Below, one piece after another: positions 1 to 64,000 of a stretch of DNA of 64,000 nucleotides (position 1 is its first letter; each line of letters starts with the position of its first letter). A model generated the notes under the pieces. The model was not told where the DNA came from, made no database searches, and saw only the letters and a list, made by a program, of their open reading frames with translations. Source of the stretch: Shewanella violacea DSS12 (GTDB taxonomy: Bacteria; Pseudomonadota; Gammaproteobacteria; Enterobacterales; Shewanellaceae); the NCBI RefSeq assembly GCF_000091325.1, contig NC_014012.1:496001-560000 (forward strand), in the 5' to 3' direction. The position numbers and the translations under genes are program-made.

Positions 1-79
1 TACGGGCTAGGATCGTGTGACCGACGTAACCCAATAGGATACCTAGTACTAAGCTTGCAATAATTAAGGGCCATTCCAT
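1..79 (-). CDS. zapG: ZapG/YhcB (DUF1043) inner-membrane protein, N-terminal fragment
   Basis: The gene runs off the left edge; only the first 26 codons are present. They begin MEWPLIIASLVLGILLGYVG, a single N-terminal membrane anchor typical of the DUF1043 family (ZapG/YhcB), which works in cell-envelope growth and division. An AAAGGAG Shine-Dalgarno sits 6 nt before the ATG. The gene is divergent from zapE, the same arrangement as yhcB/yhcM in Escherichia coli, and this supports the call more than the short peptide does. The cytoplasmic part cannot be judged. Confidence 0.75.
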   Translation of the reverse strand, partial: MEWPLIIASLVLGILLGYVGHTILAR

Positions 80-181
80 ATAAAACTCCTTTACAGCAGG
101 AACTGAAAAATTCGAATAAACAATTATTGCTGGCATGATACCATCTAGACGTTCATTTAAGCATTAAAGAGATTATTTTAC

Positions 182-1288
182 GTGTCCCAGCTAACTCCAT
201 GGCAGCATTACCAGCAAGACTTGACTCGAGATGAGTTTTCATACGATCCAGCGCAGGAACAAGCGGTAAAAAGTTTGCAGCGTGTGTTTGATGAAATTCA
301 GCTTATTAGTAGTAAGCCGACTTTAGTCAAAAAGGTATTTTCGCTTTTGGGGGCAAAACAGCAGACGGTTCAGGGGCTATATCTCTGGGGCGGAGTGGGG
401 CGTGGCAAAACCTACTTGATGGATACCTTCTATGATGCTTTGCCTGGAGAGAGAAAATTACGGGCACATTTCCATCGCTTCATGCATCAGGTGCATTTAG
501 ATCTCGATAATCTAAAAGGACAGAGAGACCCTCTGTTGACGATAGCAAAGCAGATGGCAGAGAAGTATCAGGTTATCTGCTTCGATGAGTTCTTCGTGTC
601 GGACATTACCGATGCCATGTTACTCGGAACCTTATTTCAAGCCCTATTTAAAGAGGGAGTAGCGCTAGTCGCGACCTCCAATATCATTCCCGATGAACTC
701 TACCGTAATGGCTTGCAGCGAGCGCGTTTTCTGCCTGCCATCGCGCTGATCAACCAACATTGCCAAATCCTTAACGTGGACTCAGGCATCGACTATCGTC
801 TGCGTACTCTCGAGCAGGCGGAGATTTACCACTTTCCTCTGGATGTTAAGGCTGATACTAATTTACTCTCGTATTTTGATAGGTTGGCACCCGAGTCTGA
901 AGTGTCACTGGATGGGATAGAGGTTGATGGCCGTAATATAAGTATAAGAAAACAGGCTCAAGGAGTTTTGTTACTGGATTTTCTTGCTCTGTGTGATGGT
1001 CCTAGAAGTCAGAGAGATTATATGGAACTTGCCTGCTTGTATCATACAGTCTTACTCAGCGGGGTTAAGCAGATGGGTGATAAGCTCACCGGCGATGATA
1101 TAGCCCGACGTTTTCTCGCCATGGTGGATGAGTTTTATGAGCGCAATGTCAAACTCATCATCTCAGCTGAAGTATCTTTAGAAGATATCTATACTGAAGG
1201 CTTGTTGAGTTTCGAATTCAGACGTTGTCGTTCACGTCTCACCGAGATGCAATCCCATGACTATCTGGCTTTAGAGCACCTGCCATAG
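182..1288 (+). CDS. zapE: Cell division ATPase ZapE (AFG1-like)
   Basis: AFG1/ZapE-family P-loop ATPase of 368 aa, about the usual length. ZapE associates with the Z-ring under stress in E. coli. The Walker A motif GGVGRGKT is at residues 70-77 and Walker B VICFDEFF at about 131-138, followed by the family's SDITDAMLL stretch. The start is GTG with a modest AAAGAG upstream; no better in-frame start is seen. It is divergent from zapG and precedes rplM-rpsI, matching the conserved zapE-rplM-rpsI order. A 250-bp gap with its own promoter and leader separates it from rplM, so co-transcription is not required. Confidence 0.93.
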   Translation: MSQLTPWQHYQQDLTRDEFSYDPAQEQAVKSLQRVFDEIQLISSKPTLVKKVFSLLGAKQQTVQGLYLWGGVGRGKTYLMDTFYDALPGERKLRAHFHRFMHQVHLDLDNLKGQRDPLLTIAKQMAEKYQVICFDEFFVSDITDAMLLGTLFQALFKEGVALVATSNIIPDELYRNGLQRARFLPAIALINQHCQILNVDSGIDYRLRTLEQAEIYHFPLDVKADTNLLSYFDRLAPESEVSLDGIEVDGRNISIRKQAQGVLLLDFLALCDGPRSQRDYMELACLYHTVLLSGVKQMGDKLTGDDIARRFLAMVDEFYERNVKLIISAEVSLEDIYTEGLLSFEFRRCRSRLTEMQSHDYLALEHLP

Positions 1289-1383
1289 GCTACATATTTC
1301 ATCTTTTATGGCTTACAGAGACTAGGGAGTTATTTAAATCACCTGCACTGCAAATTTTAGGTGATTTTTAGCTCATCTTTGTC

Positions 1384-1389
1384 TATAAT
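1384..1389 (+). promoter_or_regulatory. Candidate -10 element of the rplM-rpsI promoter
   Basis: A perfect TATAAT lies about 150 nt before rplM. The matching -35 region is poor (GTGATT at 17-bp spacing), so the call rests on the -10 box and on the need for a promoter between zapE and a ribosomal-protein operon. Confidence 0.4.
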
Positions 1390-1481
1390 CCGCCACCTGC
1401 CCTCGTTACTCCATCGATTAGATGGAAGTTGTAAAGCCTAATTCTTTGCTCGAAGGGGTGGGGAATGGCACTATTTGTGTT

Positions 1482-1500
1482 TTTACCAATTCTTGGTAAA
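1482..1500 (+). promoter_or_regulatory. Perfect stem-loop in the rplM leader
   Basis: An 8-bp perfect stem (TTTACCAA/TTGGTAAA) with a 3-nt TTC loop lies 38 nt before the rplM start and inside its predicted 5' leader. Ribosomal protein L13 is known to repress its own mRNA in E. coli through the leader. That this hairpin is the L13 target is inference. There is no T-run behind it, so it is not a simple terminator. Confidence 0.4.
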
Positions 1501-1538
1501 GCATTTGAGACAGAATTTTAACATTGGGTTTTTGTAAA

Positions 1539-1970
1539 ATGAAGACTACTTTTACTGCTACACCAGAGACAGTCACTCGCGAGTGGTTTGTTGTTGACGC
1601 TGAAGGTAAAACTTTGGGTCGTATCGCTACTGAAATTGCTTCACGTCTACGTGGCAAGCATAAGCCAGAGTATACACCTCATGTTGATACCGGTGATTAC
1701 ATCATCGTTATCAATGCTGAAAAAGTTACCGTCACTGGTAATAAAGCGAAAGGCAAAGTGTACTACTCGCATTCAGGTTTCATCGGTGGCATCAAGCAGA
1801 TCACCTTTGAAAAGCTGCAAGCTCATAAGCCAGAAATGATTATCGAGAAAGCAGTTAAGGGTATGTTACCTAAAGGTCCTTTAGGACGTGCCATGTTCCG
1901 TAAACTTAAAGTTTATGCTGGTACAGAACATAACCACGCTGCACAACAACCTCAAGTTCTTGATATCTAA
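1539..1970 (+). CDS. rplM: 50S ribosomal protein L13
   Basis: Large-subunit ribosomal protein L13, 143 aa, close to the E. coli length of 142. I chose the ATG at 1539 ([12 protein letters not shown]...) rather than the in-frame ATG at 1524, because the family starts MKTF-A-PETV and the upstream five codons are not conserved. The signature GKTLGRIA and the motif [10 protein letters not shown] are intact. It is followed 14 nt later by rpsI, the classic L13-S9 operon. The Shine-Dalgarno is weak, consistent with a leader that controls translation. Confidence 0.97.
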
Positions 1971-1984
1971 ACGGGATTAAGCTA

Positions 1985-2377
1985 ATGGCTGCAACTCAGT
2001 ACTACGGCACTGGCCGTCGCAAAACATCTACTGCACGCGTATTCGCGAAAGCAGGAACTGGCAACATAGTTGTCAATCAACTTCCACTAGATCAGTATTT
2101 TGGTCGTGAAACTGCTCGTATGGTTGTTCGTCAACCACTAGAGCTAGTTGAAATGACTGACAAACTAGATATCTATGTAACTGTAAAGGGCGGTGGTATC
2201 ACTGGCCAAGCAGGTGCAATTCGTCACGGTATTACCCGTGCATTGTTGGAACTTGATGAAGCTCTACGTCCATCTCTACGTGCTGCTGGTTTTGTTACCC
2301 GTGATGCTCGTAAAGTTGAGCGTAAGAAAGTTGGTCTACGTAAATCACGTAAGAAGCCACAATTCTCAAAGCGTTAA
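1985..2377 (+). CDS. rpsI: 30S ribosomal protein S9
   Basis: Small-subunit ribosomal protein S9, 130 aa, the standard bacterial length. It has the N-terminal [15 protein letters not shown] and the invariant basic C-terminal tail ending QFSKR, which reaches the P-site tRNA. It is the second gene of the rplM-rpsI operon and is followed by a strong intrinsic terminator. In Pseudomonas, as I recall, petABC follows rpsI; here DUF2065-purA does (see findings). Confidence 0.98.
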
Positions 2378-2398
2378 TTTTTCGCTATCGAGAACTCA

Positions 2399-2426
2399 AA
2401 AAACCCAGCTTATGCTGGGTTTTTTA
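2399..2426 (+). terminator. Intrinsic terminator of rplM-rpsI
   Basis: Stem AACCCAGC (2402-2409), loop TTAT, stem GCTGGGTT (2414-2421), followed by a T-run. Confidence 0.9.
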
Positions 2427-2516
2427 TTGCCTGAAAATAGACCATCCCCTTACCTATTTGTTAATCTAATCCTAATCCCATTCAATTTTACTGTACGCTA
2501 TCCGGAATTTTAATTT

Positions 2517-2705
2517 ATGTCACTACAGCTAATCATGCTAGCGTTAGGAATTGTGCTTGTTATCGAAGGAATAGGGCCACTATTATTTCCTAATCGCTGG
2601 AGAGCGTATTTAAAGGAAATTTCGAACCAAAATCAGCAACTTCTGCAACGTTTGGGTGGTGGTTTAGTAACCGCTGGTATCGTTTTGTTGATTATTTTTT
2701 CATAA
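2517..2705 (+). CDS. yjeT: DUF2065 family small membrane protein (YjeT-like)
   Basis: A 62-aa protein with two hydrophobic segments (about residues 5-25 and 45-61) and a short polar loop containing FPNRWRAYLKEIS, the hallmark of DUF2065/YjeT. Its function is unknown. In E. coli and Pseudomonas this family lies between hflC and purA. Here it still precedes purA, but rpsI rather than hflC is upstream; hflC is 58 kb away at the other end of the window. Confidence 0.85.
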   Translation: MSLQLIMLALGIVLVIEGIGPLLFPNRWRAYLKEISNQNQQLLQRLGGGLVTAGIVLLIIFS

Positions 2706-2738
2706 ATTACTTGCCTACCGCCCCTATAGATCTGCTAA

Positions 2739-4067
<1,329 letters not shown>

Positions 4068-4074
4068 TAGAAAG

Positions 4075-4097
4075 AGGCCGCATATAGCGGCCTTTTT
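4075..4097 (+). terminator. Intrinsic terminator of purA
   Basis: Stem AGGCCGC (4075-4081), loop ATATA, stem GCGGCCT (4087-4093), then five T residues. Confidence 0.9.
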
Positions 4098-4316
4098 ATT
4101 GCTTCTTATATTGAGATATAGGCTTATAGCAAATGCATGCTGTACTCAAGAAATGAGTTATACTGCCGATGACCTATTATGTACCCAATAGGCGAGTATT
4201 GATGTGACAAGGTATTTACCGATAATCGAGTGTCTTGTCCGATCACTACTTATGTTTATGACATTTTCGCGAGAGAGCTCATGCTACAAGAAGTGCTAAA
4301 AGTTTCATCGAAAATC

Positions 4317-4943
4317 ATGTGGCGTTATCTGTTGTTATCGATAGTGACGCTTACGCCAGCTTTGTGCTGGGCCGAAACCGAGACTCAAGCCGTGGATATC
4401 TATAGTCAGGAGCAGTTAATTGAACTGATCAGGACCAAACAATATCTTACACGAGTCACGGGGGATGATTGTCAGTTAGTCCAAGATATTGAGGCGAGAG
4501 CCGAGGTGCTCAAGCAGCCCCTGTATCAGTATCTTTGGGCCGAGATGCTTAATCATGGTATTTGTGTAAAAGCAAACCCACCGAGAGGCATCTCTTTACT
4601 GCGTGACTCTGCCGAGCAGGGGAGCGCCGAGGCTATGCTCAGGATTGCCGAGTACTATCACGATGGACATTTTGTGATACAAGATCGTGAGAGAGCCATT
4701 CATTATGTGATGCCCGCAGCGGCCAATGGCGACCTGCCGTCACGTATGATGCTAGTTAGACTTTTTGGTGAAGGCTATGGTAGCCCAAGAGATTTTGAGT
4801 TGGGATATCACTGGCTATACAACGATGTATTTAGTGATGAGGCGACCAAAGAGCAAGCCTTAAAATTATTGAAGGTGCTAGAGCAGAAGATGCCGCCCAG
4901 CGCAGTAGCTAGGGCAAAACAGGAGCACCTGAGATCCCGATAA
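4317..4943 (+). CDS. motX: Sodium-driven polar flagellar motor protein MotX (Sel1-like repeats)
   Basis: MotX is a periplasmic component of the T-ring that couples the stator to polar flagellar rotation in Vibrio and Shewanella. From the ATG at 4317 the product is 208 aa, near the Vibrio 211 aa, with a signal peptide of about 19 residues ending LCWA. The family's DDCQLVQDI stretch follows, then Sel1-like helical repeats (GISLLRDSAEQGSAEA, AIHYVMPAAANGD) and the ending PPSAVARAKQEH. An in-frame ATG at 4281 with GAGAGAG upstream would lengthen the n-region by 12 residues and cannot be excluded. motX next to rnr is, from memory, a Shewanella arrangement. Other flagellar genes are not in the window. 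Confidence 0.85.
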   Translation: MWRYLLLSIVTLTPALCWAETETQAVDIYSQEQLIELIRTKQYLTRVTGDDCQLVQDIEARAEVLKQPLYQYLWAEMLNHGICVKANPPRGISLLRDSAEQGSAEAMLRIAEYYHDGHFVIQDRERAIHYVMPAAANGDLPSRMMLVRLFGEGYGSPRDFELGYHWLYNDVFSDEATKEQALKLLKVLEQKMPPSAVARAKQEHLRSR

Positions 4944-5011
4944 ACAGTACCAGTTACCTATTCGTAATTGGTATGACCCGGAATGTTCCGGGAAAATATT
5001 TGAGATATTGA

Positions 5012-7501
5012 ATGATCAAAGATCCGCATTTAAAGCGTGAACAAGATAATTACGAGAACCCCATTCCAAGCCGTGAGTTTATTTTAGAATACTTACGTTC
5101 AGAAACATCCCCATTAAATCGTGAACGCATAGCACAGGCGCTTAAACTCGAAGGAGAGGAGCAGCTTGAGGCGCTTAGACGCCGTTTGCGTGCCATGGAG
5201 CGGGACGGGCAGCTTGTATTTACCCGTGGGCAGGCTTATGGCCTCCCAGAGCGTATGGACCTGCTTACAGGTACTATCATAGGTCACAGAGACGGTTTTG
5301 GCTTCTTGAAGCTGGAGGGGGGCGGTGACGACCTCTTCATCAATAACCGTGACATGATGATGTATTTCCACGGCGACAAGGTATTGGCGCAGAAGGCTGG
5401 AGTCGATCGTAAGGGTCGTCGCGAAGCACGTATTGTACGTCTGGTCGAGCAGAGAGCCGCTGCCTTAGTTGGGCGTTTCCATCTGGATTCCGGCATGGCT
5501 TTCGTCATTGCCGATGACAGGCGTATAGGCCAAGAGATACTTATTGCCGATGAAGACCGTAACGGTGCTCGCCAAGGTGATGTAGTGGTGCTCGAATTGA
5601 CACGTCGTCCGGGCCGCTATGTGAAGGCCGCAGGTAAAGTTACCGAAGTTTTAGGTAAGCAGCTTGCTCCGGGTATGGAGATCGAGATAGCCCTGCGTAA
5701 CTACGATCTGCCACATACCTGGTCGAGTCTGATTGAGAAGAAGCTGCGCGCTATTCCCGATGAAGTGACTGAAGATGACAAAGAGGGTCGAGTGGATCTA
5801 CGCCACTTGCCTTTAGTGACCATAGATGGCGAAGATGCCCGCGATTTTGATGATGCGGTTTATGCCGAAGCCAAAAAGAGCGGTGGCTGGCGTCTTTGGG
5901 TAGCTATTGCCGATGTGAGCCATTATGTGCGCACCGAATCGGCATTAGATAAGGAAGCACGCGCTCGAGGAAACTCGGTGTACTTCCCATCACAAGTTAT
6001 TCCTATGCTGCCAGAAAAAATCTCTAATGGCTTATGTTCTTTAATGCCTGAGGTTGATCGTTTATGTATGGTTGCCGAGATGACTATCTCAGCAGCAGGT
6101 AAACTATCTGGATATAAATTCTATCCGGCGGTTATGCATTCTCATGCTCGTCTGACCTATACCCAGGTTGCCGATATGCTTGAAGGCGGTGAGGTGAGTG
6201 ATAAGCTCAAACCTATATTCCCCCATCTGCAGACGTTGCAATCCTTGTATCTGACTCTGGATGTGACACGTGCACAACGAGGCGCCATCGCATTTGAGAC
6301 CACTGAGACTCAGTTTGTTTTCAATGCCGAGCGCAAAATTGACAGCATAGTGCCGAGAAATCGTAACCAGGCCCATAAGATCATCGAAGAGTGCATGATC
6401 TTGGCTAACGTGGCATCGGCCAAGTTCGTCAAGAAGCACAAGGGCGAAGTCTTATACCGAGTCCATGAGTCTCCATCTGAGCAGAAGTTGACTAACTTTA
6501 AAGACTTCCTCAAGGAACGTGGCCTGACCATGGGCGGCGGACTTCAGCCAACACCCACTGATTATCAGGCGCTGATGGAGTCGATCACTGAAAGACCCGA
6601 TGCCGAGCTTATCCAGATCATGTTACTGCGCTCTATGAAGCAAGCGGTTTACACACCGGATAATGAAGGACACTTTGGTTTAGCCTTAGAAGCCTATTCG
6701 CATTTTACTTCGCCAATTCGTCGTTACCCTGACTTGATCTTGCATCGCGTTATTCGCTTCCTGCTGGCGAAAGAACAGGCAGAGACAACAGAAAAATGGA
6801 CACCGGGTGGTGGTTATAACTACCAGCTCGAAGAGTTAGATCTTCTTGGTGTCGAGTGTTCGACTACAGAGCGCCGCGCCGATGAGGCGACACGCGATGT
6901 TAGCGATTGGCTCAAATGTGAGTTTATGCAAGATCACGTGGGCGATACCTTCGACGCAGTAGTGGCCTCGGTTACTCATTTCGGCATGTTCGTCCGCCTG
7001 AATAAACTGTTTATCGATGGTTTAGTGCATATCTCCAGTCTTGGTAGCGATTACTACCAATATGATAATATGCGTCAACGTCTGGTTGGAGAGTCATCCG
7101 GTCAGGTATACCAGATAGGCGATAAGGTCAGAGTTAAGGTGGCTAGCGTCAATCTGGATGACAGACAGATAGACCTAATGATGGAAGGCGACTCAGGCGG
7201 AAAACCTGGCTCTCGTCGAGGCAAGAAACCTATGACGGCTCGTGATCGAGTCAATGCAGAGGGCGCTAAGCTAGGTAAAGCAGATAAGAGCGGTAAACCT
7301 AAGCGACGCGGTTCTCGCTCAAAATCTGCGGCAGGTAAAGCTGCTGCTGATTCAGATAAAACCAATACAAGCGGTGGAGCTAAAAAGTCCGGCGCTAAAA
7401 CCAAGACCACGGCTAAGAAGTCGAAGGCTAAAAAGTCTTCAGCAAAAAAGGCTTCAGTAAAAAAGAGCCCGGCTAAGCGTAAAGTCAAAGCAAGTAAGTA
7501 A
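5012..7501 (+). CDS. rnr: Ribonuclease R
   Basis: RNase R is a processive 3'-5' exoribonuclease that degrades structured RNA and takes part in rRNA and trans-translation quality control. The 829-aa protein has an N-terminal winged-helix region (about 20-85), cold-shock/OB domains (about 85-230), the RNB catalytic domain with [12 protein letters not shown] near 272-283, an S1 domain (about 645-725), and a Lys/Ser/Ala-rich tail of about 95 residues. E. coli RNase R also has a basic tail, but this one is especially repetitive (many KKS/AKK units). It is followed 15 nt later by rlmB, its usual partner. Confidence 0.97.
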
Positions 7502-7516
7502 TAGAGATAGTAATAG

Positions 7517-8272
7517 ATGAAAAAACAAGATATCACCTTTGGTATTCACGCCGTTGAAGCGGTTCTTAAACATAGCCCTGAGCGCGTAATCGAACTTTGG
7601 GTACTGTTGGGCCGTGATGACAAGCGTCTCATGCCGATCCTTGAGAGTGCGGCTGAGTATGGGGTCTCTGTACAGTATGCGGCTCGTAAGGTATTGGATG
7701 ACAAGTCAGGTGGTGGTCAACACCAAGGTGTGTTAGCCCGAGTTAAGGCTGTCAAGCAGCTCAATGATAAAGACTTAACTGCTCTGCTTGATAAGATAGA
7801 AGTTGAGAACACTGAGACACCTTTCTTGCTGATCCTCGATGGTGTTACTGACCCACACAATTTAGGCGCTTGTCTGCGTAATGCAGATGCTGCCGGTGTT
7901 CATGGGGTTATCGTGCCTCGTGATAACTCTGTGGGTCTAACACCAACTGTGAGCAAGGTAGCTTGTGGCGCCGCAGAGGTAGTGCCTTTGTTTCAGGTGA
8001 CCAACCTGGCTCGCACCATGAAGAGTTTACAAGATAAAGGTGTCTGGATTGTCGGCGCTGCCGGTGAAGCAGAGCATAACTTGTATAAAGCCGATCTTAA
8101 AGGTTCACTGGCGATTGCCATGGGCGCCGAAGACAAGGGTCTACGTCGTCTAACTCGCGAAGGCTGTGACTCACTAGTTTCGATTCCTATGACAGGCTCA
8201 GTGTCCAGTTTGAACGTGTCAGTGGCATCTGGGGTCTGCTTGTTTGAGGCTGTACGCCAAAGATTGAGCTAA
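7517..8272 (+). CDS. rlmB: 23S rRNA (guanosine-2'-O-)-methyltransferase RlmB
   Basis: SpoU/TrmH-family SPOUT methyltransferase that modifies G2251 of 23S rRNA with S-adenosylmethionine. The 251-aa length fits. An N-terminal substrate-binding domain (GIHAVEAVL...) is followed by the three SpoU motifs: [13 protein letters not shown] (motif 1), [17 protein letters not shown] (motif 2) and [18 protein letters not shown] (motif 3), giving the trefoil-knot cofactor site. It lies 15 nt after rnr, so the two are almost certainly co-transcribed, and is followed by a long terminator hairpin. Confidence 0.96.
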
Positions 8273-8316
8273 TCGCCAATTCGATTAGGTTAATTTTTCT
8301 TTAGCCTTGATTCGTT

Positions 8317-8353
8317 GAATGCCGATAGGATTTAGATCCTGTCGGCATTTTTG
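8317..8353 (+). terminator. Intrinsic terminator after rnr-rlmB
   Basis: A long stem, AATGCCGATAGGAT paired with ATCCTGTCGGCATT around a TTAG loop, followed by T residues. One G-T pair is tolerated in the middle. Confidence 0.85.
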
Positions 8354-8430
8354 TATCTGTTTTTGTCCATTTGATGGTGTGTTGTAGGTTGTGCTTTCAT
8401 AGTTATCTATCACCTCCGGTGAGGTATGTG

Positions 8431-8518
8431 CAGATACTTCTGCAAGACGCCGCAAGCACGTCCGTGTGGGCTCTGCCAAAACGTCCCTGTTTTGGAAGCT
8501 CGCAGCCGTATCTACACT
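8431..8518. repeat. Dispersed intergenic repeat, module A copy 1
   Basis: Shares with the copies at 8825 and 23200 the order CTTCTGC..GCCG, CCGTGTGGGCTC, CCAAAAC, GTTTTGG, AAGC, CAGCCGTATCTACAC. CCAAAAC and GTTTTGG form a 7-bp stem with a short loop. It has no coding content and lies just downstream of a terminator. Confidence 0.75.
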
Positions 8519-8824
8519 ACGTTATTAACAAGCAGGTTCTTTTTCCGATTTGACCTCTACTGTGCTGGGTAGCAATCCACAGACCTTGCCAAGAGCAAGT
8601 TTGAGTACACTTTCTGTTGTTGGCCTTGGGCAATATAGGAATTTGGTTGATCATTGAAGGTCGTACTTTCAATGTTACTTATAGCTTGCGGCGGTGCAGT
8701 GCATGGTCTTGTATGTTCCAGACATGCATAAGACATTTCCTATATCCCTATAGGTCAGATGCACCAATGTCGTGGAGGCAGGATGCTTAAGAGCGACCTT
8801 ATGTGCACTTTTTAATTTGAGAAG

Positions 8825-8920
8825 GTTCTGCGAGTCGCCGGCTCTTGATTTCAAAAGAGTACATCCGTGTGGGCTCGCCAAAATATCTTTGTTTTGGAAG
8901 CTTACAGCCGTATCTACACT
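8825..8920. repeat. Dispersed intergenic repeat, module A copy 2
   Basis: Same family as copy 1 and in the same orientation, with the extra segment GCTCTTGATTTC that it shares with copy 3 (23200-23299). The GCCAAAATA/GTTTTGG stem is slightly degraded compared with copies 1 and 3. Confidence 0.75.
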
Positions 8921-9201
8921 GGATGTTTTATAAGACAAAGCTCTCTTCTATTTTGCTTCATTTCTTAAACTTCATAACCATTTTCAGTGCCTATAAATGA
9001 TGACTGCTGGGGTAGTCATCAATTACACATCACTGTGTATCAATAATGACCAGTATAATTAAGTGTTATCTTTTAAAACAATGGGTTATTGTTATGTGGG
9101 AACATTGTCAAGACGCACTGATAATTTTTAAAAATGCTGCTCAGATAACAATGTTATCACTGCATCTGTTTAATAAGCTGTTAGCTGTCCAAAGAGGATT
9201 T

Positions 9202-9465
9202 ATGTTATTCATTAAGGAAAGCGAAACCACACTTACAATTTGGTGGAAATTTATAGGGTCAATTGTTCTTTTTGTTGTAGCAGTAGTTGCTGCTCTGACA
9301 GGAACACTATACATTCCGTCAAAATATGGATTCCTTACAGAGGAGTCTAGCCCTTTAACATTTATTGGGTTGGTTACTTTTGTCTTCCTTTTATCGGTAT
9401 TGTCGTTCTGGCAAGGTGGTTATGGAATATATAAAAAGTACATTGCTGAGCCGAATTGCAGCTAA
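9202..9465 (+). CDS. Hypothetical two-TM membrane protein carried as an integron-type cassette
   Basis: An 87-aa protein of unknown function with two hydrophobic segments (about residues 15-38 and 48-67) joined by a short loop, and a basic C-terminal end (YGIYKKYIAE). The start at 9202 is chosen because AGAGGA lies 5-6 nt upstream; the frame stays open back to an ATG at 9046, and an ATG at 9094 is possible, giving 123-139 aa. The TAA stop lies inside the first arm of an attC-like site, as in many Vibrio superintegron cassettes. No homologue is recognised. It is AT-rich and sits in a repeat-filled interval, both consistent with acquisition. Confidence 0.6.
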   Translation: MLFIKESETTLTIWWKFIGSIVLFVVAVVAALTGTLYIPSKYGFLTEESSPLTFIGLVTFVFLLSVLSFWQGGYGIYKKYIAEPNCS

Positions 9466-9556
9466 CAAGCTGCTAAATCAAGATTCATCAAGGCTGTCAG
9501 CCTTTTGCTGATAAAATCACCAGTCAGCACATGGTTTACTTATTAGCAGGGCGTTA
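9463..9556 (+). mobile_element. attC-like recombination site of an orphan gene cassette
   Basis: The 94-bp site begins TAACAAGCTGCTAA (9463-9476) and ends TTAGCAGGGCGTTA (9543-9556). The reverse complement of the end is TAACGCCCTGCTAA, so the arms pair as TAAC, a 3-nt mismatch (AAG versus GCC), then CTGCTAA. This is the layout of Vibrio cholerae repeats (TAAC-AAA-CGCC versus GGCG-GGC-GTTA). The length is within the attC range. The core-site consensus GTTRRRY is met at six of seven positions (GTTAAAG). There is no integrase or second attC in the window. No secondary-structure calculation was run. Confidence 0.6.
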
Positions 9557-9749
9557 AAGCATCTCTAATTGCTATATTTTCCTAATCTAAATCTCATGGG
9601 CTGGATGAAAGCTCTAACCCATTTCAGTCCAATAATTAGCTATACACCAATAAAACCTAAATCGAAGAGATTAATACTCAGGTGTAAACGCGGCAGTGAC
9701 CTTCGGCAGCAGGGATGCTGTCGTAGAGGCTATAGGGATATACTCGCGC
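9557..9749. other. Gene-free interval with repeat-like palindromes
   Basis: No gene is supported. The part from about 9690 to 9749 (GACCTTCGGCAGCAGGGATG and following) looks like another dispersed intergenic module leading directly into the 151-bp tandem repeat. The open frame at 9569-9760 has no ribosome-binding site and is not called. Confidence 0.45.
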
Positions 9750-10200
9750 CGTGTCACTGAAGTGTTTGCACTTAAGCCTGCTGCAAGCAATAAGTATCAA
9801 TGAAGCTTTGATATTCAATCAACTAACCAAATAACAAAGCCAGCCAGATGAACCAATAAAAGATATTTGAAATTTGTTATCGGACAAGTTACTCCAATGG
9901 CGTGTCACAGAAGTGTTTGCACTTAAGCCTGCTGCAAGCAATAAGTATCAATGAAGCTTTGATATTCAATCAACTAACCAAATAACAAAACCAGCCAGAT
10001 GAACCAATAAAAGATATTTGAAATTTGTTATCGGACAAGTTACTCCAAAGGCGTGTCACAGAAGTAGCGACATGGGAGCCTGCAGAAAGCAATAAATACC
10101 AATGCAGCTTTGGTTTTTAGCAAGCTAACCAAATGCCAAACCAGTCAAATGAAACCATAAGAGATATTTCAGCTACTTGTTATCCGACAAGTTCAACTCG
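9750..10200. repeat. 151-bp tandem repeat, three copies (module B)
   Basis: Copy 1 is 9750-9900, copy 2 is 9901-10051 (nearly identical to copy 1; four or so differences seen), and copy 3 is 10052 to about 10200 and clearly diverged. Each begins CGTGTCAC.GAAGT and ends near TTGTTATC.GACAAGTT. A fourth, single, inverted relative is at 23081-23208. Copy 3 ends 1-2 nt from the DUF481 stop codon. Near-identity of copies 1 and 2 points to a recent duplication. Confidence 0.85.
10175..10192 (-). terminator. Hairpin 9 nt after the DUF481 stop codon
   Basis: On the minus strand this reads ACTTGTCGGATAACAAGT, a 6-bp ACTTGT/ACAAGT stem, extended by one pair in other copies. It belongs to module B. There is no T-run, so it may act as a 3'-end stabiliser rather than a terminator. 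The same hairpin follows the Omp85-like gene at 23083-23100. Confidence 0.45.
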
Positions 10201-10201
10201 C

Positions 10202-10963
10202 CTATTGGAAAGTGTACATCAAGTTGAACGTAGTGATGGTATCTGTCTGCTTGGAGCCTTCTGGGACTACGTCTGTGTATTTGACGTTGACGCCTATCTT
10301 GAATGCCCAGTCTTGGAATAGGGTGTTCTTGTAATTCATGTCTAGGGTGAGTGTGCTGTTGTTTTCGCCCATCTCTGCGGTGAGGTCGGCGTTGAGGCTG
10401 GTATATTCCTGTAGCTTATGCTTAAACTTAGCTGCAGTACGGACAATGATGTCTTTGTCTGCGTCTGGATTAGGCTCTGCTTCGGTTTCGATTGGCATGT
10501 TATATCGATAACCAGGGCCGATTTCCAAGCTGAGTTTAGTGTCGCTATTTGATATGGCATCGAAACCATAACCTACAGAAATGGTAGATACTTGGGTGTA
10601 GCTACCGAAGCGATCTAAGGTGAAGTCACCGCGACCAAATATATAGCCATCATCCAGCCATGAAAAATCATTATCTAGTTTGTAACTAGACTGCAATTGT
10701 AAATCATATTTTTCTGCCGTTGTTTTGTCAGCATCGGCTGAATAATAGAGTTTAAACGTGCCTTCTTGTTTAAATTGCTTAGTGTCGTAAACCAGTTTGG
10801 TTCGACCATTAAAGCTACTGGATTCGGTATTGCCCCTATTGATTTGTAAACCAGCTTCGATCTCTGCGATGAAATCACTGGGTGGCTCCTGGTAATCGGG
10901 TGGCACTAAGGCCCAAGCCGACATAGGAACAGATAGGAGTAGGGCAGTTAAAACTCTAAACAT
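10202..10963 (-). CDS. DUF481 family outer-membrane beta-barrel protein (YdiY-like)
   Basis: A 253-aa predicted outer-membrane barrel with an 18-residue signal peptide ending SAWA. The mature protein opens with a family-typical segment (EIEAGLQINRGNTESSSFNG) and alternates polar and aromatic residues to a C-terminal Phe-Gln. DUF481 members are sometimes called salt-induced outer-membrane proteins; their molecular role is not established. No good Shine-Dalgarno is seen before the ATG at 10963. The gene is alone, convergent with the cassette/repeat region, and its stop codon touches the 151-bp repeat array. Confidence 0.85.
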   Translation of the reverse strand: MFRVLTALLLSVPMSAWALVPPDYQEPPSDFIAEIEAGLQINRGNTESSSFNGRTKLVYDTKQFKQEGTFKLYYSADADKTTAEKYDLQLQSSYKLDNDFSWLDDGYIFGRGDFTLDRFGSYTQVSTISVGYGFDAISNSDTKLSLEIGPGYRYNMPIETEAEPNPDADKDIIVRTAAKFKHKLQEYTSLNADLTAEMGENNSTLTLDMNYKNTLFQDWAFKIGVNVKYTDVVPEGSKQTDTITTFNLMYTFQ

Positions 10964-11220
10964 TATTTTATTCTTACTATTATTTTAATGTGGTGAGAAA
11001 GAGTGACATCAGGTCGACATAATACCTATTCTGCGCAGCATCGGTAAAGTGAATATGGCAATGCAAGTCGAAATTTTTATCGTCATAATTACGCGGTGAT
11101 GTGTTGCCGATAATCAATCAAGTAAACCCGTTACTCAGGTTATTGGCTGCTTTAGAGGCATTTTTCCCGATGACAATGACTTCAAATCAATATTACAGTT
11201 CATTTGTGCATCGAAATGGC
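10964..11220. other. Divergent intergenic region between DUF481 and rpsF
   Basis: AT-rich, no gene. It presumably holds the minus-strand promoter of the DUF481 gene, but no clear -35/-10 pair stands out to me. Confidence 0.4.
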
Positions 11221-11249
11221 TTGAATTAACGCTTGGATTTGTGTATTAT
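11221..11249 (+). promoter_or_regulatory. Sigma-70 promoter of rpsF-priB-rpsR-rplI
   Basis: -35 TTGAAT (11221-11226) and -10 TATTAT (11244-11249) with an ideal 17-bp spacer, followed by a GCGG discriminator, as in growth-rate-controlled promoters. Confidence 0.6.
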
Positions 11250-11285
11250 TTTGCGGCTTAAATCAGTCACTTTAATTAGTTCCTT

Positions 11286-11330
11286 GCCTCTATTTGGTCT
11301 GACTGAGCCAACAATGAGGCTTGATAACCG
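11286..11330 (+). promoter_or_regulatory. Structured rpsF leader, candidate S6:S18 autoregulatory element
   Basis: Outer stem GCCTC (11286-11290)/GAGGC (11316-11320) encloses inner stem TTGG (11294-11297)/CCAA (11308-11311), followed by an exposed ACCG just before the TAAGGAG Shine-Dalgarno. S6:S18 complexes are known to bind rpsF leaders in several bacteria; matching this hairpin to that element is inference without a covariance search. Confidence 0.35.
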
Positions 11331-11343
11331 TAAGGAGCAGAAA

Positions 11344-11766
11344 ATGCGTCATTATGAAATCGTATTTTTAGTTCACCCTGACCAGAGTGAACAAGTACCT
11401 AGTATGATTGAGCGTTACACGGGTATTCTTACCCAAGCTGGCGGTCAAATTCATCGTTTAGAAGATTGGGGCCGTCGTCAACTGGCTTACCCAATTATCG
11501 AACTGCACAAAGCTCACTATGTTCTTATGAACGTAGAAGCATCTGCTGAATCGGTTGAAGAGCTAGAAACAGCTTTCCGTTTCAACGACGCTGTTTTGCG
11601 TAGCATGGTTTTGCGTACTAAAGCAGCCATCACTGAAGCATCTCCAATGGCTAAACTAAAAGAAGAGCGTGATTCACGCCGTTCTACTGAAGGCGAGCGT
11701 CGTAGTGCGCCTGCTGAAAAAGCTGTTGAAGAAGTTAAAGAAACCGCTGAAAAAGCAGCTGAGTAA
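11344..11766 (+). CDS. rpsF: 30S ribosomal protein S6
   Basis: Small-subunit protein S6, 140 aa. The start is the ATG at 11344 ([18 protein letters not shown]) with TAAGGAG upstream; the frame is open for 37 codons before it, but these are leader. The S6 core is followed by an acidic/Ala-rich tail ([16 protein letters not shown]), the kind of end that receives post-translational glutamates in E. coli; whether that happens here is unknown. It is first in the rpsF-priB-rpsR-rplI operon. Confidence 0.96.
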
Positions 11767-11774
11767 GTTTTTCT

Positions 11775-12319
<545 letters not shown>

Positions 12320-12346
12320 TAGCGCAACAATCTAGAGGAATTAATA

Positions 12347-12799
12347 ATGAACGTTATTTTACTTGATAAGATTGCTAACCTAGGAAATCTAGGTGACCAA
12401 GTTGCAGTTAAAGCTGGTTACGCACGTAACTATCTTTTGCCACTAGGTAAAGCTGTTGTAGCTAACGCTGCTAACACTGAAGTCTTTGAAGCACGTCGTG
12501 CTGAATTAGAAGCTAAGTTAGCTGCTACTCTTACTGCTGCAAACGAGCGCGCTGCGAAAATCAACGCACTTGAGTCAGTTGTTATCGCTTCTAAAGCTGG
12601 TGACGAAGGTAAGTTGTTCGGTTCAATTGGTAACCGTGACATCGCTGATGCAGTTACAGCTGCTGGTGTTGACCTAGCTAAGAGCGAAGTTCGTCTTCCA
12701 TTAGGCGCTTTGCGTACTACTGGTGAGTTCGAAGTTGAAGTTCAGGTTCACACTGAAGTTAAAGCTATCGTTAAGATTTCTGTTGTTACAGAAGGCTAA
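12347..12799 (+). CDS. rplI: 50S ribosomal protein L9
   Basis: L9, 150 aa, standard length. The N-terminal domain has [17 protein letters not shown] and the basic [10 protein letters not shown] long connecting helix (about 45-75) joins it to the C-terminal domain with [15 protein letters not shown]. It is the last gene of the operon, with AGAGGAATTAATA before the ATG, and is followed by two consecutive hairpins. Confidence 0.98.
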
Positions 12800-12806
12800 T
12801 ACATAG

Positions 12807-12856
12807 TTTTAAAGCTAAGGTCTTGATGCCTCGGCATTAAGACAAAAGCTTTAAAA
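12807..12856 (+). other. Long stem-loop after rplI
   Basis: TTTTAAAGCT (12807-12816) pairs with AGCTTTAAAA (12847-12856), and inside it GTCTTGATGCC pairs with GGCATTAAGAC. There is no T-run, so on its own it is not a terminator; it may protect the rplI mRNA 3' end from exonucleases. Confidence 0.6.
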
Positions 12857-12860
12857 GAAA

Positions 12861-12897
12861 AACACCGCCCTAATTTAATTAGCGCGGTGTTTTTTTA
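12861..12897 (+). terminator. Intrinsic terminator of the rpsF operon
   Basis: Stem AACACCGC (12861-12868), AT-rich loop, stem GCGGTGTT (12884-12891), then T-run to 12896. Confidence 0.88.
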
Positions 12898-12963
12898 TGT
12901 CTGTAGATAAAGGGGAAGGCAAGTGTTGGCTGGTACTGGGCTAGTAAGGGCTGTTTATCTAAC

Positions 12964-12996
12964 GTAAAAAAAGGGCACAAAATTAATTTGTGCCCT
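12964..12996 (-). terminator. Intrinsic terminator of the TonB-dependent receptor gene
   Basis: On the minus strand AGGGCACAAA and TTTGTGCCCT form a 10-bp stem followed by seven T residues, about 50 nt after the stop codon at 13047. Confidence 0.88.
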
Positions 12997-13046
12997 AAAA
13001 GGGAGTTGCTTAGTTACGTTTTATAGCTTCTTCTACAACACTTTTT

Positions 13047-15959
13047 TTAGAACTTGATGTTGGCGCTAATGCGGACATATCTTGGCGCTTCAAATTCTTT
13101 TGGTAGACCATATGATGGGTCATATTGGCCACCAATAGTTAAAGTTTCTGAAGTTTTTAAAACATTTGATGAGTTGAATATGTTGAATATATCTAGACGT
13201 ACATCGGCCTGAATGTTGTCTATGAAATCGATGTTGTAAACAAAATTAAGATCGACCTTGAAGCGCCAATCCTCATTGCCCATACAGCCACGTGAACACT
13301 TTTGATCAAATGGATAATATGTTGCACCGTACTCATATGGATCCGGGTATCCTTCAGGTAATGTATCTGCGAATGCGTTCTTTGGACGACCTGATTGAGC
13401 TATTAAGTTAGCGCCAATTGATAGGTTTTCAATGATCTGATACGCACCGTATGCTTTGATTGTATGGCGGCGATCATTTGGTAATGATCCATTAGCACCA
13501 TCCATAAGGTATGGGAAATCCCAGTCAGTTGTTAAGCCTGAGTCGTCTTGGCCATTATCTGATTTAACGTAACCTTCAGCATTTCCATAGCTTTGTGCCC
13601 AAGTATATGATGCATTGAATGCCCAATCATCATTCCAAGTACGGTTCAAAGTAAGCTCTACAGAATTGTAGATACGCTCCGGATCTGGGTAACCCAAATC
13701 TTCGGCTGCGATGACAACCTGCTCAAGTGTACCGTTGCCATTTGTATCATAAGATACGTGAACATCTGTATTAGGGTTTGTAAGCACATAAACATGAGCT
13801 TCACTTTCTACCCAGCCATTAGCACGAATGCCTTTGTCGATGGTGATATCATCTATGATGCTCTTTAGATCACGGTGAGTGAACTTAATGCCCGCTGACC
13901 AATCTTCATCTAAATTTCGCTGGTAACCTAATATAAACTCATCTTGATACATTGGATCGATAGAAGTATCTAAAATCTCTGCTGGATCTGCAACGCTACC
14001 ATCCGAGTAGACTTGTTGGTCACCGATTGAGGCACCAAGAGAGGGGAGTCCCTCAGCATCTACACTTATTAGCTCATTCCACTCCGCCGTAAATGTTTCT
14101 GCACCAGCCATACGAACGTTGGTATTTGATGCGACAGGGATGTGATAACGTCCCCAGTTTACAAATACTTTAGATTCGCCATCATCCATAGGATCCCAAG
14201 ATAATCCTAAACGTGGTGCAAGCTGGTTTTTGATTTCAATAAAGGCTTTATCTTCAGCATTTAAATTTTCGAAAGATTCAGAGCGAAGTCCGACACGAGC
14301 AGTCAAATTTGGTAAAATACTCCAAGTATCTTCAATGTACCAAGCTGTAGATTTACTAGTGAACTCCCCACCATTATCATAAACACGTGTTCTTGCATAT
14401 TCAATATTCTGGGCAAGCTCTACGCCGTTAACACTTTCTCCCGCTGCGCCTTTGTAGTAACGGTAGTAAACATGGCCTGAGTAGAAGCTACTTTCAAGTG
14501 AGGTATTGTCTTCAAAGTCATACCCAGCCTTGATTGCATGATCTTCAAAGTAATCAAAGTTGAAGTTAATGTTAGTCTGTTTACGAAGATCACTCTCTGC
14601 AGATGAGCTGAAGTTTTGCCAACAACCCATAGGTACTAATCCGCTGCCTCGGTCATCGTAGATTGCTGGGCAAGTTTCATCTTCCGGGGCCTGAACTGTT
14701 GAATCAAATTCAACTTCTGCATACAAGGCATCCACAGAAATCCAGTCATTGAGTCGACCTACATATTGTGCTGACCAAGTGGTACCACCGCGGCTCTCAA
14801 TTGAAACCTGATCCATTATTTCTGAATTTGGATCGTAAGCTTTGGTTGTGTCAACAACCTGCTCTGAATCAGAGAATCCCCAAATCATTAAGGAATGATC
14901 ATCAGTAATTTGCCAATCGACACGTGCTAGCCATAGTGGATCGTCATACTCAGTTGTTGTATAGGTCTCTCCGTTTGCAGAAGCATTAATTGATTTATAC
15001 TTTTGCGGCTGAATTAAACCGTATACGAATAAAGTATCTTCGATAATGTCACCAGAAACTGTAAACTCAGCTTCTAAATCATCTTTTTCATCTTTACTGT
15101 TGTCCCAGAAAGTATCAAATGGCTGGATAGAGCCTGATGCGTTACCTACGGGATATAAAACACTAGGACGCTGTTCACGAAGAGCATCTGGCTCCCAACG
15201 TGCAGCAATGCCGAAGTCCCAGCCATTATTTCCACGTTTGGTGACTGCGTTAACTACGCCACCAGTAGAGCGACCAAACTGTGCGGAATAACCACCAGTT
15301 TTTATTTGGAACTGTTCATAAGCACTAAATGGAATATCCGCAATTGATGTACCACGGCGGAAGCTTGTTACGTTCACTCCGTTAATAATGAAACTGTTTT
15401 CTGCAACGGATGAACCACCAAACGAAGCAAGGTTACCAAATGCTGAATCACCTTTAGTTGCACCTGGTGAAAGAAGGGCAACTGATACTATGTCTTGAGC
15501 AATTGGTAAGCGTGCGATTTCGTCAGCACTGATGGTTAAAGATATTTCTGGAGATGATGTATCAACCAATGCGATTCTAGAGCCTGTTACTGAAATACGT
15601 TCTACGTCACCAGTACTCATAGGTACTTCGATAGATACTTCACTACCGATAGTCACTTTTGCACTTTCTATAACTTGAGTTTCATATCCCGGCTTAGTGA
15701 TGGTAATTTTATAGTTACCGATACTAAGCGAAGGTACCTTAAAAGTACCTTTCTCATTAACAGTCACTGTAGTGCTAGCACCATTAGCCTTATTTATAAT
15801 TGTTACAGTGGCCCCTGCTAGCGCACTTTTGCTGGATGCATCTGTAATGGTTCCTTTCATTGAACCAGCGGTATTATTTGCAGCCATGATGGGAGAACTT
15901 ATTGCGAGAAGCGTAGAAATCGAAGCTGCTAACAAAGAGTGTTTGAAGTTTATTTTCAT
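13047..15959 (-). CDS. TonB-dependent receptor with N-terminal carboxypeptidase-regulatory-like domain
   Basis: Outer-membrane active transporter or adhesin of about 970 aa. Order: signal peptide (26 residues, ending PIMA); a carboxypeptidase-regulatory-like beta-sandwich (about 30-115; GSMKGTITDASSKSALAGATV, then SIGNYKITITKPGYE); a plug domain (about 130-250, with FGRSTGGVVNAVTKRG); and a 22-strand-type barrel ending RYVRISANIKF with a C-terminal Phe. This Oar-like architecture is common in Shewanella and Alteromonadales; the substrate is unknown, though the neighbouring S46 peptidase hints at peptide use. I start at the second ATG (15959), which is 6 nt from AAGGA; the first ATG (15965) directly abuts it. 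Confidence 0.92.
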   Translation of the reverse strand: MKINFKHSLLAASISTLLAISSPIMAANNTAGSMKGTITDASSKSALAGATVTIINKANGASTTVTVNEKGTFKVPSLSIGNYKITITKPGYETQVIESAKVTIGSEVSIEVPMSTGDVERISVTGSRIALVDTSSPEISLTISADEIARLPIAQDIVSVALLSPGATKGDSAFGNLASFGGSSVAENSFIINGVNVTSFRRGTSIADIPFSAYEQFQIKTGGYSAQFGRSTGGVVNAVTKRGNNGWDFGIAARWEPDALREQRPSVLYPVGNASGSIQPFDTFWDNSKDEKDDLEAEFTVSGDIIEDTLFVYGLIQPQKYKSINASANGETYTTTEYDDPLWLARVDWQITDDHSLMIWGFSDSEQVVDTTKAYDPNSEIMDQVSIESRGGTTWSAQYVGRLNDWISVDALYAEVEFDSTVQAPEDETCPAIYDDRGSGLVPMGCWQNFSSSAESDLRKQTNINFNFDYFEDHAIKAGYDFEDNTSLESSFYSGHVYYRYYKGAAGESVNGVELAQNIEYARTRVYDNGGEFTSKSTAWYIEDTWSILPNLTARVGLRSESFENLNAEDKAFIEIKNQLAPRLGLSWDPMDDGESKVFVNWGRYHIPVASNTNVRMAGAETFTAEWNELISVDAEGLPSLGASIGDQQVYSDGSVADPAEILDTSIDPMYQDEFILGYQRNLDEDWSAGIKFTHRDLKSIIDDITIDKGIRANGWVESEAHVYVLTNPNTDVHVSYDTNGNGTLEQVVIAAEDLGYPDPERIYNSVELTLNRTWNDDWAFNASYTWAQSYGNAEGYVKSDNGQDDSGLTTDWDFPYLMDGANGSLPNDRRHTIKAYGAYQIIENLSIGANLIAQSGRPKNAFADTLPEGYPDPYEYGATYYPFDQKCSRGCMGNEDWRFKVDLNFVYNIDFIDNIQADVRLDIFNIFNSSNVLKTSETLTIGGQYDPSYGLPKEFEAPRYVRISANIKF

Positions 15960-16111
15960 GTTCATTCCTTGGAATATTATTATTGTCTTAATTGTTATTC
16001 TTATGTTGTAAATTTGTTAACTTCATAATGGAGCCTACAGAGTGGCGATAATTTATTCAATGTTACAAATGGAAATACTTAGAAATAATTAGAAACACTT
16101 TGAATTATTTC

Positions 16112-16127
16112 GTAACATATTTGTTAC
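16112..16127. promoter_or_regulatory. Candidate operator upstream of the TonB receptor
   Basis: GTAACATATTTGTTAC is a perfect 6-bp inverted repeat with a 4-bp centre. The half-site TGTTAC recurs at about 16060. Both lie in the 160 bp before the receptor start. The regulator is unknown; the site does not match CRP or Fur. Confidence 0.35.
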
Positions 16128-16401
16128 AGCTTGTTTTGAGCCTATTTTAATAATTTTGTTATGTTTAAGTATTTCAGTGATTAATTTTTGCTCTGCGATA
16201 TTTATAAAGTGGGAGATGCTTGGATCAAGAGGATTGATGGTTGATTGCCCTTTGGTCAGGGTGGCGTTTTTTTGTACACATTTATATACGGGTGGAATTA
16301 ATTATGACGAGTAGATTTACTTGCTAAAGGGAGATATTGAGGAAAAGGCTGGTATAAAATTGACTCGGGACTGAGTTTAAAATTGAGATGAAGCTAGGTT
16401 G

Positions 16402-16462
16402 TAGGACCTGCTTTAGTCAGGAGAGGGCGAAGCTAGCAAGCTAGGAACTAAAGCGCCTCCTA
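16402..16462. repeat. Imperfect palindromic repeat element
   Basis: TAGGACCTGCTTTAG (16402-16416) faces CTAAAGCGCCTCCTA (16448-16462): 12 of 15 positions pair. The interior contains a second inverted motif (AGCTAGC..GCTAG). It looks like a small dispersed REP-type element; no second copy is in this window. Confidence 0.5.
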
Positions 16463-16604
16463 CAGAAAAGAGGACGCTACGCTGGTAGAGCCGAGATGAC
16501 ATTTTTGCCAATAGAGCTAAGCTCGTCGAACAGGCGAAGCCGCCCGTGTAGGGATTGGTAGAAGGTTGTAATCACTGTTTTTTACATGGTTAATACCAAA
16601 ATAT

Positions 16605-16632
16605 AGGGCCTAATCACTGAAACTTAGGCCCT
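16605..16632 (-). terminator. Hairpin after the S46 peptidase gene
   Basis: AGGGCCTAA (16605-16613) and TTAGGCCCT (16624-16632) form a 9-bp stem 15 nt after the stop; on the minus strand it is followed by ATATTTTGG, a weak T-tract. Confidence 0.6.
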
Positions 16633-16647
16633 AGGAACCATTTCCAT

Positions 16648-18867
16648 CTAGTTTCTAACTAAATCCAACTCGGCTATCAAGTTATCAGCATGGTCCACTT
16701 CATCCATCATCCAGAGGATATAGCGGAAATCCACATGCACGGCGCGGGTGATAGTAGGGTTGAAGAACCAGTCCTTGGTGATCGCTTCATAGGTGGAATC
16801 GAAGTTTAGACCAACTAAGTCTCCCTTGCCGTTAAACACGGGAGAGCCTGAGTTTCCGCCTGTGGTATCGACACTGGAGAGAAAGTTTACTGGTACTGAA
16901 TTAAACTCTTCCGGCTTATAGCAAGAAAAAAGTCGACACAACCAAGTGCTGGGATCCTTGATGACTGAGGCGACCTTGTGGCTGCCAAATCTCTGCTCTT
17001 TAATGGCATCCAAGACTTTCTGTGGCGCATTAAAGGGCGCTAGGCCTGTATGCTTGGCTGTGATGCCTTCGAGGCGAGTGAAAGGCTGTTTATATAAGGC
17101 ATCTTTCGACTGATATCCGTCTACCATGCCGTAGGTGATTCTTAGAGTACCGTTAGCATCGGGGTAGACAGGCCAGTCGTTGGCTTTGTAATAGGCAATG
17201 ATGGCTTTCATGTAATCGGGGCGAGCCTGGGACAGCTGACCCGCTAGTGTCTTCTTGTCTTTCTCTTGGGCCATATTGGTATCAAACAGGGCTACGGCAA
17301 GACGGATAAAAGGATCTGCACTGGTCTCGAAATCCCCAGCTTTGGCGTCCATCCAGGCTAAACGTTTATCCTTATCGGTTAAGGATGTCAGAGAATAGAG
17401 TCCAGCTAGTTTATCCGACAGAGTCACAGATTCATCAACATAGTTAAGCATATTATCCAGCGCCGCGACACGATGTTCTTGCGCAATGTAAGCTTGTAGA
17501 TCTTGTTGCCACAGGGCTTTATCAACTGAAGCATCGAAGCTGGAATCGATTCGTTTTAGTCGAGCCTTGAACATTTTCATGTCTCGCTCTTGGTAGCCTT
17601 CTTCTCGCTCTGCATCGGGTTTGACTTTCTCTTTCGATAATCGATACAGCTTGTTGGCCGCGGCCAGAAGCGCACTAGATTGGGCATTTTCGAAATAGTA
17701 ACGTGTCTGGTTATCGACACGTTTCTTAGTGAGTAGAAGCTCGAGTTGATCGAATTTGGCTTGATAAGTCTGGTAGGTCTTATCGGTTGCTAACCATTGC
17801 TTGAAGCCATCTTCACGGCTCTGCTTAATGCCAGCTATGTCGGTGGCTTTAAAGCCATCGAGTAGGCCGTTATATTTTTTCATACGGTTAGCCATAGAGG
17901 CTAAGGTGCCGGCATATTTGAGCTCAATTTCGTGATTGCTGTTTCCCATGGTCTCAATGGTATCTATACGCAGTTGATAGCGAGACGCTAAGGTTGGGTA
18001 GAGCCAGTCACTGGCAAATTTAAGCTCGCTAGTTAAACGATAGCGACTGGTAGAGCCTGGGTATCCGGCGACAAATACTCCATCACCAGCCTTTACTCCA
18101 TCGGCATTAATTTTCAGATAGCTCTTAGGTTCGAAGGGCACATTATCTTTAGAATATGCAGCCGGCTGTCCATCTTTGCCTACATAGGCGCGCAGGAAGG
18201 TGAAGTCTCCGGCATGGCGTGGATATTCATAGTTGTCGATATCGCCACCGAAGGCGCCGACACTCTTAGGTGGTGCATAAACGAGGCGCACATCACGGAT
18301 AATCAGTTGCTTGATAAGGTAATATTCGAGGCCGCTATGGAAGCTTCTGACTGAGCAGCGATAGTTGTCATCGCTCTCACAGCTTTTAATTAAAGATTTT
18401 CTATTTGATTGTATCTCTTGATAACGTGCTAAGGGCTCTTGGCTCAAGCCTTGGGTGACTCGATCGGAGACATCTGTTACTGCCTCGGTAATATATAATC
18501 TTTCGTTTGGACCCGCGCTTGGTTCATCGATTTTACTTGTTGCCAGGAAGCCATCGGCAATATAATTGTGTTCTGTTTTACTGTTGTATTGAATGGCACT
18601 ATATGCGCAGTGATGGTTTGTGACAACTAACCCTTGGGGGGAGACGAAACTGGCTGTACAATAGCCGAGTCCGACAACTGCATTCATCGGATACTGAGTG
18701 AGGTCGGCTAACTGTTTTGCCGGAATGTCGATTCCTCTTTCGCTAAGCTTATCTGCAATCGATGGCATTTGATAAGGCTGCCATTGCCCCTCATCTGCAT
18801 GGGTCTCGAGAGAGATAAATGCCACTCCAGATGACAGCACTAATGCTGAGATCAATGCATTGCGCAT
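16648..18867 (-). CDS. S46 family dipeptidyl-peptidase, DPP11-type
   Basis: Serine exopeptidase that removes N-terminal dipeptides in the periplasm. The 739-aa precursor has a signal peptide (about 24 residues, ending THA). The trypsin-like triad is visible: His in VVTNHHC (about residue 83), Asp in GGDIDNYEYPRH (about 215), and Ser in GNSGSPVF (about 660). The residue 18 positions after the catalytic Ser, which sets S1 specificity (Gly in DPP7, Arg or Ser in DPP11), is Ser here (LNFDST), favouring Asp/Glu at P1. Shine-Dalgarno AAGGA is well placed. It is divergent from dnaB. Together with the neighbouring receptor it suggests peptide scavenging. Confidence 0.9.
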   Translation of the reverse strand: MRNALISALVLSSGVAFISLETHADEGQWQPYQMPSIADKLSERGIDIPAKQLADLTQYPMNAVVGLGYCTASFVSPQGLVVTNHHCAYSAIQYNSKTEHNYIADGFLATSKIDEPSAGPNERLYITEAVTDVSDRVTQGLSQEPLARYQEIQSNRKSLIKSCESDDNYRCSVRSFHSGLEYYLIKQLIIRDVRLVYAPPKSVGAFGGDIDNYEYPRHAGDFTFLRAYVGKDGQPAAYSKDNVPFEPKSYLKINADGVKAGDGVFVAGYPGSTSRYRLTSELKFASDWLYPTLASRYQLRIDTIETMGNSNHEIELKYAGTLASMANRMKKYNGLLDGFKATDIAGIKQSREDGFKQWLATDKTYQTYQAKFDQLELLLTKKRVDNQTRYYFENAQSSALLAAANKLYRLSKEKVKPDAEREEGYQERDMKMFKARLKRIDSSFDASVDKALWQQDLQAYIAQEHRVAALDNMLNYVDESVTLSDKLAGLYSLTSLTDKDKRLAWMDAKAGDFETSADPFIRLAVALFDTNMAQEKDKKTLAGQLSQARPDYMKAIIAYYKANDWPVYPDANGTLRITYGMVDGYQSKDALYKQPFTRLEGITAKHTGLAPFNAPQKVLDAIKEQRFGSHKVASVIKDPSTWLCRLFSCYKPEEFNSVPVNFLSSVDTTGGNSGSPVFNGKGDLVGLNFDSTYEAITKDWFFNPTITRAVHVDFRYILWMMDEVDHADNLIAELDLVRN

Positions 18868-18977
18868 AGTGATTCCTTATTTTAATTGTTGTTTGGATTG
18901 GAAGTTGTTCACTTCCTGTTTTTATTGAGTCAGTTTTATATCATATTTAGTGTAATAGTTGGGAATTTGGAGATTAA

Positions 18978-20390
18978 ATGTCACAACAAGGTCAAGGTTC
19001 CTTTAAGGCCAAGCAGAAGCCTAGAGATATCCAGATGGATGCTCTTAAGATGCCACCACATTCGTTAGAGGCCGAACAATCTGTACTCGGTGGTCTAATG
19101 TTGGATTCCGATGCTTGGGATAGGGTGTCTGAAGCGGTTGTTGCAGAAGATTTTTATTCTCGCTCTCATAAGATGATTTTCAATGCGATGGCAACCTTAA
19201 CTGCTGCCAGTCATCCCATAGATCTGATCACCGTTTCTGAGCAATTAGAAATTGAAGATCAGTTAGAAGATGCCGGCGGTTTTGCCTATCTTGGTGAGAT
19301 TGCCAAGAATACTCCTAGCGCGGGTAACATAGTTTCTTATGCGGGGATTGTTCGTGAGCGAGCGGTTGTTCGCGACATGATCAAGGTCGCCAATGAGATC
19401 GCCGATGCAGGTTTTAACCCTGAAGGGCGTAATTCCAGCGAGTTACTGGATCTTGCTGAGACCAAAGTCTTTAAGATTGCAGAGTCTCGAACTAATGAGA
19501 ACGATGGTCCAAAAGGCATCAAGGCTATTCTTGAGAAGACAGTCGATAAGATTGAGGAACTCTATAATAACCCGACAGGTGGTGTGACCGGTATTTCCAG
19601 TGGTTTTCACGATCTTGATAAGATGACGGCTGGTTTCCAGGGCGGCGATTTGATTATTGTGGCTGCGCGTCCATCAATGGGTAAGACGACTTTTGCGATG
19701 AACTTGTGTGAGCAGGCGGCGCTAAATGAAGAAAAGCCTGTACTGATTTTTAGCTTGGAGATGCCTTCTGAGCAGATCATGATGCGTATGTTGGCCTCAT
19801 TAGGCCGAGTCGATCAAACCAAGATACGTACCGGACAGCTTGATGATGATGATTGGGCTCGTGTCTCATCAACCATGGGTATCATGCTTGAGCAAGGTAA
19901 GATGTATATAGATGATGGCTCAGGTCTGACTCCAACCGATGTTCGAAGCAGGGCCAGACGAATCGCCCGTGAACACGGAGGCCTGTCGATGATCATGATC
20001 GATTACCTGCAGTTGATGCAGGTGCCAGCTCTGAAAGATAACCGTACCTTAGAAATTTCTGAAATTTCTCGCTCACTTAAGGCGTTAGCTAAAGAGTTAA
20101 TGATTCCGGTTATTGCACTGTCACAGCTCAACCGTTCATTGGAGCAACGTGCCGATAAACGCCCTGTTAACTCAGATTTGCGTGAATCTGGTGCGATTGA
20201 GCAAGATGCCGATTTAATCATGTTTATCTATCGTGATGAGGTGTACAACCACGATACTGAGCATAAAGGTGTTGCTGAAATTATCATAGGTAAGCAACGT
20301 AACGGTCCCATTGGGCGTGTTCCGTTGACATTCCAAGGGCAATTCTCTCGTTTTGATAATTATGCCGGCCCCAAGTTTGATGAAGACTAA
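18978..20390 (+). CDS. dnaB: Replicative DNA helicase DnaB
   Basis: Hexameric 5'-3' helicase of the replication fork, 470 aa. The N-terminal domain has LPPHSLEAEQSVLGGL (here MPPHSLEAEQSVLGG). The RecA-type domain has Walker A ARPSMGKTTFAMN at about 230, Walker B MIMIDYLQLM, and the DnaB motif QLNRSLEQR.DKRP..SDLRESGAIEQDAD. No intein interrupts it. TTGGAGATTAA precedes the ATG. It is followed by alr, the order seen in E. coli and Pseudomonas. Confidence 0.98.
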   Translation: MSQQGQGSFKAKQKPRDIQMDALKMPPHSLEAEQSVLGGLMLDSDAWDRVSEAVVAEDFYSRSHKMIFNAMATLTAASHPIDLITVSEQLEIEDQLEDAGGFAYLGEIAKNTPSAGNIVSYAGIVRERAVVRDMIKVANEIADAGFNPEGRNSSELLDLAETKVFKIAESRTNENDGPKGIKAILEKTVDKIEELYNNPTGGVTGISSGFHDLDKMTAGFQGGDLIIVAARPSMGKTTFAMNLCEQAALNEEKPVLIFSLEMPSEQIMMRMLASLGRVDQTKIRTGQLDDDDWARVSSTMGIMLEQGKMYIDDGSGLTPTDVRSRARRIAREHGGLSMIMIDYLQLMQVPALKDNRTLEISEISRSLKALAKELMIPVIALSQLNRSLEQRADKRPVNSDLRESGAIEQDADLIMFIYRDEVYNHDTEHKGVAEIIIGKQRNGPIGRVPLTFQGQFSRFDNYAGPKFDED

Positions 20391-20572
20391 TTCTTAGTTC
20401 TTTCCCACAGGTAAGGCGTAAGGCTAATCTTGCGCTTAAGCCGAGATTAAACTTGATTCATATAGAGTGTTGATAATTGATCATTGGCACATCTCTATAT
20501 AAATTTAGTGCTTATATTCATATCACAGCTTGAATCGGGCCCTAGGTACCGATTCATTGATAAGGTTAATTT

Positions 20573-21649
20573 TTGAAGCCATTTCCCCGTGCAGAGATCA
20601 GCTGTAAAGCGCTGAAGAATAATCTAGCCCGCCTGCGACAGATCGCGCCTGCGAGTAAAATCATGGCGGTCGTTAAAGCGAATGGTTATGGCCACGGCTT
20701 ATTGAACGTAGCTAAATGCATCGAAGATGCTGATGGGTTCGGCTTGGCTCGTTTAGAAGAGGCAATAGCATTAAGAGATGGCGGCGTGACATCTAAGCTC
20801 ATTTTGCTGGAAGGCTTCTTTAGGCCGGTAGACTTGACCACCTTAGTGATGAAGGACATAGAGACAGTTGTTCATAACGAGAAACAGCTGGAGATGTTAG
20901 AGCAGGCAAGCTTATCTAAGCCTGCTAACGTCTGGTTAAAGTTAGATACTGGTATGCATAGGTTAGGTTTTACCCCCGAGCAATTTGAGCATGTGTATGC
21001 GCGACTGCTGGATTGTCCTCAAGTGGCCAAACCAATCAAAATAATGTCTCATTTTGCCTGTGCCGACGAGCCGGATAACCCTTATACTCGAGAGCAGCTA
21101 AATATATTCAATCGTTTGGCAAAAAACTTACCAGGCGAGACTACGTTAGCTAACTCGGCAGGAACATTATATTGGCCAGATAGTCATAAAGACTGGGTTC
21201 GCCCGGGGATTTCCCTTTATGGTGTCTCCCCTGTAGTGGGGGATTTAGGTAAGAATCATGGTCTGCAACCGGCAATGGAGCTGATATCTCAGCTTATCGC
21301 CATTCGAGAGCATAAGGCTGGTGATCCTGCTGGCTATGGCTGTTATTGGCGGGCCAAAGAAGAGACTAAGCTTGGCGTCGTCGCCATCGGCTATGGTGAT
21401 GGATATCCAAGAAATGCACCAGAGGGAACTCCGGTGTGGGTTAATGGACGTCTGGTACCCATAGTTGGACGTGTTTCTATGGATATGTTGACGGTTGATC
21501 TCGGATTGGACTCTACCGACAGTATTGGTGATGAGGCCATAATGTGGGGCAGTGCCTTACCGGTTGAAGTGGTTGCCGAGCATATAGGCACTATTGCCTA
21601 TGAACTAGTGACAAAATTAACTCCTCGTGTTGCCGTGTGCATGGAATAA
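20573..21649 (+). CDS. alr: Alanine racemase
   Basis: PLP-dependent racemase that supplies D-alanine for peptidoglycan; 358 aa. The PLP lysine is K35 in [11 protein letters not shown], and the second catalytic residue is Tyr in GYGDGYPR. The barrel is followed by the C-terminal beta domain ([12 protein letters not shown]). The start is TTG with TAAGG 8 nt upstream; this gives [10 protein letters not shown], the usual Shewanella N-terminus as I remember it. It lies 182 nt after dnaB. Confidence 0.96.
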
Positions 21650-21720
21650 ACACGTAGATCTATTTTCTTAGTTGTATCGATTCAATGAACCGGATGTTTG
21701 TTATCGAATGAGATAATATT

Positions 21721-23079
21721 TTGAAATACTACAATCCCCTTCTTTCTGCGCTGATGCTTGTTAGTGTCATCGCAGCTTCTCCCGTTGCGGCCCAAAACTT
21801 AGATAGTTCAGCAATGAATATCACCGATACAGAGGTCCATGAAGACGGCAATGTCGTTGAGCCTCTTGTCAGTACTGAGCCTGAGCAGATAGAAAACAAG
21901 TTCGAACCTGAATTTGTCGCCGTGCCCTTTATTTTTTCAACGGAAACCTTAAGCACCACATTCGGTGGCGCCGGGGTACTCAAGCATGCGGGGCAGGCCC
22001 AAGCATCCATATTAGGTATCGGTCTCTATAGTAGTAACAGTAGTTGGGTTAGTTATTTAGGCCTGACTAATTACCAACTGCCTAAGTTAGATCAGTGGCT
22101 TTTTTCTGGTGAGTTTTATCGGGCGAATTTTAAAGAGGGGATCTATTTTGTACCTCAAGGAGCTGGCGAGGGAAGTTTAGAACCCGTTGCTACTGATTCG
22201 AGTCAGAGAAATCGTATCTTGGCTGAGGGAGATGAATCATTTTATAAGCTACATATTAAATATGTGCTGCCTTTTGGGAGAGGGGCTGATGGCGCTGCAC
22301 TGAGTCTGATACCATCGAGAAATAACGATAATTTCAGTTGGGATCCCACTAAGTCGGGGGTGAGTAGCATAGAGTTAACGCCTTTCGTCAAAACTCAGGA
22401 ATTAGTTGGTTATAATGATTTACCCACTAAGGCTCAAGGACTCGAACTAAAACTGGATTGGGATAATCGTGATAATGGTAAAAATAGTACTCGTGGAGGC
22501 GAAACTAGCCTGATCTTTACTCGTGATTTTGGATCGTCGAGTAGCACAGACTCAGGTGGAAGGGAAAGTTGGACAACTTGGGAATTCGAGCAGAGTGCCT
22601 TCTTCTCTCTTGGGGGGAGCTCTTGGTTTCCACAGCAGACTTTGGCGTTAAACTTTTACCTTGCCGATACGCCTACATGGAGCAAAGATGAAGACAATTC
22701 AACTGGTTCTCATCGTCCTCCCTCTTTCTCTGGAGTGAGTCTAGGTGGTTTCGAACACTTAAGGGGCTATTCAAGTAGGCAGTTTGTTGGTCGAAGTGCG
22801 GTGCTTTACTCTGCCGAATATCGAGTGCAGCCAGCATGGCAACCCCTGCAGAGCCTACCCTTGTTTAATCTTTATGATGTACCTTGGTGGCAGTGGGTAG
22901 TATTTACTGAAGCAGGACAAGTTGCCGACAGCTTCAGTGCCAGTGAACTTCATGATGATATGAAATGGACCTTAGGTGCAGGGGCTAGATTTGAAGTCGA
23001 AAGTGTCGTGGTAAGAGCCGAGTTCGCCCATGGTCAAGACTCCAATCAATTTTGGGTCATGGTTAATCAGCCCTTCTAA
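21721..23079 (+). CDS. Omp85-superfamily outer-membrane barrel protein without POTRA domains
   Basis: A 452-aa predicted outer-membrane protein with a signal peptide of about 24 residues (PVAAQ). The C-terminal half resembles the bacterial surface antigen (BamA/TamA) barrel: GGFEHLRGYSSRQFVG has the loop-6 (V/L)RG(F/Y) motif, followed by SAEYR, and the protein ends in Phe. An acidic stretch replaces POTRA repeats, so this is not BamA or TamA itself; its function is unknown. It starts at TTG. It follows alr by 71 nt and is followed, 3 nt after its stop, by the module B hairpin. Confidence 0.75.
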   Translation: MKYYNPLLSALMLVSVIAASPVAAQNLDSSAMNITDTEVHEDGNVVEPLVSTEPEQIENKFEPEFVAVPFIFSTETLSTTFGGAGVLKHAGQAQASILGIGLYSSNSSWVSYLGLTNYQLPKLDQWLFSGEFYRANFKEGIYFVPQGAGEGSLEPVATDSSQRNRILAEGDESFYKLHIKYVLPFGRGADGAALSLIPSRNNDNFSWDPTKSGVSSIELTPFVKTQELVGYNDLPTKAQGLELKLDWDNRDNGKNSTRGGETSLIFTRDFGSSSSTDSGGRESWTTWEFEQSAFFSLGGSSWFPQQTLALNFYLADTPTWSKDEDNSTGSHRPPSFSGVSLGGFEHLRGYSSRQFVGRSAVLYSAEYRVQPAWQPLQSLPLFNLYDVPWWQWVVFTEAGQVADSFSASELHDDMKWTLGAGARFEVESVVVRAEFAHGQDSNQFWVMVNQPF

Positions 23080-23080
23080 T

Positions 23081-23208
23081 CTACTTGTTGGATAACAAGT
23101 TATTGAAATATCCGTTGTGGGTTCATGCGGCTGATTTTGTTGGTTTATGAATGCCATAGCTTCATTGATGTTTATTGCTTGCAGCAGGCGAATGTGCAAA
23201 CACTTCTA
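23081..23208 (-). repeat. Single copy of module B, inverted
   Basis: The reverse complement matches the 151-bp repeat at 9750-10200 (AAGTGTTTGCAC, GCCTGCTGCAAGCAATAA, ATCAATGAAGCT, GATATTT). It starts directly after the Omp85-like stop codon and runs into module A copy 3, showing that A and B can be joined as one composite element. Confidence 0.75.
23083..23100 (+). terminator. Hairpin 3 nt after the Omp85-like stop codon
   Basis: ACTTGTTGGATAACAAGT: 7-bp ACTTGTT/AACAAGT stem with a GGAT loop and no T-run. Same hairpin and same orientation to the gene as at 10175-10192. Confidence 0.45.
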
Positions 23209-23299
23209 CGAGGCGCCGGCTCTTGATTTCATAAGAGTCTTCCCTGTGGGCTCTACCAAAACATCCTTGTTTTGGAAGCTCGCAGCCGCGTTCACACCT
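23200..23299. repeat. Dispersed intergenic repeat, module A copy 3
   Basis: Shares GCGCCGGCTCTTGATTTC, CTGTGGGCTCTACC and GGAAGCTCGCAGCCG with the copies at 8431 and 8825. CCAAAAC/GTTTTGG forms the central stem. Confidence 0.75.
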
Positions 23300-23488
23300 G
23301 ACGATTAATCTCTTTGATTAGAGCTTAAAAGGTGACGGCTAAACACGTTTTTGACCAAAGCGGGTCAGGCTTGAGAAAATAGCGACTGTTCTGGCTGTCA
23401 GATTAAAGGGCATCGAATAAAGTTTACACTGATCCCATTTGTTTATGATTTGATCGGAGAGGCATGCTCTTCTATCTAATCATTCCTG
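23300..23488. other. Intergenic, nothing recognised
   Basis: No gene, clear promoter or terminator seen between the repeat and the 3' end of cheX. Confidence 0.4.
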
Positions 23489-23953
23489 CTATTTTTCGAA
23501 ACAGATCTCTATGTAGGCTGAGCCATGGGGGCTGGTAAATGGCATGATGATCTTCATACCATCGGCCTGGTGTGAGATACGATGGCCAAGCCCTGCAACA
23601 ACAACGGGAGTGGCCATCTCGAAATCATAGCCTTTTTCTCCCAATATGTTTTTAGCTCCACCTGTCACCATGTTAGTAATCTCACCCACGAGATCTGTGA
23701 TTTCATCATTGATCTCTCCTGGGTTTTCACCCAACATATTCTGCATGATCTCTAAGATGAGTCCCTGTTCGAAGGTGATCGATAAGGAGCCCTTGGTCTG
23801 CGGACCTACCATGCCTATCAGGCCTGAAACATCTCCCTTGGCAAGATTGTCAGTTTTTATTTTTGGTTTTCCTGGATTGAGTTTCATGTTCGCCATTGTC
23901 GAGATGACATTCAGCAAAGACTCGAGAAAAGGATTAATGAAATTAACGTTCAT
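23489..23953 (-). CDS. cheX: CheX-like chemotaxis phosphatase
   Basis: A 154-aa protein of the CheC/CheX/FliY family, which dephosphorylates CheY-P or other receiver domains. The single conserved catalytic motif is present as GEITNMVTGGAKN (ExxN: Glu and Asn; about residues 91-103). CheX has one such motif and usually works as a dimer, whereas CheC has two. GGAA lies upstream of the ATG. The gene stands alone, so its receiver partner is not visible here. Shewanella species commonly carry such stand-alone CheX genes. Confidence 0.85.
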   Translation of the reverse strand: MNVNFINPFLESLLNVISTMANMKLNPGKPKIKTDNLAKGDVSGLIGMVGPQTKGSLSITFEQGLILEIMQNMLGENPGEINDEITDLVGEITNMVTGGAKNILGEKGYDFEMATPVVVAGLGHRISHQADGMKIIMPFTSPHGSAYIEICFEK

Positions 23954-24256
23954 AAAAATTCCGTTGTTAGCAAACTAGCAGATACTCATTTAGAACTGCT
24001 GGGGCTATGGTATATACACCTTTATAAAGCTTAGGCTATTTTTGTTTTTATACAGATTTAATATCTCTATATCTGGCAAGTAATTTATGTGATGACTCGG
24101 GTCGCTTGTATTCAACTCTTGTGTTTTACGTGTGGCGCACATCGTAAATATTAGCAAGTTAGTAACTTTTACATTTTGTAGATAAACACTCTAGGTTACA
24201 CTGGGCCCATGGTTATACCTGTGTATTACACCTCTGAAGTGAATTCAATTACTATT
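23954..24256. other. Divergent intergenic region between cheX and the pilin-like gene
   Basis: About 300 bp, AT-rich, no gene. It should hold promoters for both flanking genes; no strong consensus pair is evident. Confidence 0.35.
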
Positions 24257-24793
24257 ATGAAGCATTATAGAACTAGCGATAAATATCAAAGGCTTAATGG
24301 ATTTACCTTGATTGAATTGATCCTGGTGATTATCGTTCTCGGCATATTAGCAGTGGTAGCAGCTCCTCGTTTCATGGATTTAAATCGTGATGCAAAAACC
24401 AGTAGCGTTAGTGGTTTTCAGGGAAGTATCGAAGATGCACTGAAAATGGTGCATATGAAGGCTCAAATCGACAATGGACTGGGTGATAATGTGAATCTAG
24501 ACACTCAGTTCGGTAGCTACCAGTTTTATCGTGGCTATCCTGAGACCAAGAGTGAGGCTACTAATCCAAATCTATATTTTTTAGAAACATTTTTGCAGCT
24601 AGGTGCCGCTGACAGTGAGAGTAAAAATAATCTAACCCGGACCGCAAACTATGCCAATATCGGTGTTTATGAAGACAATGGTTTTTCACGCATAGGCTAT
24701 GGAAGCGGCAATTTACTCGCAGGTTTATGTTATGCGGAATATTTTCATACCAGTTTAGCTCAAGGCGTTTCGATTGAGACTAGGGGCTGTTGA
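24257..24793 (+). CDS. Type IV prepilin-like protein (MSHA-type minor pilin or pseudopilin)
   Basis: A 178-aa protein with a class III signal: a short basic leader ending RLNG, then FTLIELILVIIVLGILAVVA, where the prepilin peptidase cuts G|F and Glu5 of the mature protein is present. The globular part contains two Cys near the end (GLCYAEYF and TRGC), a likely D-region disulphide. The ATG at 24257 is chosen because it gives a 15-residue leader; an in-frame ATG at 24209 would make it 31. It is isolated from any pilus-assembly genes, so it may be an accessory pilin loaded by a system elsewhere. Confidence 0.85.
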   Translation: MKHYRTSDKYQRLNGFTLIELILVIIVLGILAVVAAPRFMDLNRDAKTSSVSGFQGSIEDALKMVHMKAQIDNGLGDNVNLDTQFGSYQFYRGYPETKSEATNPNLYFLETFLQLGAADSESKNNLTRTANYANIGVYEDNGFSRIGYGSGNLLAGLCYAEYFHTSLAQGVSIETRGC

Positions 24794-24859
24794 TCCCATG
24801 AACATCTAATCCCCATTGTTATAATACAAGTCCCCTTAAATTATCTCTTTCGGTAATGC

Positions 24860-24865
24860 TATAAT
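24860..24865 (+). promoter_or_regulatory. Candidate -10 box for dusA
   Basis: A perfect TATAAT about 155 nt before dusA; another lies at 24820-24825. Neither has a good -35 partner by eye. Confidence 0.3.
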
Positions 24866-25019
24866 GGGCGATTACCAAATTCCTCCGATCTTGCTCCCTG
24901 AAATAGTTTTTTAGCTCTCCAAATGGGAACTAAAAGGGCCACATCGGGCTAATTTTTAGCAAATAAGACCCTTGATTCGAAAATCAGTCGGTTAAGATAA
25001 GTCAATAAAACAGTTGGAT

Positions 25020-26003
25020 ATGCAGTTTATGCCTGTTAGAAAAATTAATCGCACCTTCTCAATTGCTCCTATGCTGGATTGGACCGATCGCCATTACCGC
25101 TACCTGGCGCGCATCATGTCTACAGAGCTATTACTTTATACAGAGATGGTGACCACAGGTGCGATTATTCATGGTAAAGGGGATTATCTTGCCTATAACA
25201 GTGAAGAGAATCCATTAGCATTACAGTTAGGTGGTTCGAATCATCATGATTTAGCGACTTGTGCCAAGTTAGCTGCGGAACGTGGTTATGATGAGATCAA
25301 TTTGAATGTGGGTTGCCCTTCGGATCGGGTTCAAAGTGGTCGCTTCGGGGCTTGTCTTATGGCTGAGCCCAAACTTGTCGCCGAGTGTGTCACCGCTATG
25401 AAGCAAGTCGTGGATATTCCTGTGACGGTTAAGACTCGTATTGGCATAGATGATCAAGACAGTTATGAATTTTTGAGTGAGTTTGTCGACACCGTCAGCG
25501 ATGTGGGCTGTGATACTTTTATTGTTCATGCTAGAAAGGCCTGGCTACAGGGCTTGAGTCCTAAGCAGAATCGCGAGATCCCCCCTCTGGATTACCAGCG
25601 TGTGTATCGGCTAAAGAAGGACTATCCGGATCTTCATATCTCCATCAATGGCGGTGTTAAAACACTCGATGAATGTCATGAGCATTTACAGCATATCGAT
25701 GGAGTCATGGTAGGCCGGGAAGCTTATCAAAACCCTTATATATTGGCCGAAGTGGATCAGCGACTCTGCGGGAGTAATAAACCTGTGCTGAGCCGAGATG
25801 CTGTTTTAGATAAATTTATTCCTTATATAGAGAAACATCTTATGGATGGTGGCAGGTTAAACCATATTACTCGCCATATGACTGGTATGTATCAAGGAGA
25901 GCCAGGTTCCAGAGCCTGGAGACGCTATATTAGTGAAAATGCTCATAAACCAGGGGCCGGAATAGAAGTCATTGAGCAGGCTAGAAAAAATATAGATTGC
26001 TAG
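25020..26003 (+). CDS. dusA: tRNA-dihydrouridine synthase A
   Basis: FMN- and NADPH-dependent enzyme that reduces uridines in the tRNA D-loop (U20/U20a). The 327-aa TIM-barrel protein has the N-terminal [15 protein letters not shown], the catalytic Cys in [19 protein letters not shown], and the DusA-type [17 protein letters not shown]. The ATG at 25020 is used; a TTG two codons earlier is in frame and the Shine-Dalgarno is weak. It is followed at once by a strong terminator and is probably monocistronic. Confidence 0.95.
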
Positions 26004-26022
26004 CCACTAGTCACAAAAGCAT

Positions 26023-26047
26023 AAACCGCCTTATAGGCGGTTTTTTT
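26023..26047 (+). terminator. Intrinsic terminator of dusA
   Basis: Stem AAACCGCC (26023-26030), loop TTATA, stem GGCGGTTT (26036-26043), T-run to 26047. Confidence 0.92.
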
Positions 26048-26216
26048 ATTTCATTTCAGCCAGAATTAGTCAGCTACAAAACCACTTAGTGAATTTAACC
26101 AGCCCATGGTGAAAAATACTAAAAGCTTATTATCTTTCCATAAAAGCTCTCACATACCGCCAACCAAAAAACAACAAGTGTCTGTTATTTAGTGATTTTT
26201 TATATTTTGTTAAAGT

Positions 26217-26232
26217 TGGCACGCTGCTCGCA
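26217..26232 (+). promoter_or_regulatory. Sigma-54 promoter of the PspC operon
   Basis: TGGCACG (26217-26223), four bases, then TCGCA (26228-26232). The -24 GG and -12 GC are at the correct spacing for the TGGCACGN4TTGCW consensus, with one mismatch in the -12 block. It lies 56 nt before the first gene. psp genes are sigma-54/PspF-dependent in E. coli, so the match fits the PspC content. No upstream activator site has been tested. Confidence 0.7.
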
Positions 26233-26287
26233 ATATCTAATATGTAAATCACTCAAGTATAAAGACAGCAAAGAAAAGGAAGACAGT

Positions 26288-26587
26288 ATGTTGAATTTAA
26301 TGATTAGCAAAATAGTAAAGTTATCTCTAGTGGCCACAGTGTTGATGGGAGTTAGTGTGGGAGCTCATGCAGATAGCCTCATTCTTACGGATTTAACCAG
26401 CAATATTGAACAGAATATCAGTGCTCAAATGCAAGACCTGATGCAAGTTACCCAACGCGAGCTCAGCTTGTCGTTACAAACTCAGCTTGCAGAAGCCATG
26501 TTTGAACTAAAAGGCAGTGAAGAGACAAATCAGCTTGTTCAAAAGACACCTGAAAACGTGATCACTAGCGCTATGGTTAAGGATTAA
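26288..26587 (+). CDS. Hypothetical exported 99-aa helical protein, first gene of the PspC operon
   Basis: Begins MLNLMISKIVKLSLVATVL, with a signal peptide ending GAHA (about 28 residues), leaving a mature protein of about 71 residues predicted to be mostly amphipathic helix (TSNIEQNISAQMQDLMQ, TQRELSLSLQTQLAEAMFEL). AAGGAAG precedes the ATG at 26288; the frame is open upstream to 26192, but that part includes the sigma-54 promoter. No family recognised. Its place behind a sigma-54 promoter and before a PspC gene suggests an envelope-stress role; this is inference only. Confidence 0.65.
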   Translation: MLNLMISKIVKLSLVATVLMGVSVGAHADSLILTDLTSNIEQNISAQMQDLMQVTQRELSLSLQTQLAEAMFELKGSEETNQLVQKTPENVITSAMVKD

Positions 26588-26589
26588 CT

Positions 26590-26697
26590 ATGTGGTTTAC
26601 AGCGGATATAGCGGCTCTGTTATTTATGCCAGTATTGAGTTTTGCTCTTTGTGCGCTGTTAGTTTGCAGCTTTCTTGGCCACAAGCTCCAGGACTAA
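26590..26697 (+). CDS. 35-aa single-TM membrane peptide
   Basis: A very short frame starting 2 nt after the previous stop (TAA CT ATG). The peptide starts MWFTADIAALLF and is one hydrophobic helix of about 23 residues ending at HKLQD. The tight spacing and the gap it fills before the PspC gene suggest translational coupling and a real gene. No family recognised. It resembles small regulatory membrane peptides only in general shape. Confidence 0.5.
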   Translation: MWFTADIAALLFMPVLSFALCALLVCSFLGHKLQD

Positions 26698-26733
26698 AGT
26701 AAACCTAGCAAGTCGACTCTAAAGGAGAGGGAA

Positions 26734-26952
26734 ATGAGTTACTTAAGTTCAACCGATAAATATATGGGTCATATGAAACGACCAACTAGCCTGATATGTG
26801 GTGTCGCAGCCATGATGGCTAATAAGTTTAACTGGTCTTGTTTATGGACTCGAGTGGTGTGGGCTGGGGTGATCTTGCTCAATCCAGGCATGGGACTCTT
26901 GCTTTATTTTGTACTCGCCTTAGTACTGCCCAAATGGGACGCTAACTCTTGA
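26734..26952 (+). CDS. Small PspC-domain protein
   Basis: A 72-aa protein that is essentially one PspC domain: KRPTSLICGVAAMMANKFN, then WSCLWTRVVWAGVILLNPGMGLLLYFVLALVLP, the amphipathic-plus-TM pattern of the family. It lacks the C-terminal extension of E. coli PspC (119 aa). AAAGGAGAGGGAA precedes the ATG. It overlaps the next gene by 3 nt (TTGA). pspA, pspB and pspF are not here, so this is a second, orphan PspC locus or a reduced psp operon. Confidence 0.8.
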   Translation: MSYLSSTDKYMGHMKRPTSLICGVAAMMANKFNWSCLWTRVVWAGVILLNPGMGLLLYFVLALVLPKWDANS

Positions 26953-27368
26953 AGCGTCAGCCAAGCTATGTAAATAGAAGTCTTGTAACCAAGGGTCGTG
27001 TAAATAAGAGAAAGGCAAGTCGAGCGCTCGATATATTTTTAGGCCTAGGTAGTGTCATCTTAGTGATAGCCGCTCTGGTCATGGCGTTGGACTCTTGGGG
27101 AATCTCTGAGTTTTTTTCTGGTAGCTTTTTGAATATAGACCCCCTTTTTTGGATAGATGTAAGCCTGTGTAGTGTCGTTATCATCTCTGTGATGCTAGTG
27201 GTTATTTTATTCTGGCTGACTGTCGCTTTTAGTATTTTAGCTCTGGTCTCTGGCTTATGTATAGTTGCGGCTCTGGTTATGGGTTTTAGCGGCTTCTCTC
27301 TACTTTGGCCTTTGATGTTATTGCTCTTAGCGGCATGGGGGCTTGGTAAGTCGAGTCAGTGTGATTGA
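26949..27368 (+). CDS. Hypothetical multi-TM membrane protein, last gene of the PspC operon
   Basis: A 139-aa protein with a basic N-terminus (VTKGRVNKRKASR) and three to four hydrophobic segments (about 28-46, 66-90, 93-112, 115-133). It starts at a TTG overlapping the TGA of the PspC gene (TTGA), so translation is probably coupled. No family recognised. With its three upstream neighbours it completes a small all-envelope operon. Confidence 0.65.
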   Translation: MKRQPSYVNRSLVTKGRVNKRKASRALDIFLGLGSVILVIAALVMALDSWGISEFFSGSFLNIDPLFWIDVSLCSVVIISVMLVVILFWLTVAFSILALVSGLCIVAALVMGFSGFSLLWPLMLLLLAAWGLGKSSQCD

Positions 27369-27473
27369 ATGAGCCTACTAAGTTATCCAAAGTGTGATAT
27401 CTCTTCTCTATCAAGATGCAGAGTCCATAAGGACCCTGATCTTTTCAGTAAGCTGAGCCGATAGATTTAAACG

Positions 27474-28211
27474 TTATTTTTTTAGAAAGGCTTCGAAGCG
27501 AGTTCTGGCTTCATCACTCTTTAATCTCACAGCAAACTGGGCTAGCTCATCTTTCATCTGTTGACGTACTAAGTCTTTATTTGTACCTAGTAATGCGCGA
27601 GTAGCCTGAAGTGCCTGAGGTGGTTGTTTAGCGAGTTTAACTGCCTGGGCTAAAGCAAAGTCAAAAATGCTCTCCGATGGAATAACATCATTGATAATAT
27701 TGAGTGTTTTGGCTGTTTCAGCATCGAAACTTTCACCGAGTAGCAGTAATTCGGCAGCTTTTTGTGGTCCAACGAGTTGTGGTAGCAGTAGACTCGCGCC
27801 AGCTTCTGGCACTAGGGCTAAGTTAACAAAAGGTAATTGAAACTTTGCCGTGTTATCGGCATAAACCAGATCGCAATGCAGTAGTAGAGTGGTACCTATA
27901 CCTACTGCAGCCCCAGTGACCGCAGCAACGAGTGGTTTTTTTAGATCCAACAGATGAAACAGAAACTTAAAGGCCGGGTGCTCGCTATCTAAGTTACTAT
28001 TTTTTAAAAAGTCTGCTACATCATTGCCTGATGTAAAACAATCCTGTTGACCTTTGATTAAAAAGGAGTGAATTGCGTTGTCTGACTCACCTTGGATAAG
28101 GTATTCTGTGAGGTTAGTATACATCTCAAGGCTGAGAGCGTTACGCTTCTCAGGGCGATTAATTGTGATAATTCTTACGCCTTGCTCATCCTTAACCTGA
28201 ATTGTACTCAT
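27474..28211 (-). CDS. Enoyl-CoA hydratase/isomerase family protein
   Basis: Crotonase-fold protein of 245 aa. The N-terminal INRPEKRNALSLEM, the first oxyanion-hole segment FTSGNDVADF and the second GAAVGIGTTLLLHCD are typical, followed by NLALVPEAGASLLLPQLVG with one acidic residue at the position of a catalytic Glu. The SGND (rather than AGAD) and VPEAG pattern resembles the delta3-enoyl-CoA isomerase/PaaG-like branch more than classical hydratases, so the exact reaction is open. AAAGGAG lies well before the ATG. It is divergent from the copper chaperone gene, 32 bp away. Confidence 0.82.
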   Translation of the reverse strand: MSTIQVKDEQGVRIITINRPEKRNALSLEMYTNLTEYLIQGESDNAIHSFLIKGQQDCFTSGNDVADFLKNSNLDSEHPAFKFLFHLLDLKKPLVAAVTGAAVGIGTTLLLHCDLVYADNTAKFQLPFVNLALVPEAGASLLLPQLVGPQKAAELLLLGESFDAETAKTLNIINDVIPSESIFDFALAQAVKLAKQPPQALQATRALLGTNKDLVRQQMKDELAQFAVRLKSDEARTRFEAFLKK

Positions 28212-28243
28212 TGCGTTTTCTCCTTTAAGACGAATGGGATTAA

Positions 28244-28720
28244 ATGGAGTTTAAGACATTGAAGCAAAAATTCAAACACGTGTTTAGTTTTGTTGTACTT
28301 TGGGTGGCATCTTTCTCTGCCATGGCCAATGTTGTGCTTGTGGATGGTCAGGTGAGGGCTATGCCGCCTAGCGTGCCAAATAGCGCGGCGTATTTAACCC
28401 TGGAGAATCATGGCCCTTCGATCAAGCTTGTTGCTGTCGAGGCCGGTTTTGTCAAAGAAGCTCAGTTACATACCGTTATTGAAGAGGACGGTATGGTTAA
28501 GATGCGTCAGGTAGAAAGCTTTACTATTCCTCAGCATGGGCGTTTAACCTTGAGCGAGTCGGGTCAGCACATCATGTTACTCGGTTTGAAGCAGCCATTA
28601 GTTTCGGGGGAGTCAGTCAATTTAACCCTTAAATTTGATAATGGTTCAGAGCTTCCCGTGAGCTTGATGGTGAGTAAACAGGCAATGACTAAGTCGGAAG
28701 GCCATCACCATCATAATTAA
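28244..28720 (+). CDS. Periplasmic copper chaperone PCu(A)C
   Basis: A 158-aa exported protein of the PCu(A)C/DUF461 family, which delivers Cu(I) to cytochrome c oxidase. A signal peptide of about 28 residues ends AMA. The Cu ligand pattern is visible: His in QLHTV, Met in VKMRQ, then His in PQHGR and H-x-M in GQHIML. The C-terminus ends SEGHHHHN, an extra His-rich metal-binding tail. It is followed 30 nt later by the DUF2333 gene; no oxidase genes are near. Confidence 0.88.
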   Translation: MEFKTLKQKFKHVFSFVVLWVASFSAMANVVLVDGQVRAMPPSVPNSAAYLTLENHGPSIKLVAVEAGFVKEAQLHTVIEEDGMVKMRQVESFTIPQHGRLTLSESGQHIMLLGLKQPLVSGESVNLTLKFDNGSELPVSLMVSKQAMTKSEGHHHHN

Positions 28721-28750
28721 TCTCGTTTGGAATTTACCGGAGTGTATCAG

Positions 28751-29722
28751 ATGCAAATGACATGGAAAAAGTGGACGGGTATTGCGGTCCTTATCATATT
28801 TATTGGCTATCTTATTAGTGTTTGGTGGAGTGTTGCACCAGATGCGATTAAGGCGCAGCAATTAAAAGTAGCTGAAGGGCCTCAAGTCGTGGGCTATGCT
28901 ACGACGACGTCACTCATTATTACCATGGAAACCTTACTCAACAAGAGAGGTGGCTGGTTATCTAATGATGTGACTCCTCCGTCAATCTTTATGGATAATA
29001 TGCCAGCCTTTGAATTTGGGGCCTTGGAGCAGGTACGAGATCTTGCCTTAATCATGCGCAAAGAATTCAGCCGTTCTCAGTCTCAGTCTCTGTCTGATAA
29101 AGATTTGCTAGCCGCTCACTCTAAACTCAATATAGAGCATACCAGCTGGCTAGCCCCCAGTGCCGAGGGCGAATATAAAGATGCCATCAAATTACTCAAG
29201 CTTTATCGGGCTAAAATATCGGATACCCATAATCAAGATGCACAATTTTATGCCAGAGCAGATAATCTCAATGAATGGCTTAAAGAGGTGCAGAAACGTT
29301 TAGGTAGTATGTCTCAGCGTCTTTCTGCCAGCGTAGGTCAGGATCGCATAAACACAGACTTAGCCGGTGACAGTGAGGCTTCTCAGTCTACACCTAAGCA
29401 GGCCAGTCAACAGATTAAGACCAATTGGTGGAAGATCGACGATGTGTTTTATGAGGCTCGAGGTGAAACTTGGGCATTATTAAACTTTATGAAGGCTATT
29501 GAAATTGATTTTGCCGATGTATTGCGTAAAAAGAATGCCGAAGTTAGTTTGCAACAGATTATTCGTGAATTAGAAGAAACACAACAAGCTGTTTGGAGCC
29601 CTGTAATCTTAAATGGTTCGGGTTTCGGCGTAGTCGCTAATCACTCTTTGGTGATGGCAAATTATATTTCCCGCGCGAATGCTGCGGTGATTGATCTAAC
29701 AAATTTATTGATTAAAGGTTAA
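28751..29722 (+). CDS. DUF2333 family membrane-anchored protein
   Basis: A 323-aa protein with one N-terminal TM segment (about residues 7-27, WTGIAVLIIFIGYLISVWW) and a large periplasmic domain containing GYATTTSLIITMETLLNKRGGWLSNDV in its first third and WWKIDDVFYEARGETWALLNFMKA later. These match DUF2333 as I know it; its function is unknown. The ATG at 28751 is chosen because GGAG lies 8 nt before it; a TTG at 28727 is in frame. It lies 7 nt before the next gene, so the two are co-transcribed. Confidence 0.8.
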   Translation: MQMTWKKWTGIAVLIIFIGYLISVWWSVAPDAIKAQQLKVAEGPQVVGYATTTSLIITMETLLNKRGGWLSNDVTPPSIFMDNMPAFEFGALEQVRDLALIMRKEFSRSQSQSLSDKDLLAAHSKLNIEHTSWLAPSAEGEYKDAIKLLKLYRAKISDTHNQDAQFYARADNLNEWLKEVQKRLGSMSQRLSASVGQDRINTDLAGDSEASQSTPKQASQQIKTNWWKIDDVFYEARGETWALLNFMKAIEIDFADVLRKKNAEVSLQQIIRELEETQQAVWSPVILNGSGFGVVANHSLVMANYISRANAAVIDLTNLLIKG

Positions 29723-29729
29723 TTAGATA

Positions 29730-30479
29730 ATGAAAAAAACATTACTTGCATGTGCACTTTTGGCTAGCTTAGTAGGCACATCTGCACAGGCTTCAACACT
29801 GATAGGCTTTAAGGTCGGTGGCGATTATTGGAAGGCAGATACCAGTGGTACATTTGCTGAGAATGGTCAAACACAGCAAGATTTTAACTACAGCTCATCT
29901 TCTCAAGGTAGCATATGGGTTGCCTTCGAACATCCGATCCCTTTGGTGCCTAATGTAAAAATTAGAGAGAACCGTCTGGATACTAGTGGTAATGGTGTGG
30001 CAGATGGTTTTGCGTTTGCCGGCCAGGACTACAACGGCGAGATCAGTACTAGTACAGATCTAAGCAACACCGATTTTATTCTTTATTACGAGCTGTTAGA
30101 TAACGATCTAGTCTCCTTAGATCTTGGTGCGGCTTATAAGATGATGCATGGATCTTTCCGTGTAAATGATAGAGTGACAAGCGGCCGTGTAAATTCAGAA
30201 ATCGAGCTGGATAGTGGCATAGTGATGGCTTATGCCGAGGCGCAAGTCGGCATTCCTGGCCTAGGCTTATATGGCTTTGCCGATGTAATGATGGGTATCG
30301 ATGAGTCTAGTGTCTATGATTACTCTGTCGGTCTGGGTTGGCAGTTTGATGGCATGGTTTTGGATACTAAGCTGCGCGTGGGTTACCGTGACTTTAACTT
30401 CGATGTGAATGATTTCGATGGTGTCACTACCAATACTCAGTTTAATGGCTTCTTCGCAGGTGTTGAACTAGTTTTCTAA
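29730..30479 (+). CDS. TIGR04219-type outer-membrane beta-barrel protein
   Basis: A 249-aa protein with a 21-residue signal peptide (TSAQA). The mature start STLIGFKVGGDYWKAD, the alternating pattern and the C-terminal GFFAGVELVF (terminal Phe) indicate a small outer-membrane barrel, best matching the TIGR04219 family. The role is unknown. It lies 7 nt after the DUF2333 gene, and a strong terminator follows. Confidence 0.82.
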   Translation: MKKTLLACALLASLVGTSAQASTLIGFKVGGDYWKADTSGTFAENGQTQQDFNYSSSSQGSIWVAFEHPIPLVPNVKIRENRLDTSGNGVADGFAFAGQDYNGEISTSTDLSNTDFILYYELLDNDLVSLDLGAAYKMMHGSFRVNDRVTSGRVNSEIELDSGIVMAYAEAQVGIPGLGLYGFADVMMGIDESSVYDYSVGLGWQFDGMVLDTKLRVGYRDFNFDVNDFDGVTTNTQFNGFFAGVELVF

Positions 30480-30505
30480 ATCTAGTGCTTTAAGCTTGAT
30501 ATAAG

Positions 30506-30528
30506 AACCGCCATTTGGCGGTTTTTTA
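30506..30528 (+). terminator. Intrinsic terminator after the barrel protein gene
   Basis: Stem AACCGCC (30506-30512), loop ATTT, stem GGCGGTT (30517-30523), T-run. Confidence 0.9.
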
Positions 30529-30606
30529 TTGGGAAATTTATATGGTCTTTAGATATGGGCGCAAGACCTGCTAACTTGTTTACACTTATATAATTTGTGT
30601 TTAGAC

Positions 30607-30643
30607 ATAAAAAAACCGCCAACTATTATTAGCATGGCGGTTT
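30607..30643 (-). terminator. Intrinsic terminator of tolC
   Basis: On the minus strand AAACCGCCA and TGGCGGTTT form a 9-bp stem followed by seven T residues, about 60 nt past the tolC stop. A second hairpin, TAAGTTATCC/GGATAACTTA (30650-30674), sits between it and the gene. Confidence 0.9.
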
Positions 30644-30701
30644 CTACCTAAGTTATCCTCAGTGGATAACTTAGCTTAGGACTAAATCACAGACTGTCTC
30701 G

Positions 30702-32045
30702 TTACTGAGTGGTCGTCTGTGTTGTCTGTGCAGTCAAACCATTGTTGATGGCGATAACATCATCTTCATTCAAGGTACCTGCCGCTTGTTTAAGTGCGAG
30801 TATTGAATTGATGTATCCGTAACGGGCATCAGATAGCTTTCGCTTAGAGTCATACAGATCACGTGTACGGTTAAGTACATCGACTATGGTTCGAGTACCA
30901 ACTTCAAAACCTGCCTGAGTCGCTTTTAGTGCACTCTCTGATGAGATTACTGATTGCTCATAGGCACGGATTGAGCTGATTGAAGCACCTACGTCGTTGA
31001 AGTTGTTACGAACATCCTTAACTACTTTACGGTAAGTCTGTTCCATCTTCTCACTCGCTTCCACGTACTGATATTGAGCCTGATTCACTTGAGAGGTGAC
31101 CTTGAAACCTTCGAAAATAGGTATGCTCAAGGTCAGGCCTACTGTGCCGTTGTCAAAATCACGTGCATCATTATTATTATTTTCTTGCTGTATATTGGTT
31201 GTGTAACCCGCATTTAGACTCAGGGACGGCATATGACCGGCTTTATAGAGACTAATGGCTTCTTGTGCCATATCTTTACCTATACGCGTCGTCAGTAGAT
31301 CGACACTGTTGGCTTCGGCCATCTTTAACCAATCATTGGCTCTGGTAGGAGATGGGGTAACTGCACTGAAACGCTCGGTATCTAAGATATTGATAGAATT
31401 ATGTTCTATGCCTGTAATCTCACGTAACGCCTCATAACTATTGGTCAGTTCATTCTCAGCTAAGATCTCTTGCGCTCGAGCTAAGTCATACTGAGCCTGA
31501 GCTTCATGAACATCAGTTATGGCAGTCAAACCAACGGCAAATCTTTGTTTTGTCTGTTCGAGCTGACGCTCAATCGCGCGCTTTTCCGATCCCTGAAACT
31601 CGTAGGTATCTTTAGCCGATAACACCGAGAAATAAGCACTGGTTACGCGGATAATCAGAGTTTGTAGTGATGACGCGTAAGTCGCATCGGCTTGAGAGGC
31701 CGCTAATTCGGCTAGGTTCAATCCCACCCAGGCACTGTGATCATAGATGACTTGATTTAGTGTCACGCCAGCATTTACGCCACTTGAATCCGTGTTAGGC
31801 TCAGGAGATTCGTTATTGATCCAATTCTTGTTATAGCCCACTCGTGCACTTATAGTTGGCAGTAGCGGCGCGCGGTTTTCTTCAATTTTTTCGTACAGGG
31901 CATCGCGTTTAGCCTGAGCTTGCAGGGCGATAGGGTCACTGGTTAGCGCTTGTTGATATATCTGCAGTAAATCGTCGGCTTGTACAGCAGAAGTACTGAA
32001 TGCCAGCGTGAGCGCTGCACATATAGTTCGGATCTTGAATTTCAT
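30702..32045 (-). CDS. tolC: Outer-membrane efflux channel TolC
   Basis: Trimeric outer-membrane exit duct for tripartite drug pumps and type I secretion, 447 aa. A signal peptide of 23 residues (SAVQA) is followed by DDLLQIYQQALTSDPIALQAQ, the conserved TolC start, and two outer-membrane-efflux repeats of long helices. The C-terminal repeat contains FEVGTRTIVDVLNRTRDLYDSKR. AAGGACGACCA precedes the ATG. It is divergent from nudF, exactly as in E. coli. Confidence 0.95.
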   Translation of the reverse strand: MKFKIRTICAALTLAFSTSAVQADDLLQIYQQALTSDPIALQAQAKRDALYEKIEENRAPLLPTISARVGYNKNWINNESPEPNTDSSGVNAGVTLNQVIYDHSAWVGLNLAELAASQADATYASSLQTLIIRVTSAYFSVLSAKDTYEFQGSEKRAIERQLEQTKQRFAVGLTAITDVHEAQAQYDLARAQEILAENELTNSYEALREITGIEHNSINILDTERFSAVTPSPTRANDWLKMAEANSVDLLTTRIGKDMAQEAISLYKAGHMPSLSLNAGYTTNIQQENNNNDARDFDNGTVGLTLSIPIFEGFKVTSQVNQAQYQYVEASEKMEQTYRKVVKDVRNNFNDVGASISSIRAYEQSVISSESALKATQAGFEVGTRTIVDVLNRTRDLYDSKRKLSDARYGYINSILALKQAAGTLNEDDVIAINNGLTAQTTQTTTQ

Positions 32046-32303
32046 TGGTCGTCCTTTTAGACAAAATCCTCCAGTGGAGGAGCCGTTTAACTTTTATAGA
32101 GTTAAGTGATACCACGCGTAATAATAGCGAGGCGGTTTGCGCTTCCCGACGCTTCCCGATACATCAAAACTTAATGGCCTGGCCTGCTAGCCAAATCTTA
32201 ATAGCTATGTAAGACATAGATATTAAGGAATTACCTGTTTTCAAGTCAACTTAGAAGTGTAACAGTTTTTAATTTTTATTATGTTATTTCTGTCTAAATA
32301 GCA
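32046..32303. other. Divergent tolC-nudF intergenic region
   Basis: No gene. It must contain the minus-strand tolC promoter; I could not single out a convincing -35/-10 pair or a MarA/Rob-type box. Confidence 0.4.
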
Positions 32304-32332
32304 TTGACTCTTTTCTAGTGTGTTTCTTATAC
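32304..32332 (+). promoter_or_regulatory. Sigma-70 promoter of nudF
   Basis: -35 TTGACT (32304-32309), 17-bp spacer, -10 TTATAC (32327-32332); about 48 nt before the nudF start. Confidence 0.55.
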
Positions 32333-32380
32333 ACTTTTGAAGATTATTTAATACTGGATTGATCCAGCTGAGGTAGTGAG

Positions 32381-32989
32381 ATGAAACAGAAGTTTGATCA
32401 AGAAGATGTAGTTCTGTTAGGAAAAGAGACTGTATTTAAGGGGTTTTTCTCTTTAGATGTTTATCGGTTTAAGCATAAGTTGTTCAAGGGGGGCTGGAGT
32501 GATGAAGTTCACAGAGAAGTCTTTGAGCGAGGTGATGCCGTTGTAGTATTACCTTACGACCCAGTGACGGATGAAGTGGTATTGATCGAGCAGATACGCA
32601 TTCCAGTATTAGCAAAGGCAAAGAGCCCTTGGATGCTTGAGTTAGTGGCGGGTATGATTGAAAAGGGAGAGACGGCAGAGGGCGTGGCACACAGAGAGCT
32701 TGCCGAAGAGGCTGGAGTTACGGCTAAACATATGTCGAAGATCTCCAGTTATTTCGCGAGCCCAGGCGGGACCAGTGAAAAATTTGAATTTTTCTGGGCT
32801 GAAATTGATGCGAGTCAAGCACATGGGGTACATGGACTCGATCATGAAAATGAAGATATCCAGGTTCACGTATTCAGTAGGGAACAAGCTTTTAAATTTG
32901 TAAATGATGGTACAATTAATAATGCGTCTACTGTTATTGGCCTGCAGTGGCTAGAGCTGAATTATTTGAATTTGCGTAAAGCTAAGTGA
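32381..32989 (+). CDS. nudF: ADP-ribose pyrophosphatase NudF
   Basis: Nudix hydrolase that splits ADP-ribose to AMP and ribose 5-phosphate, 202 aa. The Nudix box GX5EX7REUXEEXGU is complete as GMIEKGETAEGVAHRELAEEAGV (about residues 91-113; given as the family pattern), with the downstream YFASPGGTSEKF typical of ADPRases. TGAGGTAGTGAG precedes the ATG. It opens the nudF-yqiB-cpdA-yqiA-parE block shared with E. coli. Confidence 0.95.
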   Translation: MKQKFDQEDVVLLGKETVFKGFFSLDVYRFKHKLFKGGWSDEVHREVFERGDAVVVLPYDPVTDEVVLIEQIRIPVLAKAKSPWMLELVAGMIEKGETAEGVAHRELAEEAGVTAKHMSKISSYFASPGGTSEKFEFFWAEIDASQAHGVHGLDHENEDIQVHVFSREQAFKFVNDGTINNASTVIGLQWLELNYLNLRKAK

Positions 32990-33171
32990 ATAGCTTAAAT
33001 GATGTGTGTGTCAGCTGAATTATTCTAAACTACACAAGTTATGCCTGTATTAGTTGATGAATACGCTTAATGTTATTGAATTGTAATGGTGAGGCTTGAA
33101 TCAGAAAGTCAGCTGAAAACATCTTGCATTCAAGCCTGTGACCTAGAGTAAACTTGAGGATGAGTCGGTAA

Positions 33172-33618
33172 GTGAGTAGTGCTAGCAGCTTAAATCCAAA
33201 GAGATATCAACCGAATATTAATCGGTTTCTCGCCCTGTGTGGGCGTAATTACTTCCATATTCTTCGCTGGTTACCCGATGGTGCTGAGCAGGGGGCGAGT
33301 TGGCAGGTTAAAGGTGAATTCGGTTTTTTAGATGTTCGCTTGCTGGAAAACACTCGCTATACCCAATTGATCGAAATCTCAAGAAATGTCGATACAAGCG
33401 GTTTTGTTGACCCCCCTAAGATCTCGGTTCGTGTATATCATGATGCTAAATTGGCAGAAGTGTTAACTAGTCGACAGATTTATCAACTTAGTCCGGTATA
33501 TGATTATCCAAATCTACGTATGCACCATCGTGACGAGAAGTATCGAGTGAATGCTTTTTTGGAAGAGTTATTAAGGATTGATAACCACACGAGTGTAGTT
33601 TGTTTGGCTGAATCTTAG
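33172..33618 (+). CDS. yqiB: DUF1249 family protein YqiB
   Basis: A 148-aa cytoplasmic protein of unknown function. It has the family's YQPNINRFLALCGRNYFHILRWLP start and the ending VYDYPNLRMHHRDEKYRVNAFLEELL. It starts at GTG with GAGGA 11 nt upstream. It lies between nudF and cpdA as in E. coli; the cpdA start is 12 nt beyond its stop. Confidence 0.9.
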   Translation: MSSASSLNPKRYQPNINRFLALCGRNYFHILRWLPDGAEQGASWQVKGEFGFLDVRLLENTRYTQLIEISRNVDTSGFVDPPKISVRVYHDAKLAEVLTSRQIYQLSPVYDYPNLRMHHRDEKYRVNAFLEELLRIDNHTSVVCLAES

Positions 33619-33630
33619 GGTCGATTTATT

Positions 33631-34470
33631 GTGTTAAAAGAGGCTATCTCTTATTCTCTTGAAGAGAAGGCAAGTGTGAGAATCGTGCAAGTGACCGATC
33701 CTCATCTGTTTGCCGATCCCAGCTCTCAACTTTTAGGTGTTAACACAGCTAAGAGTCTGGAGTCTGTGCTGAATGCCATAAAGACTGGGGATTTTCCGGC
33801 AGATCTTATGTTGGCTACCGGAGACATCAGCCAAGATTATTCGGGTGAGTCATACCACAGCTTCGTGCGCTCCATAGCGCCTCTCGATCTACCTTGTCAT
33901 TACTTGCCAGGCAATCATGATGATCCTCGTGTTATGAGTCTGCATATGCAGGGAGCCAAGATATTCGGCCAGCGTCGAATCTTAGCCGGCAACTGGCAAA
34001 TCATAATGTTGGACTCTACGGTGAGAGGAAAGCCGGGTGGACACATGTCGGACAGTGAAATAGAGATCATTAAAAGTGCAGTAGCCGATCAACCGGAACG
34101 CCATGTCTTGCTGGTGATGCATCACAACCCTATTTTGGTAAAGTGCCGTTGGTTAGATCAACATTGTATGGATAATGGCAGTGACTTTATCGAGCAAGTG
34201 GCGCAGATCCCGCAAGTCAAAGGCTTGCTATGGGGTCATGTACATCAGGAGTTGGATGAAGAACACCAAGGCATGCATGGTATTATCCACTTGATGTCTA
34301 CGCCTTCAACCTGCATCCAATTTAAGCCTCTATCGTCTTACTTTGCACTGGATGCCCTACAACCTGGGTATCGACAGTTGGAGCTTAAAAGCGATGGCAG
34401 TATGATAACCAATGTGCATCGTGTCCTCGGTGATAAATTCTTCCCCGATAGAAATGCCAGAGGTTATTAA
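33631..34470 (+). CDS. cpdA: 3',5'-cyclic-AMP phosphodiesterase CpdA
   Basis: Metallophosphoesterase that hydrolyses cAMP, lowering CRP activity; 279 aa. All metal-binding motifs are present: TDPHLF (D-x-H), GDISQD, GNHDD, MHHNP and GHVHQE. The start is GTG. In Shewanella, cAMP-CRP governs anaerobic respiration, so this enzyme may matter there (inference). It is in tight series after yqiB; a 205-nt gap precedes yqiA. Confidence 0.94.
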   Translation: MLKEAISYSLEEKASVRIVQVTDPHLFADPSSQLLGVNTAKSLESVLNAIKTGDFPADLMLATGDISQDYSGESYHSFVRSIAPLDLPCHYLPGNHDDPRVMSLHMQGAKIFGQRRILAGNWQIIMLDSTVRGKPGGHMSDSEIEIIKSAVADQPERHVLLVMHHNPILVKCRWLDQHCMDNGSDFIEQVAQIPQVKGLLWGHVHQELDEEHQGMHGIIHLMSTPSTCIQFKPLSSYFALDALQPGYRQLELKSDGSMITNVHRVLGDKFFPDRNARGY

Positions 34471-34675
34471 GGCTGAGTTTGTTTACTTGTTCAGAAGCAC
34501 AAGCAAAATGATATTGGTGTTTCATTGTAAATGTACTGCTTTACCCTCCTTTGCAGCCTAATCACTTGGTAGAAACGTAAGCAAGTGTTAGCATCCAATT
34601 GATCATTTATTAAAATTGCTCCATCATTCTTTTGAATGATTATTCGATGATGGAAGAATCCGTGTATGAGGAAAT

Positions 34676-35248
34676 ATGCTGCTTTATATTCATGGGTTCA
34701 ATAGCTCACCGTTATCAGATAAAGGGCGTGTCACTGCGCAATTTGTCGCTGAACACTATCCCGATCTGAATTTCCATCAGCCTCAATTGCCATCGACTCC
34801 CAAAGAGGCGATGGAATTATTGTCGGCCCTTGTCGAGACTGCCCTAGATAATGGAGAGGCGCTTACCTACATAGGGTCTTCACTTGGCGGTTATTTTGCG
34901 AGTTATTTAGCCGAGAAGTATGGTGGACGTGCGGTATTAGTTAATCCTGCAGTGACGCCTTTCGAGCTATTCGATGAATTTATGGGTCAGCAGTATAATC
35001 CCCATATCGATGAGTATTATCAGGTTCTACCTGAGCATAAAGACCAGGTTGCCGCTTTTAATACTCAAGTTATTCTAAATCCCGACCGATTTTTAGTATT
35101 ACTGCAGTCGGGTGATGAAGTCCTGGATTATCGACAAGCAGTGCAGAAATATCACTGTTGTCAGCTTTTGATTCAATCCGGTGGCAATCATAGCTTTGTG
35201 GGCTATGACAAGCAGATGCATTCAATCTGCCAGTTTCTGTTTTCTTGA
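34676..35248 (+). CDS. yqiA: Esterase YqiA
   Basis: Small alpha/beta-hydrolase, 190 aa. LLYIHGFNSSP carries the oxyanion region, GSSLGGYFA the nucleophilic Ser, and GGNHSF near the end the catalytic His; an Asp in LQSGDEVLDY completes the triad. Its physiological substrate is not known. AGGAAAT precedes the ATG. It lies before parE as in E. coli. Confidence 0.92.
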   Translation: MLLYIHGFNSSPLSDKGRVTAQFVAEHYPDLNFHQPQLPSTPKEAMELLSALVETALDNGEALTYIGSSLGGYFASYLAEKYGGRAVLVNPAVTPFELFDEFMGQQYNPHIDEYYQVLPEHKDQVAAFNTQVILNPDRFLVLLQSGDEVLDYRQAVQKYHCCQLLIQSGGNHSFVGYDKQMHSICQFLFS

Positions 35249-35303
35249 CAAGTAACCATATCGGGCCGCAACATGGCCTTAATAACTATAAATTGTGTGT
35301 GCC

Positions 35304-37190
35304 ATGACAAATCAATATACCTCTGATTCCATCGAAGTCCTAAATGGGCTAGATCCCGTTAAACGCCGTCCAGGTATGTATACCGACACCACGCGCCCAA
35401 ACCACTTGGGGCAAGAGGTTATCGATAACAGTGTCGATGAAGCTCTGGCGGGACATGCAACTAAGATTGAAATCACCTTGCATAAGGATAACTCTTTAGA
35501 GGTTATCGATGATGGTCGTGGTATGCCTGTGGATATTCATCCTGAAGAGGGGATATCCGGAGTTGAACTTATTCTTACTAAGCTGCATGCGGGTGGTAAG
35601 TTCTCTAACGATAACTATCAATTCTCAGGTGGTCTGCACGGAGTGGGTATTTCGGTGGTGAATGCGCTCTCGAGTCGTGTTGAAATTACCGTGAGACGCA
35701 GCGGCATTGTCTATGATATTGCCTTCGAAAATGGTGATATGGTGGAAGAGCTGCGAGAAACTGGCACTTGTGGTCGCAGAAACACAGGTACCAGAGTTCA
35801 TTTCTGGCCCATCCCCAGCTATTTCGATTCAGCCAATTTTTCCGTACCTAAACTGACGTATTTGTTGAAGGCTAAGGCGGTTCTCTGTCCCGGTCTTAAG
35901 ATCAAATTCACTAACAAGCAGACAGATGAAGTTCAAGAATGGTTCTATGAGAGCGGTTTAACTGATTATCTACAGTCGTCGACTAAAGATGCGATTATGC
36001 TGCCTGAAGAGCCATTTATTGGTAGCTTGAAAGGTAATAATGAGGCGGTTGACTGGGCTATTACCTGGTTACCAGAAGGCGGGGAATATCTTAACGAAAG
36101 TTATGTGAACCTTATTCCCACTCCCTTAGGTGGTACTCATGTGAATGGTTTCAGGCAAGGTCTGCTTGAGTCTATGCGCGAGTTTTGTGAATTTCGAAAC
36201 TTAATGCCCAGAGGCATTAAGTTAACCCCAGAAGATATCTGGGACCGCAGCAGTTTTATCCTGTCGATTAAGTTACTGGATCCGCAATTTTCTGGCCAGA
36301 CTAAGGAGAAACTCTCTAGTCGTCAGAGTTCGGCGTTTGTTTCCGGCATAGTCAGAGATTCATTCAGCCTCTGGCTTAATACGAATACCGAACAGGCTCT
36401 GGCATTGGCAGAGATGTGCATCAATAATGCTCATAAACGTTTAAAATCGGCTAAGAAAGTTGCCCGTAAAAAGGTGACGTCAGGCCCTGCGCTGCCGGGT
36501 AAGTTGACCGATTGTAGCGGTCAAGACCCTATGCGTGGAGAGCTGTTTCTGGTGGAGGGTGACTCGGCGGGAGGTAGTGCTAAACAGGCTCGAGATCGAG
36601 AATTTCAAGCTATTATGCCTCTGCGTGGTAAAATCCTGAATACTTGGGAAGTGGATTCCAGTCAGGTATTGGCGTCTCAGGAAGTACACGACATCTCGGT
36701 CGCAATAGGTTGTGATCCTGATTCCAGTGATATTTCCGAGCTCAGGTACGGTAAAATTTGTATCTTAGCCGATGCTGATTCCGATGGACTGCATATTGCG
36801 ACCTTGTTATGTGCTCTGTTTATGAAACACTACAAGATCTTGGTCGAAAAGGGCCATATTTATGTGGCTATGCCCCCCTTGTTTCGTATCGACATAGGTA
36901 AAGAAATTTTTTATGCGTTAGACGAAGCAGAAAAGCAGGGCATACTGGATCGTATCGCTGCTGAGAAAAAGAAAGGTAAGGTTCAGGTTACTCGATTTAA
37001 GGGACTGGGTGAGATGAATCCACTTCAGTTACGAGAAACGACTATGGATCCCAACACGCGTCGTTTGGTACAGTTAACCATAGATGATGTCGAAGAGACC
37101 ATATCTATGATGGATATGTTACTGGCCAAGAAACGCTCTGGTGATCGTAAGATATGGTTAGAATCTAAAGGTAATCTTGCTGATTTTTAG
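35304..37190 (+). CDS. parE: DNA topoisomerase IV subunit B
   Basis: ATPase subunit of topoisomerase IV, which decatenates daughter chromosomes; 628 aa versus 630 in E. coli. GHKL ATPase motifs (EVIDNSVDEALAGHA, DDGRGMPVD, GGLHGVGISVVNALS) are followed by the TOPRIM EGDSAGGSAKQARDR and DADSDGLHI. I start at the ATG at 35304; a GTG three codons upstream is also in frame. parC is 1.2 kb downstream on the same strand, separated by a single unrelated gene. Confidence 0.96.
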   Translation: MTNQYTSDSIEVLNGLDPVKRRPGMYTDTTRPNHLGQEVIDNSVDEALAGHATKIEITLHKDNSLEVIDDGRGMPVDIHPEEGISGVELILTKLHAGGKFSNDNYQFSGGLHGVGISVVNALSSRVEITVRRSGIVYDIAFENGDMVEELRETGTCGRRNTGTRVHFWPIPSYFDSANFSVPKLTYLLKAKAVLCPGLKIKFTNKQTDEVQEWFYESGLTDYLQSSTKDAIMLPEEPFIGSLKGNNEAVDWAITWLPEGGEYLNESYVNLIPTPLGGTHVNGFRQGLLESMREFCEFRNLMPRGIKLTPEDIWDRSSFILSIKLLDPQFSGQTKEKLSSRQSSAFVSGIVRDSFSLWLNTNTEQALALAEMCINNAHKRLKSAKKVARKKVTSGPALPGKLTDCSGQDPMRGELFLVEGDSAGGSAKQARDREFQAIMPLRGKILNTWEVDSSQVLASQEVHDISVAIGCDPDSSDISELRYGKICILADADSDGLHIATLLCALFMKHYKILVEKGHIYVAMPPLFRIDIGKEIFYALDEAEKQGILDRIAAEKKKGKVQVTRFKGLGEMNPLQLRETTMDPNTRRLVQLTIDDVEETISMMDMLLAKKRSGDRKIWLESKGNLADF

Positions 37191-37235
37191 TGAAATGCCT
37201 CCAATAATTAGAATAATTAGGCAATTAAAACAATA

Positions 37236-38399
37236 ATGTTGTTGAATCAGAAAAAAAATCAACGAAGGTGGAGCATAGTGTTTGCTTGCGCCGCTGTGCT
37301 ATTTAGCCAAAAATTACTGGCCGCACAGCCCATGATGATAACCGTCACTAAAGGCTTCGGCTTAACCCTCTATGCCTCAGAGCTTGGTGATGCCAAGCAG
37401 ATGGCACTCGGAGATAAGGGCACGCTATTTGTTGGCTCCCACAAGAAGGGTGCCATTGTGGCTCTGGTCGATAGCAATGCCGATGGCCGAGTCGATAAGC
37501 GCTACACAATAGCAAAAGGCTTAGATAATCCAGAAGCTATCGCTTTTCACCATGGTGACCTCTATGTGGCTGTCGATGAAAAAATAGTTAAGTTTGTCAA
37601 TATCGAGAATCGCTTGCGTCGGCCTGGGCGCGGTAAAGTCATTTATGACCGCCTGCCAGGTAAGAGCAATAAGAGCCGACGTGCTATGCATTTTGGTCCA
37701 GATGGTCGCTTGTATGTGGCTATAGGTGCACCTTGTAATGTCTGTGAGACAGTCGCTCCTTTTGGCAGTATTATTGCCATAGACTTAAAGACTGGCGGTA
37801 GCGAGCAAGTCGCAATGGGCATTCGCAATGTGACGGGATTCGACTGGTCGCCTATTGATGGTGCCTTATGGTTTGCCGATGAAGGACGAGATTGGATGGG
37901 GGATAGACTTCCTCCCGATGAAATTAATCGGCTAGAAAAAAACGGAGAGCACTTTGGTTTTCCCTATATTCACGGTGCTTCGGTTATAGAGCCTGCCTAC
38001 GATAAGCCTAAAAACCTGAAAATAACTCTGCCTAACTACGAATTACCTGCCCACGTATCTCCAATGGGCCTGCATTTTTATCGTGGGCAGCAGTTTCCTG
38101 CTAAATATCATAATCAGATGTTTGTCGCCGAAAATGGCTCCTGGAATCGTTCGAGTAAAATTGGTTATCAGGTGGTGATGTTAGCGATTGAAGGGCAGAA
38201 GGTCATTAAGCGCAGTACTGTGGTTAGCTTCTTAGATGGCGGTTTTCCCGTAGCAAGACCTTATGGTTTATTAACGGCTCCCGATGGAGCCATGTATATA
38301 TCGGATAATCTTAAAGGCAATATCTACCGTTTGTATTACAAAGATACCGTTAAGAAAAAAATAGAACAAGCTGCGCAAGCAGAGGATACTGAAAAATGA
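37236..38399 (+). CDS. Soluble glucose/sorbosone dehydrogenase-like beta-propeller protein
   Basis: A 387-aa exported protein with a signal peptide of about 30 residues (LLAAQ) and a six-bladed propeller of the PQQ-dependent GSDH/L-sorbosone dehydrogenase type: [62 protein letters not shown] and [25 protein letters not shown] pair of Cys is unusual. Enzyme activity and cofactor are not proven. It lies between parE and parC and its TGA overlaps the parC ATG (ATGA), so parC translation is coupled to it. Confidence 0.8.
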
Positions 38400-40669
38400 A
38401 TGATGCAATAGATTTAAGTCTCGATGGTGTAGAGCAGATGTCGATGCGCCGCTTTACGGAAGATGCTTATCTAAATTATTCCATGTACGTCATCATGGAC
38501 CGGGCCTTGCCGCATATTGGTGATGGTTTGAAACCAGTCCAACGCCGTATCATCTATGCCATGAGTGAGTTAGGTTTATCGTCTCAGTCTAAGCATAAGA
38601 AATCAGCACGTACAGTGGGTGATGTATTAGGTAAGTACCATCCTCACGGAGATAGTGCCTGTTATGAGGCCATGGTATTGATGGCGCAGCCTTTCTCATA
38701 CCGATATCCACTGGTCGATGGTCAGGGAAACTGGGGAGCACCAGATGATCCCAAGTCATTCGCTGCTATGCGTTATACCGAAGCAAGATTATCGAAGTTT
38801 GCAGAAGTTCTGCTCAGTGAGTTAGGACAAGGCACAGTCGATTGGGGGGTTAATTTCGATGGCACAATGAAAGAGCCATTGGTGCTGCCGTCTCGCCTGC
38901 CGCATATTTTACTCAATGGTATTACAGGCATAGCCGTGGGTATGGCGACAGATGTACCGCCGCACAACACCCGAGAATTAGTTGCTGCTTGTGTTGAACT
39001 CTTGGACAATCCTAAAGCGGATCTCGAGCGTTTGATGGAGTTTGTGCCTGGCCCTGACTATCCTACCGAGGCAGAAATTATCACCTCCAGGGCGGATATC
39101 ACTAAAATTTATGCGACCGGTAAAGGTTCGATAAAGGCGCGAGCGGTTTACGCTATTGAGAATGGTGAAATCGTCATCACGGCTCTACCACATCAGGCCA
39201 GTGGTGGTAAGATCTTAGAGCAGATTGCCGCGCAGATGCAGGCTAAGAAGCTGCCTATGGTTGTCGACCTCAGGGATGAATCTGATCACGAGAATCCGGT
39301 CCGTATCGTGGTGATACCGCGTTCTAATCGCGTCGATTGTGATCAACTCATGGCTCACCTGTTTGCGACGACAGATCTGCAGAAAAATTTCCGAGTGAAC
39401 CTGAATATCCTGGGACTTAACGGGCGACCCCAAGTCAAAGGGCTTAAACAGATCTTGACCGAGTGGTTGGAGTTTCGCTTAACAACAGTGACTCGAAGAA
39501 TCACCCACAGACTGGATAAGGTTTTAGCCAGATTACATATTTTAGAAGCCTTGATGGTTGCCTTTCTTAATATCGACGAGGTGATAGAGATCATCCGTTA
39601 TGAGGAGAACCCCAAGGCCGAATTGATGTCGAGATTTAAGGTCTCTGACATTCAAGCCGATGCTATTTTAGATCTTAAGTTGCGCCATCTGGCCAAACTT
39701 GAAGAGATGAAGATCACATCGGAGCAGGGTGAGCTGGCAACTGAGCGAGACAAGCTACAGCTACTGCTGAGCTCAGATAGACGCCTGAAGACCCTGATCA
39801 AGAAAGAACTTATACAAGATGGTGAAACCTACGGTGATGATAGGCGTTCTCCTCTAGTGGAGCGTAGCGAGTCTAAGGCGCTGACAGAACATGAATTATC
39901 TCCGGTAGAGGCGGTGACAGTTGTCTTGTCCGAGAAAGGCTGGGTTCGCTGCGCCAAGGGACATGATATCGATGGTAATGGATTGTCTTACAAGTCTGGA
40001 GATGGTTTCCTCTGCTCCGCGGCGGGTCGAAGTAATCAGCCTTCGGTATTTATAGGTTCAACCGGTAGAGCCTTTGCTACAGAGACTCATACCTTACCCT
40101 CGGCGAGAAGCCAAGGTGAGCCCATCACCACGCGTTTTAACCTGTCACCGGGTGAGGTGATGGAGCATGTTCTGCTGGGTGATGAAGATAAGTTCTATCT
40201 GCTGGCTTCTGATGCTGGTTATGGATTTGTCGGCTCATATAAAGATATGGTGTCTAGAAATAAAGCGGGTAAAGCCCTGCTCAGCCTGCCGGCTAACGCT
40301 AAAGTCATTAAACCTAAGTTGGTGGATAAGTCGAAAGTCGAGTCTATTCTGGCCATCACCAATGAAGGCAGAATGTTGCTATTCTCTATGGAAGCCTTGC
40401 CTCAGTTATCTAAGGGCAAGGGGAATAAGATCATAGGCATTCCAACGGAAAGAGCGAAGAACAGAGAAGAGTTGCTCACACACCTGTATGTGGTCCCCGA
40501 AGGTACTTCTGTGACTCTTTGGGCTGGTAAGCGTAAGCTGACGCTTAAACCCAGTGATTTAGAGCATTATCGTGGTGAGCGGGGTAGGAGAGGGGCTAAA
40601 TTGCCACGGGGATTACAACGTGTCGATAGCGTGGAACTTGGCGATGGAAGCAGTGAGTCTATCGACTAG
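38396..40669 (+). CDS. parC: DNA topoisomerase IV subunit A
   Basis: DNA-cleaving subunit of topoisomerase IV, 757 aa. The catalytic Tyr is in [14 protein letters not shown] (about residue 127). The quinolone-determining segment [12 protein letters not shown] carries the susceptible-type Ser and Glu. The C-terminal beta-pinwheel ends with [15 protein letters not shown]. The ATG overlaps the preceding TGA by 3 nt. It ends at a bidirectional terminator. Confidence 0.97.
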
Positions 40670-40689
40670 CCAATCACTAGTCTGAAATA

Positions 40690-40717
40690 AAAAAAGCTGC
40701 CGATGGCAGCTTTTTTT
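40690..40717. terminator. Bidirectional intrinsic terminator between parC and bfd
   Basis: AAAAAGCTGCC, loop GAT, GGCAGCTTTTT, with A and T runs on both sides, so it can work for convergent parC and bfd. Confidence 0.92.
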
Positions 40718-40760
40718 ATGGATTCTTTATTAAAGTAACTAGGTAAAAGATGAGTCCCCG

Positions 40761-40952
40761 TTAGGCCACTTCGTAATACTTAGGTTCTATGTCCAATTGT
40801 CTCTGGATTATCTGGCCGGCCATCTTAGTACACTTACCGCATTGGCTGCCGACACCCAAACGTTGCTTCACATCGGCCAGTGAGACATCTCCCTGGCTAA
40901 CGGCTTCTTTTATTTGTGTATCGGTAACGGCGAAGCAAAGACAAACGTACAT
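40761..40952 (-). CDS. bfd: Bacterioferritin-associated ferredoxin
   Basis: A 63-aa [2Fe-2S] protein. Four Cys ligands are visible: MYVCLC (C4, C6) and GSQCGKC (C38, C41), the BFD pattern. Bfd donates electrons to bacterioferritin to release stored iron and is induced by iron starvation. A Fur-box-like sequence lies 36 nt upstream. bfr is not in the window. GGGGACC precedes the ATG. Confidence 0.92.
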   Translation of the reverse strand: MYVCLCFAVTDTQIKEAVSQGDVSLADVKQRLGVGSQCGKCTKMAGQIIQRQLDIEPKYYEVA

Positions 40953-41366
40953 TAAAATAGGTCCCCTAATAAGATGACAGAATTATAAATGAAAACGATT
41001 CTCAATGCTAATATCAAAAATGTATAAGTAAAATGTGAATATATGCCGGCCGTTATACCGAAATGAGAATTACTGCTGAAAATGGAGAAACTTGGATTTT
41101 GAGAATTTGAGATAGAATTTGTAAAGCTCTGAGTAAAACCTGAAGCTAGTTGGTGCAGGATTGGGTCCCATTCTTGGATGGTGCAGATCTTGGAGAGCAG
41201 ATGCTTGGCATAAATAATAAGCCTAAGGGTGATAGTCATTCACATAGGATACTGGTCGAACTTTTTTCAGAATAATCAGAAACAGATGTAATTAAATCGG
41301 TTTCATCCCTGGATTAAAGTACATAGAGCAGATAAGTAACTTGTTATTAATTGGGATAATGAATTG
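40953..41366. other. Intergenic region upstream of bfd
   Basis: 414 bp without a gene. It holds the bfd promoter region with Fur-box-like sites. The minus-strand open frame 40952-41239 covers these sites, has no ribosome-binding site, and is not called. Confidence 0.5.
40988..41006 (-). promoter_or_regulatory. Fur box upstream of bfd
   Basis: AATGAAAACGATTCTCAAT matches the Fur consensus GATAATGATAATCATTATC well across the AATGA.AA..ATT.TCA core. A second partial match, AATGAGAATTACT (41060-41072), lies 50 nt further upstream. bfd is a classic Fur target. Confidence 0.65.
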
Positions 41367-42293
41367 TTAGTAACCACGCTCGAAGTTGACTCCATGGGAA
41401 AGCCGCTCGCCTCTTAACAGCTTATGGTAATTATTGGCAAAAATTTCCACAACCAGCTCGGGAAATCTAGGAGCGGAAATGTGTGGCGTAATGATGACAT
41501 TTTCCAATGTTCTTATGGGATGATGTTGGGGTAATGGTTCCTGATTGAATACATCTAATATCGCATTTTGATCGCGGTTTTGTTTAAGCTGTAAATACAG
41601 GGCATTAAGATCCAGCACATCGGCTCTGCCTAGATTAAATAAAATACCATTGGGCTTCATCATTGATAAGGTTTGGGCGTTGAGTGCCTTTCTGGTATCT
41701 GATGTGCTTGGCAGTATGCTGACAATAGCATCTGCTTGGGGAAGATAGTGGGGGAGATTGGATAGGGTGTCGATATTATCGAAGCCAATCGTTGGCTTAG
41801 CACCACGATTTATACCTGTGACATGCATGCCAAAACGCTTCGCGGTTTGAGCGATATGTTTGGCTATATTGCCGGTTCCAAGCAGAAGTAAATGTTGACC
41901 TTGAAGCGTCTTGAAGCTAGTCGGTCGCCAAGTTTTCTGTGCTTGTTGCGACCTATATATAATGCGCTTATGCTGATGAATAAGTAGAGAATCAAACAGG
42001 TATTCGCTCATCAAGGGGCCGAATATTCCTCTGACATTTGTCAGCTGATAATCTTTTCTTTGACGTGGTTTTACCAAGGCACCCACGCCGGATAAGGTCG
42101 ACTGCATCCAGAGAATATGCTTGCTATGAGGAAGCAAGGGCGCCGCGAGAGCTGGGTCAGCCAGCCAAATATTGGCTTGCGTAATCTGGTGAGTTTCATC
42201 ACCAAGAATTTCAATCTCAGGTAGATGGCAAGATTTCAGCAAAGATCTGTAACCTTCATTATCACTGGTGAGTAATAGCAACTTGTATCTCAT
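41367..42293 (-). CDS. D-2-hydroxyacid dehydrogenase family protein
   Basis: A 308-aa NAD(P)-dependent oxidoreductase of the D-isomer family. The Rossmann motif is LLLGTGNIAKHIA (GxGxxA-type). The catalytic triad positions are present: Arg in NLGRADVLD, Glu in FNQEPLP and His in TPHISA. The short N-terminal domain resembles GhrA (glyoxylate/hydroxypyruvate reductase); substrate unproven. GGGGGAG lies before the ATG. It is divergent from the DUF3392 gene. Confidence 0.88.
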   Translation of the reverse strand: MRYKLLLLTSDNEGYRSLLKSCHLPEIEILGDETHQITQANIWLADPALAAPLLPHSKHILWMQSTLSGVGALVKPRQRKDYQLTNVRGIFGPLMSEYLFDSLLIHQHKRIIYRSQQAQKTWRPTSFKTLQGQHLLLLGTGNIAKHIAQTAKRFGMHVTGINRGAKPTIGFDNIDTLSNLPHYLPQADAIVSILPSTSDTRKALNAQTLSMMKPNGILFNLGRADVLDLNALYLQLKQNRDQNAILDVFNQEPLPQHHPIRTLENVIITPHISAPRFPELVVEIFANNYHKLLRGERLSHGVNFERGY

Positions 42294-42353
42294 CTTAACT
42301 CCCCCTATGCTACTGAATTATCTTGTCTTTGGAATCTGATTGAGGATTTGAGT

Positions 42354-42686
42354 GTGGAACATATTATTTCAGTATTTCATCAAGTTGGCTCTTTGCTCTA
42401 TCCTTGGCTCAATGAGATTTCAACGGCTATTATCGCTTGCTTCTTGATTGTGTTTGCAGCCGATTTCAATCGGCTGATTAGCCGGAAGTTGACTGGGCGA
42501 TCATTTATATTACGAACGTTAGTTTTTGTTTTCATCAATGCATTCGGCTATGGGCTATTAATTGTGACAGCCAGTCCCTTTCTTGCAAAACAAATGGCTC
42601 AGGTGTCGGCCCATTGGCTATTACTTCTCGTTATCAGTATTTTTATATTTATTGGTGTCTGGGCTCAGCGAAATAAGCAAATTTAG
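42354..42686 (+). CDS. DUF3392 family membrane protein
   Basis: A 110-aa protein with three hydrophobic segments (about 20-38, 52-72, 85-103). WLNEISTAIIACFLIVFAADFNRLISRKL followed by FVFINAFGYGLLI is characteristic of DUF3392; function unknown. I start at the GTG at 42354, which has GAGGA 7 nt upstream; the TTG at 42348 is only 1 nt from it. Confidence 0.75.
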   Translation: MEHIISVFHQVGSLLYPWLNEISTAIIACFLIVFAADFNRLISRKLTGRSFILRTLVFVFINAFGYGLLIVTASPFLAKQMAQVSAHWLLLLVISIFIFIGVWAQRNKQI

Positions 42687-43241
42687 CCAAGTTTACATAT
42701 AGTTTAGGTGGCTATTGAGTTTTTTGCGCGACAAATTCCGTTTGCCACCGCGCAGCTTATGTTATCTATACAGAGGCGAAGTTTTGGCGAAGCTTCGCTT
42801 ATATCAGGATAAATTTTGTAAAGACCGAACGTCTAGATATGGAAAAAGGGTCATAGGTGAAGCATGTATGCATAGTTTCAGCCCTTGTAACCACTCTAGG
42901 GCCACTGCTTAGAACAAGTCTACCACTAAAGGTCTGAGGGCCATTCAGGTGGAATTTAGTCAGAAATCCATAATGAGTGAATTAGCTTCTCTAGGAGGAC
43001 ATTGACTGATTCTTCTAGGTTAGGTATCGAAATAACTCTAGGTGGTTTATCCCTGCCATAGTGTGGGGGAGGTTTTCAGTCAACCTTGAGAGAACTTAGA
43101 TAACAGCGAGTTGCTCTTCAATTAATCCAGTGTCATTACTCTTGCTATCTAAGAGGGTAAGAGTACCTAATTCACTCGCTTTACTCAGGGCCGCATGTTG
43201 CCCCCTGGGCAATTACGGCACCTAGTGAGCAATCATAATTA
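42687..43241. other. Intergenic region between DUF3392 and mscM
   Basis: 555 bp. The palindromic stretch GCGAAGTTTTGGCGAAGCTTCGC at about 42777-42799 suggests a decayed repeat element. On the minus strand, 43090-43220 translates to a short open stretch (SKASELGTLTLLDSKSND) with stops on both sides, possibly a gene remnant; I cannot assign it. No promoter or terminator stands out. Confidence 0.4.
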
Positions 43242-46200
43242 TTAGCTTCTGATCAGTCCCTGGGTTTCTTTGCTCTGAGTGTTTTTTATGTGCACTTCTA
43301 GTTGCGGGTATGCGAGTTCAAGTTGGTTTTCTTGCAGCTTCTTATTGATGGCTTTATGCAATGTATGACGAAGAGGCCAACGAGTATTCATGTCTTTGGC
43401 ATAGGCACGAACTTCATAATCTTGGGTGTGTTGTCCAAATCCCGCAAACCAGACCTCGGGCTCAGGGCTTTCTAATGCATCTTCACATCCTTCGACGGCT
43501 TGATATAGCGCAGCTTCGACTCTGGCGGGATCTGAGTCTCTCGCGACAGAGACATATACTATGACGCGTGTGATTGGATCAGAGAGGGACCAGTTGATGA
43601 GTTGTTCGGTAATGAAGGCTTTATTGGGAATAATGATCTCTTTTCTATCCCAGTCAACGATAGTCGTTGCACGGATCTGAATCTTACTTACATTGCCAGT
43701 GAGCTCCCTTATGGTCACAGTGTCACCAATTCTCACCGGTTTCTCGAACAAGATGATCAAGCCTGAGATGAAGTTAGCGAAAATTTCCTGCAATCCAAAA
43801 CCCAGTCCCAATGAGAGTGCCGCGACCAGCCACTGTAACTTGGACCATTCCATGCCTAAGGTTGAAAAACCACTCAAAATACCAAAAAATACCACCAGAT
43901 AACGACTCACTGTGGTGATGGCAAAGCCTGTTCCTTGGCTCAAATCCAGTCGTTGTAATATGGTTAGTTCGAGTAAACCGGGTAGGTTGGTGGCTATCAT
44001 AAGTGAGAAACCAACTATGATCAGCCCAAGGAAGAGTGATTTTAAGGTGATAGGGAGCTGTTGCTCTATGCCGTTAACCAAGGTGTTACTGGTCCAGAGA
44101 GTCACATCATCGAGCAATGAGAATAATGCAGTGTGGGTCTGGCTCCAAAGGCCGATTAAACTTGCTAAGAAAGCCAATAGTAATAATGAACGTACCAGTC
44201 CCAGAGATTGACTGGCCATGGTTTCTAGATCGACACCTGGCTCTTCATAGGTGTCTAGGGGCTCGGTATTATTTTGTGGCTCTTCATCACGTTCACGTTC
44301 ACGTTGAAGTAATATCTCTGCACGTCTGGCTTTAGCACGATCGAAGGCTATGCGTCTCCTTTCGATGAACATCCAACGTTTTATCAGTTGATAAAGCAAC
44401 ATGAAGCCTAATGACAGTAACAGGGAAAGTTGAAGTTGCAGTAATACCTGAAACGCTGTGTAGTAATAACCTCTAAAAGCTAAGATGGCGCAGACTGGGG
44501 GGATGAGTAGCAGCACTCCCCACAACAATCTTTGGAGTAATTTTTTATTCTTGTCATCTTGGTGTTGGTGTTTGTGCTTCTTAGATAAGGATAAAATATC
44601 CCGATAGAAGCCAAATAGGAAGATACTGAAAATAATGAAGGCGCCTCGGCCAATACTATTTCTCAGTACTGAATTATCGATAAATTCGGTGAATCCCATG
44701 ACCCCAAAGAAAGGTATCGCCATGATGATAAAGGTTTTAAATCTGAGTTGACCTTGCCTGATTATACTTGCTTCACTTTTAAAGTGACCTATGAGTAATC
44801 CCTGTTCCAGTGCCAGTAGGTAGGTAAAACGGTAGAACAAGTAGAGTAAGCCTATGACTAGTACTCCCATGCCGATAGCTGCTGTTAAGTTCAGACTGGA
44901 GAAAAGCAAGATGGCACCAGCGGCGATCACAGGTAGTGGTTTAATCACGCTGTAGAGTAAAGAGTTACTTAGGGCACTGAAGGTGTAGCTAAACTGATCT
45001 TGGGTAACATTACCGACAAATGTGATGTCGTGAGCCATGACTGACTTAAACTTAGGTGTTAGTAGATCTTGAGTGACTAAACAGAGCACGAACAAGATGA
45101 TCCACCAAGACCAGTATTCACTTTGTTCATCGAGGGAAACTGATATGTCAGACCAAACAGATTGGCCCATAAGCCATTTCACACTCTGGAAAAGATCGGT
45201 GAACCATAATTTATCAATGGATTTAGCATTCGGTACCCAAAAAAGGTGCTCGTTAAGAATGCTTGTTAGGGTGATGTTCTGTTGGGTTAACTGCTCATAA
45301 ATCACTCTTAAATCTGAGAGCTTACTCAAATAAAGATCTTGGCTCTGCAAGAGCTGTGTGATCAAGTCATTCTGTGAGGTGAGCAGCCTAGATTGAATCT
45401 TGGTTAAAGGCTCATTGGTTACCAGTTGCTGGTTGTTTATCGTCAACTCTTGTTCAAGTTGATACCTTGTCAGTCTTGCCTGAGCTATTTGTGCTTCTAG
45501 TTTATCTTGATTTGGCGGTGCGGGTAGAGATTGCAGCATCTGTAAAAAGCGCTCGCCAAATGCAGAATTTAATTTAATCAAGCCTACTTGTTGTTGGATA
45601 TTGGTCAGCTGTTTTGCTTGAACTTGATAGAGGTTTTCGGCAGTTTCTTGTGTGAGAACAATTAGATTTGTATCTTTAGTGAGGCCCTTTAGCTTATTGG
45701 CATAACCTAAATTTAATCGGCTCAGTTGTTGGGTCAGTGGGGATTGCTCGGCTGAAGTCTCAAACAGACTCTTGGCTATAGTGGCATCTGTTTTCTTTTG
45801 TCTCTGCTTAGCAGTGGCCTTATTGATCTCTTCGATCAGGCTCTCTTGTTGTGATAGCTGATACCTGACCAGTAACATCTGCTGCTGATTGAGGTTAATA
45901 CGTTTTTGGCTACTTGCCTGTTCAGCCTCTAATGCCTCCAGAGTCTGAATATAGAGCTGACGCTGTGCCTTAAGTAGCATATCTTGATTGGTGTCAGAGT
46001 CATCGATTTTATTTTTTTGATGCTGAGTCAAAGATTGTCGAGCAGATGCTATATCTGACGGTAGTCGGTTATGCTGCTTGATTAAATCAGTCGCTTTTGT
46101 ATTGAGTTGGGCTTCTATTTCTTTGAGTTCAGAGAGTCTTAAATAGGCGAGTGAAGCTTGCTGAGTGGGGCCATTATTCTTGGATCTAGGGAGCGGTGTC

Positions 46201-46448
46201 TTAGCCTCTTTCAGTTGCCGATCTAGGCTGAGCTTATGCCCTTGGTAGTTGTTGATCAACTTAAGGTAATTGTTTTCTATTAACGCTTGTTCTTCAATAC
46301 TATGCTGAATATGTGCGAGCTTCTGCTCGGTTGTTAAATCGGTCGAAACTGGCAGAGTGAGTCCCAGACGTTTATTGAGCTCGAGTGGAGAACCGGCGAC
46401 GGCACTGAAGCCAGTTAATGCAATGAGAAGCAGAAAAATAGTGCGCAT
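43242..46448 (-). CDS. mscM: Mechanosensitive channel, MscM/MscK type
   Basis: A 1068-aa inner-membrane channel that opens on membrane tension during hypo-osmotic shock. A signal peptide (about 18 residues) is followed by a long periplasmic coiled-coil domain (to about 430), many TM segments (about 450-870), and the MscS pore and beta domain (about 830-1050), with LQEIFANFISGLIILFEKPVRIGDTVTI. E. coli MscM has 1107 aa. The linkage mscM-psd-rsgA/orn matches E. coli, except that an EamA gene separates mscM from psd. Confidence 0.9.
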   Translation of the reverse strand: MRTIFLLLIALTGFSAVAGSPLELNKRLGLTLPVSTDLTTEQKLAHIQHSIEEQALIENNYLKLINNYQGHKLSLDRQLKEAKTPLPRSKNNGPTQQASLAYLRLSELKEIEAQLNTKATDLIKQHNRLPSDIASARQSLTQHQKNKIDDSDTNQDMLLKAQRQLYIQTLEALEAEQASSQKRINLNQQQMLLVRYQLSQQESLIEEINKATAKQRQKKTDATIAKSLFETSAEQSPLTQQLSRLNLGYANKLKGLTKDTNLIVLTQETAENLYQVQAKQLTNIQQQVGLIKLNSAFGERFLQMLQSLPAPPNQDKLEAQIAQARLTRYQLEQELTINNQQLVTNEPLTKIQSRLLTSQNDLITQLLQSQDLYLSKLSDLRVIYEQLTQQNITLTSILNEHLFWVPNAKSIDKLWFTDLFQSVKWLMGQSVWSDISVSLDEQSEYWSWWIILFVLCLVTQDLLTPKFKSVMAHDITFVGNVTQDQFSYTFSALSNSLLYSVIKPLPVIAAGAILLFSSLNLTAAIGMGVLVIGLLYLFYRFTYLLALEQGLLIGHFKSEASIIRQGQLRFKTFIIMAIPFFGVMGFTEFIDNSVLRNSIGRGAFIIFSIFLFGFYRDILSLSKKHKHQHQDDKNKKLLQRLLWGVLLLIPPVCAILAFRGYYYTAFQVLLQLQLSLLLSLGFMLLYQLIKRWMFIERRRIAFDRAKARRAEILLQRERERDEEPQNNTEPLDTYEEPGVDLETMASQSLGLVRSLLLLAFLASLIGLWSQTHTALFSLLDDVTLWTSNTLVNGIEQQLPITLKSLFLGLIIVGFSLMIATNLPGLLELTILQRLDLSQGTGFAITTVSRYLVVFFGILSGFSTLGMEWSKLQWLVAALSLGLGFGLQEIFANFISGLIILFEKPVRIGDTVTIRELTGNVSKIQIRATTIVDWDRKEIIIPNKAFITEQLINWSLSDPITRVIVYVSVARDSDPARVEAALYQAVEGCEDALESPEPEVWFAGFGQHTQDYEVRAYAKDMNTRWPLRHTLHKAINKKLQENQLELAYPQLEVHIKNTQSKETQGLIRS

Positions 46449-46629
46449 AGTATGAAGTATATTCGGATGCAGGTTAGAGAAAGAGACAGGGATATCTTAT
46501 CAACAAAACAGGCTTACTATAGCTTCTTTTGTTTATCTATTTTTGTGACTCTTGTCGGAAAATAGAAATATAAATGAAAATCATCATAACCAGTTTCGAA
46601 TTTCTTACTATCGAGTCAAGAAATGCCAG

Positions 46630-47505
46630 CTATTTGGCTGTCTTTCGATTCCGTCGAGTTTCGAAAATGGCTGTTGCGACAACCAATAAACCGCCTATAG
46701 CGGGTTTAATATCTAGCTGTTCACCTAAGAATAACAAAGCTAAAACAGCACCATAAAAAGGTTGCAAACAGGATACTAAGCTTACCGTTTTAGCGCTAAG
46801 GTGGCGTAAGGCCGTAGTAAATAGTGCGTGGGGGGCTGCGGTGAATATGACCCCGAGTAATAACACCAGTCCCCAGGTAGATTGTTCAATTTGACTGAAT
46901 TCTACCGTATTCCAAGGGGCAAGGAAGAGGACGGCTACGCCTGTTTGGTAAAACATTGCCTGGGAACCTGAGTAGGCTGAAAAATACCTCTTATGCAGCA
47001 GGTTACGCGCGGTAAAAAACGCAGCAGATAAGATTCCAAGGGCTATGCCCATAGTGACATCATTACCTAGGCTAGCTTCGGGAATGAGTAGTATGACTCC
47101 TAGGAGTACGGTGATCCCACTAATAATATCACTTCGTTGAATGGGGTTTCCTGTGATAATGGGTTCAATAAAGACTGTCATCACGGGATAAGTAAAGAAG
47201 GCTATCATGCCTATAGCGACGGAAGAGAGCTGCATAGAGGCAAAGTAAGTAACCCAATGCAGGCTGACTATTATACCTAGCCCTAAGGCGATGAAATAAT
47301 CTTTCGTGGCGTCGAGTGACAAGGTTTTTTTGCTGGCTTTGACTATGCAGGCTAAGACAACTGCGGCGACTACGCAGCGTAGTAGAGTGATATTTAATGC
47401 GCTGAGAGGGATAAGCTTGGAGAAGAGTGCCGTACCACCAAATAGCAGTACGGCGAGATGTAACTCTAATAAACCAGCTTGTTTATTACTAGCAGTTTGG
47501 TTCAT
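46630..47505 (-). CDS. EamA/DMT family transporter
   Basis: A 291-aa inner-membrane protein with about ten TM segments in two EamA repeats; typical features are LHWVTYFASMQLSSVAIGMI in the first half and LSAKTVSLVSCLQPFYGAVLALLFLGE in the second. It is probably a metabolite exporter; substrate unknown. CGGAGTTGTA precedes the ATG. It is inserted between psd and mscM and on the same strand, 38 nt after psd, so it may be co-transcribed with psd. Confidence 0.88.
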   Translation of the reverse strand: MNQTASNKQAGLLELHLAVLLFGGTALFSKLIPLSALNITLLRCVVAAVVLACIVKASKKTLSLDATKDYFIALGLGIIVSLHWVTYFASMQLSSVAIGMIAFFTYPVMTVFIEPIITGNPIQRSDIISGITVLLGVILLIPEASLGNDVTMGIALGILSAAFFTARNLLHKRYFSAYSGSQAMFYQTGVAVLFLAPWNTVEFSQIEQSTWGLVLLLGVIFTAAPHALFTTALRHLSAKTVSLVSCLQPFYGAVLALLFLGEQLDIKPAIGGLLVVATAIFETRRNRKTAK

Positions 47506-47543
47506 TACAACTCCGTATACTGACCCAAGGCTATGAGATCAGA

Positions 47544-48407
47544 TTAATCCTCTATTTTTGCGAATGCCTGTCCCATGCGGGTCACAGCTTTTGGCACTAC
47601 ACCGTCGGCAAATTCATCCAAAGCATCTTTAGCGAACAGCATGACAACCGTACTGCCTAGCTTGAACCTTCCCATCTCGGCACCTTTTTCAAGGGTTAAT
47701 GCCTCTGGTCCTTCAGTCGGGTAATCCCAAGTAAATACTTTTTTACCACCGGGTGGTGTAATGGTGCCTGCCCAGACGGTTTCTATACTTGCGACTATGG
47801 TTGCACCGACTAATACCATGGCAATAGGACCTATTTCGGTCTCAAAAATGGCCACTACACGTTCGTTACGGGCGAACAGTCCAGGAACATTCTCAGCGGT
47901 TAATGGGTTGACGGAAAATAACTCACCGGGAACATAAGTCATCTTCGACAAGGTTCCTTTCAAAGGCATATGAATTCGATGGTAGTCTTTTGGTGCTAAG
48001 TAAATAGTAGCGAAATCGCCATCTTGGAAACGTTTGGCATCATCGGCTTGATCACCAAGTAGTGCAAGTGATGAGTATTCATGTCCTTTGGCTTGAAATA
48101 TCTGTCCGTCATTAATGGGACCACATTGGCTTATCGCGCCATCTACAGGATGGACAATATAATCCTGATCTTTTGAAAGCGGACGTACACCAGACTTGAG
48201 GGATCGAGTAAAAAAATCATTAAACGTCTTATAAGCTTCGGGTTCGCTCTGTGCGGCCTCACTCATATCGATTTTGTATTGTTTAATAAACCACTTTATT
48301 GCAGCGGTCGTTACCGAACCTAATTCAGCGGCTGCTAATTTCCCTACCAGGCGAGAGACTAGATGTTTAGGCATCATATATTGCAAAGCAATTTTTACTT
48401 TATCCAC
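47544..48407 (-). CDS. psd: Phosphatidylserine decarboxylase proenzyme
   Basis: Makes phosphatidylethanolamine from phosphatidylserine in the inner membrane; 287 aa. The self-cleavage motif LGST is present near the C-terminus ([14 protein letters not shown]), where Ser becomes the pyruvoyl group of the alpha chain. [11 protein letters not shown] and KDYHRIHMP carry the catalytic Asp and His. It starts at GTG with GAAGGGAAG upstream. It follows rsgA by 35 nt. Confidence 0.95.
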
Positions 48408-48442
48408 GTGTACTTCCCTTCAAAAATATTGCGATTTACCTG

Positions 48443-49498
48443 TTACTCATCACTGGCTCTAAACTGTCTGGCATGGCGCATTTCATTTAGGCTGGCGATA
48501 ATTTTATGATAATTCTTGTATCGGTCTTCCGCTATCTTGCCATCATTAAATGCATCGGTGATGGCACAACCAGGATCATTTTTGTGCTTACAATCTCTGA
48601 ATTTGCAAGTACCTAGATATTCCCTGAATTCGATAAAACACTCTCCCACTCTTTCGGGGGGCAAGTGCCATAGTGCAAATTCTCGGACTCCCGGAGAATC
48701 AATCAGATCCCCTCCGCTAGCAAAATGCATTAACTTAGCCGTTGTGGTGGTGTGTTGTCCCAGGCCTGAGTTTTGAGAAACATCGCCAATAGCTAGCTCG
48801 GCATCAGGCATCATAGCGTTAATGATTGATGACTTACCTACACCGGATTGGCCGACAAAAATACTCACTTTTTTATTCAATAAGGCTTTTATGTCATCGA
48901 CACCTTGGCCGGTATGACTGCTTATTTGGTAGACTTGATAGCCTATATCTCGATAGCGTTGGAGTGCTGCTTCCACTTCTGGACGATCTTCATCGCTAAG
49001 TAGATCGATCTTATTGAGGACGATTATCGGTGAAATACCTGTGTCTTCTGCGGCAACTAAGTAACGATCGATTATTTGAGTCGTAAAACTAGGCACAATC
49101 GAAGAGACAATCAAGATTTGATCGATATTCGCTGCAATGATCTTGATACCGTCATAGAGATCCGGCCGAGATAGCAGTGAAAATCTAGGATGAACGGCTT
49201 CAACCACGCCGGCTATTGTGGACGACATTTCCACAGCCAAACGCACGATCACCTTGTCTCCAGTGACCAGGCTCTGAATATTACGGCGAATATTACACCG
49301 TACAACTTGCCCAGATTCGGTTTCAACATCGGCATGCTGGCCGAAACGAGAAATAACAGTTCCGAGCTGTTCAGGCTCAAGTGAACTATCCTGTAATTCA
49401 GGGGCATTGCTGCCTGAATCTTTCCGTTGTAGCCTTTTATCTTGATTGGCTCGCATACGGCGTCTTTGACCCTGACTTAGGGGTTTCTTTTTACTCAC
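48443..49498 (-). CDS. rsgA: Ribosome small-subunit biogenesis GTPase RsgA
   Basis: Circularly permuted GTPase that matures the 30S subunit; 351 aa. Domain order: basic N-terminus, OB fold, then G-motifs in permuted order G4 (NKIDLL), G1 (GQSGVGKSS), G3 (DSPGVREF), and a C-terminal zinc finger (CKFRDCKHKNDPGC). It starts at GTG. It is divergent from orn, as in E. coli. Confidence 0.96.
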   Translation of the reverse strand: MSKKKPLSQGQRRRMRANQDKRLQRKDSGSNAPELQDSSLEPEQLGTVISRFGQHADVETESGQVVRCNIRRNIQSLVTGDKVIVRLAVEMSSTIAGVVEAVHPRFSLLSRPDLYDGIKIIAANIDQILIVSSIVPSFTTQIIDRYLVAAEDTGISPIIVLNKIDLLSDEDRPEVEAALQRYRDIGYQVYQISSHTGQGVDDIKALLNKKVSIFVGQSGVGKSSIINAMMPDAELAIGDVSQNSGLGQHTTTTAKLMHFASGGDLIDSPGVREFALWHLPPERVGECFIEFREYLGTCKFRDCKHKNDPGCAITDAFNDGKIAEDRYKNYHKIIASLNEMRHARQFRASDE

Positions 49499-49523
49499 AG
49501 GTTCGTCATCGTAAATAAGGTGA

Positions 49524-49552
49524 TTTTGTGTAGCTTAAAAAAGCAGTATGAT
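49524..49552 (+). promoter_or_regulatory. Candidate promoter of orn
   Basis: -10 TATGAT (49547-49552) with -35 TTTTGT at 17-bp spacing or TTGTGT at 15 bp; about 60 nt before the orn start. Confidence 0.35.
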
Positions 49553-49610
49553 ACACGGTCTTAAACAAAAAAGCCTGAATTTAGGCAAACAGAAAGAATA
49601 AGGCAGATCT

Positions 49611-50156
49611 ATGGTTGTAGATGCAAACAATCTCATTTGGGTAGATTTAGAGATGACAGGGTTAGATCCCGAGACCGATAGGGTCATAGAGATCGCAACA
49701 ATAGTGACAGATAAAGAGTTAAATATTCTTGCTGAAGGACCTGTAATTGCGATTCATCAGACTGATGAACAACTTGCAACAATGGACGACTGGAACCAAA
49801 AGCACCATGGGGAGTCAGGATTAGTCGAGCGAGTGCGTAGTAGTCAGTATAATGAAGATGATGCCATTGCAATGACCATAAAGTTTATTTCTCAATATGT
49901 CCCTCAGGGCGTATCACCTATGTGCGGTAACAGCATAGGGCAAGATAGACGCTTTATGAATAAGTACATGGGAAAGTTAGAAGACTATTTTCACTATCGT
50001 AATATAGATGTAAGTACCATCAAGGAACTTACTAGACGTTGGAAGCCAGAGCTTATGGACGGCTTTACTAAGCAAGGAACACACAAAGCTCTAGTGGATA
50101 TCCAGGAATCTATTGCCGAATTGCAGTATTATCGAGCAAAAGTATTCAAAATTTGA
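49611..50156 (+). CDS. orn: Oligoribonuclease
   Basis: DEDDh 3'-5' exoribonuclease that clears 2-5-nt RNAs and pGpG, the last step of c-di-GMP turnover; 181 aa. ExoI is WVDLEMTGL, Exo[12 protein letters not shown], and Exo[14 protein letters not shown], giving all catalytic acids and the His. It is followed by tRNA-Gly genes, as in E. coli where glyVXY follow orn. Confidence 0.97.
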
Positions 50157-50185
50157 CCAAACAGACATTTATTTTCAAGAAGGGG

Positions 50186-50213
50186 TTGCAGCAATATGAA
50201 ATTCTCCTATAAT
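50186..50213 (+). promoter_or_regulatory. Promoter of the tRNA-Gly array
   Basis: -35 TTGCAG (50186-50191), 16-bp spacer, perfect -10 TATAAT (50208-50213), followed by a GCGGCC discriminator typical of stringently controlled stable-RNA promoters. It lies 52 nt before the first tRNA-like element. Confidence 0.65.
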
Positions 50214-50264
50214 GCGGCCTCAACTTTTGCTGCTTGTGCAGTATAAGCTTGTAGAGAAAATTCA

Positions 50265-50345
50265 GCGATATTAGCTCAGTTGCTAAAGGTGATAGACGAT
50301 ACCTTAAGTGATGTTTACAGTTTAAGTTGTTTGAAAGGAAAATTT
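50265..50345 (+). other. 81-nt tRNA-like element preceding tRNA-Gly 1
   Basis: Begins GCGATATTAGCTCAGTTG like the tRNA 5' half, then diverges (CTAAAGGTGATAGACGATACC..). It lacks an anticodon arm and T-arm of normal form. AAGGT/ACCTT can pair. It ends at the base before the first tRNA. Four such elements exist, all 81 nt. Confidence 0.7.
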
Positions 50346-50421
50346 GCGACATTAGCTCAGTTGGTAGAGCGATACCTTGCCAAGGTATAGGTCATCGGTT
50401 CGAACCCGATATGTCGCTCCA
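50346..50421 (+). tRNA. tRNA-Gly(GCC), copy 1
   Basis: A 76-nt cloverleaf with 7-bp acceptor stem GCGACAT/ATGTCGC, anticodon loop TTGCCAA (anticodon GCC), T-arm ATCGG-TTCGAAC-CCGAT, and encoded CCA. It decodes GGC and GGU. Location after orn as in E. coli glyVXY. Confidence 0.98.
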
Positions 50422-50467
50422 AATTACAACTTAGAGATTTACCAAGGTCTTTAAGAAAAAGTTTTAA

Positions 50468-50548
50468 GCGACATTAGCTCAGTTGCTAAAGGTGAAAGAC
50501 GATACCTTTTGTGATGTTTAAAGTTGAAGTTGTTTGAAAGAAAGATTT
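50468..50548 (+). other. 81-nt tRNA-like element preceding tRNA-Gly 2
   Basis: GCGACATTAGCTCAGTTG, then CTAAAGGTGAAAGACGATAC and following. AAAGGT/ACCTTT gives a 6-bp stem and GACAT/ATGTT a possible closing stem. It abuts tRNA 2 directly. Confidence 0.7.
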
Positions 50549-50624
50549 GCGACATTAGCTCAGTTGGTAGAGCGATACCTTGCCAAGGTATAGGTCATCG
50601 GTTCGAACCCGATATGTCGCTCCA
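50549..50624 (+). tRNA. tRNA-Gly(GCC), copy 2
   Basis: Identical to copy 1 over the 76 nt, including the CCA end. It opens a 320-bp unit that is repeated from 50869. Confidence 0.98.
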
Positions 50625-50639
50625 ATTTAAAAAGATTAA

Positions 50640-50740
50640 GCGACATTAGCTCAGTTGACTCTTTGTTTAGAGCAAAAGGGCGACACCTTGCCAAGGTATA
50701 GGTCATCGGTATTTTGTTTCGAATCCGATATGTTGTTTCA
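50640..50740 (+). pseudogene. Expanded tRNA-Gly-like copy 1 (101 nt)
   Basis: Follows the tRNA sequence but with insertions in the D-loop, before the anticodon stem, and in the T-loop, while acceptor, D-stem, anticodon stem and T-stem remain largely pairable. GCC anticodon retained. The anticodon stem has one mismatch (GACACC) and the acceptor end is GTTGT with TTCA in place of TCCA. Probably not a working tRNA. Confidence 0.7.
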
Positions 50741-50787
50741 ATCTAGATTTAAAGATTTACCAAAATCTTTAAATGAAAAAGTTTTAA

Positions 50788-50868
50788 GCAACATTAGCTC
50801 AGTTGCTAAAGGTGAAAGACGATACCTTTTGTGATGTTTAAAGTTGAAGTTGTTCGAAAGAAAGATTT
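50788..50868 (+). other. 81-nt tRNA-like element preceding tRNA-Gly 3
   Basis: Begins GCAACATTAGCTCAGTTG; the A at position 3 makes the possible AACAT/ATGTT closing stem fully paired. It abuts tRNA 3 directly. Confidence 0.7.
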
Positions 50869-50944
50869 GCGACATTAGCTCAGTTGGTAGAGCGATACCT
50901 TGCCAAGGTATAGGTCATCGGTTCGAACCCGATATGTCGCTCCA
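50869..50944 (+). tRNA. tRNA-Gly(GCC), copy 3
   Basis: Identical to copies 1 and 2. Starts exactly 320 bp after copy 2. Confidence 0.98.
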
Positions 50945-50959
50945 ATTTAAAAAGATTAA

Positions 50960-51060
50960 GCGACATTAGCTCAGTTGACTCTTTGTTTAGAGCAAAAGGG
51001 CGATACCTTGCCAAGGTATAGGTCATCGGTATTTTGTTTCGAACCCGATATGTCGTTTCA
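50960..51060 (+). pseudogene. Expanded tRNA-Gly-like copy 2 (101 nt)
   Basis: Same insertions as the copy at 50640. Here the anticodon stem (ATACC/GGTAT) and T-stem (ATCGG/CCGAT) are perfect and the acceptor stem has only a G-T end pair; the 3' end is TTCA, not CCA. Confidence 0.7.
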
Positions 51061-51107
51061 ATCTAGATTTAAAGATTTACCAAAATCTTTAAATGAAAAA
51101 GTTTTAA

Positions 51108-51188
51108 GCAACATTAGCTCAGTTGCTAAAGGTGAAAGACGATACCTTTTGTGATGTTTAAAGTTGAAGTTGTTTGAAAGAAAGATTT
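51108..51188 (+). other. 81-nt tRNA-like element preceding tRNA-Gly 4
   Basis: Essentially identical to the element at 50788 and again directly abuts a tRNA. It is the same position in the second 320-bp unit. Confidence 0.7.
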
Positions 51189-51264
51189 GCGACATTAGCT
51201 CAGTTGGTAGAGCGATACCTTGCCAAGGTATAGGTCATCGGTTCGAACCCGATATGTCGCTCCA
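51189..51264 (+). tRNA. tRNA-Gly(GCC), copy 4
   Basis: Identical to the other three copies. Starts exactly 320 bp after copy 3. No obvious intrinsic terminator follows. Confidence 0.98.
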
Positions 51265-51343
51265 ATTTTCCTCCCATTCCCTCTTCGATATGTAACTTCC
51301 AATTTAAAACTTCCAATTTAAAACTTCAATTTAAAAAGATCAT

Positions 51344-51457
51344 GCGACACTAGCTCAGTTGTGCCCATCTATTCAGATAGTAAAGAAACGATACCCTCAT
51401 TTTTCAAAGCTATAGCCTATCTGGTAAGAATTCGCGGTTCGAAGCCCTTTGGTTTAA
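51344..51457 (+). pseudogene. Decayed tRNA-Gly-like remnant
   Basis: Starts GCGACACTAGCTCAGTTG and later has CGGTTCGAAGCCC, recalling the T-arm, but the anticodon region is lost and there are long insertions. It looks like an older expanded copy. The rest of 51458-51800 holds no recognised element. Confidence 0.5.
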
Positions 51458-51800
51458 ATCAACAACTCGATTGAATCTCACTCTTGATTCAAAACTCTTA
51501 TCATCCCAGCTTCAATAGATCTCTAGAGCATCTCGTTAAACAGTAAATCTCTACTAACTAATGTCTTCCAATCTTGCTCTATATGCCTCCTGCAGATCTC
51601 GCTCTTCAGCTATTTTATATCTATGTCACCTTTCTGTTGTTTACGTGACGAAGTGCGAATTTCTTAAGCTGTATCTTGATGCAATCTGCTTAAAAGTAGA
51701 AAAATTTGATCTTGTTCAAATAACCCACGGCTTTTTATCCCCATAATAGCTTCTGAAGTAATTACTTTGACTAACTTTTGTTAGGTTTAGGAGTGTAAAC

Positions 51801-52253
51801 ATGCGATTTCAACAACTAGGTGAAGTATTAACGTATGTAGCGATTTGCCGAGTAGAGATGGCGACACTCTATAGCAGACTGAAAACAAATGCGGATTCCA
51901 CAAGAGTAAAAATGATGCTTGAATATTTCCAACAGCATCAGAGAGGTGTAGCAACAAAACTGGAAATATATATCGAATCAGCACCAAAAAAAGTGCTGAA
52001 TGCCTGGTATAAAGATATTTGTTTTGAAGATTTTATAAAAAAATGTCATGACACAGTCTTGACTGCAAATATGTCTGAAGGGGACGTATTAGAGCTGCAT
52101 TTATATTTGGATAATCTACTGATGGACCTACTGCAGGAAACCGCTGGGCACTCCTCTGTGGGGATAGCTGGAATGCTCAATCAGCTTGTGCGTGTTGAGA
52201 GAATTCGGCAGCAAAGGTTAGTTCATAGCTGCATACGTATGGATGATATCTAA
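51801..52253 (+). CDS. Hypothetical 150-aa helical protein
   Basis: No family recognised with confidence. The sequence is predicted mostly helical, without signal peptide or TM segment. The first helix, GEVLTYVAICRVEMATLYSR, and later Glu/His-containing helices recall a ferritin-like bundle, but the metal-ligand pattern is not clear. TTAGGAG lies 9 nt before the ATG. It occupies the place between tRNA-Gly and tsaE where queG and nnr lie in E. coli and Pseudomonas. Confidence 0.7.
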   Translation: MRFQQLGEVLTYVAICRVEMATLYSRLKTNADSTRVKMMLEYFQQHQRGVATKLEIYIESAPKKVLNAWYKDICFEDFIKKCHDTVLTANMSEGDVLELHLYLDNLLMDLLQETAGHSSVGIAGMLNQLVRVERIRQQRLVHSCIRMDDI

Positions 52254-52771
52254 TATGATTAACCGGTTTGATGAAATAGCTAAGGGAACCTGTATTAGTT
52301 CTTGTGATAGTTAGATATATCTTTTTATTATTGCCATCAGTTCCTTCTCTAAATTTATCATTTACATTTTTTGTACTCTGCAAAACGTTATCAAGATCAA
52401 ATTAAACATAAATTCATATAAGACTCGGATGAGTGAATCTATGGACGAGTTTAGGCTTTAACTCTTTTAATTTAACTTTATCTCTATGAGGTATATCCAT
52501 TTAGATTAGTCATGTTAGAAAATTTTTCGCCATTCCCAATGCTTGTGACTGGGTTTGACCGTTCGAGTTAGATGTTGAGAGAAGCTATCACGCGGCGATT
52601 ACTGCAAAATTTGCCATAATCGTGAGTGACTCAATACTCCATATAAAATCTTTGGTGAATAATCATTTAATTAATGAATAGTCGCTATTTGGTGAAACCT
52701 ATTTAGCTAATAAGCAATTTGGTATAAAGTAACGGGTTAGAACTAGTTTTAGAAAGGGTAAACTCAATACA
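52254..52771. other. Intergenic region before tsaE
   Basis: 518 bp, AT-rich, no gene and no remnant of queG or nnr recognised. A TTTGGTGAA motif recurs at about 52652 and 52689. It presumably carries the promoter of the tsaE-hflC series, not identified. Confidence 0.4.
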
Positions 52772-53230
52772 ATGGCATCGGTTAAGGTTTTTCTAGATAA
52801 TGAGCAAGATACGGTGGACTTGGGTAAGCGTTTAGCGCAGATCATCACCCCGCCCTTAACACTCAACTTATCGGGTGAACTAGGGGCTGGTAAAACAACG
52901 TTAAGCCGAGGCCTGATCCAAGCTTTAGGTCATGAAGGCGCGGTAAAAAGTCCAACTTACGCCCTAGTTGAGCCCTATGAGCTAGATGGTATAGATCTTT
53001 ATCATTTCGACCTATACAGGTTAAGTGATCCCGAAGAACTTGAATATATGGGGATTAGAGATTATTTCACCGATAAGAGCGTATGTCTCGTTGAATGGCC
53101 TGATCGGGGGCATGGATTAATGCCAGTGGCCGATATCAGTGTTGATATTAAGTATGTCGGTACCAGTCGAGAAGTTGAAATGACTTCAGGAACAAACAAA
53201 GGGCAAGTATTGCTCAGTAAACTTAAATAA
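52772..53230 (+). CDS. tsaE: tRNA threonylcarbamoyladenosine biosynthesis ATPase TsaE
   Basis: P-loop ATPase that works with TsaB-TsaD in making t6A37; 152 aa. Walker A is GELGAGKTTLSRG; SPTYALVEPY and HFDLYRL.DPEELEYMGI are family motifs, followed by VEWPDRG. The first gene of a tight series, with amiB 2 nt after its stop. Confidence 0.95.
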   Translation: MASVKVFLDNEQDTVDLGKRLAQIITPPLTLNLSGELGAGKTTLSRGLIQALGHEGAVKSPTYALVEPYELDGIDLYHFDLYRLSDPEELEYMGIRDYFTDKSVCLVEWPDRGHGLMPVADISVDIKYVGTSREVEMTSGTNKGQVLLSKLK

Positions 53231-53232
53231 TA

Positions 53233-54558
53233 ATGATAAAAATCAATAATTTTATAAAAACTATACTTGTAGTGCTTTCACTATGTACCTCTTTTATTGC
53301 CCATAGTGCCAATAAGCTAGATGGTGTACGTGTCTGGGCCGCTCCCGAATCGACTCGAATCGTTTTCGATCTAAGCAATGCACCTAAGTTTACTCATTTC
53401 AATCTGGCTAGTCCTCATAGACTCGTGGTCGACCTCAAGGGCACCACGACCTCATTGAATCTCGGTAAATTAACTAATAACAGTAAATTGGTTAAGAAAG
53501 TAAGGATAAGTAAATCCCCTTCGAAGGGAACCTTACGCATAGTTATCGATCTGGCTAAACCCGTAAAATCGAACCTGTTTTCACTACCGCCTACGGCTCC
53601 CTATGGAGACCGCTTAGTCGTGGACCTCGATGATAATAGCTCAACAACGGCAGTTGTAAGCAAGGCCAGTAAAGTCACACAGAAGCTTAGAGATGTGGTT
53701 GTGGCCATCGATGCCGGTCATGGAGGTGATGATCCTGGCTCTATTGGGCCATCGGGTATTTATGAGAAAAAAGTGGTTCTGGAAATCGCAAAGAGAGTAG
53801 CTGCAAAAATTAATGCAACGCCAGGTATGAAAGCTGTGATGACCCGTACAGGTGATTATTTTGTCAACCTAAATCAACGCTCTGTGATCGCAAGAAATAG
53901 TAAAGCCGATCTACTGGTTTCAATTCACGCCGACGCATTTACCTCTTCGCAGCCTAGGGGCGCATCAGTTTGGGTCTTGTCTATGAGGCGTGCTAACAGT
54001 GAGATCGGTCGTTGGTTAGAGCATAAAGAGAAGCATTCAGAGTTGTTAGGTGGTGCCGGAGAGATCATGAAAAATGCTGCTAATGAACAGTATTTGGCTA
54101 TGACCTTGTTGGATATGTCCATGGATAGGTCCATGGCTGTCAGTCATCATATTGCCGATGATGTTTTGTCGAACTTAGGTAAGGTAACCAAGTTGCACAA
54201 GAGTAAACCTGAGTCGGCTAGTTTTGCCGTACTTAAGTCACCGGACATTCCTTCAATTTTGGTGGAGACAGGGTTTATCTCGAACCATACAGAGGAGAGG
54301 CTCCTGTCCCAGAGACAACATCAGAATAATTTAGCCAATGCGGTATACAAGGGGGTCGTGAAGTACTTCACGTCTAATCCGCCGGTTAACTCACTGATGG
54401 CGAGTAAAGGTTCGCGAAGACACAGCGTCCGTAAAGGTGAGTCGCTCTCGGTTATTGCTCATAGGTATAAAGTATCAATAACCAATATTAAGAAAGCTAA
54501 TAACTTGAAGTCTAATAACATACATATCGGCCAAAGGTTAGTGATCCCCAGGGCATAG
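53233..54558 (+). CDS. amiB: N-acetylmuramoyl-L-alanine amidase AmiB
   Basis: Periplasmic zinc amidase that splits septal peptidoglycan; 441 aa. Signal peptide (about 25 residues, AHSA), AMIN domain (about 30-130), Amidase_3 (about 155-385; zinc ligands in IDAGHGGDDPG and SIHADAF; Glu in LVETGFISN), and a C-terminal LysM (about 396-440, HSVRKGESLSVIAHRYKVS). The LysM end is common in AmiB of marine gammaproteobacteria, while E. coli AmiB lacks it. It follows tsaE with 2 nt between. Confidence 0.95.
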   Translation: MIKINNFIKTILVVLSLCTSFIAHSANKLDGVRVWAAPESTRIVFDLSNAPKFTHFNLASPHRLVVDLKGTTTSLNLGKLTNNSKLVKKVRISKSPSKGTLRIVIDLAKPVKSNLFSLPPTAPYGDRLVVDLDDNSSTTAVVSKASKVTQKLRDVVVAIDAGHGGDDPGSIGPSGIYEKKVVLEIAKRVAAKINATPGMKAVMTRTGDYFVNLNQRSVIARNSKADLLVSIHADAFTSSQPRGASVWVLSMRRANSEIGRWLEHKEKHSELLGGAGEIMKNAANEQYLAMTLLDMSMDRSMAVSHHIADDVLSNLGKVTKLHKSKPESASFAVLKSPDIPSILVETGFISNHTEERLLSQRQHQNNLANAVYKGVVKYFTSNPPVNSLMASKGSRRHSVRKGESLSVIAHRYKVSITNIKKANNLKSNNIHIGQRLVIPRA

Positions 54559-54587
54559 GGGGGCATTACTTTAAAGAGTTTAGAATT

Positions 54588-56447
54588 ATGACAATACAGA
54601 TTTTACCGCCGCAACTCGCTAACCAGATTGCTGCCGGAGAAGTTGTCGAACGACCAGCATCCGTTATCAAGGAGCTGGTCGAAAATAGCTTAGATGCTGG
54701 TGCGACCCGAGTCGATATAGAGATCGAGAAGGGCGGTAGCAAGCTGATTAAAATTCATGATAATGGCTCAGGGATCCCGAAAGAGGAGCTGAGCTTGGCT
54801 CTGTCTAGGCATGCCACCTCTAAACTCAGTAGCTTAGACGATCTCGATGCTATCCTAAGTTTTGGTTTCCGCGGTGAAGCCTTGGCGAGTATCAGTTCTG
54901 TTTCCAGATTAACTTTGACTTCACGTACGGCGGAGCAAAGCGAAGCTTGGCAGGCTTATGCTGAAGGCTCTGATATGGCCGTGAAGGTGATTCCAGCTGC
55001 TCACCCGGTAGGTTCGACTGTTGAGGCGGTGGATCTGTTTTTTAATACCCCGGCCAGAAGACGTTTTCTCAAAAGCGATAAGACAGAGTTTACTCATATA
55101 GATGAGTGGCTAAAACGCATTGCATTAGTGAGTCGTGACATACATTTCACACTTAAAAATAATGGCAAAGTGGTAAGAAATTTTCGTCCTGCAAAAACAT
55201 CGGATCAATATTTACAACGACTAGCTCAGGTCAGTGGCAAGAAATTTGCGCTGCAGGCGTTAGCGGTCGAGTGCGAACATGAAGGTTTGAAGTTAAGTGG
55301 CTATATACAGTCCCCCTATTTCGAAGGTTCAGCCAGTGATACTCAATATTTCTATGTCAACGGTAGACTGGTTCGTGACAGGCTGGTCAATCATGCGGTG
55401 AGACAAGCTTTTGCCGAGCATGTGACCGGAGCTCAAGCTAGCTATGTTTTGATGCTAGAGCTCGACCCTCATCAAGTCGATGTTAATGTGCACCCGGCTA
55501 AGCATGAAGTGAGATTTCACCAGAGTCGCTATGTCCATGACTATATTTTTCAGGCACTGCAATCTGCACTCTCACAAGTCGGCAAACCAGTTTTTTTAGC
55601 TGAAGACCAGAGTAATAAAGAAGCATCCTCAAACTCTTATCAAGCAAGCGTGCTGGAATCTCCGAGAGTTAATGAATCTGATGCTAGCACTGGCTATCTC
55701 CCTTTTAACAAAGAGCCAGATACAAGCCAGGCTAGAGCTAAGCATGAGCATTCAATAGCATCGTCAGCTTACTACCCAGGAAGCAAAAGTGGTTTAAGCC
55801 CTAGTTCGGCTGCACGTCCACAAGTTGAGCTTCCTTCTGTGGCGGCTATCGCTTCTTATGGCGCTTTACTTACCACTCCTGTAGTTCCTCCTCAGGTAGG
55901 GAATGGGCAGGTAAGGGACCCGCAAGACATGCCGCCGGTATTGGATGGTAAATATTGGGTGTTAACTCAAGCCGATAGCTTGACTCTTCTCACCATAGAA
56001 AACGTTGCTTCTAAGCTCTTACAGGTAAGCATATTGGCTAAGCTTGAATGTGGCTTAGTCAGCCAGCCCCTGTTAATGCCAGTCTCTATCCCTATGGACG
56101 ATGACTGGCAGGTGACTATTGAGCACCGAGAGTTAATGTTAAGAAAGATGGGGATTGAACTAACAATTCGCCTCGGGCAGTTGATAATAAAGAAAGTGCC
56201 CCCATATTTAAGACAGAGTCAGTTGGTTAGCGTTATCCCTGAGTTATTACAATGGATGCGTTTTGAAGAGCCAGGCCTAGAGGCTTTGGCAAGCTGGGTA
56301 GCCAAGCATGGTGATATGAATCTTGAGTCGCCGACTCCAATCTGGCAAGACTTTATGCAAGCGGAGCAGAGCCTGAGAGAGGAATTGATGGCGGATGTCA
56401 TCAGCTTACCTTGGCAAGTTTGGTTGAAAAAAGCATTGATTGATTGA
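54588..56447 (+). CDS. mutL: DNA mismatch repair protein MutL
   Basis: GHKL ATPase that links MutS to MutH and UvrD; 619 aa. N-terminal motifs are complete: IAAGEVVERPASVIKELVEN, DAGA, HDNGSGIP and GFRGEALASI. A low-complexity linker (about 340-430) joins the dimerisation domain. The endonuclease motif DQHAxxE of MutH-less systems is not seen, fitting a MutH-type pathway. It lies 29 nt after amiB. Confidence 0.96.
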   Translation: MTIQILPPQLANQIAAGEVVERPASVIKELVENSLDAGATRVDIEIEKGGSKLIKIHDNGSGIPKEELSLALSRHATSKLSSLDDLDAILSFGFRGEALASISSVSRLTLTSRTAEQSEAWQAYAEGSDMAVKVIPAAHPVGSTVEAVDLFFNTPARRRFLKSDKTEFTHIDEWLKRIALVSRDIHFTLKNNGKVVRNFRPAKTSDQYLQRLAQVSGKKFALQALAVECEHEGLKLSGYIQSPYFEGSASDTQYFYVNGRLVRDRLVNHAVRQAFAEHVTGAQASYVLMLELDPHQVDVNVHPAKHEVRFHQSRYVHDYIFQALQSALSQVGKPVFLAEDQSNKEASSNSYQASVLESPRVNESDASTGYLPFNKEPDTSQARAKHEHSIASSAYYPGSKSGLSPSSAARPQVELPSVAAIASYGALLTTPVVPPQVGNGQVRDPQDMPPVLDGKYWVLTQADSLTLLTIENVASKLLQVSILAKLECGLVSQPLLMPVSIPMDDDWQVTIEHRELMLRKMGIELTIRLGQLIIKKVPPYLRQSQLVSVIPELLQWMRFEEPGLEALASWVAKHGDMNLESPTPIWQDFMQAEQSLREELMADVISLPWQVWLKKALID

Positions 56448-56486
56448 GTCTGTTTTGTCAGATACTGAAAAGTTGGAAATATACGA

Positions 56487-57413
56487 GTGACTGAAGCAAG
56501 TTTACCAAAAATTATTACCCTAATGGGGCCTACGGCCTCAGGGAAAACGGCGCTGGCGATTGAGCTGGTTAAAGAGCACAATTGTGAAATTATCTCCGTC
56601 GATTCGGCTCTTATCTATCGTGGTATGGATATAGGCAGTGCAAAACCGACGGCAGAAGAGCTCGCGATAGCGCCCCACAGGTTGATCGATATACGCGACC
56701 CTTTGCAGAGTTACTCTGCAGCAGATTTTAGAACCGATGCGCTTAGAGAGATTGCCGATATTGTAAAGTCTGGCAAAACCCCCTTGCTTGTAGGGGGCAC
56801 CATGCTTTATTTTAAGGCTCTGTTAGAGGGGTTATCTCCCTTACCAGCAGCTGATGAAGTTATAAGGGCTGAGATTGCCGCTGAAGCACTGACCCATGGT
56901 TGGCAACATCTGCATGACGCATTAAAGCGAGTAGATCCAGTTTCGGCCGCGCGCATTCATCCTAATGATCCTCAACGATTATCCAGGGCGCTAGAGGTCT
57001 TTCGCATCAGTGGTAAAAGCATGACGGAATTGACCAAAATTAAATCACCTCCTTTGCCTTATGAGGTCATTCAATTTGCAATTTCACCGAAAGATCGAAA
57101 AGTGTTACATCTTTCTATAGAAGAAAGATTCAAATTGATGTTAAATCAGGGTTTCGTAGAAGAAGTTCAAAGCCTGAGGCAGAGGAATGATCTGCATTTA
57201 GATCTTCCTTCCATGAGGTGCGTAGGCTATCGGCAGTGCTGGGAGCATCTAGATGGTGACTACGACTATAATACTATGGTCGACAAGGGGATAATTGCTA
57301 CTAGGCAATTAGCTAAGCGTCAATTAACATGGTTAAGAGGGTGGTCTGAGTTAAATTGGCTAGAAACTGGGTTAGATTCGAATTTAACTAGTGTATTGCG
57401 ACATTGTCGCTAG
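56487..57413 (+). CDS. miaA: tRNA dimethylallyltransferase MiaA
   Basis: Adds dimethylallyl to A37 of tRNAs reading UNN codons; 308 aa. P-loop [31 protein letters not shown], and the C-terminal [11 protein letters not shown] and [15 protein letters not shown] are all present. It starts at GTG. It precedes hfq as in most gammaproteobacteria. Confidence 0.96.
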
Positions 57414-57493
57414 CTAATTCATCCTCGCTATATAATACTAAATCCAAACAAGAAAGTTATGTTGTATTAGTTTTATTACTTAATTATTAATAA

Positions 57494-57787
<294 letters not shown>

Positions 57788-57806
57788 TTGTTGAGGAGTA
57801 AGCTTT

Positions 57807-59105
57807 TTGTTTGATCGTTATGAGGCTGGTGAGAGTGCCGTTCTGGTGCATATTGACTTTGCCGATGAAGACCGTAGAGAAGACTTAGTCGAACTCAAGC
57901 TCTTGGTCGAGTCGGCCGGTGCTCAGCAAGTTGGTGTGATAACTACTAGCCGCCGCTCACCGGACCGAAAATTTTTCCTTGGTTCGGGAAAGGCTGATGA
58001 GCTAGCAGCTTTGGTCGCCGCGACAGAAGCAAATGTGGTGATTTTTAACCATGCGCTGAGTCCTGCACAAGAGAGAAATCTTGAGATGGTTTGCCAATGT
58101 AGGGTCCTAGACCGTACAGCACTCATCTTAGACATATTTGCCCAGAGAGCACGTACCTACGAAGGTAAGTTGCAGGTGGAGCTAGCGCAGTTACGCCACA
58201 TGTCGACTCGTCTTATACGAGGTTGGACTCATCTGGAGCGTCAGAAAGGTGGTATTGGCATGAGAGGCCCTGGGGAGACCCAGCTCGAGACTGATAGACG
58301 TCTACTCCGTGGCAGAATGGGCACCATCAATAAGCGTTTAGCGAAAGTAGATAAACAGAGAGAACAGAGTCGAAGAGCAAGAAGTCGCAGTGAGCAGCCT
58401 ACAGTTTCTTTAGTCGGTTATACCAATGCGGGTAAATCAACTCTGTTCAACTCACTTACAGTTTCAGATGTATATGCTGCGGATCAACTCTTCGCTACCT
58501 TAGATCCTACCTTGAGAAAGTTAGATCTACCGGATGGCGCGATTATCTTGGCCGATACCGTAGGTTTTATTCGTCACTTGCCCCATGATTTAGTGGCGGC
58601 ATTTAAGTCGACGTTACAAGAAACCCGCGAAGCGGATCTATTACTTCATATTGTCGATTGCCATGATGACAATATGGAGGATAACTTTGAGCAGGTTCAG
58701 TTGGTGCTCAAAGAGATAGGTGCCGATGAAATCCCACAATTGGTTGTCTGTAATAAGATAGATCTATTGGAGGATGTCAGCCCAAGGATTGATTATAACG
58801 ATGAAGGTGTCCCCACCAGAGTCTGGGTGTCGGCGCAGCAACAAAAAGGCTTAGATCAGCTCAAAGAGGCCATCAACCAAATAGTTGGTAGAGCAACTTT
58901 GGAGCTGACTTTACGCATTCCGGCAACTGCCGGACATTATCTTGGTCAGTTTTACCGACTCGATGCGATACAGCAGAAAGAGTTTGATGATCTTGGTGAC
59001 TGCATCTTGTCTGTGCGCTTACTGGAGGCCGACTGGCTCCGATTAGTGAAGCAGAGCCAAGGGGAGTTAGAGCACTTTATTGTCGAAGACGCGGCAGTAG
59101 AGTAA
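57807..59105 (+). CDS. hflX: Ribosome-splitting GTPase HflX
   Basis: GTPase that binds 50S and splits stalled ribosomes; 432 aa. The N-terminal HflX domain (RKFFLGSGKADEL) is followed by the GTPase domain with G1 GYTNAGKSTLFNSL, G3 DTVGFIRHLP and G4 NKIDLL. It starts at TTG with GAGGAG 8 nt upstream. hfq-hflX-hflK-hflC is the conserved order. Confidence 0.95.
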   Translation: MFDRYEAGESAVLVHIDFADEDRREDLVELKLLVESAGAQQVGVITTSRRSPDRKFFLGSGKADELAALVAATEANVVIFNHALSPAQERNLEMVCQCRVLDRTALILDIFAQRARTYEGKLQVELAQLRHMSTRLIRGWTHLERQKGGIGMRGPGETQLETDRRLLRGRMGTINKRLAKVDKQREQSRRARSRSEQPTVSLVGYTNAGKSTLFNSLTVSDVYAADQLFATLDPTLRKLDLPDGAIILADTVGFIRHLPHDLVAAFKSTLQETREADLLLHIVDCHDDNMEDNFEQVQLVLKEIGADEIPQLVVCNKIDLLEDVSPRIDYNDEGVPTRVWVSAQQQKGLDQLKEAINQIVGRATLELTLRIPATAGHYLGQFYRLDAIQQKEFDDLGDCILSVRLLEADWLRLVKQSQGELEHFIVEDAAVE

Positions 59106-59146
59106 TTTTTTAATCTGGTTTATTTCATATTCTTATGGAGTGCTAA

Positions 59147-60289
59147 ATGGCTTGGAACGAGCCCGGTAACAAGGGAAATAAAGACCCTTGGGGAAATAAA
59201 AGTGGTAACGATAAGGGACCACCAGATCTAGATGAAGTTTTTCGTAATCTTTCGAAGCGTTTCGGCGGTGGTAAAGGTAATGGTTCGGGACCTAAAGTTA
59301 GTTCTTTCGGCCTTATCATTGTCTTGGGCATAGCCGTTGTCGTATGGGGCCTTTCAGGTTTCTATACGGTAAAAGAAGCCGAGAAAGGTGTCGCTCTTAG
59401 ATTCGGTGAGTACATAGGCGAGGTCGATCCTGGTCTTCAATGGAAAGCGACGTTTATCGATCAAGTGTTCCCAGTCAATGTGAATACTGTTCGTTCAATT
59501 CCTGCCTCAGGCAGCATGTTGACGACAGATGAGAACGTAGTTTTGGTTGAACTTGACGTTCAATACCGAGTGACAAATGCATATAACTTCTTGTTCAGTG
59601 CAGTAGATGCGAATGAGAGCTTACGTGAGGCGACAGACAGTGCCCTGCGTTATGTTATTGGTCATAATAGTATGGACGATATCTTAACCACTGGCCGAGA
59701 TAAGATCCGTCGTGATACCTGGTCTGAAGTAGAGCGTATTATCGAGCCCTACAAGTTAGGTATTACCATAGTCGATGTCAACTTCCTGCCTGCTCGTCCA
59801 CCTGAAGAGGTTAAAGATGCCTTCGATGACGCGATTTCGGCACAAGAAGATGAACAAAGGTTCATTCGTGAAGCTGAAGCTTATTCCCGTGCTATCGAGC
59901 CTAAGGCTCGTGGTCAAGTTCAGCGCATGGAGCAGCAAGCCAAAGCTTACAAAGAACGTGAAGTCTTAGAAGCTACGGGTAAAGTCGCTAGGTTCAACCT
60001 CTTGTTACCTGAGTATAAGTCTGCACCGAAAGTGACACGTGATCGCTTGTACTTAGATGCTATGCAAATCGTATTGAGTGGTACCAGTAAGGTGCTAGTC
60101 GATTCTAAGAGTAGCAATAACATGATGTATCTTCCTTTAGATAAGTTGATGCAGAAGAGTCAGTCGAATGCTAAACCTAGAAGTGTAAACTCTAATTCTA
60201 CTACGAGTTCTTCTTATGGCTCTTCGACACATAGCAGCGTTCCGTTGGACACACGACCGACTCGTGGTGAACGTCAGGGGAGGAATTAA
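59147..60289 (+). CDS. hflK: FtsH protease modulator HflK
   Basis: SPFH-family inner-membrane protein that encloses FtsH with HflC; 380 aa. A Gly/Asn-rich N-terminus precedes one TM segment (about 53-73, FGLIIVLGIAVVVWGLSGFY), then the SPFH domain, a coiled coil with AEAYSRAIEPKARGQ, and a Ser/Asn-rich tail. GGAGTGCTAA precedes the ATG. hflC starts 2 nt after its stop. Confidence 0.96.
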   Translation: MAWNEPGNKGNKDPWGNKSGNDKGPPDLDEVFRNLSKRFGGGKGNGSGPKVSSFGLIIVLGIAVVVWGLSGFYTVKEAEKGVALRFGEYIGEVDPGLQWKATFIDQVFPVNVNTVRSIPASGSMLTTDENVVLVELDVQYRVTNAYNFLFSAVDANESLREATDSALRYVIGHNSMDDILTTGRDKIRRDTWSEVERIIEPYKLGITIVDVNFLPARPPEEVKDAFDDAISAQEDEQRFIREAEAYSRAIEPKARGQVQRMEQQAKAYKEREVLEATGKVARFNLLLPEYKSAPKVTRDRLYLDAMQIVLSGTSKVLVDSKSSNNMMYLPLDKLMQKSQSNAKPRSVNSNSTTSSSYGSSTHSSVPLDTRPTRGERQGRN

Positions 60290-60291
60290 TC

Positions 60292-61170
60292 ATGGGTAGA
60301 CTAATCGCGGTTATTTCCGCCGTGCTAGTGGCTGTGTTTTTATCGTCTATTTTGGTGGTTAACGAAGGTGAGCGAGCGATTGTTTCACGTTTCGGTAAGA
60401 TCCTAAAAGATGATGGTATCACTCGTATCTACGCACCTGGTTTGCACATCAAGATCCCTATGGTCGATAAGATCAAGTTTCTTGATTCACGTATCCAAAC
60501 TATGGATGGTGCAGCAGACAGATTCGTGACATCAGAGAAGAAAGATCTTATGGTCGACTCTTATGTGAAGTGGCGTATCAGGGACTTCGAGAAATATTAC
60601 TTATCAACTAACGGTGGCATCAAGGCTAACGCCGAGTCGTTACTTCAGCGCAAGATCAATAACGATCTTCGTACTGAGTTCGGTCGCCGTACGATTAAGG
60701 CTATTGTTTCAGGAAGTCGTGATGAGCTACAGCAAGATGCATTGAGAAATGCATCTGAGAGCGCGGCTGACCTAGGTATCGAAGTGGTTGATGTACGAGT
60801 CAAGCAGATTAACTTACCGGCTAATGTGAGTTCGAGTATCTATCAACGTATGCGTGCAGAGCGTACCGCGGTAGCGAAAGAGCACAGGGCACAAGGTATG
60901 GAGCAGTCTGAAATCATACGTGCAAAGACTGATGCTTCGGTGACTATCTTGTTAGCTCAGGCTCAACGTAAAGCGCTTGAGGTTCGAGGTGAAGGTGATG
61001 CGACTGCAGCTAAGATATATGCAGATGCATATGGCCAAGATCCTGAGTTTTATAGCTTCCTACGTAGTTTAGAGGCTTATAAGGGCAGTTTCCAAGGTGA
61101 TTCGAATGTTATGGTGCTTGAACCAGACAGCGATTTCTTCAAATATATGAAGAGCCCTTTAGGCAAATAA
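60292..61170 (+). CDS. hflC: FtsH protease modulator HflC
   Basis: SPFH partner of HflK, 292 aa. One N-terminal TM segment (about 4-22), then NEGERAIVSRFGKI, the SPFH domain, the ERTAVAKEHRAQGMEQSEIIRAKTD-like helix, and a C-terminal region ending MKSPLGK. GGGAGGAATTAATC precedes the ATG. It ends the operon with a strong terminator. In E. coli yjeT-purA follow; here petABC does. Confidence 0.96.
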   Translation: MGRLIAVISAVLVAVFLSSILVVNEGERAIVSRFGKILKDDGITRIYAPGLHIKIPMVDKIKFLDSRIQTMDGAADRFVTSEKKDLMVDSYVKWRIRDFEKYYLSTNGGIKANAESLLQRKINNDLRTEFGRRTIKAIVSGSRDELQQDALRNASESAADLGIEVVDVRVKQINLPANVSSSIYQRMRAERTAVAKEHRAQGMEQSEIIRAKTDASVTILLAQAQRKALEVRGEGDATAAKIYADAYGQDPEFYSFLRSLEAYKGSFQGDSNVMVLEPDSDFFKYMKSPLGK

Positions 61171-61188
61171 GCCTATTTGGATGAAAAG

Positions 61189-61212
61189 CCCGGCATATGC
61201 CGGGTTTTTTTT
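61189..61212 (+). terminator. Intrinsic terminator after hflC
   Basis: CCCGGCAT/ATGCCGGG perfect stem (61189-61204) followed by eight T residues. Confidence 0.93.
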
Positions 61213-61391
61213 GCTTTAAATTTATAACTCACTAATTTAGCATCATATCTTATTTGCTTTTTATCATTTATCTCTGCCTATTAATCTTTTTTTCTATAAT
61301 TTGATGACTATTTAATGTGCTGTGAAGCCTATTTTACTAACATCCTTAACTTTGTTATTCAATTTACTATGATCTGCTTCTAATTTTTGGC

Positions 61392-61397
61392 TATAAT
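61392..61397 (+). promoter_or_regulatory. Candidate -10 of the petABC promoter
   Basis: Perfect TATAAT about 100 nt before petA, in a 324-bp gap after the hflC terminator. The -35 at 17-bp spacing (ATGATC) is poor. A small stem TTGGG/CCCAA (61428-61443) lies in the leader. Confidence 0.4.
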
Positions 61398-61494
61398 AAG
61401 CCCTACCTCAAGGTTCATTTTTGAGTTTTGGGGTGAAACCCAACTTTAAAAATAATTTAAAACAAAAATTCCAACACTCTCTGGAGATAAGTGG

Positions 61495-62085
61495 ATGAGC
61501 AATGCGCCAGTCGATACCGGACGTCGCAGATTTCTGACCGCAGCAACCGCCGTAGTAGGTGGTGTAGGTGCCGTCGCTGTAGCGGTTCCTTTTATAAAGT
61601 CATGGAATCCGAGTGCCAAAGCGAAAGCTGCAGGTGCGCCGGTTGAAGTAAATATCAGTAAAATAGAGCCAGGTCAGTTGATCCGTGTTGCATGGCGTGG
61701 AAAACCTGTCTGGGTTGTACGTCGTACCAAAGAGATTTTAACTAATCTTGCAACACTCGACAGTCAACTTCGCGATCCAGCATCGGCAGAAGAGCAACAG
61801 CCTTCTTATGCTCAAAATGCGGTTCGTTCGATTAATCCGGAGTATTTTATCGCGGTGGGACTATGTACTCACTTAGGTTGTTCTCCTACCTATCTACCGG
61901 ATACGTTCAGTGAACAGGTTGAAGGTGTTCCTTCAGGTTTCTATTGTCCGTGTCATGGTTCTAAGTTTGATTTGGCTGGCCGCGTCTTCCAGGGTGTACC
62001 AGCGCCATTGAACTTAGTTGTTCCACCACATCAGTATATCGATGAAGGCTTAGTCATCATCGGTGTCGATCAAGGGGCAGCGTAA
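61495..62085 (+). CDS. petA: Ubiquinol-cytochrome c reductase iron-sulfur (Rieske) subunit
   Basis: Rieske subunit of cytochrome bc1, 196 aa. A Tat-type signal/anchor starts TGRRRFLTAATAVVG. The [2Fe-2S] ligands are in CTHLGC and CPCHGS, with the linking disulphide Cys present. GGAGATAAGTGG precedes the ATG. Its stop overlaps the petB start by 1 nt (TAATG). Confidence 0.97.
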   Translation: MSNAPVDTGRRRFLTAATAVVGGVGAVAVAVPFIKSWNPSAKAKAAGAPVEVNISKIEPGQLIRVAWRGKPVWVVRRTKEILTNLATLDSQLRDPASAEEQQPSYAQNAVRSINPEYFIAVGLCTHLGCSPTYLPDTFSEQVEGVPSGFYCPCHGSKFDLAGRVFQGVPAPLNLVVPPHQYIDEGLVIIGVDQGAA

Positions 62086-63299
62086 TGATTAAGAATTTAG
62101 TTGATTGGATCGATGCTCGCATACCTATGACGGCGACTTATAACCGTCATGTGGGTCAATATGCGACGCCAACAAACTTTAACTTTTGGTACTTCTTCGG
62201 CTCACTTGCCATGCTAGTTCTGGTTAACCAGTTACTAACAGGTATCTGGCTGACAATGAATTATGTGCCAACTGCCGAAGGTGCATTCGCGTCAATCGAA
62301 TACATCATGCGTGATGTTGAATACGGCTGGTTGCTGCGTTATATGCATTCCACCGGTGCCTCGGCATTCTTCGTAGTAATCTACCTGCATATGTTCCGTG
62401 GTCTTATCTACGGCTCTTACCAGAAGCCTAGAGAGCTACTTTGGTTATTCGGTATGCTTATCTTCCTCGTGCTAATGGCCGAAGCTTTCATGGGCTATCT
62501 GCTACCATGGGGGCAGATGTCATATTGGGGGGCTCAGGTTATTATCTCATTGTTCGGTGCCATCCCCTTTATTGGTGATGACCTGACATTGTGGATTCGA
62601 GGTGATTTTGTTGTCTCCGGCGCTACGCTAAACCGTTTCTTCGCTCTGCATGTTATTGCACTGCCTTTGGTCTTAGTTGTCTTAGTGTTCCTGCACTTGA
62701 TTGCCTTGCACGAAGTGGGCTCAAATAACCCAGATGGTATCGAGATTAAGAAGAATAAGGATGAAAATGGATGGCCAGTTGATGGTATCCCATTCCACCC
62801 TTACTACACAGTTAAAGACATTTTTGGAACCGCTGGCTTCCTGATTATCTTCTGTTACGTACTCTTCTTTATGCCTGAGGGTGGCGGTTACTTCCTCGAA
62901 GGACCAAACTTCGAAGCGGCTAACCCGATGAAGACACCTGAGCATATTGCACCGGTTTGGTATTTCACGCCTTTCTACGCAATATTACGTGCGATTCCCG
63001 ATAAGTTGATCGGTGTGATGGGCATGGGACTTGCGATTGCTGTACTGTTTGTGCTGCCTTGGTTAGATCGTTGTAAGGTTAAATCGATTCGTTACCGTAG
63101 TCTGACACATAAGCTGAACATAGCTCAGTTTGCTATTTCATTCATCATCCTTGGCTATTTAGGTGCGGTTCCTGCAACACCTGAGCTAACGATTGCAGCG
63201 CGTGTATTTACTCTGACTTACTTCGGTTTCTTCTTCTTCCTGTGGCTTTACAGCAAGAACGAGAAGACTAAACCTGTACCTGAGAGGTTGACTCACTAA
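62085..63299 (+). CDS. petB: Cytochrome b of the bc1 complex
   Basis: A 404-aa membrane subunit with eight TM segments and two b hemes. The His pairs on helices B and D are visible (HSTGASAFFVVIYLHMF and HVIALPLVLVVLVFLH), as is the Qo-site PVWYF.PFYAILR (PEWY-like; here APVWYF). Full length; translation coupled to petA and petC through TAATG overlaps. Confidence 0.97.
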   Translation: MIKNLVDWIDARIPMTATYNRHVGQYATPTNFNFWYFFGSLAMLVLVNQLLTGIWLTMNYVPTAEGAFASIEYIMRDVEYGWLLRYMHSTGASAFFVVIYLHMFRGLIYGSYQKPRELLWLFGMLIFLVLMAEAFMGYLLPWGQMSYWGAQVIISLFGAIPFIGDDLTLWIRGDFVVSGATLNRFFALHVIALPLVLVVLVFLHLIALHEVGSNNPDGIEIKKNKDENGWPVDGIPFHPYYTVKDIFGTAGFLIIFCYVLFFMPEGGGYFLEGPNFEAANPMKTPEHIAPVWYFTPFYAILRAIPDKLIGVMGMGLAIAVLFVLPWLDRCKVKSIRYRSLTHKLNIAQFAISFIILGYLGAVPATPELTIAARVFTLTYFGFFFFLWLYSKNEKTKPVPERLTH

Positions 63300-63997
63300 T
63301 GAAAAAATTACTTATTGCATTAGTAGCCTTAGTACCAACACTGGCTTTTGCTTCGGGTTCATCGGTACATCTTGAGAGTGCTAACATAGATCTCAATGAC
63401 ACTGAGTCATTACAACGTGGTCTTGACCTGTTCCAGCATAATTGTTCAGGTTGCCATAGCACTCAATATCAGAGATACATCCGAGTTGCGAATGACTTAG
63501 ATATTTCTCTCGATGACATGCGTGCTAAGTTCATGTTCGATGATGATGCTAAGCCTGGTGACTTGATGGAAAATGCTATTCCTGAAGAGGCTGCGGCTAA
63601 ATGGTTTGGTTCAACGCCACCGGATTTGACTCTAGTTGCCCGTGTGCGAGGTGAAGATTGGATCTACACTTACCTTAAAGGTTTCTATAAAGATGAGAAT
63701 CGTCCATTTGGCGTGAACAATATAGTGTTCCCGTCAGTGGGTATGCCTCATGTGTTGGAGCACCTTCAAGGCATCCCTGTTAAGCAAGAAGATGGTACGC
63801 TAGTTTCGACTGGTGGCTCTCTGAATGCCGAAGAGTATGACCAAGTGGTTCGTGATATCACGGGCTTCCTAGTCTACTCCGGCGACCCGGTAAAACTTGA
63901 GCGTGAAAGCTTAGGTTGGTGGGTAATGGGCTTCCTGTCTATCTTCTTCGTTCTGGCTTACTTGTTGAAGAAAGAATACTGGAGAGATGTACACTAA
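63299..63997 (+). CDS. petC: Cytochrome c1 of the bc1 complex
   Basis: A 232-aa c-type cytochrome. Signal peptide of about 18 residues (LAFA), heme motif CSGCH at C49-H53, axial Met probably in VGMPHVL, and a C-terminal TM anchor (WWVMGFLSIFFVLAYLL). It passes electrons from Rieske to soluble cytochromes c. The stop codon ends 3 bp before the edge, so the gene is complete. Confidence 0.97.
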   Translation: MKKLLIALVALVPTLAFASGSSVHLESANIDLNDTESLQRGLDLFQHNCSGCHSTQYQRYIRVANDLDISLDDMRAKFMFDDDAKPGDLMENAIPEEAAAKWFGSTPPDLTLVARVRGEDWIYTYLKGFYKDENRPFGVNNIVFPSVGMPHVLEHLQGIPVKQEDGTLVSTGGSLNAEEYDQVVRDITGFLVYSGDPVKLERESLGWWVMGFLSIFFVLAYLLKKEYWRDVH

Positions 63998-64000
63998 CCC

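Follow-up and report, generated by a model that had tools for sequence, protein, structure and literature searches.

A conserved tRNA-derived leader element directly upstream of tRNA-Gly genes in Shewanella violacea and its relatives

In the tRNA-Gly array behind orn of S. violacea DSS12, each of four tRNA-Gly(GCC) genes is directly preceded by an 81-nt element that begins as a copy of the same tRNA. Comparison of sequences among relatives indicated that this is a real, conserved leader element of tRNA origin and more than debris, and the arrangement was not due to chance, since it recurs across the genus Shewanella and at a second locus. The reading favoured here, to which we would give a probability of about 0.45, is that the element is a selected leader hairpin that may act in cis on the folding or processing of the tRNA-Gly precursor. 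The analysis established its position, distribution, pairing and kept apical motif, and predicted a competition for a strand of the tRNA. The analysis was carried out on the window, that is the whole stretch of 64,000 nt (positions 496,001 to 560,000 of contig NC_014012.1), which lies within the single contig of 4,962,103 bases that makes up the genome. Searches of an open-access library brought up no publication on these elements.

Organization of the array behind orn

The ORF at 49611..50156 (forward strand, as are all features of the window given here), which from its sequence we take to be orn (oligoribonuclease), is the upstream neighbour of the array and served as the query for orthologous loci. 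In E. coli, too, a tRNA-Gly operon lies downstream of orn. A putative promoter for the array was read by eye at 50186..50219 (TTGCAG, 16 nt, TATAAT and the GC-rich discriminator GCGGCC) and was absent from the output of the consensus promoter scanner; its motifs and GC-rich discriminator were also identical in nine further Shewanella orn loci. The four identical tRNA-Gly(GCC) genes at 50346..50421, 50549..50624, 50869..50944 and 51189..51264 were found in agreement by ARAGORN and Rfam. As the initial annotation had reported, the elements A1 (50265..50345), A2 (50468..50548), A3 (50788..50868) and A4 (51108..51188) are each exactly 81 nt long and abut these genes without a gap. They scored 87.1, 92.5, 92.3 and 92.3 bits, respectively, with model R1, which was built from sequences that included them, and elements 2-4 sit in near-identical tandem units.

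All four elements carry the described copy of tRNA bases 1-18 with 0-1 mismatch, although it is exact only in A2, with C5T in A1 and G3A in A3 and A4. The view that they simply diverge after base 18 had to be given up: past an insert, AGACGATACCTT corresponds to tRNA bases 21-33 minus one G, and the remainder beyond it is unlike the tRNA and A/T-rich at its end. Likewise, the statement that every tRNA-Gly is preceded by an element is true of the array in the window but does not extend to the genome's remaining two tRNA-Gly(GCC) genes (2167307 and 2491368), upstream of which no head was found at ≤4 mismatches.

Two further kinds of tRNA-like element were recognized by sequence reading. The B-type element at 50640..50740 is a tRNA-Gly with inserts in the D-loop and T-loop, which was called by neither ARAGORN nor Rfam, and its second copy lies at 50960..51060 within the 320-nt tandem unit. 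The C-type element, a degenerate copy, follows the last tRNA at 51344..51470 (end approximate). B-type copies recurred in many Shewanella orn arrays (among others L009, L029, L031, L032, L034 and L042), often between intact tRNAs, and the one at L032:5594-5685 (offset 1051 after orn) was labelled tRNA-Ser(AGA) by ARAGORN, which is likely an annotation trap. C-type copies followed the last tRNA in many arrays (among others L006, L007, L008, L021, L028, L048 and L053), often sharing, as judged by eye, a T-rich run close to the anticodon and, ahead of the 3' end, an additional stretch that resembles a hairpin.

Several known families and systems were considered for the leader element and rejected. 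The tRNA model (RF00005) gave no match on any of the four elements, the relaxed threshold included, and among the families of Rfam 15 the four tRNAs alone matched at the gathering score; weak matches overlapping elements 2, 3 and 4 reached 19.4-20.3 bits versus cut-offs of 60 and 90.8. A T-box or other attenuating leader would have an intrinsic terminator before the gene, but a simple scan found no terminator-like site in 50100-51800, and no T-box match was obtained. A promoter within each element was rejected too: there was a single weak match (element 1), and shuffles of the region yielded more sites than the region itself. Like the element, the rtT repeats found in tyrT of E. coli belong to a tRNA operon and contain part of a tRNA, but theirs is the tRNA 3' end and lies downstream, whereas the element holds the tRNA 5' end and lies upstream. 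The pseudo-tRNA tRNA-Other of Bacillus cereus is similarly tRNA-derived, unused in translation and contained in a larger RNA; it differs in lying beside a pathogenicity island and being iron-responsive, and in the sections of that report consulted it is not described as a leader abutting its parent tRNA (PMC3399842).

Distribution in the genus Shewanella

Across 70 Shewanella orn loci, 86 elements of 68-82 nt were detected, of which 66 stood directly before tRNA-Gly and 20 before another head. Strain ANA-3 (L043) and S. decolorationis S12 (L035) are among the carriers of the element in the orn array. When GATA and a spacing of 60-95 nt were required, an A element was found immediately before 72 of the 194 tRNA-Gly genes in 71 orn arrays (the 70 loci plus the window), and it was the first unit in 38 of the 70 orn arrays that have any head. 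In this count four A elements preceded neither an intact tRNA nor an A element, three of them, by reading, lying before units cut at a contig end (L019, L069, L070) and one before a degenerate copy (L023). The tRNA-anchored pattern matched 85 of 129 Shewanella genomes and the reversed control none; among the matches listed, at least four genomes (G040, G044, G052 and G077) had a tRNA-tRNA pair, in each case next to a genuine element. Of the 129 genomes, 75 were matched by the core pattern and one by its reversed control.

Among 394 genomes of the order, the core pattern matched 22, namely 21 of 30 Shewanella and one of 364 others (G137), where the usual loop was absent and the match was taken as chance. 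The pattern spells the Shewanella tRNA-Gly, so relatives behind a different tRNA sequence could stay hidden. With the covariance model of the long class under strict filters, which missed short-class Shewanella such as G046, one borderline match outside the genus was obtained (G169, E 0.0088). In ten outgroup loci (L071-L080; two Paraferrimonas and eight Vibrionaceae), the Shewanella head at ≤4 mismatches marked tRNA starts and two other heads, one more than 1,000 nt beyond the array (L071) and one close to a contig end (L079).

A second locus was revealed by 20 stretches with matches away from orn. In 19 of them, from 18 genomes chosen for a core-pattern match outside orn, the element abutted tRNA-Gly(GCC), and the twentieth stops at a contig edge. 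The clusters were Gly-Cys-Leu in 17 genomes (18 stretches) and Gly-Leu in one. Gly-Cys-Leu elements formed two larger groups apart from the orn elements in the tree, the topology being taken without support values, while L146, L148, L151, L155 and L158 fell among the orn ones. The initial annotation had named random sequence and length in relatives as the outcome that would count against a function; the lengths found were 66-82 nt, with 92 nt in two loci, and the sequence was non-random.

The element was also frequently missing. No anchored match occurred in 44 of the 129 Shewanella genomes, and in eight of 11 genomes selected because their orn array lacks the element, the anchored pattern matched nowhere in the genome. 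Presence varied between close relatives as well (L002 has one element and L003 none). The frequent absence and these differences speak against strong selection on presence. Copy number shifted by whole units (x-80-x-80-T; T-124-T versus T-124-x-80-T), and copy numbers from drafts are lower bounds, since draft contigs often end inside the orn array (L005, L012, L018, L027, L047 and L063, among others).

Hairpin structure, covariation and apical motif

Both the long class (78-82 nt) and the short class (68-72 nt) of elements formed one long hairpin, with the tRNA copy as its 5' arm. The head (7-12) pairs with the tail, positions 15-26 pair with 38-50, and GAT lies inside the apical loop; helices 7-12/57-62 and 15-26/38-50 gave most of the support. 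The term tRNA-like is therefore apt for the origin of the element and not for its fold, as a cloverleaf was unsupported. For the long-class alignment, 30 of the loci's 38 unique long elements were combined with the window's four, without L009, L015, L037, L069, L070 and the first elements of L014, L021 and L038; L069 and L070 were also omitted from the tree and from the head-substitution, head-change, shuffled-tail cluster and chimeric-fold analyses.

In the long class, 86.7% of cells were paired, compared with 32-52% with slid partners and 85.0% after shuffling of the 3' letters among sequences, and in the short class 89.4% compared with 88.4% shuffled; as shuffled letters pair nearly as often, the percentage mostly reflects column make-up. 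Sixteen cells of the long class were changed on both sides, which was reached by none of 500 shuffles, and all five covariation measures exceeded nearly all shuffles (≤2 of 500 reached them), whereas three of the five failed to beat shuffles in the short class. Departures in the tail arm kept pairing in 91 of 178 cases, where a random base would give 46.3, and in 61 of 123, where it would give 32.0, about twice the random level. The structures came from summed pair probabilities of the very sequences counted, which favours them in the pairing, covariation and tail-arm counts, and all of these count sequences and not independent events. RNAalifold gave almost no consensus in either class, because the tails shift register.

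Measured against shuffled tails, the fold z averaged -1.63 over 46 clusters, 40 of them negative. Taken singly (a test from which L012 was left out), the four elements of the window gave p values of 0.60, 0.13, 0.11 and 0.055, none below 0.05, and hence the case rests on the relatives. Taken alone, the energy of the head-tail duplex hardly surpassed that obtained with shuffled tails (mean z -0.80; 7% of 89 elements at p < 0.05). The actual head substitutions perturbed the fold by a mean of 0.06 kcal/mol, compared with 0.68 kcal/mol for identical changes placed at other head positions (p 0.012; 67 substitutions, which are non-independent).

The pairings proposed in the initial annotation were compared with this fold. 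AAAGGT/ACCTTT was right, with 5 bp in element 1. The proposed closing stem GACAT/ATGTT (columns 3-7 with 49-53) did pair in 88.1% of cells over 34 elements, but with zero double changes, and a competing closing stem, GCGAC/GTTGT, was 76.5% paired, its double changes being matched or exceeded in 75 of 500 shuffles and hence no better than chance. The effects ascribed to G3A (G-T to A-T) and C5T (wobble) are compatible with either candidate. The closing stem is thus weak, has a competitor and is uncertain. Judged from the alignments, the element appears as a structured leader whose pairing is preserved by changes in relatives, clearly in the long class and weakly in the short class and in the closing stem.

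Apical GATACC was kept in 83 of 84 unique orn elements (79 of 80 picked by head and spacing only, plus the four of the window), with L069 as the exception. The mean pairwise difference was 0.00-0.015 in apical GAT, compared with 0.26-0.43 for the preceding part of the loop and 0.43-0.49 for the linker. The tRNA itself has AGAGCGATACC, whereas 46 of 82 orn elements have AGACGATACC and the tRNA form was present in none of those read, so the conservation is not easily put down to copying from the tRNA. Because GATACCTT was required by the pattern that retrieved the Gly-Cys-Leu elements, these do not count toward its conservation. Together, the conserved pairing and the loop motif make the element look selected rather than random debris.

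Head changes clustered at acceptor positions 1-7 (43 of 67; 23 of 36 among cluster representatives). At non-head sites, first elements differed by 0.19 on average, compared with 0.35 at fourfold sites of orn, over 31 close, non-independent pairs (fourfold difference ≤0.45, gaps excluded); the element was more different than the fourfold sites in three of the 31 pairs, and the upstream leader was more conserved (0.10) than the element.

Competition with the tRNA and possible roles

The copied head can compete with the tRNA for its partner. The predicted acceptor-stem probability was 0.97 for the tRNA alone or behind one real spacer and averaged 0.80 behind shuffles of that spacer. Behind the element it fell to a mean of 0.36, because the copied head captures the 3' strand of the tRNA (probability 0.57). 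With shuffled tails the values worsened to 0.17 for the acceptor (p 0.0007) and 0.72 for capture (p 0.012), which suggests that the real tail protects the tRNA. The chimeric state averaged 2.5 kcal/mol below the native state (sd 3.2) and was the lower one in 90 of 110 elements, the native in 20, where a strict cloverleaf, which lies 2.1 kcal/mol above the minimum of the tRNA itself, stood for the native state, and the energies exclude tertiary contacts and transcription order, both of which should favour the native state. With the G3A of elements 3 and 4, the native state was predicted to become the lower one. That the energies predict a lowering of native tRNA folding by the element (0.36 versus 0.97 or 0.80) counts against the favoured reading.

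According to that reading, a tandem copy of the tRNA-Gly 5' half would have arisen early in Shewanella, probably once, gained a D-loop insert and lost its 3' half. The element would be transcribed within the precursor, where its 5' arm, the copied front end of the tRNA, may pair with its own tail ahead of tRNA synthesis. Most likely it would act in cis, as a module for folding and processing the tRNA-Gly precursor: once folded, it would keep the copied arm away from the tRNA acceptor stem, and a short A/U-rich linker would separate the two folded domains, a geometry of the kind that tRNA precursors offer to RNase E and RNase P. The RNase P cut at the mature 5' end of the tRNA would release the element. 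As far as the portions of the reports consulted go, direct entry of RNase E uses single-stranded segments next to folded tRNAs, and the E. coli glyVXY precursor is cut by RNase E in vitro (PMC3985628), while pairing of a leader with the 3' RCCA inhibits a step of RNase P (PMC9433436). The glyVXY and argX-hisR-leuT-proM precursors of E. coli, handled by RNase E and RNase P, share with the Shewanella array the single-stranded segments between folded units and differ from it in that a tRNA-derived leader hairpin is absent from their description in those portions (PMC3985628).

The main rival, which is quite possibly correct, is that the elements are useless duplicates held in check. Slippage, or unequal crossing-over involving the 18-nt heads, would add and remove partial tRNA copies; only copies that sequester their own copied arm would survive, pairing would be kept to avoid harm, and recombination with the tRNA would refresh the head. 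Copies in front of other tRNAs bear on this explanation. Among 109 of the 127 tRNAs found in the same genome, scanned in 20 stretches, the own 18-nt head at ≤5 mismatches occurred 51-115 nt upstream of eight: two Lys, two Leu, one Pro, one Thr and two Arg. The Arg cases were near-full copies plus a spacer, unlike the 5'-half copies, which abut tRNA-Leu(TAG) (two of 83 nt, L098 reverse strand 1656 and 1910), tRNA-Lys (94 and 95 nt, L091 391 and 681), tRNA-Pro (99 nt, L101 reverse strand 655) and tRNA-Thr (78 nt, L103 reverse strand 501). By reading, these six have inserts in the D-loop region, and their tRNA resemblance fades in or near the anticodon loop. The Leu pattern matched 18 of 129 Shewanella genomes and its reversed control none; of these two forms, the ones searched across the genus, the Gly form was the more widespread.

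Abutting 5'-half copies before Leu, Lys, Pro and Thr imply that the way of origin is general, and hence the arrangement alone needs no Gly-specific use. The caveat of the initial annotation, that co-duplication would also preserve the phase, is valid for the same reason and in view of the gain and loss of whole units. Movement in whole units and frequent loss, the predicted reduction of capture by the tail and the concentration of head changes at acceptor positions all suit useless duplicates. This explanation nevertheless leaves it unexplained that unpaired apical GAT is kept while the neighbouring loop and the linker vary, and of the six copies before other tRNAs, protection by the own body was predicted in only two (Leu1 and Thr1) and capture in three (Lys2, Leu2 and Pro1).

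Other arrays of the genome held longer degenerate copies of their own tRNA as well, in L091 (Lys), L092 (Arg), L096 (Glu), L093 (Met) and L106 (Asp). In the tRNA-Glu array L096, CTCTTT, which we take to resemble the boxA core, occurred 11 times in sense and once in antisense against 0.8 expected from shuffles, and nine other arrays counted had 0-3. Antitermination of long tRNA transcripts is conceivable from these repeats and worth a look.

It is rather unlikely that the precursor works as a two-state switch. Its segments would be the copied head (1), the tail (2), the tRNA head (3) and the tRNA 3' strand (4); pairing of 1-2 with 3-4 would let the tRNA be made, and pairing of 1-4 with 2-3 would block it. 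Temperature, a protein on the apical GATACC loop or tRNA fragments could then gate the maturation of tRNA-Gly(GCC), and tRNA-Leu, Lys, Pro and Thr may have acquired the same device.

By analogy with the 3'ETS of E. coli leuZ, a gene that is part of a Gly-Cys-Leu operon, the element might instead be a small RNA or sRNA sponge freed from the precursor by RNase P, which seems unlikely. The leuZ 3'ETS is not known to be a tRNA copy. RNase P would make the 3' end of such an RNA, the hairpin with its kept loop would fit, and spacers of tRNA operons can act as sponges according to the sections consulted (PMC8166272); on the other hand, the kept apical bases derive from the tRNA, and exact abutment to it would be unnecessary. 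The two cases would share a non-tRNA RNA cut from a tRNA precursor, and they differ in that the 53-nt leuZ 3'ETS lies 3' of its tRNA in the text consulted (PMC8166272) and the element 5'.

Random debris of array duplication with fortuitous pairing is largely refuted and very improbable: the near-identical tandem units of elements 2-4 and the lack of single-element significance in the window would suit it, but relatives conserve the length, the pairing and the loop, and a second locus exists. The initial annotation's rejection of debris is thus supported by occurrence in most Shewanella genomes searched, two unlinked tRNA-Gly loci, kept pairing and a near-invariant loop motif. A scar or target of a mobile element using the tRNA-Gly 5' end is scarcely credible: head repeats do flank the unit like a duplicated site, but its body holds tRNA-derived bases 21-33 and the ORFs of ≥60 aa between orn and 51801 are short, none of them an integrase or transposase by eye.

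If the leader hairpin is real, the front half of a tRNA gene would have found a second use as a conserved leader, controlling or guarding how that very tRNA matures, and bacterial tRNA-array "pseudogenes" could be selected structures. If the elements are instead useless duplicates, selection would be keeping useless tRNA copies folded out of harm's way.
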